Positions 1 through 64,000 of a stretch of DNA of 64,000 bases are shown here, one piece after another. The notes beneath the pieces were generated by a model that saw only the letters and a program-made list of their open reading frames with translations, searched no databases and was not told the DNA's origin. Every line of letters starts with the position of its first letter. Within the stretch, counting starts at the first letter, position 1. The translations under genes were made by a program, and so were the position numbers. The DNA is from Syncephalis fuscata (taxonomy: Eukaryota > Zoopagomycota > Zoopagomycetes > Zoopagales > Piptocephalidaceae): contig JAHLTZ010000007.1 of NCBI GenBank assembly GCA_025786725.1, positions 310,001-374,000 of the forward strand, in the 5' to 3' direction.

Positions 1-991
1 CTAGTCTTCATTGCTACTAAGCTCGGCGAAAAAGTCATCCATATCTGCATTTATAGCAAATTAAAATTAGCGAATTAATTGAGCAATAATCAATAGCTTA
101 CCCGTTTTAACAGCCTTCTTTGCATTCTTCTTTCGGTTAGATTGCGTTGCTATTACGCCTTCAAATTCGTTACGTTCCATTGCTACACGGATCTGTTCGC
201 GAATCTTATTGCGTTGTTGCAATGTATGTTCGCTAGCATCGTTATTATTATCCTTATCGTCGGATGTTGTTGGAAATAATGCAATATATTTTTGTCCGGC
301 GGGAAAGTGCTGCAAAATATTAGATGATGGCGTAGTGTGTTGCATATACACTGTTACTTACTATGACATAGTTTAGATCAATCTCAAGGTCCTTAATCTC
401 ACCATCCAGCCTTCTTTGCTCTTTAATTGTATTGATACAAATATCAGTAGCTATATATTATGTTATTAGTAATAGTAATTACCTTGCTCATCAATATTAT
501 CAGCCACCTTTAGTTTTTCTAGTCGTTTTTTTGTTTTTTCCAATTTTCGTCGCACTTTCTGCTCCTCTATAGACACAAATAGTTATTATTGTTTTCCATA
601 CTTTGATATCTAGACCATAGATTTACCAATAAATCGGACCATTTTATATTTACTTGCGCGTCGTTTCTCAGTAGCTGCACGGCTGCCTTCTTCCAATTGT
701 AGCTGCAATGCTTTCAATCGTCGTTCCGAAGCCACTTTTATATCAGCCGTAATAGTTGGCTATCGTTCATTCAAATAAGCAAAGACTCATAACAACCGAA
801 CAACTTACTCGTCGTAAAAGACGCTCTGTATCGCGAATTCGTTTGCGAATGGTGGCATTGCTCTCTCGTGTATCATTCTTGTTATTATGTCGTTTCTTAT
901 ATGGCATGAGACGGCTTGAATGGTTATTGCCCGATGCTCCAGAAGAGCCTTGAGTACGGTTTGCTTCAGCCATTCTTGAAATATTTTCCAT
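1..991 (-). CDS. EFG1: Efg1-family rRNA-processing protein
   Basis: Nucleolar protein of the 40S/18S rRNA processing machinery, by family. Six exons join in one frame: 991-809, 759-627, 566-483, 450-362, 309-102 and 44-1, giving 246 residues; the yeast protein is of similar size. Family landmarks visible in order are an IRKRIRDTERLLRR motif near residue 48, the basic helix KYKMVRFIEEQKVRRKLEK about residues 95-113, and DLNYVI next to KYIALFP where exons 4 and 5 meet. The C-terminus is lysine-rich and ends in an acidic tail. The stop codon is at bases 1-3, so the gene is complete by chance. Introns are 45-60 nt with GTAAGT or GTAAAT donors. It is divergent from LEO1. Confidence 0.9.
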
Positions 992-1178
992 GCTGTATAT
1001 TGTTAAAAAAGAAAAATAAAAGTGGCAATGAAGTGTTTGTATTGTTTGCTTATAAACTGTTATTAATTAAACTGTGTAGTTCCATTTCTTGTTTCAGGTC
1101 GTCAGTCAACAGACACTCAGTGCTAATCTTTTACACCACGCGATATACTACGTGAAGACACGATAGCTCAGGATTATT
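992..1178. promoter_or_regulatory. Divergent promoter region between EFG1 and LEO1
   Basis: A 187-bp gap separates two divergent start codons (991 on minus, 1179 on plus), so it must hold both core promoters and 5' UTRs. No canonical TATA box stands out on either strand. The assignment is positional only. Confidence 0.5.
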
Positions 1179-2861
1179 ATGGCAAATTTACATCAACCAG
1201 CTGAAATGGCGATAGCTGATGAACTACGGAATGTAACCAACAGCGAGCACAATGATGAAGCAGATGATTTATTTGGCAGTGGGTCTGACGACGCGGATGG
1301 TGACAGTCGCCCAACTGAAGCAGCTACTTCCAATGCAGCAATTAGACGACGTGGTCGTTTGGCAGTAGAATCAGACGATGAGAATGACGATAAAGATGGA
1401 GACAAATTGGCACTACCAAATAGCCATGAAGTAGTGGATGATAATTCGTAAGCGAAGGATGTTAATATTAAATGTTATATTTATGTAATTAATCACTAGA
1501 GATGATGAAACGGGTCTGTTTGGAAGTGATTCCGAGGCTGAATCTACAGGATCAGTTACCAATGATGTAGGTGGTAAAGCATCTAGGTAAGTGTTATTTG
1601 TACACTCTACACCGATGACAGACTAATCAAATACTACATCTATATCTATAGAGCAACTCATAGTGATGAAGAAATGGATGAACCTATTGCACGAACACCG
1701 CCACCAGCTCTTCGTATTCATCTTACGCAACCATCAGCTCCTGTTAGTGGAGAAGATTCGGTAACTATTGAATTAGTGGTTAGTATTAACTATTACTTAT
1801 GATTTGCAGTCGGATTATTATTTGGCCCGTCTACCAAAACACTATCATTTAGAAACAAAGCCATTTGACCCAAGTTCATATGAAGCGGAAATATTAGAAG
1901 TGTTAGATAAGGAAGGAAAGACGCAAAATACTGATGAACAGAGTAATACAGAAGGTAAAGGACGCAACGCTAATAGCGGCGACGAGGAAGCAACACAACA
2001 AGCAACTCAGTTGCGTTTACGAGTACAAGGTGCACTACGCTGGCGACATGCGCCTCAGTCGGCTACTGAAACCAATACAGAAGTAATGAATACATAGTTT
2101 TATTTATCATCTAGTTTACATTTATGTTAGGTGGAATCGAACGCACGTATTATACGCTGGTCCGACGATAGTCTATCACTTTATGTCAATGGAGAACTAT
2201 TTGATATTGATCGACAGCCTATGCATGATGAACACCATTACGCACTTACCCATCATCCTGAAGAGGGTGTTTTAAAGGTAGATCGTCGTCTTACATCTCA
2301 TCTGGTATTCCGTACAACTTCAGCCACTGGATTAGCGGCTCAATTGGAGGCAGCCTCGACGGAACAGAAGAAACAGACTAAAGCAGTTCTGGTGTTTGAA
2401 GATCCGGAAAAGCTGCAGCGACAACAAGCAGAGGTAATAGACAAAGCTAGTTGGCATAGTAATGTTTATAATGAATTATATAGGTTGAGAAGCAACGTTT
2501 ACGCCATGAACGTAAAATTGCCTCCTATACACAATCTCGTGTAGCACGTCAATCTGCACGGCAGTATGCTGATTCTGGTTTGACAGTTGATGATTTAGAG
2601 GCTGAAGAATTAGATGACCGAATGGAAACGGACGATTATAGTTATCGAGCACGTGGAGGACGGAACAGACGACAAGGCAACGAATTAAGTGATTTTATTG
2701 TAGATGATGAAGATGAAGAAGTAGATGAAGAGGCGGACGAGGAAATGGTCAGTCATAAAAGTCGTCGACAACAACGCTATCGACAATATTCTGACGACGA
2801 TGACGATGATGATGAAGATACTAATAATAACAATAATGATGATGATGATGATAAGTCATAA
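1179..2861 (+). CDS. LEO1: Leo1, PAF1 transcription-elongation complex subunit
   Basis: Leo1 is a subunit of the RNA polymerase II-associated PAF1 complex. Six exons (1179-1447, 1500-1586, 1652-1760, 1810-2082, 2131-2433, 2484-2861) join in frame to 472 residues. The order is typical of the family: an acidic Asp/Glu/Ser N-terminus containing DDLFGSGSDD and GLFGSDSE, then the Leo1 core beginning at YYLARLPKHYHLETKPFDP, then ESNARIIRWSDDSLSLYVNG and GVLKVDRRLTSHLVFR, then a basic helix, then a very acidic Asp/Asn tail. The start is the first in-frame ATG after the divergent promoter. Introns are 48-65 nt. Confidence 0.93.
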
Positions 2862-3839
2862 AAGTTCAACTATCAATATGGTATAAAGTATGGTTCATCA
2901 TTATTGCATCTATACTGTAATGGTACTACTGTTATTTCAACACTGTTTTATAGCAATAAACATAGTATAAGCATGGTTTATTTAGCCGATAGTAGTCAGA
3001 AGTGAAGATAGAATAACGGATAATAATAATAAATTATAGTGTAATATATGTGATCCTGTATTATTATATAAAAGCTACTTCACTTCAAGCCCCTGCCCTT
3101 AAAGTGGGGACAAAAAGATCCATAGTTTGAATAATAAATTATCGATTAGTTTTTACTACTGATAAGTGGTTTATTGATATCGCGTTGCTTATTTATTCAT
3201 TTAAACTGTTAATTTATTGTTCCATCTTCTAGAATATAATTATATTTCATCATCTTAATAATGACACTTTCTATGAATACACTTGTCTTTAAAAAATATC
3301 AACTTTGATTGTATTTCCTATTACACTCAGTTACATTGCCAAGAAATAGCTAAATAGGAAATAATTTAATATTTCTATTAACTGATTTATTGAATACGGT
3401 TATAAACTGATCCAAAACCTTTTATAAATATAGACATATTGCCAAGCACTATGTCCCCCATGGCAAGCAAAGGTGAAGGTTTTAGCTGTCATATAATTAT
3501 TAGTATTTATTTTGATAGTATCACATGAATGAGCTGCTGTGTAACCATACACCCTGTTGCTGTTTCCTCTTTAAATATCTAACATATAGTGCTTGGCTTT
3601 TGCCGAATATCTATTACTTCTTATTCTTTTCGTCCTTCTATCGAACTATCGGCTGTATATTGTCGCATCTATTTCATATCACTCTTTTCGATCCAAGTTA
3701 AGCTGGTCTTAGCCTACCTGTCGTATATAACCTTCTCCGCCACTACTGCTCCACAACTCCACAACTTACCATTTGTTGTTATTATTGTGTGCTTGTATTT
3801 ATCAGACTATTGCTTTAGTTAATTTCAAACTAGCACAGC
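2862..3839. other. Intergenic, no gene seen
   Basis: AT-rich spacer between LEO1 and the DUF4112 gene. A 77-codon open frame at 3589-3822 has no recognisable domain or flanking splice logic and is probably 5' leader or promoter sequence of the next gene. Confidence 0.5.
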
Positions 3840-4695
3840 ATGGCAACACCTGCTCGAAGCTCAAGTCTTTTGACCAAATCGGTAGCCACTGCGGCGGCAA
3901 GTGAGATAGCGCGGAGAGCTTTACAAAGCAGTAGCAACAATAGCGCAGCTTCTTCACCCCCACCGGCCCAGCAAAAGAAAAATGGCAAAGTCTCTAGGAA
4001 TAAAACCACGATGGCTGTAGCCATTGCCCGACCTGTGGCAGCGATGGCTGCCACCGCAGTTACAGATGCTATTATAAAACAACAATTGTCGTCATCGTCG
4101 GCCGCAGCAACACCGCCTGTGCCCCGTCCAGTACACGCGGCTACTGCACCACCAGTTATTATGGTGGCCGAACCATCTTCTTCAAATCAATTCAATAAAA
4201 TACGGCGTAAAACTCGTCCTAATATGCCCCACCACCGGTACAACCGTCTTCTACCTGAGGATCGCGATGCATTTAAAGCGTTTAGATCACGGGCTAAGTG
4301 GCTTGATGGCAAGAAGACCTGTTGCTGTTGCCTCACTGTCGGTGTAGATCCATTGATTGGACTACTACCGGTTGTGGGTGACTTTGCCGGTGTTGTTCTA
4401 GCCACCATGCTGTTGTATACTGCCATGCACACTTGGCAATTACCACGTGCCTTGATTTCTCGTATGATCCTTAATATTGCTATTGATGCCCTGGTAAGTA
4501 ACAATACTGCTGTTTCTTAGATTAGTCCTAACAACAACACATTACTATATGACTGCTTAATAGGTGGGATTTGTGCCAATTATCGGTGATTTGGCCGATT
4601 TCATGTTCAAATGTAACTTGAAAAATTCTGACCTTCTCGAAACATTTTTAATGGAGAAAGCCAGTCTCGCCCAGCAGCCTATGGCAATGGCTTGA
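3840..4695 (+). CDS. DUF4112 domain protein
   Basis: Two exons (3840-4493, 4564-4695; 70-nt intron with GTAAGT donor) give 261 residues. The first half is low-complexity Ala/Ser/Pro. The C-terminal half carries the DUF4112 hallmarks: a DPLIGLLPVVGDFAG motif, a hydrophobic segment, then a second GFVPIIGDLADFMFKCNLKN motif that starts exactly at the exon junction. DUF4112 proteins occur in fungi, algae and bacteria and are predicted membrane-associated; their biochemical role is unknown to me. The cysteine cluster KKTCCCC precedes the first motif. Confidence 0.85.
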
Positions 4696-4927
4696 GTACC
4701 GTTATTGCCATTGTTTATTCGTTCTATCCCAGTAGTTATTGGCAACATTGTTTATTTGTTTGTTTTTCTAAAATTTATAAATGCATTTAAAACAATACAC
4801 AGTAATGATTTGCATATTTTGATATTTTACAATGATTTCAAATATAATAATGTTTTAATCATTGTAACAAATAACTTCTAATGTGTATTAATATAAAATA
4901 ACAATCTTTGCAGGCAAGCAAGTATTT

Positions 4928-7316
4928 CTAAGCAGATGATTCATTAAGCGACTTGATAACCGTGTCCAAGGCGCTGTACCATTTGTCACGAATACTACTG
5001 CTATCAGCAGCTAGTAGGTAGGGACGCTCGGGCGTTATTAGCTGGAAGCAAAATGGTCTTTGTTTGGACGGTGGATCTGCTATCATTTGAACTGCTTGTA
5101 CTTGGGCCAAAGGGATTAGCTGGCGTACTGTCGATTCCTATAGTGTTATAACAATGTTTAAATTAGATACTTATATTATATATCAATCAGCTAATTACCT
5201 TTTCATTTTTATAATAGGCTAAACGATTATCACGTAGAACAAACCATCGTTTTTGCCATGCCTAGTCGTTCAAATGTTATTATTAAAATAAAAGACATAA
5301 TAAATAAATGATGCGGGTCTTACCCGAATAATGCCCACCTTGTTATTCTGTGATTGCTTTGTTAAGTAGCCTTGTAAAGGTTGATCAGAGCTATTACCCG
5401 TAACATCTGCAAGTATCGTATCTTCTTGCTGAGATGCGGCTCCTGTATTGATCGATGTTCCCGATTGGTTACTAACGGGTGCACTGCCACTTGTTTTTGC
5501 TGTTCCATGCTGAATACCAGAGCTGTCTACCGATGAGCGCGTTGTGGCCCATGAGGGCAATAATGAACGGCGATGATTGGCTGGCTTTTCTACCGGCGCT
5601 TCTTCTTCTTTGGTAGATGAACGACGGCTTCGTGCGGCTTGGCATGCCTCTCGCAACGCATGTGTCCATCCCAGTAGTTCTTCCGGTGATCCGGCTTGAA
5701 AATAGTATTTGCGACGCGTGGTAAGCACACCAAACACATTCACACGCTTCTTTCGCGGGATGGCCGCCACTGCTTTTACTTGGGCCAAATCGATAATACC
5801 CAACGATTTATATTCCTATTATTTCAATTAATGATGAGGTTCTAACAAAGATTAATTTACTTACACGTTGATCTTTGTAATAAACAAGTTGTGTAGGTCG
5901 TAGTACGAACCAACGCTTTTTCCATATCTATAATATATATTCGCTATTAATATATACTACCTATGACTATCAACTCTATAACTTACCTTTCGCGGCCCTC
6001 CTCGCTTATGGAGCTGGCCACTTTTGATAATATGAGCTGAAGTAAGCGTATTCAGTGTCTCATCCCGTGTAATCATTTCTCCTTCCTCATAATCTTCGTC
6101 TTCGCCTTCATCCAAATCATCTACTTCTTCGGCATCGGCTAGAATGATTGCTGCTGCTTCTTCGTCATCCGACATTAGATCAAATTCATCATCTGCGTAC
6201 TCATCAAAGCTAGTTTTCTCTATATGTTTGTTAATATGCGCATCTTCTTCATTCTGGCTACTCATTGGTGTAGCAGTAATTGCCGCATCTTTATGCAAAC
6301 TACTTTCAGCCATTTCATTAGCTGGTTCAGTCTTGTGCACAGTAGTAGTGGCAACAGATGCAGGTCGGCCAGATGACTCTCTTTGAACTACAAATGTTAC
6401 TGTACGTCCATTGGAAGCACTTGTTGCGCTGATCTCCAATGGTGCTTGTTGTGAATTAGGAGCATTCAGTGCTACGGAGCGGTGAAAATTTGTTTTGTCT
6501 GGCAAGCTAGCGACTGGAGATACGTGGCGTTTAAGAGGCGTTGTATGTTGCGGCTCTTCATCATGTAGTGACGCATTGTCAGAAACGGCAGCTGCACGAG
6601 TCTCCCGGATTGAATGCAGCCATGAAAGCATATCTTCCGGCGATGGTGCTGCAAAGTAAAACTTTCGCTTTGTTGTTACAACGCCAAATACGTTGGCACG
6701 CTTTGACTTGCGCTTTTTTGTTCTTTGAACTTCTGCACATGCCAAAATACTATCCAATGGAATGATGCCCAGCAATTTATACTCCTATATATATATTCAT
6801 GGTTAGCGTCACCAAAATCATATTTTACTAGCATGGTAACCATCGACTAGCGCTGAAGCATTCTATATGTACCTTTTGGTCCTTGTAGTAGACTAGTTCG
6901 CTAGAACGTAATATAAACCAGCGTTTCTTCCAGGCCTAGTTGTATTTAACAGATATGAATACAACCCTGTACAAAATGCCAATGCTTACCTTGCGTATCT
7001 CGCCTCGTTTCATTAGATAGCCGGAATAGATTGTTTGTTCACGGGTGACTTCTGTAAGTTGGCTTTTACTTAGATTCATTGCTTCCAACTCGTATTGCTC
7101 TTCTGATTCATAGTGCAGAGCGGCTTCATCGTGGCCGCCACTTGCTTGTCCAGGCTCATTCGTGCAGTCAAATAGCTCTGGTTCCGAGTCTGATTCATCA
7201 GAAAATGGAATAGGATCGAGCTGAGCTCGTGGCGAGCGGCTGCTGCTGCTGTTCTGTTGTTTGGCCGTCTCGGCGGCGATGCCGGCCGTGGCGCTGCTTT
7301 GTTGCTGGGTTGACAT
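4928..7316 (-). CDS. Triple PH-domain protein
   Basis: Seven exons (7316-6990, 6935-6873, 6784-5987, 5927-5865, 5815-5324, 5261-5199, 5137-4928) join in frame to 671 residues. Three pleckstrin-homology domains follow one another. Each has a glycine-rich first strand, a KRWFxLRxxxLxYYK core, a second half ending in a helix with a Trp (SWLHSIR, GWTHALR, KWYSALD), and long acidic or Ser-rich linkers between. PH domains bind phosphoinositides or proteins, so a membrane signalling scaffold is likely; no catalytic domain is present. Each KRWF core is a separate 63-nt, 21-codon exon bounded by introns at the same place in all three domains. Confidence 0.88.
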
Positions 7317-8104
7317 GATAGAGACAAGTGTCTTATTCTAAAGTACACTGTGCTCTAGTATTGTTATCAAGTGTTTGATGTATAATGCAATAGATGGATA
7401 GATGGATAGATGGGTAAATGAATCACAGACCAAGGAAGATGAGTCTTTACTGAATATTGCAGGGGAAAAGTGAGCGAAGCATGTTACGGGATGGGAATCG
7501 TTGTTGCATGTGTTTCTCTATTAAAAGCGTGACGGGCCGCGTGTCCTTAACCAAGGGGGCTATACTATTTCAAGTTGAACCGCATCAATACTAATTCTGC
7601 CTAATGGAAAAGCCGAACTAACAGCCAATTATTATTGACCACTTTATTCTTTATTCCTTACTATTGACCTGTTATATTATACTTATTGCTTCATTAATGA
7701 TATGTTCTATAATGCTAACCTTTAGCTTTGTAATCCATACAACTACACTCATACAGTCATTCAAACAATGTCAGTAATTTATCTAATTAACTATCTTATC
7801 TCCTTTATTACTATTAAACAATTTATTAGTCTTTATTGTAATCTAGTGGTCAAATGATTATTTTTAATACCATTGAATCTAATGAACATGGTGATGGGTG
7901 GTGAGTGACATTAAAGTCTAAAATACTCATCATTGTAGATTTATTGTCCAGTATGCAAATATTCAGTGTACATATATCCTCTATTCATATATATCATTCC
8001 CATTATATCATATACTGCTATATACTAGTTATGCTATTTTGGATATATTATATTGTTATATGTCCCAATTACATATAACTTGCTAAATGGATTAGGTGAA
8101 TGAG
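7317..8104. other. Intergenic with a GATA microsatellite and a decayed repeat
   Basis: Short GATGGATA-type tandem repeats lie at about 7390-7415. From about 7800 to 8050 the sequence is a diverged copy, in opposite orientation, of the interior of the adjacent inverted-repeat arm; the same phrases around the GTGGTCAAATG and TGGTGAGTGACAT motifs recur. No coding sequence is seen. Confidence 0.5.
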
Positions 8105-9582
8105 TCGATATTTATCAATAACAACGCTAGAACAAAAAGGATAGCTACAATAGCTAGCGCGTACTTACTAGACAATAAAGTTATATATAATATAAAGAAT
8201 ATACAACATTGAGTGACGATTAGCCGTGTTGAAGCTACTGAGCATATATGCATGAGTAGATGAGCGGAATTAGTCGAGATTTATTAATAATAGCGCTAGA
8301 ACAAAAATAAAACTAGTTTTGAATAGAGGAAGGCTAGGCAATTATATAATGATATATAAAATGCTAGATATACGGTGAGAAAGCATGCAAAGCAATGTCA
8401 AAAATATAGTGCATATAGCGCAATAAGTGAAATAAATAATGTATATTGAAGCATATAAACAATAGAATGTATTTAGTATATCATAGAATGGTATATAACA
8501 GTGTGGGACAGAATGGGAATGATATAGGTGAATAGAGTATATATGTGTACTGGATATATGCATACTGGATAATGGATCTACAGTGATGAGTATTTATAAT
8601 TGATGTCACTCACCGCTCATCATCATGTTCAATAAATTGGTTATTATTAGATATCAGCCATTTGACCACCAGAAAACAACAAATGTGATAATGTAATGAT
8701 TAAATAAAACTCACCACTTGTCCCCATGTTCAAGAGAACGAAAATGTAGTTCAGCTACGCGAATGTTATTAAATAAATTCATTTGACCCCAAATCACACT
8801 AAATGGGTAATAAATTGTTTAATAGTGAAGAAATAAACCAACATATAATAATAGCATAATACGAATCAATGGTTAAACAAAAATATGCCATTTAAAAAGG
8901 ACTGTAGATAGACTAGTCATTGTTAAATAAAAGACTCAACCTTTAGATGGCAGTAGTACTTTGCATTATCGCTGATGGTCAATCACAATGATTTTATAAC
9001 AAAAGCTTTTAGTAAAGCTGAGAGATTAGTAAAAAGATAATGAATTATTTGTAAATAATAACAGAAAGAAATAACTAGTGGTTATATTGTTGCTTGGCCA
9101 TGTGGCAATATAATCGTTATTTAGATTGATAAATGGTTAATAGTCGTATTATGACAATAATTGCCTTATTAATAGGCACCTTTGGTGATGCGTTGGCCAT
9201 TACATATCACTATTGTTTAAGTAGTATCGTAACGTACCAATAGTAATATATATTAATAGATACACCATTGTAATATGTAATAATGTGCGTATGGTGCACA
9301 CCATTAATAACACGCACCTACTAGTTTATCGACATCTATACTAACTATACCCGGCACAGCATAACTATTATCCATACTAATGCTATTCTTATCGGTAGTG
9401 TTACTAATAGCCCACTAGTTACGCTTTGTGTTTGCCTATATAACATCTTCACATTCACAAGCAATAATAAATAATGTCGTATTTTCTTTACTTGTACTAC
9501 ACACTCAGCAGCACTATTGGCCTCCCTTTGTTATTGGATGTATTAAGAGTGGCTGCATTGTATAACTATGTTGATTAGCTAC
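8105..9582 (-). repeat. Left arm of a 1.48-kb inverted repeat
   Basis: Every segment I compared is the reverse complement of 20157-21638, including the terminal junctions and a 222-bp stretch that reads identically on the opposite strand. A third, partial copy lies at 39826-40478. The near-absence of differences means recent duplication or ongoing gene conversion. No transposase-like protein is encoded; the 73-codon frame inside it is low-complexity. Confidence 0.9.
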
Positions 9583-9655
9583 TACTACTTACATATAACT
9601 ATCTTAATATTCGTAAAATACCCTTTGTTTAGTTAATAAAATAACTTGGTTTATA

Positions 9656-10279
9656 TGTCAGACTTTAAAATTTTGCCTGACTAATTTACACACCACTTCC
9701 ATTCAGCAATAAGTATTTACCATATGAATTAGCACCTAAAACTAACACATGATCCTATGACGATCAATATCGTCAATATCATTGTCGACGTCATATTATT
9801 ATTATTACACGATTATACTAATTATTTTAGTATACAAACCAACACATTTTATTGCTCAAGTACTACGATAGTCAGAAAGTAGTTGTCGGACTTTGAATTT
9901 TTGCCTGACTAAATTACACACCACTCCACCCGGCACCAAATATTCACCATATGACTAGTCATATGAATTATCTATTCATATGATCAATCCGATGACTAGC
10001 CATATGAACTCACTCCTGACTAACCCATGATCTTATGACGATGATCGCCGACGTCATAGTATCATTATTACTATTATTATTACTATTATTATTATTATTA
10101 CTATTATCACACGGCTATACTAATTATTTTAGTATAAAAACCAACTCATTTTATTAACTAATAAACGATATCTTACATCCAATTGTTGAACTGTCTTATC
10201 TAACACACACATTCTATTGATCAAGTCCTACGATAGTCAGAAAGTAGTGACTTTGACGACAGTAGTGACTTTGACGACA
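9656..10279 (+). repeat. Older solo LTR, interrupted by a younger copy
   Basis: Begins TGTCAGACTTTAAAATTTTG at 9656 and, after the insertion 9884-10266, resumes with GACTTTGACGACA at 10267-10279. It is internally shortened relative to its sibling. TG...CA termini suggest a solo LTR. It lies between the left inverted-repeat arm and tRNA-Glu. Confidence 0.65.
9884..10261 (+). repeat. Younger solo LTR with GTAGT target duplication
   Basis: A 378-bp element starting TGTCGGACTTTG and ending TTGACGACA, bounded by perfect 5-bp duplications GTAGT (9879-9883 and 10262-10266). The duplication lies inside the end of the older copy, showing nested insertion. TG...CA ends plus a 5-bp target-site duplication are diagnostic of LTR-retroelement integration. 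Confidence 0.75.
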
Positions 10280-10346
10280 CTTAGCATAATAGTAATAAGT
10301 AAAAATAGCCGTGTGACTGCTTTTCGGGGCAAAAATAAGTAAAAAG

Positions 10347-10418
10347 CACCGGTACAGGGAATCGAACCCTGATCTCCTCGGTGAAAGCGAGATATCCTAG
10401 CCGTTGGACTATACCGGT
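10347..10418 (-). tRNA. tRNA-Glu (UUC)
   Basis: A 72-nt cloverleaf on the minus strand: 7-bp acceptor stem ACCGGTA/TACCGGT with discriminator G, A box in the D arm, anticodon loop CTTTCAC giving anticodon TTC, and B box GGTTCGATTCC. No intron. Solo LTRs lie about 70 bp beyond its 3' end. Confidence 0.95.
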
Positions 10419-11622
10419 TTTTGTGCTGTGTATTACAACTAAAATTTTAAGCGCTTTAGAATATATATTAGAAATTTAAAATTTTAATAATTTACTTTGC
10501 CGTTACATTATGGCGCTATAATAAATTTAATGGCACTTTTGTTATAATTAACAAATATTTAATTGATTTAGAACGTTTTTTAGTCTGTTTGACTAATAAT
10601 TTTAATAAACATGATATAATAATTAAATTATTTATTTATTTAATACACTCATTTTTATTAAATAATAAATCAAAGTGCTTAATCAATCACAATTCTTATA
10701 ACTTATACCCGTTGCTTATATAACTGTATGATATCTTAAAATACGTATCAATTCAATTAATATTATTATATTTTATTATACATGTATTTACTGCTTATAA
10801 TGTGTGTTTAGCAAGTATTAGTACAACTACTGTTCGTGTCTAATTGTTATGCCCGCCTTATTTATACATTAGTCACTGTTTTTGACCTACTTCATTTCAT
10901 CGCTTTAAGTGTCAGTTTTGCTTACTACTTGCATTATACTGCTTTTGTTGAGTAGTTTGACTAAGTTGTTACACATTCTACTATTATTTAAATAATGATA
11001 TTGATCGTTGATTACGTTCACTTATACAGATAAAGTGGCTGTAACTAGTCTTATTAAATGCTGCTAGTTTAATTTAACTATACAAAGCTACTTTGTATGT
11101 TTTGCATGAACATTTTGAACACAAGTTATCACATGCCTAAACGCTGTAGATTTATATAGCATATTTATAATTTAAATGGCCAACATTGTCATGTTATTTG
11201 CTTTATTGATTTTATTGTCTAATTAAAGGCCAATGTTGGCACCACCATAAATTTATATTTAGAAAATAGCATACAAAGTTTTAGCAGATTACTAAATATA
11301 ATTGAAATAAAACTATTGTTTATTACTACATGTTTGCATAGCTGAATAAACACAGCTAAATGCAGTCTTGTTAGTAGTATAATAGTACTGTTGGCTAAAA
11401 GTTGAATAAACTAAAGCATTGAACGGAACTTGATATATGGATGAACTGAAAGGCATACTTGTCAAATGATCTTGTTTTATGCCAAATGGGCACTTAAGGT
11501 GTGCTGAACAATTAAACCGCTGCATTACCAATGCTAACATATTGGAGATGCAAGTTATTTATGCTCATAAACATATACAGCTCATGTCATATATCTAGTA
11601 TATCGGCCAGCGACGTATGATC
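10419..11622. other. AT-rich spacer; probable 3' UTR of the micro-exon gene
   Basis: No recognisable gene. A 75-codon minus-strand frame at 11313-11540 contains several Cys but lies beyond the stop of the micro-exon gene in a different frame, so it is treated as 3' UTR or chance. Confidence 0.4.
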
Positions 11623-12878
11623 TCAGTTATTACCTATTAATAAGTGTTATTGAACGTACAACAAATAGTATGTAATTAGTATACAGCTAATTAAAAGCAA
11701 CATTACTTACCGTCTATTAATAGCAATTAGTGAACACACAGCAAATAGTATGCAATTAGTACATAAACAATTAAAAACAACACCACTTACCGGCTATCAA
11801 TATACATTAGTGAACGAACAGCAAATAGTATGCAATCAGTGATAGTTAGCTGCTATGGTGTTTCACTTACGACCTATTCGTACAAGTTGTTAAAAATGCA
11901 TAGTATATAGTGTATGTTCAGCACATAATTAATAAATATGTAATTTCACTTACAACCTGTTATGATTAAATCATTGACAAACACAGTACATATAATGTGG
12001 TGAATATACAGACATCTAATATGCAACATTACTTACATCCTATTAATATTGAGTTATTAGTAACAGCGAATAGCATGAAATTAGCTCATAGCCGATTATT
12101 ATATAACGCCACTTACTAACTATTATATTCAATTATCAATCCATAAATACATAGCATATAAGTGATAAATAGCTAATTGACATGCAATATTACTTACACG
12201 CTATCAATATTAGGTTGTTAATACACAAATAAACACCATGTAATTAGCGTATTTTTAATCAGCATAAAACATTACTTACTAGCTATTCATGTTAAATTAT
12301 TGGCCCACACAATGTATAGCATGCAATTAGTGCGCGGTCAATCAATATATAGAATTACTTACGACCTGTTATATTGCATTGTCAATACACACAGTACATA
12401 GCGTGTAGTTAGAGTATAGGCAACCGATATACAATACCACTTACAAACTATTCATATAAAATTGTTGACATAAACAGTGCATAGCATGCAGTTAGCCCAT
12501 AGTCGCTTAATATACAGTATCACTTACTGCCTATTAATATTAAATTGTCGATACACATAATATGTAGTATTCAGTTAGCGTATATTCAACTAATATTCAG
12601 CACTGCTTACATTCTAATAATAGTAAATTGTTGGTAACGAATAGTATAAGATTTTTGCCCAATTATTTATTATACAGTGCTACTTACTGGCTATTATATT
12701 CAATCGTTGACAAAAAATCATTAGTTATTAATACACTGATAGGCATAATATTGATGCATATTTGTTGTAATTAAAACATACCAGTATTTACTTGAGCTGG
12801 CACGGCATCCACTGTGACTGTATTAGTCACAAAAACTACGAAAAAGACGCAAGCTGCAGTAATGGAAAGCTTCATCAT
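11623..12878 (-). CDS. Secreted Cys-rich mini-peptide encoded by thirteen 3-nt exons
   Basis: Exon 1 (12878-12782) encodes a classic signal peptide: a basic start, a hydrophobic core rich in Val and Phe, and a small-residue cleavage region near residue 25. It ends in phase 1 at a GTATGT donor. Then come thirteen 3-nt exons at 12688-12690, 12611-12613, 12528-12530, 12445-12447, 12363-12365, 12280-12282, 12198-12200, 12117-12119, 12037-12039, 11954-11956, 11871-11873, 11791-11793 and 11711-11713. Each is preceded by AG (almost always TAG) and followed by GTAAG. The terminal exon at 11633 reaches TGA at 11623-11625. The product is about 48 residues with Cys framework C-x-C-x4-C-C. The 14 introns are 74-91 nt, mostly 77-80, and resemble each other. 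Function unknown; a secreted effector or signal is inference. RNA evidence is needed to prove splicing. Confidence 0.65.
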
Positions 12879-13540
12879 GGTATTGTTTGTTATGGTATTG
12901 CTTGTTGAAACAAAAAAGTAGAATGGATGATAGAGTGAAGTAAGGATACCGTTGATTAGTTGTGTACACTTTATGGCCTATTTAAATCTATAACTATGGT
13001 AACATATTAGCATGCTGATTGTATGGAATATACCATTGATATGCCATGTAAACCAATAGCAACACGTCCACGTGGTAACTTGAAACATGCACAGAGTAAT
13101 AGATTGATAATGTGATAGCATTATGCATATTCTATGTTTCAGCCTATTCGGCAATTACACAAAAATTCGGCGATATCAAGTATCCAGTATATATGTGCTG
13201 TAAACAAACATCAACCTGCTTTTTGTTTCACACTGAAGTCAGATTAAAGTCCAGCTGACCACTGAGTTTTTGAAGCATGCACAGAGTAATAGATGGATAG
13301 CATGTGTCAATATATCTATATATAGATAATATTATGAATATTTGGGGCACAACAATTTAATAGGCAATGATATCATGACTTGTCTTGATATAGAAACAGC
13401 AAAGAATAAAATAATAAAACGCAAAAAATACATAAACATGCAGTCTATTTAGTATGTTTGTTCAGTATTTTACAACATATAAACTATTCCTTACACTTAT
13501 CCTTTTATGCATTTTTTTGCAAAAGTAACGAGCTATAAAC
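12879..13540. promoter_or_regulatory. Divergent promoter region of two secreted-protein genes
   Basis: A 662-bp gap between the divergent start codons of the micro-exon gene (12878, minus) and the pseudokinase gene (13541, plus). The near-repeated phrase CATGCACAGAGTAATAGAT occurs at about 13086 and 13276. This may allow shared regulation; that is inference from position. Confidence 0.4.
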
Positions 13541-15070
13541 ATGATGTCAAATTTGAAATGGAATCAAGTTGCAATGATAAGCAGCATCTTGGCACTAGTA
13601 TTTATTGTTCAGCCTATATTTGCTACACCGCGTAAAGCCAATTTACCCGAAGGTAGATTATTATACCAGATACTTTATGCGTCCATACTAATAGCATTGA
13701 TATATAGATGTATTTGAACCTGATCCACCGCAAGTATACGATGGTATTGATATACCCGCTGGATTTGAACAAGGTGAAGAGACATCATGGGAGCAACAAC
13801 TACAAGGCATGGATGTGAATGTCATGTGCCGCATACGAAACAATCTCAATGATAAATTTCGATTTCTTCAGGTATTTATTAAATATTGCCAATATTACAA
13901 CTAGCTAAGCAATTATAAATCTAGGACCTTAGCCGCAAACGAGTGCTATTACAAAATGATCCCGGACGCCAGTATGTTTTACACCCGCAACGCTCGTTCA
14001 CTTTTCGAGGCAAGCGCTGTTTTGTTATGCCTCGCTCAGTTGATGAAAATTTGAATGACTTTTATTTAAATTACATACCATCTTTGGCTGAAGCTAAATC
14101 GATTTTATCATTTTTCACTAAATTGATACAAGGTAGGCCTAGCCGATATGTTTGAGTATGCACAGTAGCTCATAATGAAATATGATTAGGTATTAATTAT
14201 ATCCACAAAGTTGGATGGACCAACATTAGTTTAAATGAGTTCAGTAAGAAAATGTCGCATTAACATTTAAGCCATTGCTAACTATAAATTATAGGCATTG
14301 TTGTTAGATCAAATCTCAGTAAATATCCTGTTATCAATGTAATGAAAATTGAACAGCTAAGACGCATCAAATTTAAAAACAATATTGTAGTACTGATAGC
14401 TGCACCTCAAATGAAACTATTATATCTTCCTGAATGGATCAAAAATACTAAAATCGATCCACGTAAGGCTGATCTATGGAGAATCGGCGAACTTTTTTAT
14501 GCTTTCCAATATGAATTCTACTTTAAGATGCCAAAAAAATCCACTAAGCAAATTTTAGAAGAAACTTTTTCCAAAATGCCAGACGTTAAGCCAGAACTCC
14601 ACGACACACAACAGCAGTTCAAAAGATTTATGCCATACTTCAAGAAACTTATTGAAGATAGCTATCAATCTGGATTAATAACAAAAAATAACGGTCGAGC
14701 TATTCTATTAAATACGAACAGCGGATTTCTAAAGAACAGCATTGATATATCGTTGTCGCCAATCAAGCAAATTTATTTAACGATAGAAATGCTAGACTTA
14801 TTCATTGCTGCGCAAAACTGTGTTTTTGGAAATAAGCCATTGCGAGGATACTCACAGTTTTTGCTTAATGGGCTCTTCCAACTAGGAATATATAGCATGC
14901 TTCCTGATATATATATAGCACATCCAAATGAATATACTCCCGTATTAGACATGCTAAATAGGCTGCTAACACTCAATCCCGAAGAGCGATTAACGCCGGA
15001 CCAATACTTGAGACAATTTGATAGAAATACAAATGCCAACCTTTTGCATGTATCTGATCAACAAAATTAA
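13541..15070 (+). CDS. Predicted secreted pseudokinase
   Basis: Five exons (13541-13652, 13708-13871, 13925-14132, 14190-14243, 14295-15070) join in frame to 437 residues. Residues 1 to about 29 are a signal peptide ending near PIFA. The rest follows a protein-kinase layout. GINYIHKVGWTNISLNEF (about 162-179, spanning the exon 3-4 junction) aligns with the catalytic-loop helix of kinases, but the HRD motif is replaced. No DFG is found. ADLWRIGELFYAF (about 237-249) matches subdomain IX. LLTLNPEERLTPDQYL (about 402-417) matches subdomain XI. Loss of HRD and DFG argues for a non-catalytic fold, perhaps binding a partner outside the cell. Two Met codons open the frame. No close family is recognised. 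Confidence 0.75.
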
Positions 15071-15798
15071 CTATAAAACACCAGTATGATAGACAATTAC
15101 TTTTAGTAATAAACATTAACATTTGCATCAAGTGTGTTTTATAGTGAAATAGTCGACGCTAAATGGCTGGATGATGGCAGAAGCAAATAAATAAATACAC
15201 CACAGTATTTGTATCATATTAATCGTTCATCAAACATGTTAGTATACTAATCAATGTTGATAGCAAGCCAGATACACTGTCAAGCAGTAAGAGGCTAGGT
15301 GGGAAATTAGTACAAGCATAATTAGCTGAATACAAAGCCTCTTGATTTATATGTAATATTTGATACTGCTTAGTGTACAAGCTGTCACATAGACGGCATC
15401 GCAGTTGAAGCTACAATAAGAGCAAAACTAAAATTGGTCACTAAGGCTGTCTGTATGGCTATCATAATTAAATCAATGACAATCAAGCGTATATTTGAAC
15501 AGTGGGATATAACAAGGATTTGAATATGGATCAATCAACCGATGTAGGATTTACACATATATAAAGAAGCACATGTGATATTTTTATCTAGGCTTCACAA
15601 GAACTGTACTAGTATATTGATAATGTAATAAAATATATTGTTTATAGAGATTATAGCATATAATTAAAAAATAATTGAATACAATGAAAAAAATAGATTT
15701 CATAATAACTTGAATATTGATAAAACGCTAGTCTTCAAACTTAAATTTGAAACTATTGGCCCAATGCTATAAAAATATGCAACAGTATTAGAAAAGCA
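15071..15798. other. AT-rich spacer
   Basis: No gene, RNA or clear repeat seen between the pseudokinase gene and the first palindrome. Confidence 0.4.
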
Positions 15799-17095
15799 AT
15801 TTTAACGTGATTAGGTGGTAAAATGCAATGGCATATGAATTAGAAATATTAGTCATTTAATTAATAAAGCGTTACTAATAATACGTATAACTTTACGTAT
15901 AATAAAGCAAGTTGTCTGATACTTCGCATAAGTGTGTGTATAACATATAGGTAGCTATTGACAAAGTATACCGCAATTACATAGCGTGATAGTGTAATGG
16001 TAGTGATAATACGTTAATAAATGTGCAAAAATAGCAGTTTTTTACTGTTTATGGCTTGTATAATTAAAATACAGCAAAATAGTTGGCAGATTCAAGTTCC
16101 CCATGCTAAGCTTTACCGTCTGGTATAAGATTTAGAACAATGATTTTTGCAACAAATGTTAGTCAAAAATGCAGTCTACGTATAAATTAACAAAAAGTGA
16201 CTAGACTTTATAATTTCAAGCAATTTAATACTAATAATTAAATTTGGCTTAAAGTAAATTCAAAGCGTTCTACAACACTAAAACAAGCATAATAAGTTGT
16301 TATACATAAATAACGACATATAGTAGTAAGTTATGCCATATATTTACATATAGCAGTTTTTCATTAAGCTACTTATGTAAATCGTATTTTTGACTAACAT
16401 TTGTTGCAAAAATCATTGTTCTAAATCTTATACCAGACGGTAAAGCTTAGCATGGGGAACTTGAATCTGCCAACTATTTTGCTGTATTTTAATTATACAA
16501 GCCATAAACAGTAAAAAACTGCTATTTTTGCACATTTATTAACGTATTATCACTACCATTACACTATCACGCTATGTAATTGCGGTATACTTTGTCAATA
16601 GCTACCTATATGTTATACACACACTTATGCGAAGTATCAGACAATTTGCTTCATTATACGTAAAGTTATACGTATTATTATCGATGTTTTACTATATGTA
16701 TTTAAACAATGTAAACTGCATTTTTGACTAACATTTGTTGCAAAATCATTGTTCTAAATTTTATACCAAGCGGTACATCTTAGCATGGGGAACTTGAATC
16801 TGCCAACTATTTTGCTGTATTTTAATTATACAAGCCATAAATAGTAAAAAACTACTATTTTTGCACATTTATTAACGTATTATCACTACCATTACACTAT
16901 CACGCTATGTAATTGCGGTATACTTTGTCAATAGCTACCTATATGTTATACATACACTTATGCGAAGTATCAGACAACTTGCTTTATTATACGTAAAGTT
17001 ATACGTATTATTAGTAACGCTTTATTAATTAAATGACTAATATTTCTAATTCATATGCCATTGCATTTTACCACCTAATCACGTTAAAATTTCTT
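15799..17095. repeat. Palindromic element with tRNA-like units (copy 1)
   Basis: The outer arms (15799-16175 and about 16722-17095) are reverse complements. Inside are one forward and two reverse copies of a roughly 220-nt unit. The unit carries an A-box-like TAGTGTAATGGTAGTG, a B-box-like GATTCAAGTTCCCC about 95 nt later, and a T-run about 45 nt beyond. A spacer of about 215 bp separates the oppositely oriented units. The same unit and spacer recur at 28670-30475. Confidence 0.8.
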
Positions 17096-18238
17096 TCAAG
17101 ATATTAGCTCAGGATTATATATTTACTATATATAGAAAATAGAATAAAAAACTCATATTTAAGTGTGCAATACACATTGAATCATTTATCCAGTAATGCT
17201 CATATTAGATCATAATGAAAATATTTAATTATATTATTTAATCCGGGATGTCAACTATTTTACATCATTTATTTATTTCAATACATTCGCTGCTTATTTT
17301 TAATTATATTGCTTTATCTTCTAATTAGTTTTCTTTTTCATGGTATCTATTAATTGTCACTGGCGTGATTATTGATTAGTATACGTACTTAATTCATTTA
17401 ATACATAGTTTGGTAATAGTTTTAACTAAACAGCACTATTTCCAACAGTGTGAGCGTACTAATCGTACAATGCTCAATAATGTAACACTTATAACAATAT
17501 AAGGAAGGCCAAAGTAAATAATAAAACATTCTTACCATCTTATTTCTAGTTGTACTATATATAGTTTATATCATTCGTAAATGAGCAGTAATCCAGCAAA
17601 AAAATTATGTCAATCATATGTTAATTATATTTTTACATTATTATTTCATTACTTAACTCACTAAACAGCAATAAAAAATAGTAGGCAGTACTGTTTAATT
17701 TTTTGGAAACTATACCCTGTTATCACATTAAACCAATACGATAACAAGTCGGCTATATGACAATTCGACCATTGGTACAAGCTACATTTATTGTTTCTAG
17801 AAACAGTTCCGGTGTACCATTATGTTTTTGCTATTGCTTTGCCGCCAATCCTAATTCCCAATGGCTGCATACATTCCAAACAACGCTTAACACCAATACT
17901 GCACCAGCTTTAAGGCACTGAAATTGCATTTTTGCTTATAACACACTTAAAATAGCTCAACACTTCAGTGTGCAATGCAATAATATTAATTATTTGACAC
18001 TTGTGCCATCCAGAAATATTATATTGGTATCTACCTCTACATTACTTATTTGAAAGGTAAATGATACAGCTATTGCTTTTAGCGAAACAACAACAGGTGT
18101 GTAACATTTGTTGCTGCGTTCATTGATAATATTAATGTTTAATAGTCGCAGTTTTCCTAAACATGACATAATACTGGCAATACAGCTGCTCTTATATTCA
18201 TATACACATCGATAATGTATAATAAAGTTTTATTTTAT
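17096..18238. other. Intergenic, no gene seen
   Basis: AT-rich spacer including the 3' flank of the proline-rich secreted gene (an AATAAAG-like signal lies just past its stop). Nothing else recognisable. Confidence 0.4.
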
Positions 18239-18904
18239 TTATGATCTGTGATAAATCAATGATTTTATCTCATCTTCGGATACATTATCAAAGTTTATTG
18301 GCTTCTTTTCAATGCTAATACGTTCGGATTTTACTGATTCATTTATTGAAGGTGAAGGTGATGTATTGTAGCGTGATTCTTTGTTAGCTTTCTTTAATAG
18401 CGATGTAGAAAATAGCTGGCTTCCATTGAAGCTTTTTGGTCTAACCTTAGCTAGTGTCTCCTTGTTTTTGGTAAAAAGATTCGAAACGCTGAGCTTTGTT
18501 TTAAGCGATGACGAACTCAAGCGTTTATGTTTCGGTGGCAGTGGTGGTAGCGGGCGATCCTTATTTTCAGCACTTGGTCCATGTAATATATTTTTCTTCA
18601 GCTCTTCAGTACCTCTATTTGACCAATGTTTGGGTGGTTTTGGTGGCGGTAAAACTTCGACTTTACTATTTAAATAGTGTTCATCACTAAGTGCTTGTAA
18701 TGGACGATTGTTATTGCTAAAACTCGGTTTATGCAATATAGGTTCATCTAGCTCTTTACTACTTCTATTTGACTGATGCCGCGGTGGTGGCGGGATTTCA
18801 AATTTACCGTTTACATAACGTTCATTATCAGCTGGTGCTGCCGCGATAAATGCCGTAAACGCAGCAAGATTACTTAGTATTATAGCAATAGCAAGCACAC
18901 GCAT
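18239..18904 (-). CDS. Predicted secreted proline-rich protein with SH3-ligand motif
   Basis: Single-exon, 221 residues. Residues 1 to about 25 form a signal peptide (hydrophobic core, cleavage near AAAPA). Two imperfect repeats of about 45-49 residues follow (about 28-72 and 75-122). They share a Y-x-N-x-K-x-E start, a PPP block, SNR, an EEL/KEL segment, an ILH-x-P motif and an RPL end. The second repeat ends in RPLPPLPPK (117-125), which fits both class I (RxxPxxP) and class II (PxxPxK) SH3 ligands. The C-terminal half is Ser/Lys-rich with no known domain. An extracellular protein displaying an optimised SH3 ligand would suit a host-directed effector; that is inference. No homologue recognised. 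Confidence 0.7.
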   Translation of the reverse strand: MRVLAIAIILSNLAAFTAFIAAAPADNERYVNGKFEIPPPPRHQSNRSSKELDEPILHKPSFSNNNRPLQALSDEHYLNSKVEVLPPPKPPKHWSNRGTEELKKNILHGPSAENKDRPLPPLPPKHKRLSSSSLKTKLSVSNLFTKNKETLAKVRPKSFNGSQLFSTSLLKKANKESRYNTSPSPSINESVKSERISIEKKPINFDNVSEDEIKSLIYHRS

Positions 18905-19571
18905 TATAATTGTCGTATCAATTTGTAATTATAATAAAAAGAAAAAAATAAAATATACCAGAGACTATGCGCGTGAAGGCTATAATATATATGTATATAT
19001 ATATCAGCACATGTGCGTGGCATGTTCCAAAACTAAATACAAATGCTTAAACAAAACAACATTAGCACGTTTACAAATATTTATTGGATAATTACTTGAT
19101 TTATTTGGGTTACAATGCTTTTTATGGTCTATTGTCAAATGCACCCATGTTGTATTTGCATATTGGTTCAGATAATGCTTTGTCTTTCTTTATAGCTCTA
19201 TATGTGTGTGTATCTATATACAATTATTCAAAGCGGTGTATAACAAATACTCATATGTAAAAATGTGTTTACTAATTTTTGCTAATATACTACATGAAAA
19301 ATGCTACTAGTGATAAATCTATAAATAAATGATCATTTATTATAATTATAGTTTTATTCACTCTAAAATATTATTATTTATAATAATTATTTAATTAGAA
19401 GTATGCGATAAATGGTAAAATATAAATGATATAGTTAAACAAATTTTAGCTAAATAATTAATGTTATTAGCGTTATATATAGCTTGTAATACTTTTGTAA
19501 AAAATGTAATATTAAACAAGGTATTATTTTAAGTTTTGCTTTATGTACCATTTAAAACGCAAAATTATATC
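18905..19571. other. Intergenic, AT-rich
   Basis: Promoter side of the proline-rich secreted gene and 5' flank of tRNA-Gln. No further gene seen. Confidence 0.4.
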
Positions 19572-19643
19572 GGTTGCATGGTGTAATGGTTAGCACATCA
19601 GACTTTGAATCTGGGGACCTGAGTTCGATTCTCAGTGCGACCA
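19572..19643 (+). tRNA. tRNA-Gln (UUG)
   Basis: A 72-nt cloverleaf with acceptor stem GGTTGCA/TGCGACC and discriminator A, D-arm A box, anticodon stem CAGA/TCTG around loop CTTTGAA giving TTG, and B box AGTTCGATTCT. A T5 run (terminator) follows within 5 nt of the 3' end. LTR-like sequence starts about 60 bp downstream. Confidence 0.95.
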
Positions 19644-19703
19644 AACATTTTTGCACATTATTTTTAATAATGTGCAGTACTTTTGTGACTTTTTACATTT
19701 TTA

Positions 19704-20155
19704 AGCATTTGTCGGACTGTAAAATTTTGCTTAACGAATTACACGCTACAACTGGCAATAATTTACCATTACGAATATTAAGATAGTTACATGTAAGTAG
19801 TAGTAGCTTTTGGACTTTGAAATTTTGCCTGACTAAATTACACACCACACACCACTCCATCCAGCACTAAGTATTTACCATATGAATAGATAATTCATAT
19901 GATCAATCCGATGACCAGCCATATGAATTCACACCTGAGCTAACCCATGATTCTATGACAATCAACATCGTCAATATTATTGTCGACGTCATATTATCAT
20001 TATTATTATCATTACACGGTTATATTAATTATTTTAGTATATAAACCAACACATTTTATTAACAAATAAACAATAAATTGTTAACTGTCTTATCTACAAA
20101 ACACATTTTATTGATCAAGTACTACGATAGTCAGAAGGTAGTGACTTTGACGACA
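19704..20155 (+). repeat. LTR fragments downstream of tRNA-Gln
   Basis: A truncated start (TGTCGGACTGTAAAATTTTG) lies at about 19704. A near-complete copy runs from about 19808 to 20155 and matches the 9884-10261 LTR through the CATATGAAT, GACGTCATATTAT and ACTACGATAGTCAGAA blocks to the GACGACA end. It abuts the right inverted-repeat arm. Confidence 0.7.
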
Positions 20156-20156
20156 A

Positions 20157-21638
20157 TAGCTAATCAACATAGTTATACAATGCAGCCACTCTTAATACAT
20201 CCAATAACAAAGGGAGGCCAATAGTGCTGCTGAGTGTGTAGTACAAGTAAAGAAAATACGACATTATTTATTATTGCTTGTGAATGTGAAGATGTTATAT
20301 AGGCAAACACAAAGCGTAACTAGTGGGCTATTAGTAACACTACCGATAAGAATAGCATTAGTATGGATAATAGTTATGCTGTGCCGGGTATAGTTAGTAT
20401 AGATGTCGATAAACTAGTAGGTGCGTGTTATTAATGGTGTGCACCATACGCACATTATTACATATTACAATGGTGTATCTATTAATATATATTACTATTG
20501 GTACGTTACGATACTACTTAAACAATAGTGATATGTAATGGCCAACGCATCACCAAAGGTGCCTATTAATAAGGCAATTATTGTCATAATACGACTATTA
20601 ACCATTTATCAATCTAAATAACGATTATATTGCCACATGGCCAAGCAACAATATAACCACTAGTTATTTCTTTCTGTTATTATTTACAAATAATTCATTA
20701 TCTTTTTACTAATCTCTCAGCTTTACTAAAAGCTTTTGTTATAAAATCATTGTGATTGACCATCAGCGATAATGCAAAGTACTACTGCCATCTAAAGGTT
20801 GAGTCTTTTATTTAACAATGACTAGTCTATCTACAGTCCTTTTTAAATGGCATATTTTTGTTTAACCATTGATTCGTATTATGCTATTATTATATGTTGG
20901 TTTATTTCTTCACTATTAAACAATTTATTACCCATTTAGTGTGATTTGGGGTCAAATGAATTTATTTAATAACATTCGCGTAGCTGAACTACATTTTCGT
21001 TCTCTTGAACATGGGGACAAGTGGTGAGTTTTATTTAATCATTACATTATCACATTTGTTGTTTTCTGGTGGTCAAATGGCTGATATCTAATAATAACCA
21101 ATTTATTGAACATGATGATGAGCGGTGAGTGACATCAATTATAAATACTCATCACTGTAGATCCATTATCCAGTATGCATATATCCAGTACACATATATA
21201 CTCTATTCACCTATATCATTCCCATTCTGTCCCACACTGTTATATACCATTCTATGATATACTAAATACATTCTATTGTTTATATGCTTCAATATACATT
21301 ATTTATTTCACTTATTGCGCTATATGCACTATATTTTTGACATTGCTTTGCATGCTTTCTCACCGTATATCTAGCATTTTATATATCATTATATAATTGC
21401 CTAGCCTTCCTCTATTCAAAACTAGTTTTATTTTTGTTCTAGCGCTATTATTAATAAATCTCGACTAATTCCGCTCATCTACTCATGCATATATGCTCAG
21501 TAGCTTCAACACGGCTAATCGTCACTCAATGTTGTATATTCTTTATATTATATATAACTTTATTGTCTAGTAAGTACGCGCTAGCTATTGTAGCTATCCT
21601 TTTTGTTCTAGCGTTGTTATTGATAAATATCGACTACT
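20157..21638 (+). repeat. Right arm of the 1.48-kb inverted repeat
   Basis: Reverse complement of 8105-9582 across its length. The arms flank about 10.6 kb holding two tRNA genes and three secreted-protein genes. Both ends show the mirrored order tRNA gene, LTR, arm, with each tRNA pointing outward. Confidence 0.9.
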
Positions 21639-22508
21639 GTTGGTCATCTGTTCATGCATATATGCTCATTATTTTTTACACAGCTAGTCATGTTCTTTCA
21701 TTATCTGGTCATTCTACTACATATCATTTTATCATTCTGCAATAGCTACACACTATATAACAGGACTAGCGCTAATGCTATGACAGTGATGACAGTTGGA
21801 CTCATCACTATATAGCATAGGTTATATGGGCTACACTTACTTCTTTCTATCACTTTTCATTACGTCACCATCACACTCTTTCTTTCTATTCCTTATTGTA
21901 CTTGCCATCTGTATTCTTTATTCATCACTTTCATATGTAATTATGATGGTAAGTAGGTATGCTATATGCACATCACGCTTGAGTCTATCTTTTCTGTCCT
22001 TCATACCATCTTACTTTGTTGTTGCTGTTGTCCGCCAAATATTCTCTTATTATTTACACTATACAGCGTGCATGTATGCTAGTCATCTACACTATATGCA
22101 TTCTGGTTATTGCACATCATTGTTTAATGCGCAGCGTTGCTTTGTCATCTGTTACAACTATTGAATAGTATTTACATTTTATATTGATATGTAGATTGTA
22201 CCACAGTAACCACAGTTACTTTTGTTATTATTCATTGTCTCGTTGGTATGAGTCATCTATCATATTGTGCTGATGATAACAGTAATTATATTAATAGATT
22301 ATATGCATATACTATTAGCATTATTATATGCCTATTTATTTATATGTAATATATCTATAATCATTGTTATTATTATAAGTGTACGCTTTATTCAATGCAT
22401 GATGCAATCTTGGGGGAGGGAAAGACTGCGTGTGACCAAATGACAGATAGTAACAGTTTTACGTAAAACAGAAATTACGAACGACCTGCAAAAAACTGCC
22501 TTCATTTC
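21639..22508. other. Spacer with hydrophobic low-complexity open frames only
   Basis: Pyrimidine-rich plus strand gives Leu/Ser/Tyr-rich open frames (for example 21796-22164) that look like composition artefacts. No RNA or gene recognised before the 5S gene. Confidence 0.4.
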
Positions 22509-22626
22509 AACTACGTTCATTGCGCCTAGAAAGCACCGGATCCCGTCCGATCTCCGAAGTTAAGTTAGGCCGCGCTTCTGTAGTACTGCGGTGGGGGACC
22601 ACGCGGGAATGAGAAGTAATGTAGTT
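22509..22626 (+). rRNA. 5S ribosomal RNA
   Basis: About 118 nt. Terminal stem AACTAC/GTAGTT, the conserved segment CACCGGATCCCGTCCGATCT, the A-box-like GAAGTTAAGTTAGG, TAGTACTGCGG, and the box C region GGTGGGGGACCACGCGGGAA appear in the right order and spacing for a full-length 5S rRNA. No T-run follows before the tRNA that begins 8 nt later. Confidence 0.93.
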
Positions 22627-22634
22627 ACCGAATA

Positions 22635-22707
22635 GCCCGGTTAGCTCAATCGGTAGAGCGTGAGACTCTTAATCTCAAGGTTGCGGGTTCGACCCCCGCA
22701 TTGGGCT
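22635..22707 (+). tRNA. tRNA-Lys (CUU)
   Basis: A 73-nt cloverleaf with acceptor GCCCGGT/ATTGGGC (two G-U pairs), D arm TTAGCTCAATCGGTAGAGC, anticodon stem TGAGA/TCTCA around CTCTTAA giving CTT, and B box GGTTCGACCC. It begins 8 nt after the 5S rRNA gene. Confidence 0.95.
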
Positions 22708-22709
22708 TA

Positions 22710-22715
22710 TTTTTT
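22710..22715 (+). terminator. Pol III T6 terminator after tRNA-Lys
   Basis: Six T residues directly after the tRNA 3' end. This is the first T-run of four or more after the start of the 5S gene, so it may terminate a joint 5S-tRNA transcript. Confidence 0.7.
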
Positions 22716-22762
22716 GTTGCGTTTGGTTGTACGTAATCTTTTTGCGGTAATTTTAAGTTAAC

Positions 22763-23061
22763 TGTCATCAAAATAGCTACTTTCTGACTATCGTAGTACT
22801 TGATCAATAAAATGTGTTTTGTAGATAAGACAGTTAACAATTGGATGTAAGATATTGTTTATTGGTTAATAAAGTGTGTTGGTTTATATACTAAAATAAT
22901 TAGTATAACCGTGTAATGATAATATGACGTCGACAATGATATTGACGATCAATATCGTCATAGGATCATGTGTTAGCTCAGGTGTGAATTCATATGGTAA
23001 ATACTTATTGCTGAATGGAAGTGGTGTGTAAATTAGTCAGGCAAAATTTCAAAGTTTGACA
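22763..23061 (-). repeat. LTR copy downstream of tRNA-Lys
   Basis: About 299 bp, reverse orientation to the other copies. It starts with the complement of the GACGACA-type end and runs through the complement of ACTACGATAGTCAGAA and the GACGTC block to the complement of the TGTC..TTTGAAATTTTGCC start. No target duplication seen. A more decayed relative continues at about 23070-23300. Confidence 0.65.
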
Positions 23062-23399
23062 CTAGTAACAGGTAATAATTCACCATCACTTAGTTTTTAC
23101 CATATAAATTAACAACAATATGTATTCTCATCATCATAATATACTACTACTATTATATTAAGTAAATATTTAGTATGTAAATTATTTATTAATTAAATAA
23201 ATATAATATTACATCCGATTGTTTACTGTCTTACCTGTATTCACATACTTTTATTGTTCAAGCTAATACAATACTTAAAAAGTAGCGATTTTGATGACAG
23301 AGATAAATTAGAAAAGAACGCAGTGATGTGACTTTATAATGTTTAGATAATTGCGCTTTAAATACGTGAATTAATAAATGTTGATCATTATGCGAACAG

Positions 23400-23570
23400 T
23401 GTAACGATATTATATTCGTTACGGGAAATAATTGTATAATTTAAATATTATGCAATTATTTTCCCACAACACCTTAAATTAAAGCTCCGCAAAGCTTATA
23501 AATAACACACAATTTCTGTTTAATAAAAGATAATCTTTATTCCATTATATCCTATTTTACGGTTGTTACA
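23400..23570 (+). repeat. 5' LTR
   Basis: 171 bp, identical to the 3' LTR. Contains a TATAAATA promoter element at 23497-23504 and AATAAAAG-type signals downstream. Inverted TGTAAC/GTTACA termini. Confidence 0.95.
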
Positions 23571-23595
23571 TTGGTAGCAACGGGTAGTTACTAGT

Positions 23596-23775
23596 ATTTG
23601 CGTTTGTCGCACCGTTATTTTTGCGTTTGTCGCACCGTTTATTTTGCGTTTGTCGCACCGTTATTTTTGCGTTTGTCGCACCGTTTATTTTTGCGTTTGT
23701 CGCACCGTTTATTTTGCGTTTGTCGCACCGTTATTTTGCGTTTGTCGCACCGTATATCGCGTTTGTCGCATTGTC
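23596..23775 (+). repeat. Eight-copy 21-24-bp minisatellite in the retrotransposon leader
   Basis: Eight copies of GCGTTTGTCGCACCGTT start at 23600, 23623, 23646, 23669, 23693, 23716, 23738 and 23759, separated by short T-rich links. They lie between the primer-binding site and the gag start, so in the 5' leader of the genomic RNA. The last copy has an altered end. Confidence 0.95.
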
Positions 23776-23886
23776 CTCTTTTCAATTTTATTTTATTTTT
23801 GCTTATCAGTGTTTGAAAATAAGCACCGCTGTTTTAAAATTACGATTCAGTATATAGTACACGTTGAGACCGATTTTATTCTCACC

Positions 23887-24729
23887 ATGAATTCCCGCTC
23901 ACCACTCACACACACCGAAAAGTTCACCGGTGATTCCAGTTTGCCTGTGGAACATTGGTGTAACATGGTAGAAGACGCATGGGAATTGGGTACATTTACA
24001 GACGAACAAAAACGTATAATGGCGTCCCAACAACTATCGGGACCAGCGGCAGTTTGGTATCAATCGATACGCGGCGGTAATACGCCATATAGCACGTGGG
24101 AACAACTAAGGGACGGAATTTTAGAACGTTTTGGTGGCAATCGATCAGCGGACATCGCGCGTTTGGAACTCACACGATTGCGCTGGACAGAAGATAAAGA
24201 CATTGAAGAACATATTACAAATTTCACAGCACTGCGTAGTCGAATTCCAGATGCCGCTGACATGGAATTGGTTACGGCATTTCGACTTACATTGCCGCCG
24301 GAATACTTGACCGATTCGATACATAATAAACCCACCAATATTAACGAAGCTTACGCTTCCACACGTGCTTTCTATTACTCAAGGAAACATGGATTACAAC
24401 ACTTAATACCACCACCAACTAAATCTAATAACGGCCCAACACCAATGGATTTAGATACTATAGTCCAAGCTTTAAATAGTTTAGGTTTTATTAATAATAG
24501 CAACAGCAGCAATTACAATAACCGTAAAAATTACAATAACGGGCCTAGATGTTACACATGTAACAAACGTGGCCATCTAGCCAGAAATTGTAATCGCAAT
24601 AACAACCGTAATTACAATAACCGCGATAACAACAATCAACAGCAATCTAACAGCTTAGATTTACAATCAACAAATGTCGACGTCCAAGCAAACAACAACG
24701 TAATTCAGGGAAACGACAACCGTCAGTAA
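23887..24729 (+). CDS. Retrotransposon Gag
   Basis: 280 residues from the ATG in ACCATGAATTC. A retrotransposon-gag core is visible ([41 protein letters not shown]). A zinc knuckle [14 protein letters not shown] (CX2CX4HX4C) near residues 221-234 is followed by an Asn/Gln-rich tail. The frame is open further upstream through the minisatellite, but the leader repeats make the 23887 ATG the sensible start. Confidence 0.9.
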
Positions 24730-24754
24730 TTAAGTGCGGCACACTTACTGACGG
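24708..24754 (+). promoter_or_regulatory. Programmed -1 frameshift signal at the gag-pol junction
   Basis: Slippery heptamer GGGAAAC at 24708-24714 is phased G GGA AAC in the gag frame, as -1 slippage requires. After a 5-nt spacer, a perfect 10-bp stem forms between CCGTCAGTAA (24720-24729) and TTACTGACGG (24745-24754) with a 15-nt loop. The gag stop lies inside the first strand. Slipping one base back enters the pol frame, which is open from 24612. Confidence 0.85.
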
Positions 24755-27700
24755 CCAGGTTGCCGCTAATACTCCGATACCACCCGGATTTGAGCAGTCT
24801 ACACTCATTCAAGGTCGCGCTAGCTCCGGTTTAATTACAGTAGCACCCAAAATCAATGGTGTTCCAGCCCATGTATTAATCGATTCTGGTGCATCCACCA
24901 ACTTTATGGATATTGAATTTGCCAAGAGGGCTCAAGTACATGTTACGAAACAAGCAAATTCAGCCAATGTAAAGTTGGGAAATGGTATGGAGTGCGGTGT
25001 ATCTGGTACTGCTAATAAAGTGCCTATTATTTTCAATTATCTGAAAGAACAAATTGATTTTACTATTATGAAATTGGGCAACTATAATGCAGTGCTGGGT
25101 ATGCCATGGCTAAGAAAACATGAAGCGCAAGTAGATTGGAAGACCGGTGTTATTAATTCTAATTGTAATTCAGCACCCAAAAGTACATTAGAAATTACCG
25201 ACAAAATTCAGCCTTCATTCATGTCAATAGAAGAAGTCGAGCAAACAGAAGCCAATGATATGATTTTATTAGCGATGATAAAAGAAAACAAAGAAAAAAA
25301 TGATACATCGTTAAATGGCCGTTACGCGCGATTGTTGGGTGAATTTGCCGATGTTGGACCAGAAGAATTACCACCTGGTTTACCACCAAAAAGAGACATT
25401 GATATACGTATCAATTTGGTGCCACATCAGCAGCCACCATTTCGGCCTACATACCATCTGGCAAAGAAAGAGTTAGACGAGTTGAAGAAACAGATCGATG
25501 ATTTGTTAGAAAAAGGCTTTATTAGGCCTAGTACATCACCATTTGGTGCACCTGTACTATTTGTGCGGAAGAAAGGAGGTGATTTACGTATGTGTGTGGA
25601 TTACAGAATGTTAAACGCACAAACAATTCGTGATCGTTATGCGTTGCCACTGATCGATGAATTATTCGATCAGTTACATGGGGCGAAAGTATTCTCAAAA
25701 ATAGATTTGAGAAGTGGATATCATCAAATAAGAGTAAATGAGGATGATATTCACAAAACAGCGTTTAGAACGCGCTATGGGCATTATGAGTGGACGGTGA
25801 TGGGATTTGGATTGACTAATGCACCGTCAGTATTTATGCGATTAATGCATAATGTATTTCATAAATTACTAGACAAGTGTGTAGTGGTATTTTTGGATGA
25901 TATTTTAATATTTAGTAAAAATCATACCGAACATGAGTGGCACTTACGGCAAGTGTTACAATTACTAAGAGAAAACAAATTATATGCCAAATTAAGCAAA
26001 TGTGAATTTGGTAAAGATGAGGTGGAATTTTTGGGACATATTGTTAGTGGCGATGGTATAAGACCACTACACGATAAAGTAATGGCTATTGCAAATTGGC
26101 CTATACCAAACAATCTGAAAGAACTGCGCTCTTTCCTCGGATTAACTGGCTATTATAGACGGTTTATTCGTGGATATGCTGATACTGCACGGCATTTAAG
26201 TCAATTGACTAAGAATGATGAGCCATTCACATGGGGAGATAATCAAAATACAGCATTTGACACACTACGTAATGCGATAGTTACAGCACCGGTATTGGCT
26301 ATACCAAATGTTAATGCACCATTTATCGTTACTACAGATGCATCTGATTATGCAATTGGTGCAGTATTATCACAAATAACCGATAATAATGAACATCCTG
26401 TTGCATTTATGTCACGTATATTACAGGCAGCCGAAAAGAATTATGCTACATACGATAAAGAAATGTTAGCTATTCTAGAAGCTACTAAGTTATGGCGCCC
26501 ATATCTTAGTTATGGCCATTTCGTAATATATACTGACCATGCACCGCTTACGCGCCTGTTTAAGCAAAAGGAAATGTCATCACGCCAAACGCGTTGGATT
26601 GAGCAGTTGCATCAATATGATTTTGATATCATATATAAGCCAGGCCGTGCTAATGTTGTAGCCGATGCATTATCACGACGTACATCGCCTAGTTATAACG
26701 CTATAAATGCTACAAATCTCTCTTTATTCCAACAGCGTGTTTTAGCTGGTTACGATCATGATGAACACTTTACAGGTGTAAAGAATGTTCTTATGGGAGG
26801 AAGGGCTGCAGGCAATGCTGCGGCAGTTAAAATTTCGCGACATTTTCGGCTTGATGATCATGGATTAATGTACGAGTTAAAAGACATTGAACCACGATTA
26901 TGCATACCAAATTACGATAATCTATATTTGGATATACTTAATGATCATCACGATGCAGCTGCTCACTTCGGCGAAGAAAAGACTATTGCAGCCATTAAGC
27001 GTAAATATTATTGGCCTGGATTGTCCAACATGACAAAGCGTTATATTAGGTCATGTGAAGTGTGCCAACGCACTAAACACTCCCAGCAGTTACCTGGTGG
27101 ACTATTACAACCACTTCAAATTCCGGAAGGACGTTGGCGCGATATTGCAATGGATTTTATAGTGCAATTGCCACGTACTAGTAGTGGTTATGATGCTATT
27201 TTTGTTGTAATCGACCGCTTTACTAAGCGCGCTCACTTCGTACCGATGAAGACGACAGCTACGGCTGTTGACGTTGCACAATTGTTCATGCAGAACATTG
27301 TACGTCTTCATGGCATGCCCCGCTCTATTGTATGCGACCGTGACGCCAAGTTTACCAGTAAATTTTGGCAAGAACTACATAAAATACTTAACGTACGTAT
27401 ATTTATGTCAACAGCATTTCATCCCGAAACAGATGGCCAAACAGAACGCGTAAACCGCACGCTAGAACAATTATTACGTACATGCGTTAACTATCAGCAA
27501 AATGACTGGGATCAACATTTAGCATTAGTTGAATTTGCGTACAATAATGCTAAGCAGTCATCAACTGGTAAATCGCCATTCTATACTGATTTGGGTAGCC
27601 ACCCCTACATGCCAGACGATTTAGTACGACAACACAACTTCGGCAACAAAACTAACGTGCAAAGTACTGCTGCATTCCTGCAAAAGATGAATGACATTTA

Positions 27701-28229
27701 TTTAGAAACACGCGAAGCGTTAAAGAAAGCACAAGAACGACAAAAACAATATGCAGATCAGAAACGAAGAGAAGTAGAATTTAAAGTTGACGATATGGTG
27801 CTGTTATCAACAAAGAATTTGACACCAGAAGCGGAACGTGAACGACCAAAACGTAAATTGGCTCATCAATTTACGGGACCATTTAAGGTCATTCAACGGG
27901 TATCGACTGTAGCGTACAAACTACAATTAGCACCTAACATGAAAATGCACAATGTGTTCCATGTTAGTCTGCTAAAGAAGTACGAAGAAAACCCGCCAGA
28001 GTTTATAGATCGTTACCCGCCACCGCCACCACCGGAAATAATAGATGGCAACGAAGAATACGAAGTAGAAAGCATATTAGCTAAACGGGTCAAACGCAAC
28101 AAAATAGAATATCTCGTTAAATGGAAAGGCTATGCGGAACATGATGCAACCTGGCAATCGTTACGTGACTTAGACAACGCATCAATACTAGTACAAGAGT
28201 ATGAAAAGCAACACCAGAGTCGGCGTTAA
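24714..28229 (+). CDS. Retrotransposon Pol (protease, RT, RNase H, integrase, chromodomain)
   Basis: The pol frame is read after -1 slippage; its first ATG (24906) is inside the protease and is not the start. Domains in order: aspartic protease (IDSGAS, about 24880), reverse transcriptase ([15 protein letters not shown], then FLDD at about 25890), RNase H ([28 protein letters not shown]), integrase with HHCC zinc finger (about 26944-27075) and DDE core ([31 protein letters not shown]), and a C-terminal chromodomain ([10 protein letters not shown] to YLVKWKGY, about 28057-28205). The chromodomain places it in the chromovirus clade, whose insertion is guided by histone marks. No internal stop was found. 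Confidence 0.95.
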
Positions 28230-28243
28230 TCCAAGGGGGATGA

Positions 28244-28414
28244 TGTAACGATATTATATTCGTTACGGGAAATAATTGTATAATTTAAATATTATGCAAT
28301 TATTTTCCCACAACACCTTAAATTAAAGCTCCGCAAAGCTTATAAATAACACACAATTTCTGTTTAATAAAAGATAATCTTTATTCCATTATATCCTATT
28401 TTACGGTTGTTACA
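28244..28414 (+). repeat. 3' LTR
   Basis: 171 bp, identical to the 5' LTR and followed by the AACAG target duplication. The purine tract at 28233-28240 primes plus-strand synthesis in this family. Confidence 0.95.
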
Positions 28415-28669
28415 AACAGCTACTATCAGGACTTTTACTAGTATTTAAAGGTTAAAAATACTACAAATACATAGACAATAAGATAGAAAAAAAGGTTGTT
28501 TTATTACAAGTTGTGTACCAATTGTATGATTTATATAGTCTTAGAGTAGCGTAATATATAGATACACTGCTAAAGCTAGTGCTTGTTTTTATATAGTAAA
28601 GCTGAAAGAATAGTAATGAAAATAATAAAATATTTGCTAAATGACAATAGGAAACAAACAAGTAAGCAA

Positions 28670-30475
28670 ATATATTACTAATTGGCCATGTGACAACATA
28701 ATCGCTATTTAGATTGGTAAATGGTTAATGGTTGTATTAAGACGACAACTGCTTTATTAATAGATACATTTAGTAATGTGCACTAGTAGACACATCACTG
28801 TAATGTATAATAATGTGTAAAAAATGTAAAACTGGCCACAAAAGTAGCAATAGCTTTACATAGAATAAGTCAAATTGTATAGTATTTTGCACAAGTATTC
28901 ATATGATATATAGATAGCTATTGATAAAGTATACCGCAATTACATAGCGCGATAGTGTAATGGTAGTGATGATACGTTAATAAATGTGCAAAAATAGCAG
29001 TTTTTTACTGTTTATGGCTTGTATAAGTAAAATGCAGCAAAATAGTTGGCAGATTCGAGTTCCCCATGCTAAGCTGTACCGTTTGGTATAAGATTTAAAA
29101 CAATGATTTTGCAACAAATGTTAGTCAAAAATGCAGTTTACATTGTTTAAATACATATAGTAAAGCATCGATAATAATACGTATAACTTTACGTATAATA
29201 AAGCAAGTTGTCTGATACTTCGCATAAGTGTGTGTATAACATATAGGTAGCTATTGACAAAGTATACCGCAATTACATAGCGTGATAGTGTAATGGTAGC
29301 GATAATACGTTAATAAATGTGCAAAAATAGCGGCTTTTTACTATTTATGGCTTGTATAAGTAAAATGCAGCAAAATAGTTGGCAGATTCAAGTTCCCCAT
29401 GCTAAGCTGTACCGTTTGGTATAAAATTTAGAACAATGATTTTTTGCAACAAATGTTAGTCAAAAATACGATTTACATAAGTAGCTTAATGAAAATCTGC
29501 TATATGTAAATATATGGCATAACTTACTACTATATGTCGTTATTTATGCATAACAACTTATTATGCTTGTTTTAGTGTTGTAGAATGCTTTGAATTTACT
29601 TTAAGCCAAATTTAATTATTAGTATTAAATTGCTTGAAATTATAAAGTCTAGTCACTTTTTGTTAATTTATACGTAGACTGCATTTTTGACTAACATTTG
29701 TTGCAAAAATCATTGTTCTAAATTTTATACCGAACGGTACATCTTAGCATGGGGAACTCGAATCTGCCAACTATTTTGCTGCATTTTACTTATACAAGCC
29801 ATAAACAGTAAAAAACCGCTATTTTTGCACATTTATTAACGTATTATCGCTACCATTACACTATCACGCTATGTAATTGCGGTATACTTTGTCAATAGCT
29901 ACCTATATGTTATACACACACTTATGCGAAGTATCAGACAACTTGCTTTATTATACGTAAAGTTATACGTATTATTATCGATGCTTTACTATATGTATTT
30001 AAACAATGTAAACTGCATTTTTGACTAACATTTGTTGCAAAATCATTGTTTTAAATCTTATACCAAACGGTACATCTTAGCATGGGGAACTCGAATCTGC
30101 CAATTATTTTGCTGTATTTTAATTATACAAGCCATAAACAGTAAAAAACTGCTATTTTTGCACATTTATTAACGTATTATCACTACCATTACACTATCGC
30201 GCTATGTAATTGCGGTATACTTTATCAATAGCTATCTATATATCATATGAATACTTGTGCAAAATACTATACAATTTGACTTATTCTATGTAAAGCTATT
30301 GCTACTTTTGTGGCCAGTTTTAAATTTTTTACACATTATTATACATTACAATGATGTGTCTACTAGTGCACATCACTAAATGTATCTATTAATAAAGCAG
30401 TTGTCGTCTTAATACAACCATTAACCATTTACCAATCTAAATAGCGATTATGTTGTCACATGGCCAATTAGTAAT
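28670..30475. repeat. 1.8-kb near-perfect palindrome with tRNA-like units (copy 2)
   Basis: 28670-29570 is close to the reverse complement of 29575-30475. Each arm has two copies of the A-box/B-box-like unit (forward near 28950-29110 and 29286-29445, reverse near 29690-29915 and 30018-30235), around a spacer of about 230 bp shared with the 15.8-17.1 kb element. The outermost 180 bp of each arm matches part of the 1.48-kb inverted repeat (around 9095-9190) and 40385-40540. Confidence 0.85.
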
Positions 30476-30889
30476 ATATCTGCTTAATTATTACTATTAT
30501 CATTATTACTATTATACTAAGTAAATATTTAGTATATAAAGCAGGTTATTTTATTAATTAAATAAACATTATATTACATTCACATATTTTTATTGTTCAA
30601 GCTATCACGATAGTCAAAAAGTAGCTATTTTAATGGCAGCTGTGTACACGTTTGATTGCACGTGATTTTTTGCGGTATCTTTAAGCCGGTTACAGTGCGG
30701 AAAGTACATGTGGCGTTCCGGTAGAACGGTCGCGCTACTTTGGCCACCAGTATTTAAGTGACGTACTTGTGCTGTATTCGTTACACAATACTGCTTTAAC
30801 ATTTTGTTTATTCATTACACTTTTCCTGCTACTAGTTCGTCATCTATATAACTACGCGGAATTTACTGTTTTTATTCTACACTACCAAC
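30476..30889. other. Decayed LTR fragment and promoter of the acyl-CoA dehydrogenase gene
   Basis: 30480-30640 retains the end of the tRNA-associated LTR (TTCAAGCTATCACGATAGTC). The rest is the short upstream region of the next gene, less AT-rich than its surroundings. Confidence 0.5.
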
Positions 30890-32217
30890 ATGCTCCCTGC
30901 ACTACTTCGTAATACTGCTGTACGCGCCAGTATTGTCAATACAAACGTGTGCCGTGCATTTAGTGCGGCCGCGTCATCATCTGAAGGTGGCGTTAGTTTT
31001 AACCTGTCTGAAGATCAACGTGCCATCCAAGAGCTAGCTCGCAACTTTGCAGCTGAAGAGATCATACCAAAAGCGCGTCATCACGATATTACTGGCGAAT
31101 ATCCTATGGAGATTATTAAGAAAGCATGGGCACTTGGTCTTGTTAATACGCATGTACCGCAAGAGTGTGGCGGTCTTGGTCTTGGCGTGTTCGATTCGAG
31201 CTTAGTGACGGAAGAGCTAGCATATGGTTGTAGTGGCATTCAAACAGCCATAGAAGGCAACAATCTGGCTCAAGCACCAGTTGTATTGGCTGGCAATGAG
31301 GCGCAGCAGCGCAAGTATCTTGGACGTATGACGGAAGAGCCATTGATGTGCGCATACTGCGTGACCGAACCAAGTGCTGGCTCTGATGTTGCAGGCGCCA
31401 AAACACGCGCCGAAAAGCAGGGCGACCACTGGATACTTAACGGCCAAAAGATGTGGATTACTAATGGCGGCAAGGCCAATTGGTACTTTGTATTAGCACG
31501 TACCGATGCAAAAGCAAGCACTGGCAAAGCATTTACTGGCTTTATTGTGGATGCTGACTCGCCAGGTATTACTGTAGGCCGCAAGGAAATCAATATGGGC
31601 CAACGTGCCAGTGATACGCGTGGTATTACATTTGAGAATGTTAAAATACCCGATGAGAATCGGTAAGTTTATTTGCTTGGATGTTTGCTTATAAATACTG
31701 AATAGTTTCACTGAATAAAACATTTATTAGGTTGGGCGAAGTTGGCCAAGGCTTTAAGATTGCCATGGGTGCATTCGATATTACTCGCCCGTTAGTTGCA
31801 GCCGGTGCGGTTGGTCTTGCTCGTCGCTGCTTGGACGAATCGACACGCTATGCACTGGAGCGACGCACCATGGGTCAACCTATCATTCAGCATCAGGCCA
31901 TTCAATTTATGCTAGCTGATATGAGCATTGGTATTGAGTCGGCTCGTATGATGGTGTGGCGTTCTGCTTGGTTGCGTGACCAAGGAAAACGCAACACGTA
32001 TTACGCTTCAATTGCTAAAGCATTAGCAAGTGAAGTGGCCAATAAGTCTGCAGCCGATGCCGTGCAGATATTTGGCGGCAACGGCTTTAACACTGAGTAC
32101 CCGGTTGAAAAGCTAATGCGTGATGCTAAAATTTTTATGATCTACGAAGGAACAAGTCAGATCCAGCGTCTGGTCATTAGTCGCTTTATTGCGGAAGCTG
32201 CCGCTTCTAAATCTTAA
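30890..32217 (+). CDS. Medium-chain acyl-CoA dehydrogenase, mitochondrial
   Basis: Two exons (30890-31662, 31731-32217; 68-nt intron) give 419 residues, the same size as the animal ACADM protein. Residues 1 to about 30 are an Arg/Ser/Ala-rich presequence. Family signatures: [37 protein letters not shown], the FAD/substrate signature [30 protein letters not shown], and near the C-terminus [19 protein letters not shown] then [11 protein letters not shown] with the catalytic-base Glu. The enzyme makes the first oxidation of medium-chain acyl-CoA in mitochondrial beta-oxidation and passes electrons to ETF. Confidence 0.95.
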
Positions 32218-32318
32218 ATCATTATTATAATAAAGTAGCAGTCGATTATGTACAGCTTATTAATTGTCGTTTGTCTATGACATGTATGAATCATTGACGC
32301 ATAAACGATTAATAAAAC

Positions 32319-32485
32319 AAAGTTCTATTGTTAATATAAAGTACGCAATACGGTCAAAATGATACACCGACATTACTTCATTCAATACTTGTTTGTATAA
32401 AGGCGACTAATAATATCAATGAAAAGTATATATGATAATTATAGGTAGGATAGGCACTGAGTGCAATACAATAAGTGGCACATTT
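32319..32485 (+). repeat. 167-bp direct repeat, copy 1
   Basis: Nearly identical to 40550-40716, 8.2 kb away in the same orientation, with only a few substitutions (for example TTAATATAAAG versus TTGATATAAAG). It lies just past the acyl-CoA dehydrogenase 3' end. No coding capacity. Confidence 0.85.
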
Positions 32486-32579
32486 AATGATGATTTAAAT
32501 GACTCTATCATTTGTTTATCGATTGTTTGATTAAAACGTTTGCTTGTCTAATGCAGATAAATATAATTTTTATTTAGTA

Positions 32580-33190
32580 TACAAACCATTGTACCATTGT
32601 TCCATCTTCTATAATATAGTAAAAGTTGGTATGTATTGGAATATACTGGCTTTAGTATCAATTAGCTTTTTAATACATTCGCTATTATACTGAAACTATG
32701 CTCTATGATAATAAGTAGTTTTGATGTCAATTGACATTATTATTATCAATTCACTTATATTAACAACACAACGTATAATCTACGTCACTATTTTTTTTAC
32801 ACTTGACAGTATATATCCACAGCATATACTTTTACATACCATATATGCTACACAAATGGTATCGATAATAATCTAACTATTAGTTAAATTCGAACACTTT
32901 CTACATTAATCTCTTGCAAATTACTTTCATCACTTCGATTATTGACGTTATCATCTTTATTGATACAACAAGTACATTTCTAGCTTGTTTTTATGTTATG
33001 TTGAGTATACGATGTAAAATCTCATTTTATACTTTGCTCTTACTATAAATTGCTCTTACTATTCATTTAGCAACAACATTGCAATTTCAACATTGGCAGT
33101 GCGATTTGTTACTACAAACTGAAAAAACCGTTGTTAGTACGATCTGCAGTGACAATCTATGATAAATTAGAAAATAAGGCAGCTTTGGCA
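32580..33190 (+). repeat. Dispersed repeat, diverged copy (also 38790-39610)
   Basis: Shares ordered blocks with 38790-39610: AATACATTCGCYATTATACTG, AATCTACGTCA, CCATATATGCTA and TTAGTACGATCTGC. The copies are diverged, so this looks like an old dispersed element sitting downstream of two different genes. No intact protein. Confidence 0.6.
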
Positions 33191-33870
33191 ACATGTAGTC
33201 TGTATGCTATATACTAGTATATGTGCTTATATATGATTGTAATAAGTAATAAGTTAATATTAAATTGCTAAATATCATGATTCATTGTTCTATTACAATT
33301 AGTATATAAGTAAATGGTAATAGCAACAATATTAATCTATATTATTGTTGTTACTGTAAAGTATGCAAAAAATTATATTTCAAATTCCTATGCCACTCAT
33401 CGTTCAGCTTCATGTTCAATAAACGAATGTTTAGTTTGATAAAATATAATATTATTTAATGTAGTAATTTGACCATTAAATCATACTAAGTTGCTAATGA
33501 ATTGTAATAAAAGGCATAAATAAAAAAATCATTGATGTTATTGTCTGCATAGATAGTGTATAAATGTATTAAATGGAATTGTAATCTAGCTATTTAAGTA
33601 TCAATAGCTTTCCAATCAAATAAATAATGACTGTTTAATCTTAAAACAAATACCAAGCATAACATTAAATAAACAACAGCAAAAGTTATTATCATAAGAT
33701 GCTGTTACTTTAATAAACACGCCATATATTTCTTTATTGAAATCATTTCAGTTCAATGTAAATACATACATCTCTTTGTTGCCACTATCACATTATTTAT
33801 TTAACCAATACATTTAACAAACGTGCAATAACAATACCAATTAACACTTGACTGGATAAAAATCAAATGA

Positions 33871-34056
33871 ATATATTCCCCTCCATTTGGAAAACCATGC
33901 CAAGCGATGACACCAACAACAACGTGTAATACTGCTGTTGATACTTGTGCCAATAAAGGCAATAATTGGTATTGTAAACTACATGCAAAAATGATAAAAG
34001 GTGTTGATAAGTGCAGTCCAGATATATTTGTTGATTTGGCACAAAGATTTAAATGA
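33871..34056 (+). other. Cys-containing open segment, possible exon of a small secreted protein
   Basis: A 61-codon open frame without its own good ATG, ending at TGA 34054-34056. It encodes five well-spaced Cys (in GKPCQ, TTTCN, VDTCAN, WYCKL, DKCSP). No signal-peptide exon could be connected upstream. It may be a decayed or unrecognised gene; evidence is weak. Confidence 0.25.
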
Positions 34057-36185
34057 TTATAGCAAGTATTTGTTAGTAATAAAATACTTACATCTGGTTG
34101 ATTGTTGTTCGTATATAAGTTATAAAACACATTTAAAATAATTCTTCTGTTGTTTGGATATTGCTATTATCTGTTATGCAATACTATAAATAAATGTAAA
34201 AGTTGTTAAAAATTGTTAAAAGTTGTTAATCATGATGATCAGCTAATATAGAAACTATGCGTCCACCTGGAATACTGGCAATACTACGACTTGGGCGTAA
34301 GTAACAGTTGTCAGAAGCACATAGCCCTATACTAGCTTCCTATCAGGATGACAATACGGTTTATTAAACGATATGATATGCAGCAATAAACATCACTGGA
34401 CTACTGGTTCACCCAATTGTAGCTAGTGTGTAAAGCTAAGCGTATAAACACCGCTGCATACTACAATTAAAAACGAATATTGCCAAATGCTGCAGCATTA
34501 TTAAATGGTTACAACATAATAGCTAATCTTTACCACGCTGTAACCAACTGCAGAAATACCATTAACAATCCGCGCAGAAGTTCTAGCACAAGGTGGCTCT
34601 TTCATAACACTGCGGTAGCGACGCGGCATTTTATCCGATATTTGAGACTAGTATTATGTTGCACTTCATTTAATAACGCCCACAAGTAAACAGTAAACGA
34701 CATGTAATTGTCTACAAAGATGATTACATATCACATCTGGCCTAGTGTGTGATGATAGTGTTCAGCAAGTCGGAAACCGCTACACACCTCCAGCGCGCGT
34801 TTAAAACAAGTGGGCACTAGCGTATGGCCACCCATTACAGGTGCGCCGCATCGGCATGAGGTGAGTTACAACAGCGATATTTAACTTGCTAAATATCGCT
34901 GCCGAAACCCCAAAAGTTCCACATGCATCCGCACTACACTAGTATACATTCGCCTATTACAGGCAACCATACAATATTAATCTTAGTATAATGCAATAGT
35001 CTGCAATATCGCATTATACATACAATACTGCCCACAAGCAGTACACAGTATTCCATGGTCAACCAACAAGGGGACCACACACCACTGGATGTGACTACTA
35101 TTCCTGATGCATACCATTAACAAACAGCTTACAGTATATTAACAACTGGAAACAGGAGAAGGCGAGGTAATGAGCAAAAGTAATTATTGCACACCTTTAT
35201 GAGTTTGGTCTAAGACATGCCTACCAATTAGAATGCATAATATTGGTAAATAGTACGTGGTAGCTGCTCATTGGCGTATTGCAACTGACTGAAACCTTCT
35301 AATGTCAGATACCATCTTATCAGTATATTGGATTATAATCCCTTCCTTATTTCCATATTTGCTCACTTTTTGCCTTCCATTTGCCGGTCATTTCCGCGCA
35401 TAATCAGCATATCTACACTGGCTAGTTGAATCAATTGGCCAATGCAACTGAAACATAGCCAAATACAACCATTCTTAATCAGTTGTACCACTATAATAGC
35501 GGCTCTTTCCGATGCTATCAATATTTTCAGGGTCTAGCGGGTATTTTCACTTTCCCCAAGTATTCTTGCCATTTGGCACGCAATTAGATTAATCGATCCA
35601 CACAATTTATTACTGTATTAGTTAAATAAAAATGACTACTTTTCTTTAGAAATATGGTCTATAAATAATTCACCGATTGAGTTTCAATGCTACTAAATAG
35701 AAATAAAATACACGTTGTTCATATTACATTACAAAGTCCGTTAAAGTTATGAAGTAAAAGCAGGAATAAACACGTAACCATATCGACTGCAAAGGCCAAC
35801 ATGAAAACCAGTATGATGTGGCACATGCATGCTTAGCCAAGTGACTATGCAAATACCGATGTGTGCAATAGTTTGCTATACAGCTTAGGACTGAGCTATA
35901 GCATCAGTAAGCAGAACATACTACAGCGGATGTAGAATTAGTGTATATGTACAATAAAGTATTATTATTTTATTACTTTCAATACTGACTGATATTATAC
36001 TATTATAAGCGTATTTAAGTCGATTCAATTTATTGTTACAATTGTCTAAAAAACAGATGGCACTATTTAACGTGGGCCAAACATATATTTTGTTTTAAGC
36101 ATTGTCGCTATTGCACTTTCATCTTTTGTTTCTTTGCTTTTAACAATTACTCATTTCCATTGTTTTTACTTGATATCTTACAATC
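34057..36185. other. Intergenic; contains a perfect 12-bp hairpin
   Basis: A 180-bp patch at 34740-34920 is visibly less AT-rich and holds a perfect 12-bp stem (34872-34883 with 34890-34901, 6-nt loop). No coding gene is seen; short open frames are unsupported. Confidence 0.4.
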
Positions 36186-38671
36186 ATGAATCCTTCAAAC
36201 GAGCAACAAGCGGCGACTCCAGCTTCTGAGTCCACCTCCTCAAACTCACGCTCAGCCTCGCCTGTCGCGGCTCTTTCTACCGCCACATTGCCATCAGGCC
36301 TTTTAGGCAATGGCAAAGCATTCTACGCAAAGATTCCGGTTTGCTGGGATGCTTTGACGCAAGAAGAGCGCAATAGCGCTGTAGGCTGGCTTGAAGTATA
36401 TGGAGAAGAGCCTCAAGGTATGTTGGAATGATACTAAACGTATATGTATCTAAATAATAGCTGCTTAGAATTCATTTTGATGGCTAACCAAGAGTTCATT
36501 GTTGGTGCCGACCAACAGTGGTAAGTAACAATAAACTTATGTATAGTAGCAAACTAACAATATGCCAAATCTTCAATAGTGACTACCAGTTAAGTGTGGC
36601 TGATATGCCACAGGTCTGCTTTGCAGTATCGGCAGTAAGTATATCATACACTTTAATAACTAATCATTAACTATGAATCATCATAGGACCATACAACAGT
36701 CTCATGCACGGTAAGTAATAACTATTTAACATTTTTATTACTAACTAGTAAATTAGAACATGGGATTGCCGACTTTAATGAGTAAGTTTTAATAAGTAAT
36801 AGAAATCAAATTATTAACGTTTAATTTAGTGAATAATCATGAGGTAGTTCAAAATGAAGTAGATCAAGATAAAGATAAATGCTTCATTAAGATTCCAGGC
36901 TGCAAAAGTAAGTACCGATTGTTTAATATCATTGCTATTAACAACATTTATTGCAGCTACATTTACGGCTTATAATCTTAAACTGGCTATCAGCTCGCCA
37001 GAAGAATATAATTTAAATTATATTTTAGTAAGTTTACAAATGCAATTAGATAGTAAAATAACACACATATTGCTACCATAGAACGTTCATTCTTATTATG
37101 AAATTACGAGCGATGCTCTTGGGCAGTAAGTATTTAGACCAGTAAGACAACTAGGTAGCTAACTATTTATAACAGCGGCTCCTTTGGCACGGTGCATCTA
37201 GCATTGAATCGCAACACAGGCCAACGTGTTGCGGTTAAGGTCTCATTACACCGTAATAATGAAGACCGCATTGCAAATGAGCTTGCCGCCTTACGTAGCG
37301 TAAGAAACGACACTCATTTCGCAACGTTGCTAGATCAAATAGGCACTCCCAACAAAATGTACTTGATTCTTAAGTACATGGCCGGCGGCGATCTGGCTGG
37401 CTACGTCAGCCGCCATGGACCTCTTCCAGAGATGGAAGTAAAACATATCTTTAAGCAGCTATTCGAAGGTGCTCAGGTAAGTACTACTACAATTAATAAT
37501 TAAAATACTAATACTGCATTAGATTTTACACAATCTGAATATTGCTCATGGCGGTAAGTAAACATGCATTTATATTACAATTATTAATTATGGCTGTTAT
37601 TATCACATAATTAGACATCAAGGTAATTTATTTATTTAACATTATGCAGCATTGCTAACAATCAAATAGCCACGCAATATATTGTTAGCTGCAGACTGTG
37701 AGCGCCCTGAAGTCGTGTATACGGACTTTGGGGAAGCCCAGTTTATAGATTCTCATATGCCGTATGTTTATTGCGGCACCGTGCCATACATAGCACCCGA
37801 GGTGGTGTTGGCATCAATTATGCGACAAAATCTATTGTCAATTGCACTAGGCGACGAGGATAATGAGTTTCGCAACCAGCTAAACTCGTCAACTGTCAGT
37901 GGGTATGGCACCCCCATTGACATGTGGAGCCTAGGCGTAATGCTCTACGAGTTGGTAACAGGTAAGTGCAAACAAAACAAAATGTCATACTAACTATTTT
38001 ATGCTGCAATTAGGCCATTATCCTTATAATAATCGGCATGGCGTTTTTGGATACATGAAGAATGTATTGACAACGACGCTTAATGTGGAGCAGACAAATC
38101 AACTCAGCAATGAAGGTAAGTTGAATATTTATTTACTAACAATAGCTAACATTGCGCAGCTATTGATTTGATAACGCGGCTACTGACCATTGATAGTAGC
38201 ACGCGTTATACAGCAGAAGACGCGCTGGTTTGCCACTGGTTTGATGAGAAGGAGCAAGTGGATGCAGATGCACCACTTAATGTCGTTTCTTTAAATGAAG
38301 AAGAACCAGAAGCATCAACGGCATCACCACCACCACCAATGACACCAACAACAACACCACCACCAACGACACCACCACCACCAATAACACCAATAACAAC
38401 ACCAATAACAACACCAATAACAACACCATCACCAATAACAACACCAACACCAACACTACCAATAACAACGCCAACACCAATGCCATCACCACCGCCACCA
38501 ACAACAACACAAGCAGCATTTGGGCCAACAACAAAGAAGCAGCGGCTAGCGCCTAAGCTTTTACAGCGACGCCGCCTAAAGCGCCAATGCTACTCAAAAT
38601 ACAAATCACAAGGTGCTGCCAAACGGTCAATTCCCTTCCGAAAATGCCGCCTCAATAAAGGTGCATATTAG
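36186..38671 (+). CDS. FHA-domain Ser/Thr kinase, Chk2/Rad53/Cds1-like
   Basis: Fourteen exons join in frame to 608 residues: 36186-36417, 36469-36520, 36580-36634, 36687-36710, 36757-36781, 36830-36907, 36957-37027, 37082-37125, 37176-37476, 37523-37553, 37615-37622, 37670-37961, 38014-38115, 38160-38671. An FHA-like N-terminal part is spread over small exons. The kinase domain follows: LGHGSFGTV glycine loop, VAVKV lysine, IAHGDIKPRNILL catalytic loop (HRD is HGD, but the catalytic Asp remains), TDFGEAQF, YIAPEV, DMWSLGVMLYEL. The tail is a Pro/Thr repeat and a basic, NLS-like end. FHA-kinases act in DNA-damage and replication checkpoints; which paralogue this is remains open. Exon 11 is only 8 nt and encodes the catalytic D-I-K. 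Confidence 0.85.
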
Positions 38672-38789
38672 TTAAAGGTAAGAACTCATTAGCAATCAAT
38701 CAAATCATAATGCTAACTATCTAATATACTTAGTTGCTTTACATCATCTATTCATTGCTTATATGTACCAATAAATATTGTGAATATTC

Positions 38790-39610
38790 TTTTATTTAGT
38801 ATATAAATCATCGTTTCATTTTCTACAATGTAATAAAACTAACATGTTTTATTTTAATGACTTTTATTCTTTTAATACATTCGCCATTATACTGAAGCTA
38901 CGTTCTATAATAATGAGTGTTTTTTGGGTGTAAATGATTTTATTCTTTTAATACATTCGCCATTATACTGAATATATGTTCTATGATAATGAGTAGTTTT
39001 GGTGTCAAATGACTTTTATTCTTGATGCATTTATTCATTTACTATTAATCTGTTCTATGATGTACTGACATGTTGGGTAGATTGACTTTTATTATTTACA
39101 CTATTTATTAATAAGTCAAACTCGGCTGTTTATAAATATTGACTCAGGCTCACATCTCACAATCTACGTCATCACATTTTCTTTCTCTTTCTTTACACTT
39201 GATAGCATATATTCACTACATATACTTGTGCACTCCATATATGCTATTTAGATAGTATCAGTAGTTGGCTGGCTACTAGTCAAGTAAATAGTGTAGAGGG
39301 TGTTTGTACTTGCATTGCTCTTTTGTAATCTGACCTTTTTTATAAATCACTTTCTTCACTTCAATCATTGGTGTTAACAACTTTTATTGACACGGTAGGT
39401 GCATTCCTGACTTGTTTTATGTTATCTCGAGCATATACTGTAAAATCTTGTTGTATGTTTTGTTTTATTATGGATCGCCATTGCAGATCATCTGGCAACA
39501 ACTTAGCAATCTCAACAGTGGCAGTGCAATATGCTACTGCCAGGGCTGTAGAAAGCTGCTGTTAGTACGATCTGCGGTAGCAATCTATAACAAACTAAAG
39601 GATACAATAA
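38790..39610 (+). repeat. Dispersed repeat, second diverged copy
   Basis: Partner of 32580-33190. Contains a tandem duplication of a block of about 70 bp around ATACATTCGCCATTATACTGAA. Open frames at 39368-39735 fall inside the repeat and are not considered genes. Confidence 0.55.
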
Positions 39611-39825
39611 ATTTTGTAGCATATAACTACCACATTGATTCTACATCAATCCTGTGCATATATAGCAATGGCAATATTGAAAGTACTGCTAGTATGGTTG
39701 TTGAACAAGTCTTCAACGCCGATACAGCAATGTAATCCGCTACTATTGCTACTACTGTGTGTGCACAATTACCAGCATAATGACCGCACTGGATATGTAC
39801 TGTTACTTCTTTACTAATAGAATGT

Positions 39826-40478
39826 TATATATGTGTACTGGATATATGCATACTGGATAATGGATCTACAGTGATGAGTATTTATAATTGATGTCACTCA
39901 CCGCTCATCATCATGTTCAATAAATTGGTTATTATTAGATATCAGCCATTTGACCACCAGAAAACAACAAATGTGATAATGTAATGATTAAATAAAACTC
40001 ACCACTTGTCCCCATGTTCAAGAGAACGAAAATGTAGTTCAGCTACGCGAATGTTATTAAATAAATTCATTTGACCCCAAATCACACTAAATGGGTAATA
40101 AATTGTTTAATAGTGAAGAAATAAACCAACATATAATAATAGCATAATACGAATCAATGGTTAAACAAAAATATGCCATTTAAAAAGGACTGTAGATAGA
40201 CTAGTCATTGTTAAATAAAAGACTCAACCTTTAGATGGCAGTAGTACTTTGCATTATCGCTGATGGTCAATCACAATGATTTTATAACAAAAGCTTTTAG
40301 TAAAGCTGAGAGATTAGTAAAAAGATAATGAATTATTTGTAAATAATAACAGAAAGAAATAACTAGTGGTTATATTGTTGCTTGGCCATGTGGCAATATA
40401 ATCGTTATTTAGATTGATAAATGGTTAATAGTCGTATTATGACAATAATTGCCTTATTAATAGGCACCTTTGGTGATG
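39826..40478 (-). repeat. Third, partial copy of the 1.48-kb repeat
   Basis: 653 bp matching about 8536-9190 in the same orientation with no difference in the stretches compared. It begins abruptly within TATATATGTGTACTGG. Beyond 40478 it continues into sequence matching the outer arm of the 28.7-kb palindrome, indicating a mosaic element. Confidence 0.85.
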
Positions 40479-40549
40479 TGCATTAGTAGACACGTCATTG
40501 TGGTATATAATAATGTGTAAAAGATGTAAAACTGTCCATAATCGTGACA

Positions 40550-40716
40550 AAAGTTCTATTGTTGATATAAAGTACGCAATACAGTCAAAATGATACACCG
40601 ACATTACTTCATTCAATACTTGTTTGTATAAAGGCGACTAATAATATCAATGAAAAGTATATATGATAATTATAGGTAGGATAGGCACTGAGTGCAATAC
40701 AATAAGTGGCACATTC
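40550..40716 (+). repeat. 167-bp direct repeat, copy 2
   Basis: Partner of 32319-32485, here located in the 3' flank of the Ras-family gene. Confidence 0.85.
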
Positions 40717-40944
40717 AATAATGATATTAATAAATGAGAAAAGCACGAAACGACTGTCACAAATGAATGTGTACTAATCATTATTCTATTTACTAACCAG
40801 AGCCAGCTGGCAGACAAATAGAATAAAGACAAAGGCAGACAGGTAGGCAGACGAATATATAAATGAATAGATAGAAGGGTGGATGGGTAGAAAGATAGAT
40901 AGCTTGGTAGTATAGACTGTAGCCAAGAGACAGGTGTGGTATCA

Positions 40945-41870
40945 TTACAGGATAGTGCACTTCTTTCGACGAGATTTACCATGAGTACCATTTTGTTTAC
41001 CGGTACCTAGTATGCCGCCTGCACGTCGTACTTCGCGTACCAATGCATAGAATGCCTCATCTACATTGTCGGCAGTCTTTGCACTCGTTTCAAGGAATGG
41101 ACAACGCCATTCGGCTGCCAATTTCCTGCCTTCATCGGTTGACACTTCGCGCTCATGGCTGATGTCCGTCTTATTACCAATTAGAACAATAGGTACGTCA
41201 CGATCATCAGCCGCGCCTTTTACATGGAGAATCTGTTCGCGCCGTTCAGCCAACTCTTCAAATGATCCTTTTGAAGTAACCGCGTAGACAAGAAGAAAGC
41301 CTTCACCACGCTTCATGTACATATCGTACAATGCGGTGAATTGTTCGGTACCGGCCGTGTCGATAATTTCAAGCAAACAAGGCAGTTCATCGACCTGAAG
41401 TGCACGTCGGAAGCAGTCTTCTATAGTTGGATCGTAAAATTCAATGAAAAGTCCTTGGACAAATTGAATCGTCTATAATAAAACAAAAGAAGTGTAAAAA
41501 GATGATAAATGATTAGTATTGATATTTCTATTAATAATAGTATATTCATCATTAATACTATTTCATTTCTATTGGAAAATGGTCATTACTATATTAAATA
41601 CAGGATTAAATACAAAAATTCAATACAATCTATACAATGCCATGTAAACAAGTAAAAAAAAACACCCACAGCAAAACCACATGGCACCCACATGGCTATA
41701 CATAAATAACTGAATGATTACAGCTATAGATAATTACTACAATTATCTATGACTATGCTTATTATACCAACAGTAACGCCATCTAATTGCACAATCTGAC
41801 ATTCTCTACTTACTAGGGCAGATTTTCCAACACCACCTGAACCAAATACTACTAGCTGAATAGTTTCCAT
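40945..41870 (-). CDS. Ras-superfamily GTPase, Rsr1/Rap type
   Basis: Two exons (41870-41814, 41472-40945) give 194 residues; the 341-nt intron is long for this window. Motifs: P-loop GSGGVGKS, effector region YDPTIED, switch II DTAGTEQF, GNKTD and ETSAK guanine-binding motifs. The Thr rather than Gln after DTAG is typical of Rap/Rsr1 and lowers intrinsic GTPase activity in that subfamily. The C-terminus is basic and ends in the CAAX box CTIL, whose final Leu favours geranylgeranylation. In fungi Rsr1/Bud1 directs polarity and bud or branch site choice at the plasma membrane. Confidence 0.92.
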
Positions 41871-42686
41871 AGCGCTATAGACAGTAATAGGTTAGTTAAT
41901 CAATCAATGGTGAGTCAAATAGTAAGACGCCGAATAGATGGCACCACTTCTTCACTTACTACTATGAATCAAAGCAGATGAATAGCCCGGTCCAATATAG
42001 ATAGCGTGGCAACGACGAATTAAGCTATCGATGTAAGATGACAAATAAGTATGCTAATTCGCTACTTTGCAATAAATGGCTTAGTAGAATTCAAAGTAAG
42101 CGAGCGGAGAACAGGTCACAAAGTGGAAGAAGAAGAAGTGAGGCAAGGCGAGAATAAAAGCATGCGTGCGTGGGTGTGCTTGTGATAGTCTCAGCACTGC
42201 ACGCATAACATCTTTTATTTTCAAAGACTTTCCTGTTATTACTACAAATGGATCGGGTAATTATTACCATCGTTGCTATCTAGTAACTGTAAATCCTTTT
42301 TACGCAGCAATGCGATGTTAATAGACGCAGAGAAAAGTGGTTTTATTTGCACAATAAATTCAAGTAATCAGAGACATTGATAAAAATAAACATAGGTGTT
42401 ATATTAATTCTGTGTTGTTGTTTGTTGTTGTTATGTTGTTGCATGTCCACAAATATAGCCTGTAATTGTTTATAAAGCCAGACGAAAGTAGCAGTAAGGC
42501 GAGACCGGCACGCCTTGCAATTGAATAAACTGATATCCTCAAGGCAAGTCGCTGTTTTTGTAGTTGATTAAGATAGAAAAGTTAGAAGGAAGGACAAAAA
42601 ACAGCTGTAGACAGATCAACAGATAAGACGTAAAATAAGTCTTTAAGCGCAAAAGTTAACAAAGTAAATGCAGTAATATACATGCA

Positions 42687-44726
42687 TTAACAATGATGTG
42701 TTGTCGAAGTTCCATTTGTACGAGCCGTCGTGGATCCTGCATTATGATGTTCCAAGTTAATAATACCAGTAACGACTGTACGATGGCTGTGGTGCATATC
42801 TATGTTGCTAGCATCTGCGCCATCGCTACTATCGCCTAAATCCGGATTGCCCAGCCCAGCTATCATTCTTGTATCGTTAGTACCGTTCTCGGCTGCTGCT
42901 GCCGCCGCCCCTGCCGCCGCCGCTTCTGCTAATAATATGCTAGGCTGTCTTGTTTGCACCGTTTTACCGAGTAATGCCGTGAGATCAATGCCGGCCGTAT
43001 TATTGGTATCCATATCCATACCTATTTCATTATTGGCACCGGGACTTGAAGTGCCATGCAGTAGTGCACTTTGGCCACCGCCTGGCATTTGTACAGGCAA
43101 GGCTGTGGTCGTTGCTATGGAGGCCGGCATGCCCACAGAAGTAGGTAGAGCATGTGCAGTACTATGCTCATCATTTTCGGCCGCTTCTATATCCGCGTCA
43201 GCATCATCGGCACTGCTTAGACCGCCTGTATCCATAGGAATGTCCGATTCATCGTCCATCGCGGTATGGTGTGGGAAGTGAAGGCCATGTGCTGTCAATG
43301 GCCCTGTATCGTCTGATCTAGCTGGAATAAGTCGCGGCATTTGTGGAGTAGCTGGCGTAATTGGATCGTTGTTTAGCATAGGATCGACTGGTGTTAATGG
43401 CGCAGGAGTTACACGCGAAGAGCGTGAAGTAGATGTACCATCTGGAGGTAGATTTAAGCCTAATGCTAATCCAATTGCCGTCATTTCCTCTACTTCCGCC
43501 GTTTCATCTTCATCTTCATCAGCTGGCTCTGCCGCTAAATCAACATATGAACGACACATTGGACAGCTAAATCCATCAACCGGTTCAAATACAGTGCGGC
43601 CACCACGATTTCGTCTTGTTCCTAGTAGCGTGCGGACACATGCATAATGGAAAGCATGGGCGCATGACGTTAAAAAGAGTGGAGTTCGTCGGAGTGGCAG
43701 TAAACAGATACAACAATCGGTTGTTACTGGACCAATAGATAATGTGGAGTAAATTCTTGTGGTGCTTTTGTGTCGCCGCCATTTCTACCATCTTTTGGTG
43801 CATTTAGAAGATTAGGCGATAATGGAGCCGACGAGCTTTGTGATCTTAATTGGCGTGATATTGCTTGTGCTTCAACCAATGCCGTAAATGTGGCCATTCG
43901 AAGTGCCGTGCTGGCAACTGAGCGACGATTAAGCTCCACACGCATTCGAACACATCGGTAAATTTCTTCTTCTCCGCCACGGTACTCCACTCCTAATTGC
44001 AAACAATCGCCGTCACGTAGACGATGAGCATCGCTGCGTATGTTTTGTGCAGATAGTCTGCTATGGTTGAGAAAAGTGCCCGATGAACTAGAAGTGTCAC
44101 GGATATAAAACTAAATGATAAAATAAATAGAAAATAAAGTTAGTTTTATATTATATATTAAATAAATAAAATTAACAAATTAACAAATAAATAATAAATA
44201 AGTTCAAGTTACAATAAACAATAATACTATTAATTAAATAGTAATTATTATTATTACTGACTCGACTGAAACATTAATATTGGCCGTTATGAATACTTGC
44301 CTTGCCATCTTCTACCCAAATTTCTGCATGTGAACGACTAACAACTTTGCTTTTGAACAAGACATCTTCTGGGGGTGCTGTGCAATTTGTGCCGGCAGCA
44401 CTAGGGCCAGCCGGAGAGGCCTGTACGCCAGGAGAAGGCAAACCTTCGTTTTCTGGTGAAGGTTGGTTGCGTTGGTGTCTATTGGTGCGCTCGGTGTAGC
44501 GACCAACTTTAACAACAACTCCCGGGGAGATAAAGCGTTCTATGACTGGAAACCGCAGCGAGGGAGAAAGAGAAGAGCCGGAAGAGCTGGACGGTGCATT
44601 GGTGAGATAAGGTGCCAGCCGTAAATGTGGAATAGAATTGGGCAGCGGAGAAGTGGCCGTTGCCGGGCCACCTGTATTCGGCGGCGTGCTGGTTGCAAAG
44701 GAATTGGTAGTATTTAATGCAGACAT
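42687..44726 (-). CDS. FHA-RING E3 ubiquitin ligase (Dma/CHFR-like)
   Basis: Three exons (44726-44301, 44110-43789, 43726-42687) give 595 residues. The FHA domain is about residues 60-200 with VKVGRYTERTN, VVSRSHAEIW and RDTSSSSGTFLN phosphothreonine-binding elements. A RING finger follows from about residue 252 (CCICLLPL, CAHAFHYAC, CPMCRSY). The C-terminus is long, acidic and Ala/Thr-rich. Fungal Dma proteins are mitotic-checkpoint and septin-linked ligases. Intron 1 uses a GC donor (AAG|GCAAGT), the only placement that keeps the FHA frame. Intron 2 is 62 nt (GTAGAA...CCAG) and restores the RING frame. Confidence 0.88.
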
Positions 44727-46112
44727 GGTCCTTCGACCGATAGATGCTCAAGATGAGTCTAGATGAAACTACTTCGATACAGGTACAAACCGCAATGGCT
44801 GATCACGACGTCAATGTATATATGGATTACAGCCAAAGGGTGTTGGCAGCGTCGAGAGACTGATGACGTTAGAAGCACAGCGGATGATGCGGACTGAAGG
44901 CCGTACAAAAAGTGCGTGGTAGCGCAGTAGTGTCGTCGATGTGTAAGCAAGCAAAGATGGTAGCAAGAGCAGCCACTTAGAAGTGCGCAGGTAGCAGCGA
45001 ACAAACAGAAAGAAAAATGAGGACGACAAGCGCAGATGGAAAACCAAGTGATACTGGGAACGAAGAAGGTCAGGGGACAAATAACGCAAGGCAATCCAAG
45101 GTCACAAGCTCAACGCGTCAACATATGAGCAATGCTACACTTCAATAAAAGTAAACAGGTCGATAGGGAAAGATCAGTTGTGAAAAGAATAAAAGGGGAG
45201 CTGAACATAAAATTGGCTTTAAGAAGGAGAATGTGTTGTTTAAAAGCTATGTGAGAATGCTAAGCCTTTCACTGGATCTATCGAACAGCAATAGGCCGAC
45301 CACCACCATTCCAGACAATATCAACGACCATGGACCAAACGACAATTCAAACTGTGTAGCCAGTAAACGTGGAACAACCATAGTTTCAGCAACAATAGCG
45401 GTATTCATGGTGTATTTTGCTTTTTTGGTTATCATTAACTGTGGCATTGTTTCGTTTGTTTGGTTTTGAGCGTCCTTTAGTGTATAGAAAGGCGGTTGAG
45501 GTACGGCCAGTGGTTTAATAGTTCAAAATGTTATTGATATAGAAGTATTGCAAGATATGCTAGTAAGTCAAGTGATATTATTTGATATATAAGTGTAGTT
45601 AAGTATTTTGTTTTCTTTAAAATTGGTAATGTTAATCATGCTAATGATGTTAAGTGACCATTATGCTGATGATTTATTAGTGATTTTACATCATTTTTGT
45701 TTGCTATATAAATCACTTTAATTTCACAGTTTTCAATTTGCTAGTACTTTATAACTGTAGAATGAATGATTACAAAGATGTGTATCATATTATATTTATG
45801 AATAGAATGATTGAAAAATATGGAACAAATAATATAAAGTGTATAAAATAAATATTGAGTCATTAAAGCCATAACAAAAATGATAATGATGATGATGATG
45901 ATAATGGCTATTGTTGCCACTTAATATTAATCATACATAGATAATTCTAATTCACATCTTAGCTGATTTTCATGACTTGGCGCACACAATTTAGGAATAT
46001 ACGATCGAGTAAATCGAATAATGGTCGAGTGGTTATTCCCGTGCCATGACGTCGTGAATAGTAATGTGCGAGTATTAAAGACCATTCGAATGATCAAGGT
46101 TAACAAGGCAGC
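44727..46112. other. Upstream region of the FHA-RING gene
   Basis: Short open frames on both strands (for example 44759-45094, 45233-45469) have no domains. A GAT microsatellite lies at about 45885-45902. Most likely promoter or 5' leader. Confidence 0.4.
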
Positions 46113-46505
46113 TTGCCTATCACATCGGTGATTGGATCATGTGTGATGGCTTTCAAGGAGCCAAGGTTTAATTCACCTATGCCCAATCAAGCATTTGACT
46201 GGCCAATTTATGAATATCTGAATACAAATAGCTATATTGAACTAAATAAGATTTTTGAAAAAAAAGACGACAAGGGTCGTCTAAAGAGCTTTATAGCCAT
46301 TTATTTGGCAAAAATGGCATGTGCATTTTGGTATGCCATTGATGCATTATGCTATGCAAAAAGACCTCGTTTTGTTTCATGTCAGGCTTGGTGTGCCGCT
46401 ATTCTATGGCTATACTCATGGCTGTTGCTGGTTGACCTCTGTCGTGCCTGCTACTTCTTCGTAGATAATAGCGCTCATTTTACAATACACACGGACGTCA
46501 TCTGA
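46113..46505 (+). CDS. Hypothetical 130-residue protein
   Basis: An ATG-to-stop frame of 130 residues with a hydrophilic N-terminal half and one strongly hydrophobic, Trp/Cys-rich segment (about residues 90-115) that could span a membrane. No family recognised, no introns and no neighbours that explain it. It could be a chance frame. Confidence 0.25.
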   Translation: MPITSVIGSCVMAFKEPRFNSPMPNQAFDWPIYEYLNTNSYIELNKIFEKKDDKGRLKSFIAIYLAKMACAFWYAIDALCYAKRPRFVSCQAWCAAILWLYSWLLLVDLCRACYFFVDNSAHFTIHTDVI

Positions 46506-49500
46506 CCCGATGTTAAGTTCATTGTTAGTAATTTCATTTGCTTCGAATCGCCTTTTATGTGATGGCTATACAATACTCGAATACAGACATAATTAAACAC
46601 TTTACATTAACAATACTAATACCGGCTATTTTCTTTGTGGACAAGTAGCTGTTGGTATGCGTATGTTGATATACAAGTGATAAGGATTGACCAGCTGTTA
46701 CATTCAGTGATGATAACAATTGTCTGTCCCACCAATATGACTACATCTGCACTTGTGACCACATTGTTTTAAACTAGGCTGCTATGTAATGTGCAACCAT
46801 GCCTTCCCCCGTTTCTTCCTTTGCGTTGAATCTGCTATCAGCACAAGCATTATTCGGCCTGGGCTAAAAGAGGACATTATTCCAGTTCAGTGTATTATCA
46901 TTACATGGTAGCCTGTTTGTCGTTAACGATGTCCTCTTATGGCCTTGACTAATTTTCTTTCACCTAACTTTCCCTTTCATTGTTCCGTTTCTACACTTAT
47001 CTTCTTGCTTATTACTCAATTAATTAAATTAATATTATACCCGAGTAGACGTTAGTATACACGTCTACAGACTTTAATCTTTTAATATCACTACTCCGCC
47101 ACGCTCTCCGTATTCAACACGATCGTCTATCCTACTCCATCATTAATATTCAATAATCAACCATTACGTGTCGCCACCGTGTTATAGTATCGTCGCTTAA
47201 ACTGAACCTTCATTAGAATTCAACCATAATAATACTGTTATCCTTGCCACTACGCTTTAGAGTGTTTATTTGACGAGTATAGTTTTCCAGACTCGCCTGT
47301 TTCGTTTAGGATACAACCATAACTCAACAAGACGTAAACTCCGATATATTTACTTGGCAGGCAAAAAAGTGGAACATTGATGATTATTTCCAGCTATTAG
47401 AAGCCCGATTCTTTTAATCTTTCGAATCGAATCATTTATATAATAGAATTTAACGCCATTTACGTTTTCGTTAACAACTTGAACTATCGGGCAATAAGCC
47501 ATTTTAGTTTTTTCGTTCACATCCATTATTAGTCTAATTGCTAAACTAAGCACCTCATTTCAGAAATTTCACGCACCTCGTTTTAATTACTACTCCGACA
47601 AAGGGTTTACGATCAAATATAGGTATGTACTGCGCTAATTACAATGTATAGAATTCTTTTATTCTTTCTTTGGAGATTAGTCTATATGATATGCTTGCGG
47701 GCTCAGGATATTCTAAAGCACTACAGGCGACAATTTCCTTTTTTTACGTTTGAATTATCGCGTTTGTATGTCCATTTCCGTTGCTGGCATCAGCTGAGGG
47801 GCAGTTAGACTGTTTATATATCTTTACAGGTTAATAATGGTGGGATTCTGCCAATTTACCCATCCTATTTACTTCTTGCGTTGATCGCTCTTTATAAGCC
47901 TTTCATTTTCTATTAGCTGTTGGCAAACCATCTCTCATTTTTATACACAGCGTAATATCGTACTTTATCGATACCACTGCCTTCTTTATTATCGTCTTTT
48001 ATAACCATCTGCCATTTTCTGCTGGTGCAGCTGCGTTTACACAACTTCTAAATTTCAAATTATCTGCACACACTGTGCACACTTGCATCCGCCTGGTAGG
48101 TTTGCTGCTCTGTGATTTGGTTTTACTGGTGATTCTACCCATGCAACGTCCATAATGGCGTTGCCAAAATTAAGTCACACTACTTGAACTGCAGTTGTTA
48201 TGTATTTTCCCAGCCTATGCCATGCAGTATATCAGAGCGCAGGTTTCCAACTGTTACTTGCAGTCAGTATATTTTGATGCTGAAAGAAAAGACATTTATG
48301 GCGTATTCTTGTTTGATTTTGCCCATTTCTACATTGATGCTACTGCCATTAAGGCGTACACATCCGTCAAACGTATTCCGTATTCCATGTCATCAAAAAT
48401 AGATACTAGACCGCATTGACCTTTCGTTACTCATACTTTCATCAATGGCTACCATATTGGCACTTACACATGTTTGTCACTTGCCTAATTCCGTCATTTT
48501 TGGTGTTGTTGGTTTGATCAATCCTTTACTGTTACAACTATACACAATGTCTGGGTACTTTTGTACCAATAGACGTGGCCATGCTGTGCGACCACTTTTT
48601 GTGCTACGCAAGGTCAAGTTGAATTAAAAGCATTGCGTGAATACGTAGTCAATTACAAGGACGATCATACAACTCCTATTTTCCTTTACAGACTTCTCCA
48701 CTATAATTTACCATTTTACTATTCACCTTTTTGGGATTTAACTGTTTATAACTGTGGATTGTAGAGGCAGCATTTGTCGCTATCCATTTTCTTGCATCCA
48801 TTTTTTGTTAGTCGCTTTATCGACTTCTCCACCACAAGCAATTAGTTGTCCAACCAATTGCTTTTTATTCCATTTTGATAGAAGTAGTGCTGTGTACTTG
48901 GCTATTTGCCACATTATTACTTAATATTACATTGGATTGATTACAGTGTTTAGACGCTAACTATTGTCTTTATTAATAGCCTTTCTCGACACTAATACTA
49001 GTCGTCTTGCTGGACTAATTTACTCTTGCACTCACAGTCATCATAATCTAATTACAACATCCTGTTAATTACAGCGGTTATCTACTGATAGCTAACCAAT
49101 CAAGCCTATTTACCGACAGAATACATTACATACCAGTTTTTAACATCTGCATGTAAGTTATTTGATGCAGCGCTATGTATTGAATGCAATGCTATGTGAA
49201 TAATTCAACATTATCATGCTTGCTTTGCAACAATGTGTACATTGTTATGCTTGATAAATTTACCGTATATGGTAGATTCCCTACATTATCGGTGTTCGGC
49301 ATTTGATCTTTACCATTAATAACAGCGATCATAACTCCGAGGCTGAGTTAATCACGCAGTAATAGTATGAATCTGCCTTCATATCGGGGTATTAGACCGA
49401 AATGATGCTGAAAAGCAGGTTTTATTGGTGTGTGTGTGTATGTGCGCAAACATGCTATTGCTATTATTATTAGTATCTTCCTTATGGTCTCGATCTTTGA

Positions 49501-50865
49501 TACATTATCGTGTGTGTGAGCCCCCTATCTGTTTCTCGGTCTATTTTGGATCATGGATTTTTGTCGGATCATTTTTGTTCGGATAAAATAATTTTGTGAT
49601 CACACATTCATGTGGATGGCGCCATGGCGCACATGGTCAACAGCCACTAGTAGTGTTCAATTAGCGTCCAGCATGCTGGATTTGCTTACTATCACTCTAG
49701 AAATGCTGCCTTGACTAGTTCTCACCTTACACACGCCTTTGGCGCCTTGTAAAGGTGCGGTCGTGTGGTACTTGAGGCACTGTTGCAAAGGAAGGTCACT
49801 GTGCATATCTCACGCTGCCCATTCACATGTGCAGGTCACATTCGATGGTATGGCGCGCTGTATGGCGCGCAACCAATCTAAGGGTTTGCCCTACCAATGG
49901 CTCTGCTGAGTCGATGTGCGCGTGACTAGTGCTGTTTGCCATGTGGCTCGGTTTCGTATGCGTAGTAGCTGACAGCGCAGGTGTGGATTGGCAAGTGGCA
50001 TGGGATTTATTTAAATGCTGCAGCTATGCCGATGCAGCCACTCTTCTTGATTACCGTACTTTTTGCCAAGTTTTACAGATTATCGTTTTGCTTATAGTGT
50101 TGTTTACTTTCGGTGCTGTTTTTTCCAGCTGTTAATAGCATTCCTTTCTGCCCTTTTTCTACATTGATTGTATTTGCTCTAGCGACAGTGTTTCAGAGTT
50201 CACATTGCCCTTGATTACTATCCACATTGACACGCTTGCACACACACACACACACACACACCACATCATTCAAGGCACGCTTCCAAAATTATTCCATTTC
50301 GTCGTGTTCAAACTGGTTTCCTTTTATAGCAACAGGTGTTAATTGCCTTAATTAAGGGACCACTCGACTTTTGTTGATATTCTCTTCTTTTTATATTGCC
50401 GTTCCATTTCGTTAGCATTCCTTCAAAGTGTTTAGTGCTTGCATTTCCGTTTCTTTTTTATTAGTTCATTACTGTGTTTGGCTGTGCCACACTAATACCT
50501 CTCTAGTTAATTCATTCTACTGATACTCGACTGTATCTTATTTGTACCTGCGTGGTTATAATATGTATGTACCTTGTGCTGTGTAAAAACAACATAGCTT
50601 GAAATTATCAAGTGTAAATTATTATATTGCGATTTTTGCACATTGTTTAAATGTTGTACTAATCATTAATTTGTTTATTACCATTTATAGTAGCAGCTTA
50701 ATATAATCAACTGTACGCGCTAGTTTACATACATCTACCGACTGGATTCGGCTTTTAGTATTTCGCTTATTATTACTCTGCAGCTATCGATATTATCTCC
50801 GCTTCTATCTGTCAACAACTTGTTTTTACTTATCATCGGCATTTCACACGTACAGTTACCTAATA
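46506..50865. other. 4.3-kb gene-poor region upstream of the cyclin gene
   Basis: No domain-bearing frame on either strand. The plus strand is markedly pyrimidine-rich and less AT-rich than the repeat islands, and it carries a CA microsatellite at 50238-50262. It could be a long promoter or 5' leader of the downstream cyclin gene, or hold an unrecognised noncoding transcript. Confidence 0.4.
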
Positions 50866-52581
50866 ATGTCGTCTAATTACACTACTTCCCGCATGGCCGG
50901 CACCACCTCCGCTAATACAAGCCTCTATTCCGATAATCTTAGCAATACATCCTCTGGATCTTCCATTGGGTATTTGCTTACACCATCGCCTTCACGTCAA
51001 AGTCATGGACAATCTGCCTATGTTAGTGGCAAAGTCACTAGCGTGAGCGGCATTGAATTTAATGCTAATCTCGAAGCTGAGTTGCTTTTCAACTGCCATG
51101 AAGCTGAAATGGTCGTGGGTGCCAGTGGTAAAAACAGCTACACTCGTAGCCATGCTCGTACTGAACAAATTGAAGATACCATTGGATACATGAGCGATGA
51201 AGAAGATGACGACATCGACGAAGATATGGATGATGAATATGTAGATATTCCATCGTCCGCCACGAGCAATCCATCAGCTGATGCTGCTGCTGCTACTGCT
51301 GATGCCATTGCCTCTGAGGAGCCATCGCCATTGGCTAAGCTGGCTGCTTCTGCCGTGTGGACAATGCTTACTCCACGTCTTAACATCCCCGCTCCATCCT
51401 CTTTAAAGTCACTCGCTCAAAGTCTACACTTTGCTTTGGAGGCCACGCAGCTACCACGCGTGATGACCCACCTCGCTTTGTTCTATCTACACCGTTTACT
51501 TGCCTGCGCCGATCGTGCTGATCCAGTAGAACGGCAGCGATTCTTTGAGGCTGCTTCAATCTCAAACAAGCTGACTGGATCGCATTTCTCTGCCTATCAT
51601 CGCCTTTTCACCGTAGCTCTTGCTTTGGCTGATGCATATTTAGACGATCATGCCTACGCTGGCAGCGCATGGTCCCAGGTGGCTGGTGACAATCAGTCTC
51701 GCCTATGGAATCGATTCCATATGCAATCGCTCGATATCATTAGCTGGCGTTTAGAAGTGCCAAACAACGACTGGGTACGCTGGCGCAGCTGGTTGGGCGA
51801 CTGGTGGCGCGCCGTTGGTGTCACCTACTGGTCGACTAGCGGAAAGGGTACTTCAGCCAAGACAACTTTGGCCAAGTCTACTTCTTCCTCCTATGCAGCA
51901 CCAACGACGCCAGTCTCTCCACAATCCGTCGTTTCAGCTACATCCACCGCAACCTTGTCACCCGCTCGTACGCCCGTTTCGGCAAGCAACTTTTCTTTGG
52001 GTACAAACTCCCCGTTAACTCCAGCTAAAGATAAACATTTGGCCTATCCAACGCCATCACCCGTCCATCTCCACCCAAGCTACGGACAATCGAGCTCACG
52101 TGGTTCGGCATCAGCTCAACCACTTCTTACGCCATCCTCTTCATTTGAGGACATCTCGTCGGTCAAACAGGCGAGCGGTGGTCGTTCTACGCACCATTAC
52201 TACTCAACGCCTGAAACTCCAGGACGAGTAAATGGTAATAGTGGTCATGACGCTGGCAACGTATTCGATACTGCTCATTACGAGTACGTAAAGAAGGCTC
52301 GAATTGATCGTGGCAACACCGCTAATGAGGCCCCATTGATGATAAAAATAACCTCCAGCTCCAATCCCGGCTATATGTGCTCACCTGTACGTCGTCGTAC
52401 CTCTTCGGTCAATAGTAGTAATGCCAGTGCTGTCTATTTGGCAAAGGCTGAACATGCTATGCTGCCTTCTCCTCAGCCACCTCAGTCTCAGCCTCAACGC
52501 TACCACTACCCGGCTAATACTGGCCAGCTAGTGACTATGGAGCCACATGCATTTTCTTATGGTAGCTATTATGGCCGTTAA
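50866..52581 (+). CDS. Pho80/Pcl-like cyclin
   Basis: Single exon, 571 residues. Residues about 106-128 are an acidic patch. A cyclin box spans about 153-325, recognised from LPRVMTHLALFYLHRLLAC, GSHFSAYHRLFTVALALADAYLDD, a W-SQVAG segment, and MQSLDIISWRLEVPNNDWVRW. This order fits the fungal cyclins that partner Pho85-type CDKs. The C-terminal 240 residues are Ser/Thr-Pro-rich with many SP/TP sites, as expected of a phospho-regulated cyclin. Which cyclin subfamily is uncertain. No intron is needed, unusual here. Confidence 0.78.
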   Translation: MSSNYTTSRMAGTTSANTSLYSDNLSNTSSGSSIGYLLTPSPSRQSHGQSAYVSGKVTSVSGIEFNANLEAELLFNCHEAEMVVGASGKNSYTRSHARTEQIEDTIGYMSDEEDDDIDEDMDDEYVDIPSSATSNPSADAAAATADAIASEEPSPLAKLAASAVWTMLTPRLNIPAPSSLKSLAQSLHFALEATQLPRVMTHLALFYLHRLLACADRADPVERQRFFEAASISNKLTGSHFSAYHRLFTVALALADAYLDDHAYAGSAWSQVAGDNQSRLWNRFHMQSLDIISWRLEVPNNDWVRWRSWLGDWWRAVGVTYWSTSGKGTSAKTTLAKSTSSSYAAPTTPVSPQSVVSATSTATLSPARTPVSASNFSLGTNSPLTPAKDKHLAYPTPSPVHLHPSYGQSSSRGSASAQPLLTPSSSFEDISSVKQASGGRSTHHYYSTPETPGRVNGNSGHDAGNVFDTAHYEYVKKARIDRGNTANEAPLMIKITSSSNPGYMCSPVRRRTSSVNSSNASAVYLAKAEHAMLPSPQPPQSQPQRYHYPANTGQLVTMEPHAFSYGSYYGR

Positions 52582-53745
52582 AGCACAGGATGCCATAGCT
52601 AGTACCATCGTCCTATTATTCTATAGGAACATAAGTAGATAATCCTGTTTCCTTGTTTCTTTTGGTAAATATGTTTGATAATATTTATTGTCACATCATA
52701 ATGAACCATTTACACATCTATTCGTCATCCATTCATTCTCTGGTTTAGAATGATAGCGATGTGTCCTTTTTGATTGAATTTTTCTATCTTATCATGTTGT
52801 TATCTTTTTTTAGTGCGGATGCTTTCTTCAATACTTGTGTATTAAGGAAGTATTGGATTTGGTTACGCACATACACATTAATCAGAATAGCAGCTTAATC
52901 ATCAACATTTTATCTCCCTATCAACAATCTCGTCATTACTACCATATCATTGTCGGCAGCATTTTGTAGTATTTATATTATTGAATGTTGTTACTATTTT
53001 TATTACCTGTGGTGTGATGTTATCTCATCCAATTACGCGTGTTATATTGCACTGTTTATTTAGTAGCAGCAACCAAATGGCTACTATTATAGCTATTATC
53101 ATTTCTATTACTACTATTACCACTATTACTACTATTACTACTACTACTACTACCATTGCTACATCTATGGATTCGGCTACAAGATGGTGAATGATAATTT
53201 TCCGATATCAAATAGAACACCATTATAATAGCTGGTATCTGCAATTGATGATGTGCTTACGATAATTGCTATGTTCATTAAATTTTGTTAATTTCAAACT
53301 TATATATCTTATTGTGTGCTATATTGAGCAATGATCAAATATTTAATTATTGCTTGTAAGTTTTTCAGAAGAAAAATAAACTATGTCTAAGAAATATATA
53401 AAATAGTTGTAATTACTTGCGTGAGAAGACAAATTAGTATCATCATCATTAATGGTTCTATAATAAATAACTCGTGTAAACTACATTAAGAGCAAATAAT
53501 TGTACGAATTGTTTAATCAATAATATAAATAAAATAAAAGAATAGCAATTAGAATGTTAAATTAATTACTTTAAGCACTTTGTTAATTGCTATTAGCGAC
53601 GCATTTCTTGTGATAAATCTATCATTTAAAAATAGAGCTTTTTAGGCAGCTTTTCAAAATTTAAAATAACGCGCTGGTTTATAAATTGACTTTTGTATAA
53701 ATAATTTAATTTTTCTGTTCAATTTTTTTGTACGATTTAGGTTGC
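52582..53745. other. Intergenic with an (ACT)n microsatellite
   Basis: 3' flank of the cyclin gene. A run of ACT/ATT trinucleotides lies at about 53100-53160 and explains the short Thr/Ile-rich frame there. Confidence 0.45.
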
Positions 53746-54935
53746 TTAATCCACAGCTATAATTTTCTTGTCATGTTTAAATGTATAAAGAATAAATTTA
53801 CCCATAAATAATGAAAATCGATTAGTATATACGTTCATACCTAAAAAGGAATGAGGTTCAAGCATCAAACTTAAAGTTTTTGCATTTATGTGTGGTAGTA
53901 TAGCGCCATCGATTATGCTGTGAACCGTCCATTCTTTTTCAGATATAACAAAAACGCGGTTAGAACCAACTAGTGGTATTGTACCACGAAGATAATTGTT
54001 GTGCGTCCAAATGGGCTTTACATTCTTAATGCAAACAGTTGAGTATCTGTATTCTGTTGAAATCATGGCCAAATGTACTTCATTCTCCATACGCTCTTTC
54101 GGCATTTCATCATTAAACGGGGAGCTATACTCAATTAAAAACCGGTTATCATCCATTTTTTTAACAAAAATCTTAAAGCTTTTGAATGTATTAAAACAGA
54201 TCTCTCCTTGCATCAGACAGCGTGGACCATATCCTAGATAGTGATTTGAAAACTCCCATACATTTCATGTGATTATGATAGTAGTATCTGAATAATGCGA
54301 TGTTCTACTAAATATGATTGCTGATTCTTCAGTAACTTTTAGTAAAAAAGTTTCTCCTTCATTAGTTGTAATGGTACCCATACACATTTGACCGTTGGCA
54401 AGGTAAAAGACGCGAGTGATTATCAGTAAAGCAGACTGAAAGTCCTCTCCAGCTGCTGGTTTTAACTGATTAATCATCATCCATCGGCCACGAATATTTG
54501 CTTTATCGCATAAACAGGAGAATTGACGCGGCCGCATAATTGAGACTAATGTACTGGCCAAATAAAAATGACGCATGGTATTTCGTGGCCAATGTTTATG
54601 CTATTCGCTTGTTGATTAATAGTCACTACAAATCTGTCTGATATCAAGCATTGCTTTGCGTAACCTATAAAATTTACATCATCCCGAAATAATTTACGCA
54701 AACACCAATATCGTTTAGTAAAATTTTTCCCTACCGGCTGGCATTGTTCAACAATAAGACAATTATGCAGATAGATATGACGATAAGCAATTCGTTGCAA
54801 TATAATAAAACGACTGTTGTTTGGTTCTTTTTCTGATGCATTCTTGATTAGATATGGTGTGTCATTAAGCCAATTTGCATCAATAGCACGCCGATAACAA
54901 AAAGCACAAAACCACTCGATGTGCTGGTTATTCAT
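53746..54935 (-). CDS. Unknown protein, three-exon model
   Basis: Three overlapping or adjacent open frames become one continuous 345-residue frame if two introns are removed. Exons are 54935-54678, 54600-54309 and 54233-53746; the introns are 77 and 75 nt, with GTAAAT and GTAGAA donors and TAG acceptors. Both removals also delete the stop codons, which supports an intact gene over a pseudogene. The protein is rich in aromatic residues with several Cys (WFCAFCYRR near the start). No domain or family is recognised. The alternative is a decayed frame with one frameshift and one stop. Confidence 0.5.
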
Positions 54936-55394
54936 CTAAGTAGTTTTGATTGTTTTTTTTGGTCTGTGATGCCAACAACTTTGATGCACGCACTTTCTTC
55001 ACATACCAGGCCAGCCATTTTATTTCGTTGTCATCAGTAAGATTATAGTATTGCTTATATTGTTGATGCCAAAATTATTCTGTTGACTAATACAGTACAA
55101 CACCCATTTACTGCAATATGAAAGCAAAACAAGTGGATCGCTGTCGGTAAATGCAGCAACACGCCCAATAGCAAGCATAGGGATATGGTTCATTGTGCAT
55201 AAGTAAATATGACAAGAAAGGGATAGTAGCTGGATTGGCAAAAACTATTTATTTCAATGACACTTTGCTAAAAGATAAAGGATCATAGTGTGTAGTTATA
55301 ATGAACATGAGCTAGACGCGCATTTTGATTTATATATATGTTGTGCAACCTTCAAAGACCTCGAACCTTTTGGATTAACGTTCCAAAAGCTATT

Positions 55395-55950
55395 GTATTT
55401 TGACTGTTACATTTTTTATTTACTTATTTCATCCCTTCACTTGTAAATACAACTAAACATTCATTTATCACTACAACATGTATGATATTACATCTAACAT
55501 TAATTAATTCATGTGTAGTTATCATACAATAATGTAATTAATTAGTTATATTTATTATTGCTTAATACTTACATTGTCATTTATGATATTAATTGTTTAA
55601 ATGCCATTTACTTAGTGAATTGGCTATAAGGAAATGGCTGTTTAATAAACGACATTTATAATAATTATATTAATATTGATCCTACATTACAAATATGCCC
55701 AAAATACAATAGTAGAATATTAGAAAATAGAAGAGACTATTTAAACATAAGAATCCACGTTGTACATAGATGCAACGACTGCGGAATGACATAGAATTGC
55801 CATTATATGGCTTCTATCAATATTCTATCAATTTTTCTACACATAACCAACAACAATAATAATTGACCTCAAATGTTTTAAATAAATCAAATAGTATGCT
55901 ACATCCTTTATTTAAATTAATTTATTAACAGTATATTAATAAAATACCTT
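55395..55950 (+). repeat. Direct repeat of about 0.5 kb, copy 1
   Basis: Aligns in order with 61055-61500: AACATTAATTAATTCATGTGT, AATAATGTAATTAATTAGTTA, TTGTACATAGATGCAA, ATATGGCTTCTAT and CCTCAAATGTTT blocks are shared. The copies are diverged and flank SYF1 and the Mutator-like relic. Confidence 0.75.
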
Positions 55951-56107
55951 GATCACATAGTATGATACATATAAACTGTGTATGTAATCACACCATTAAT
56001 CCTTCTTGATTACAAATCAGCCTATTGGTACAATAATCGTAACATTTCAACAAATAGTTAAAATAGCAATATAATTAACAAACACAACAGTTTTTATTAC
56101 TTTATAA

Positions 56108-59100
56108 TTAATTGTCATCATTATTGTCATCTTCATCTTCATCATCATCGCTTAGATTCAATTCAATTTGATTAGCATTGGTATTGCTTTCAGCTGTAGT
56201 GCTATCCTGGTTATTATCACTTGAGGGAACGAAACCACTGTTTTGAGTAGCAGGTTTAAATTGAATACGCTGTTGTTGTTGTTGCTGTTCCTGTTTCTCT
56301 CTACTGGCTAATAGTTGGGCTGATAAAAAGTTGACTTCTGTGTTGAATTGTAATTGAACTGAGCGTTTAATACGTAGCATCTCTTTAAACGTATCCTCAT
56401 TGCCGTGTTTAACCTCAAATTCATGCCATTGTTGCCAGAAATCGAGTACCGTCTAATAATAAAAAATGGTAAATAGTGATAAATAATAGTAGTAGTATTC
56501 ATAGTTTGTTACTTACCCGTGGATCACAAAAGGCCGAGCCATAGGCATAGATAGCTCGGGCCCGGTCAATTTCTCCTAGTTTACGTTCCAAGTCTGCAAA
56601 TGCTATACACATATCCTTGGCTTCACGATCAGGTAATGCACCAATGGCCCGTTCATAGATTTCCCGTGTCGCAGCCACGCCAAATGTTTGGCTGACTTTA
56701 GCAATATAAAATTTGTACATCTGTGCAAATAGATTGCAGTAATAAGCATAAGTATCTATCGACTATATACGGCGTACTGCCTACCTCCATACAGTCCTCC
56801 TTGGCCACGGCTGCTGTAGCACGATCGTAAATTCGCATGGCATTCTTGGCCAGTCCATGATCTTCCTCTAGCTTGCCGTACATTAAATAGAGTGGCTTTG
56901 CATGTTTCTCTGGACATTTCTCAAGTGCTTGTTCAAACAAATCACGCGCTCGTTCCAATTTAGATCCACCCTATTTAATAACACATAGTCAGTTAATACT
57001 TGCCTATTTATTTTAAGGTTTCAGTGCTTACATATCGTTCGACAAATTTAGACAAATAAATATTCCACAGTTCAAAGGCTACTGGATATCCAAACAGAGC
57101 TATACCTCGTTCATATACCTATTCATCACGAGATCATCAGCCAATAAGCTAATGAATCAAGCTGTGGTATAATAGCCTACCTTGAAGCCTTCTTCAAAGT
57201 AGTGATGCTCCTCTAGCAATCCCGCATAATTTACAACAATCTGTGGTGTGGCTATACGCAGTTGAAAGATACGATCGTAGATGGCGCGAGTTGAATCTAT
57301 AGTACCGATACTCTCTTCAAGATCGACGTAAAATGACCAAAGTCGAAGTGATTTGAATACACGGCGTTGTACAGCTATTGACTAATATGTATTATTTTTT
57401 AGTATTATTATCTTATAACTATTAATATTGCTACCAATCTATTAACTTACTTCATCTTTAAAGTGAACATTTGGATTGGCTGGAGGAACTGTAGCACGTG
57501 CCATAACTTCTACTGCCTCTTCAAAGTTTCTAATATATCAATTAATTAGTTATACTATCTATAGGGCCTATACAAATACTTACTCATGTCGTAATTCCAT
57601 CTCGGCCCATTCACACCATATATCAGCCAATTCGTTAACTGTCTTAAATTCAACATTAGTAGCTTTTTCAAATATTTGACGGGCATTGTCCATATCATCT
57701 GCTTGTTCGTAGAACTGGGCAAAGTCACACCATAGTTGCGTAAGCTTTCCGTAAGCCTTCTTTGGATGAACTGTAGCCAATGCTTTTGTATAAGTTTCCA
57801 CAACCTATTATTAAATAGAGACGTATGAATCAACACTATATAGTCACCTAGCAAACCATCCAAATACCACTTACCTTCTCTGCATTGTCCTCCCATAGAC
57901 TAACACGTTTCTGCCATTCGCCTATATTATTTGGATTTTGCCGTAATAGAACATCATTGACTAGGAATGGCCGTCTATCCATCAGTCGTTCAAATCGAGC
58001 CAGACGCAAATCTAGCTCTAATGCTTTACTTGGATTGAGTGCTTCCTTTTCTTGATTAGCCATTTCCATACTGGTCGATATAATCGATTCTTCAAATTCG
58101 GCATATGCATCAAATATTTGAGTGAAATCACGTACGGTATTTACTGCCTCGATGCCTTCTTCAAAAGTATTACGGGCCTATATTCATTTTATAATAAGCA
58201 CACCATTTGCAACAGCTATCTTTTATAGTTTTTGTTACTACTTTACGACAACTCGCTTACCTTTTCAAATTGGCCTAGTCGAATCCAGTAACGTGCTAAT
58301 GAACACCATATACGGCCAGCCTGATCGACAAATCGTTTGGCACCCGCACGAAGTATCTGCTCCACACGCATGCCTTTTAAATTGACTTGTCGTGGATGTT
58401 CACAGCACAAATCCGACAGTTCCGTCCATAGTTGATAGTGTGATTTACCATGAACTGATCTGAATTTAGGATCATTACAGATTTGGGCCAGCTTTTCCGC
58501 TGCTTCAGCATAATATTCAAGTTCAATAAGTAGATCAATATAATCTTCAATCTTTCCTGGTTCAAGCTATTCATCACAGTATTAGTAAATAATTCTCACC
58601 ATTACACCATTAATAACTATTAAACCTACCTTAATATAGCGTTTAAATACACGCATAGCCGTTTCTCCACTAGCCTTTTTGGCAAACTTCAAATAAAGTG
58701 GCCAAATACGATCATGTTGCGTTACAGGTAATGATCGCAGTGCCCGATCAAATACACGACGTATAAAAGTCAATCGATTAGCCAAGTGTCGTAATAGAAA
58801 TTCACAATAATCAATCCAAATACGTGGCATCTATCAATGGTTGTAGTGTCGCGTCTATTCATTAATAACTAATTAATTACGTGTACCAACTATTACCTTG
58901 TGTAAAAGCACCAAGGCGCGTTCAAAACAGCCAACTACACCATCAAGCTGGGTTGAATGCTGTACGGCATTCATAGATTGCACTGCGCGACAACGTAAAT
59001 CCAAATACGTCTTCCATAGTTTATACGAGCCAGGCAGTGCTTTGACCGCGCGTTCATAAACAAAAAACAAATGACTAGACGGCGCGTTTTTTTTATGTTC

Positions 59101-59290
59101 TATATACCGTTGCCAGGAACGCATCGAATCTGGATTCCGGATTAGATCTTCCTCGTAAGGAATATCCTCCTCGGTCTATATACATGTATTAATGATAATA
59201 TTTAATAAAGCGTAACTCTTTTGCGGTGCTACTTACAATCATGTACAGTAATTTGCTAAACGCATCTTTATCTTCAATAGATGTCGACAT
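56108..59290 (-). CDS. SYF1: Syf1/XAB2 pre-mRNA splicing factor
   Basis: Scaffold of the spliceosomal NineTeen (Prp19)-associated complex, made of HAT (half-TPR) repeats. Twelve exons join in frame to 821 residues, close to yeast and human Syf1: 59290-59237, 59175-58897, 58830-58630, 58566-58261, 58177-57875, 57804-57584, 57529-57451, 57381-57181, 57118-57032, 56970-56785, 56720-56517, 56452-56108. Landmarks: [14 protein letters not shown] at the N-terminus, repeated aromatic HAT motifs ([40 protein letters not shown]), and the diagnostic C-terminal [20 protein letters not shown] then [10 protein letters not shown] Gln-run and an acidic tail end the protein. Confidence 0.95.
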
Positions 59291-59408
59291 TGCCAATACA
59301 CGATTAGTGTTTTTATCAAGTAACAAAAAGTAGATTGGCACAGGTTAAAAGTTAATAACAAATCAAATTGGTGGAGCTACTGTATTTTGACTTTCACATT
59401 TTTATCTA

Positions 59409-61050
59409 GGGAAATTAGAAAAATACATTGTTTTAATTTTCTTTAAATTTTATATATAATAAATACACTGTTTTTTATTTTAATTAGAAAATATACTAGT
59501 TTTAAATTTATAAAAATTTATTTATCAATAAATCATTTTTTGCTTGCTCCACACCGTTTTCTTGTAATGGCGTTCACTACAAATTAAACATTCTTTAATG
59601 ACACGTTTTCTTTTCTTAATAGCTGTTTCACTAGTAGTTTGTATTTGTTCTTCAACAAAGATGTTTGTTTCAACGTTACTAATGCTAGTGTTTACAAACA
59701 TATTCTTGTATTGTGTCCTTTTAAGCTACAATTGCGACAAGCATATCGCTGAGAGGCTTCCAAAGCTTCACCACAAAATCTAATTCTTTTAACTTTTGGT
59801 CTACTGGCTTTCTTCGTTATTGTCGGTGGCAAACACAAAATGTCTGCAGTAATTGATTCCATTTCAACCGGACAAATATTTGAAGCAGATAGTTTGCTTA
59901 AATAATTAACGGTGTAAGATTTATCAATAAAATCATCTAATAAGAGCTTAAGATTCTTCAAAATTATTGCCACATGACTACAAACAAACTTCATCTCTTC
60001 CCAGTATCCACATGTGCAGGTTTTGCAGTTAAATCTACTGTTTGACAATACCAGACTTGATATCTTTAACTTGAAATTTGGTATCAAATAATCATCAACT
60101 ATATAATTATTGGCGTCAGTTAATGGTGATTTATACAACAAATAGCTATTATTAGATAGCAATCCTTGAGCTTGTAAATACTTGATTCAGGTATTGAATC
60201 TAATGATGTTTAAGAAAATAAACTCAGTTGTTTTTATTTTATGAGATATTATAGCAACAGCCAAATGAAAGGTATTGCTATTTCCATCTTTAACAACTGC
60301 AGCAAGAGCAACACCGTTATAAGAAGATCTCAAATGGCAGCCATTAATTACCAGTACTTTACGAGTATAGTGGTAAGCTTTAATAAATGATGAAGGACAT
60401 AAAAATGCTCTTTTAAAGTTACCAGACTGGTTTTGCAAAAAAGTGCTGAACAAAACCCGGATTAAAATGCTCAAATTTGATAAGGTAATTAATGAATGAA
60501 AAATAATTAATATTGCTGCTAATGTTATTCTTTTCATTAAATTAAGAGCAGACCAAGCTTTGTAATAAGAAATATCAACTTCTGTTGAGCTATTACAGTT
60601 GTTAGTGTATATTGAATAATCAAATATGTAAATACCTTTATTTGTACATTTTTTATTTTACATTTGAGAATATAGCAACATCATTCGTAATATATTTAGC
60701 AATAGATTTAATATTATCATTACCAGAATTATATAAACAACTATTAAAATGTTTAATATTGCATTGAAAAATCTTTACTAGGCCAGTTTTCTGCTTTTGG
60801 CAGTTAAAACAAACTGAAATTTGTTGCTGGAACGGTATTCATGAGGACAAACAAGCTGTAATCTTGTTAAATCGCTGTTTTTTCTTTTAAAATTGCAACC
60901 GTTAACAAGCTTAAACTTGTCAACAGCGGCTTTTAGTTCTTCAATACTGTTAAATATAGCTTTCTTAAATAAGTTGGTAGACATTTGGTAGATTTTTCAA
61001 AACGGTATATTTTGATAAATAAAAAAGTGTATTTTTCTAATTTATCCTTT
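59409..61050 (-). mobile_element. Mutator-like element, decayed, with candidate terminal inverted repeats
   Basis: The transposase relic 59692-60984 is bracketed by inverted copies of AAATTAGAAAAATACA, at about 59413-59428 (forward) and about 61027-61042 (reverse), within a 24-of-27 match. Base composition makes chance matches easier, so the borders are tentative. The left end lies about 120 bp upstream of the SYF1 start. Confidence 0.45.
59692..60984 (-). pseudogene. Broken Mutator-like (MULE) transposase
   Basis: Recognisable MULE order on the minus strand: a MuDR N-terminal motif (FNSIEELKAAVDKFKLVNGC), DISYYKAWSALN, the DDE-region strand VLVINGCHLRSSYNGVALAAV, a SWIM zinc finger (CKTCTCGYWEEMKFVCSH) and a zinc knuckle (CRNCSLKGHNTRIC). 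It is broken by a TGA between the DDE region and the SWIM finger (about 60187), by two stops after the N-terminal motif, and by a frame change in between. The first catalytic Asp expected in the LDG/IDG motif is Asn. It is therefore dead. Confidence 0.85.
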
Positions 61051-61054
61051 TTAT

Positions 61055-61500
61055 TTATTCATTTCACTCTTTTTTCTTAATACGTTTAAATACAATTAAA
61101 CATTCATTCATCACTATTCCATGTATAATATTGCATCCAACATTAATTAATTCATGTGTAATTATCAATACAATAATGTAATTAATTAGTTATATTTATT
61201 ATTTCTTTAATATATATATATATTGTCATTATGATATTAATTGTTCAAAATGAAATATTAGAATGTTAGAAAATAAAATAGATCATTCAGATGCAATAAT
61301 ACACATTGTACATAGATGCAATAATAAAAATACGGAATGATATGGAATTGCAATCATATGGCTTCTATTAATATTTGATCAGTCTTTCTACACATGGCCA
61401 ACAACAACAATAATCAACCTCAAATGTTTCAAAAAAATCAAATGGTATGTTACATTGTTTATTGAAATAAATTTATTAACAATATTTTAATAGAAAGCAA
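61055..61500 (+). repeat. Direct repeat of about 0.5 kb, copy 2
   Basis: Partner of 55395-55950; it begins directly after the right border of the Mutator-like relic. The following 61500-62060 is AT-rich with no gene seen. Confidence 0.75.
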
Positions 61501-62064
61501 TATAGCTATGTTGTGTAGATAACGACATAACTTTGATTGGAACAAATTGTACTTTGAAAACAGATGTGGGAGTAAAGTACAATAAAACCAAATTCAAATT
61601 CAAATATTAAGTGAAAACGAAAAGTGCAATAAAAATAGGTGCAAATGACAAATAATAATTTAAATATAAATCAATTGATTCGTCAATTATTCAAGTCTTT
61701 ATAGTTAATCTCGTAAAATGAGCGGTTTATTTGGCATTTTTGACAAAATTAATGCTTGGTTAATAAAATAAATATAAATAAAGGTTACTTTGGCTGTAAT
61801 TTGTTACGTTTATGCAATAAAAATAGTAACTACAGCAATTTAAGAATTGGCCAGGATAGTCAGGGATTAAAAAAGCTTAAATATTTTGTTGATAATATTT
61901 GATATCTTTTTATGTAGTGTTTTCTATGTAATGCCATATCAACACTTGGAACATTTAGTAGGTGAATTCTGGATTTTATAGTATAAAGAACTGTATATCA
62001 TAATAATTATATTTTATGACACACTTTTAAAAAGCTGTACAGTATGAATATTATTTATATATAA

Positions 62065-62593
62065 TTAAATAGTGATCCACCAAGAGAGAAAGAAGGATGG
62101 CGTCCAGCAAGATTACAAACAGCTGACAAAATGCCACTTATTGTATTCGGCGATGCAGTGTTTGACAAGCAGAACAATGTATACAAGGGCCATCGATCTG
62201 CTGTTGTCAACAAGTGCTGGCAAATGTTGAAACAATGAGAGCGTCGTGGAGATCTTGTTGCCATTAAAATTAATGAATATCTTTCTTCTCAGGTAAGTAT
62301 TTAATGTAATCATTATTTTATTTAACAATGTAACAATTTAATAGATTTGGCATGTCTGTAAGGAAAAAAGTCTAATAGAAAAGATTGTTGTAAATGGTCA
62401 TACCCACCACACCACCTTAGTTTACCAAAGCTGCCAGGTAGTGTGGAATCGGGATGTCATGGCAAGCAAAAATCTTTTTATATCATCGAATCAATCTGGG
62501 ATGGAAATGGCAGACCAGCTGAGTTTGCCAGACCATCTCAGGGCAGTACAATTATCGCAGAGAACGCGGGTTCGTCTCAATGAGACTTTTTAG
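62065..62593 (+). pseudogene. Fanzor/TnpB-like (OrfB zinc-ribbon) nuclease relic
   Basis: Two exons (to 62292, then 62345-62593) read in one frame from 62065. Motifs fit the C-terminal half of eukaryotic TnpB homologues: KMPLIVFGDAVF, then INEYLSSQ directly before the intron (RuvC-II Glu), HVC and SC zinc-ribbon cysteines, and WNRDVMASKN (RuvC-III Asp). An in-frame TGA at 62236-62238 breaks it, and the N-terminal half with RuvC-I is absent. Assignment to Fanzor rather than another OrfB-like family is tentative. Confidence 0.55.
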
Positions 62594-63008
62594 ATATTGA
62601 AAGTAAGTTTTATTAAAATGTTTAAAATAGCAACTACTAATACAATGTTCTATTACATTTAATTGTATTTTATGCAAATGATAATGTTATTACATTATAC
62701 TAATGTTTATTGTGAATGATGATATTACATTAATGTTTATTATGAATGATGATATTACATTAATATTTATTGTAAATGATCATTTAAACACAAATTAATT
62801 AATCAAATCACTACAATTGATTGCGTAAAATGATTTGCTGCTTTGAGAATTAGTGTAAATAGCCTAGTAGAAATGATTGTTTGATTATTTGCCGACAACA
62901 CCCGACTCGTAGTTCATCCTTTTTATTCTTTTGTTGATCTTTAAATTGACTAGCTGTCTTGCTGGTACCACTGCTACTACTACTGCTGTCGTCGTTGTTA
63001 CCGCCACT
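62594..63008. other. Spacer with ATG/ATT-rich tandem repeats
   Basis: About three imperfect copies of a 33-bp block containing TGAATGATGATATTACATTAA lie at 62690-62785. The remainder is the upstream region of the QCR10-like gene. Confidence 0.5.
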
Positions 63009-63312
63009 ATGGTTCTTCCACGGGTATTCTCTACTTTCAACGTCGCCGGATTCTCATCGGCTCGCACTCCTCAGTGGTAAGATGACTACAAGTACTTGGA
63101 TTCAATAGAATAACCGCGTTTCTTTTACTTTTACATTATTGCATCTTATATCATTTATATAATATAGGTTCCCAGTACTTGCTCGCTATGGTATAGCAGC
63201 CGGTGTTGGCTTGACCTTCTTCATTACTGACGTGCCTATTGTACGTCGCGATGTCTTTGCTCATCTTCCCGTCGTACGTGATATTTATCCTGTGCCCAAG
63301 GAAGAAGAGTAA
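63009..63312 (+). CDS. QCR10: Cytochrome bc1 complex subunit 10-like protein
   Basis: Two exons (63009-63076, 63168-63312; 91-nt intron) give 70 residues, the expected size for this small complex III subunit. A single membrane helix (about residues 32-46, AAGVGLTFFITDVP) is followed by the family-like pattern VP-VRRDVF-LPVV, and the end is acidic. It sits in the inner mitochondrial membrane next to the Rieske protein in known complexes. Identification rests on pattern and size; other single-helix mitochondrial subunits are possible. Confidence 0.7.
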
Positions 63313-63451
63313 TATAGATAGCCGATACTCATCTCGTTATCAATAAACTCTGACGCTATTCCAGATGAACATAAACTAATTAATAATACAGTATAATACA
63401 ATACAATACAATATACACATATAGTAGATAATCATTGCTTTATTGCTGCAA

Positions 63452-64000
63452 CTACCACGCATCTTCTCCTACTTCAATGTGGATGCCAGCTCGACGCAAA
63501 CGATCCACCAATGGTGTGCCAAATGCAGAGGCTGGTGTCAATACACCGCCATTATGGCCTGGTAGTTTATGACGATTCTCTATCATGGCCAGTGCAGCCT
63601 CAGAGATCATTTTAACTGATCCGTTAAAGCGTGGATCAATTCGATCCGATAAAATAGCCTTGACGGTCTTGGGAATCTTCTCCTTATCACTGCTCTATAT
63701 GAACTGTATTAGTATTATTTATAGCGCTACTATAGAGTGTACCTACTCTTTCATAGGCTACACGGCCTACAAACTTCATGGTCCAGCTGCCGCCTTCAAG
63801 TTTCTTTGGTGCAGGTTGACCGGCCCATCGTGGCCAGACCAATCGCATAAACCAGCGGAAGGGTGGAAATAGAAGGCACGAGCTGAATCCTACTTCGGTG
63901 GCCGTGTAATAAAAGGCCGTAAAACGATTGGAGTAGGTGCGAGTTTCACTAATGTAATAAAAGTTAAAATGGTTTTTGCGTGGTGGTGCTTTGGTAATAA
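63452..64000 (-). CDS. Saccharopine dehydrogenase-like oxidoreductase, 3' part
   Basis: The C-terminal part only; the gene continues past the window edge. Two exons are visible (to 63747, and 63694-63452; 52-nt intron with GTAGGT donor). The protein reads through YYISETRTYSNRF and a hydrophobic segment, then WTMKFVGRVAYER, and ends with GGVLTPASAFGTPLVDRLRRAGIHIEV, the typical end of SCCPDH-family proteins. These membrane or lipid-droplet-associated NAD(P)-binding proteins have poorly defined substrates. The stop codon is TAG at 63452-63454; the gene is convergent with the QCR10-like gene. Confidence 0.85.

Follow-up and report, generated by a model that had tools for sequence, protein, structure and literature searches.

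A large peptide gene family of Syncephalis fuscata, probably encoded one codon per exon

The array locus and its neighbours

The window, that is, the whole stretch of DNA analysed here, comprises 64,000 nt of the forward strand of contig JAHLTZ010000007.1 (positions 310,001-374,000) from Syncephalis fuscata, a zoopagomycete in the mycoparasite genus Syncephalis (PMC10386755). A survey of SRA RNA-seq data from 2020 lists the species among virus hosts (PMC7482067). On its minus strand, the motif AG-NNN-GTAAG recurs thirteen times in register between a leader exon and a short terminal exon (Table 1), an arrangement that had been proposed in a first-pass annotation of the sequence. All thirteen sites were recovered, at spacings of 77-83 bp, together with the predicted phase-1 end of a signal-peptide-like exon and a stop two codons into the terminal exon; the annotated site pattern holds throughout, except that one donor reads GTAAGC and two acceptors read CAG. 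Joined in the order of Table 1, the triplets would yield the spliced nucleotide string AATACTGCCAAATGCATTTGTCCTACGTTTAGATGTTGTCCCGACGGTAATAACTGA and the product MKLSITAACVFFVVFVTNTVTVDAVPAQVNT-AKCICPTFRCCPDGNN, the core of which has the four-cysteine pattern C-x-C-x4-C-C, as had been anticipated. A second in-frame ATG lies immediately 5' of the leader exon (12876-12878), and contig C264 carries a second copy of the gene in which all 13 triplets are identical.

The bare count of motif matches in the window, 15 on both strands with 13 of them in the minus-strand array (11706-12692), is only mildly unusual (shuffle mean 6.4; at least 15 in 1 of 100 shuffles). It is the register of the sites that sets the array apart from chance, the probability of twelve further in-register sites being about 1e-38 by a rough estimate from site density. 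Tandem Repeats Finder (TRF) calls an 80-bp repeat that covers the array incompletely, the introns of this gene having diverged (median 26% between units).

Table 1. Predicted architecture of the array gene in the window (positions are those of the window).
Feature	Position	Strand	Remarks
Leader exon	12782..12875	-	94 nt, ends in phase 1; signal-peptide-like, with short pro-stretch, MKLSITAACVFFVVFVTNTVTVDAVPAQVNT
First intron	12691..12781	-	91 nt, GTATGT...TAG
3-nt exon 1, CCA	12688..12690	-	motif match
3-nt exon 2, AAT	12611..12613	-	motif match; donor GTAAGC
3-nt exon 3, GCA	12528..12530	-	motif match
3-nt exon 4, TTT	12445..12447	-	motif match
3-nt exon 5, GTC	12363..12365	-	motif match; CAG acceptor
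3-nt exon 6, CTA	12280..12282	-	motif match
3-nt exon 7, CGT	12198..12200	-	motif match
3-nt exon 8, TTA	12117..12119	-	sole exon of the 13 whose single skipping gives a stop
3-nt exon 9, GAT	12037..12039	-	motif match
3-nt exon 10, GTT	11954..11956	-	motif match; CAG acceptor
3-nt exon 11, GTC	11871..11873	-	motif match
3-nt exon 12, CCG	11791..11793	-	motif match
3-nt exon 13, ACG	11711..11713	-	motif match
Terminal coding exon, GTAATAACTGA	11623..11633	-	end of split codon, Asn, Asn, stop
3' flank / possible 3'UTR	11316..11622	-	lower limit chosen by eye near an AATAAA-like motif

Several other features accompany the array in the window. A Ty3/gypsy-type retrotransposon with reverse transcriptase, RNase H, integrase and chromodomain occupies 23644-28229; the ORF that precedes it is gag-like by eye, and its listed start falls inside a 23-bp tandem repeat (23597-23770). 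A 5S rRNA gene and, immediately after it in the same orientation, a tRNA gene lie at 22509-22707. The minus-strand ORF at 18239-18904 (221 aa), with a signal-peptide-like start, a proline-rich body and no Pfam match at E 0.001, possibly encodes another secreted protein. A kinase-like gene is located at 13574-15067 (Pkinase below its cut-off), and the corresponding ORF (14342-15070) is 98% identical to P0002 and 97% identical to P0003, both from S. fuscata, so that neither is the window's own copy; P0002 and P0003 differ in their N-terminal parts, and the three would appear to form a small gene family or a set of alleles.

Arrays across the genome

Arrays of this kind are widespread in the 28.95-Mb assembly, as the genome-wide scan suggested by the first-pass annotation made evident. 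The pattern TAG-NNN-GTAAGT-N(55-80)-TAG-NNN-GTAAG matched 2,760 adjacent pairs of sites about 80 bp apart, against 0 matches for the reversed pattern over the whole assembly, and among the lengths scanned for the second exon (3, 4 and 6 nt), 4 nt gave 0 matches, 6 nt gave 62 and 3 nt gave the 2,760. A chance origin of the arrays was rejected on the strength of these controls and of the register of the sites. A search of the genome with the window leader returned all 90 candidates as matches (E cut-off 1; weakest match 0.055), of which 40 loci were fetched. Twenty-nine, allelic copies included, were modelled as array genes, six (L022, L023, L027, L030, L031 and L032) are uninterrupted ORFs, and five (L011, L025, L026, L034 and L047) were assigned to neither class. 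Strict chains of at least three units occur in 29 of the 40 loci, one of them, at L027, being a neighbouring array; the 29 models comprise the 28 remaining strict-chain loci and L036. Extrapolation to the whole assembly from the 363 strict pairs that the modelled loci contain (372 across all 40), a base that includes allelic copies and was picked by leader similarity, gives, very roughly, 5,300 three-nucleotide exons in 220 genes.

The 735 internal exons of the modelled genes, with lengths restricted in the models to multiples of three, consist of 698 of 3 nt, 19 of 6 nt, 13 of 15 nt, 4 of 9 nt and 1 of 12 nt; a scorer admitting other lengths placed 5 two-nucleotide exons among 693, and the raw spectrum of motif distances has 398 distances of 3 nt and 20 of another length (2, 6, 15, 16, 20, 28 and 30). 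The longest strict chain has 38 units and the longest modelled run of 3-nt exons has 65, next to which the run of thirteen highlighted by the first-pass annotation is modest. All 29 modelled leader exons end in phase 1, and 23 of them end with Arg-Arg, unlike the window leader, which has no RR at its end; by eye, the leaders are signal-peptide-like. Among modelled donors, 628 are GTAAG and the remainder are weaker. The 385 array introns in strict chains (spacing 55-100, GTAAG required) measure 59-86 nt with a mode of 78, their donors continuing as GTAAGT(G/A)(A/G)(C/T)AT T and their acceptors being TTAATAG-like. Four models (L013, L028, L029 and L041) are weak at their ends, finishing in long terminal exons.

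The predicted mature peptides are varied. Those of L016, L024, L037, L042, L046 and the window gene are Cys-rich, which makes the Cys-rich character noted for the window gene merely one subtype; those of L040 and L048 are Pro-rich, L043 has Gln/Ser-rich stretches, and 13 of the 29 lack Cys altogether. The rows of alignment A1 were chosen by Cys pattern, and some were shortened. A Pfam search with 10 proteins found nothing above the curated cut-offs, its weak matches falling mostly on the coiled-coil-like L013 product, and a profile search of the PDB gave 0 matches. Near the start of the modelled arrays of L014, L015, L019, L033 and L036, a 15-nt exon encodes part of a PLAKR-like motif that resembles the uninterrupted APLAKR/EPLAKR of L031 and L027 and suggests a second basic processing site.

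Reading frame and uninterrupted paralogues

If the triplets are spliced together in phase 1, a T-ending triplet must not precede one that begins with AA, AG or GA. Given that the gene models bar in-frame stops by construction, only model-free counts, taken from one genome and there in part, bear on coding. Genome-wide, AA or AG follows 5 of 771 T-ending first triplets (106 expected) and 374 of 1,989 with other endings (Fisher p = 2e-50, an optimistic value because near-duplicate copies are counted); GA follows T-ending triplets 0 times genome-wide, and in the sampled loci the counts are 13 of 354 after endings other than T and 0 of 75 after T. With near-duplicates dropped from the sampled loci (L010, L018, L028, L029, L033, L041 and L044; as L028 and L029 are copies of each other, both members of that pair are absent), stops occur at 0 of 394 adjacent phase-1 joins, compared with a mean of 11.7 in within-array shuffles, none of 2,000 of which fell as low. 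Reverse-order joins, by comparison, create 13 stops in 394, and phase-2 joins create them at chance (42 of 429 vs 41.3 expected). Phase-0 stop triplets (TAA, TAG and TGA) are likewise absent (0 of 429, 6.8 expected), so the stop test alone leaves phase 0 possible; this absence is explained in part by the rarity of NTA codons in the uninterrupted paralogues (3 of 200). It is the adjacency effect, together with the leader phase in 29 of 29 models and the homology described below, that assigns the joins to phase 1. The stop avoidance reaches across about 80 bp and depends on which triplets are neighbours, on their direction and on phase, as would be expected if every triplet were spliced in and translated.

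Two compositional features of the triplets were also recorded (L001, L009-L048): 1 of 479 begins with TA, where 12.8 are expected, and 8 of 479 end in AG, where 16.6 are expected. The scarcity of AG endings may reflect avoidance of a competing acceptor.

Triplets might alternatively be skipped at will to generate many peptide variants, as has been discussed for the micro-exon genes (MEGs) of schistosomes. Exons of 3n nucleotides can indeed be skipped in frame, and the window gene stays open after 12 of 13 single skips, but stops are not avoided at skip-one joins (15 of 309; shuffle mean 9.7) or skip-two joins (7 of 256; 8.2). As stops are tolerated at skip joins, selection acts on full inclusion, and combinatorial skipping as the selected mode, unsupported by these counts, was set aside as unlikely; occasional skipping of triplets alongside full inclusion is possible.

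The same counts weigh on two further readings. Recursive-splicing (ratchet) points show juxtaposed acceptor and donor sites, which the 3-nt sites resemble, and such points could serve to remove one long intron, the triplets being absent from the mRNA; no frame constraint would then be expected. The avoidance of stops at adjacent phase-1 joins and the similarity of two spliced peptides to uninterrupted paralogues make this explanation highly improbable. It is just as hard to credit that the arrays are non-coding tandem repeats that mimic splice sites downstream of a short or dead leader gene. In its favour, similar units stand in tandem, TRF calls part of the window array as an 80-bp repeat, and the two public gene models on sampled array loci depart from the triplets. 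Non-coding tandem repeats should, however, carry no frame constraint across units, whereas here in-phase stops are avoided solely at adjacent joins, 3- and 6-nt exons occur while 4-nt exons do not, and spliced products match uninterrupted ORFs. The first-pass annotation had held that genome-wide arrays arising as non-transcribed repeats would refute it; the arrays are genome-wide and yet behave as coding.

A look-alike pattern in other organisms gives the opposite picture. The three-unit pattern was found in 0 viral stretches and in 40 stretches of prokaryote contigs, and where triplets were checked (8 of the 40) they are one or two fixed ones: GGA in six cyanobacterial loci, GGA and GTA in L050, and CGA in L074. 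The printed part of the L054 stretch looks like a CRISPR array. A CRISPR-like coincidence was considered for the S. fuscata arrays and rejected.

Uninterrupted paralogues provide an independent line of comparison. After a common leader, usually RR-ended, come either one-codon exons or, in L022, L023, L027 and L030-L032, a peptide in a single uninterrupted stretch. The 5' and 3' flanks of all six uninterrupted genes are each common to between 11 and 28 of the 29 array loci, upstream sharing reaching 612 aligned positions. From about 136 nt past the stop of the window gene, likeness to the post-stop region of L022 is apparent (71% over 165 nt for L022c_3 vs L009_3). By codon position, the two classes have a similar composition, with third-position T at 0.42 in 810 array codons and 0.47 in 200 uninterrupted ones.

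Genome searches were run with two of the 29 spliced products, selected for a Cys pattern like that of known uninterrupted members. For L037, modelled with 26 three-nucleotide and 2 six-nucleotide exons, the ten best matches are all uninterrupted ORFs, the best scoring 67.1 bits over residues 1-59 as against 48.0 bits, in the leader only, for its own locus. For L045, one uninterrupted ORF outscores its own locus (62.9 bits over residues 1-58 vs 49.8). The alignment of L037 with P0001, QDPAKCERCVERC/KNPAKCKECINEC, has a score reached in 0 of 400 shuffles; in pairwise shuffle tests the floor (0.0025) was reached in 3 of 145 comparisons, two via the motif in the 15-nt exon and the third being L037 vs P0001. 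With P0001 as the query, the genome yields at least 150 matches, that is, all that were scored of 313 candidates, many of them covering the mature peptide in a single open frame, many confined to about residues 1-33 with a frame of about 40 codons, and a few with internal stops.

Among public proteins, 14 relatives were found (E up to 1, short-word search), all from S. fuscata, and two of these proteins, P0004 and P0014, show 100% full-length identity to ORFs in L023 and L027. The public model at L037 (P0005) departs from the array after two residues and reads into the intron, and that at L045 (P0007) differs from the array model; as both models placed on sampled array loci miss the array, mis-annotation of array genes in the public genome is suggested.

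Working model, known relatives and origin

Taken together, stop avoidance, exon length, composition and homology support the proposal of the first-pass annotation that the triplets are exons of one codon each, spliced to encode a small peptide, and extend it: with a probability that we put at about 0.92, the window gene belongs to a large S. fuscata family whose secreted peptides are encoded one codon per exon. In this model, many 3-nt exons, set between similar introns of about 78 nt, would come after a leader exon of some 94 nt and before a short stop-bearing exon. Introns of 59-86 nt are so short that intron definition fits, and the spliceosome would remove each of them in this ordinary manner and join the triplets in phase 1, such that every residue of the mature peptide would straddle a splice junction. 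Processing of the Kex2 type at Arg-Arg is well established, and the Arg-Arg end of the leader suggests it here: in RR-ended members, the secreted peptide would be trimmed at RR by a Kex2-like protease. The products are probably small secreted peptides acting on host or rival fungi, judging from the life style of the genus.

The closest structural kin are the micro-exon genes of schistosomes and the bicycle genes of aphids. In schistosomes, 35 MEGs have been described, with 10-20 exons each, introns of 0.1-5 kb and exons that are mostly 15 bp and range over 6-81 bp in the text of the source and 3-81 bp in its abstract (PMC10526429). As in that description, the S. fuscata genes come from a parasite, have putatively secreted products and possess tiny exons, mostly multiples of three; they differ from the genes described there in that 3-nt exons account for 698 of the 735 modelled internal exons, with as many as 65 in succession, and in that the array introns lie near 78 nt and are mutually similar. 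Most internal exons of the arrays are tiny and divisible by 3, as in micro-exon genes generally, and the long introns and mostly 15-bp exons that mark schistosome MEGs are not seen in them. Aphid bicycle genes are described as putative effectors with small internal exons in one phase and about 17 exons on average, and a megacycle gene has more than 100 microexons (PMC9168663). The arrays likewise comprise many small internal exons in one phase in genes for putative effectors, and add single-codon exons, repeat-like introns and uninterrupted paralogues, which are absent from the bicycle-gene description, the comparison being one of descriptions. Bicycle proteins of aphids also carry a CYC motif. 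The arrays are filed here as an extreme variant of micro-exon genes, outside both the MEG and the bicycle families.

Exons of very small size are themselves familiar: 1-nt exons are reported from CYP621A of fungi and from APC11/VPS55 of plants, spliceosomes are shown to handle exons of 1-5 nt, and intronless copies of a microexon gene exist (PMC12940212, PMC8831610). In the cases reported there, such exons are single or two adjacent in ordinary genes; here, a run would encode the whole mature peptide. Within the open-access literature, with subscription papers and preprints outside the search, no description of runs of 3-nt exons was found among the matches listed.

How the arrays arose is a separate matter. 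Introner-like elements, many near-identical introns in one genome, are known in fungi (PMC4457414, PMC9860276), and Syncephalis is unnamed in the main text of PMC9860276. The similar introns seen here, at loci of the array family only, stand in tandem a codon apart. Introners, in contrast, spread among unrelated genes. Introner-like copies may nevertheless have invaded between the codons of an uninterrupted gene, as opposed to tandem duplication of an intron plus its codon, an account of origin that is compatible with one-codon exons but which we regard as doubtful. In its favour, triplets differ at 58, 35 and 63% of bases where introns differ by 3.6%, distant unit pairs differ at 70, 66 and 74% with near pairs close except at the middle base, and uninterrupted paralogues share flanks with array genes. 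Against it, the insertions would have had to fall at one codon after another, always in phase 1 and with no 4-nt exon produced, and units have been duplicated in blocks: L043 has a five-unit block duplication with a 400-bp period, and the three units CTC GTC CTG occur twice in L033 and once in L019. The observations in its favour are also explained if conversion has homogenised the introns.

Comparison of eight paralogue pairs gives triplet divergences of 22, 20 and 10% at codon positions 1, 2 and 3, against 5.8% in introns and 1.6% in the leader, an excess of triplets over introns that is due almost wholly to L019/L033, L040/L048 and L035/L044, in which misregister of repeat units could inflate divergence. 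The closest pairs (L009/L010, L017/L018, L028/L029 and L041/L042) have 0 triplet base differences with introns differing by 0.1-2.5%, which speaks for constraint rather than rapid change. In 7 of 22 arrays, a link between triplet identity and intron similarity reaches nominal p<0.05. Across intron positions 25-66, the within- to between-array ratio is 0.54-0.74, compared with 0.75-0.94 elsewhere; such homogenised centres are suggestive of conversion, the ends being constrained by splicing as well. Conversion with codon selection, diversifying selection and intron invasion are all possible, and the intron centres lean to conversion. Tentatively, and at somewhat less than even odds, the family may be viewed as a codon-cassette system, wherein residues are intron-flanked cassettes and introns serve as recombination tracts for the duplication, deletion and swapping of codons. 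The repeated introns would ease the duplication, loss and reshuffling of single codons, and with the frame unbroken and leader and splice signals fixed, a peptide arsenal could evolve codon by codon.

Should junction reads confirm the one-codon-exon reading, the family would constitute an extreme case of gene fragmentation, with, very roughly, thousands of one-codon exons and nearly every residue of its peptides straddling a splice junction. The lower limit of exon size would be put to the test, the fidelity of a fungal spliceosome over tens of consecutive 3-nt exons would become a question in its own right, and a natural system would be at hand in which intron homology may drive peptide diversification. 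The coexistence of fragmented and uninterrupted paralogues makes intron gain and loss directly testable.

Larger-scale variation was also encountered in some arrays. One array intron in each of L048 and L046 (474 and 488 nt) holds an insertion of about 400 bp with the tRNA-like box GGTTTGAACCCGGAGCC, apparently bordered by duplicated intron sequence; it is apparently a SINE-like element tolerated within an array gene. At C24:515226-516569, microexon units that are identical in the printed letters repeat every 626 bp, and at C19:6780-7815 such units repeat at 628 and 316 bp, which suggests that blocks of several codons are tandemly repeated and would encode repeat peptides.
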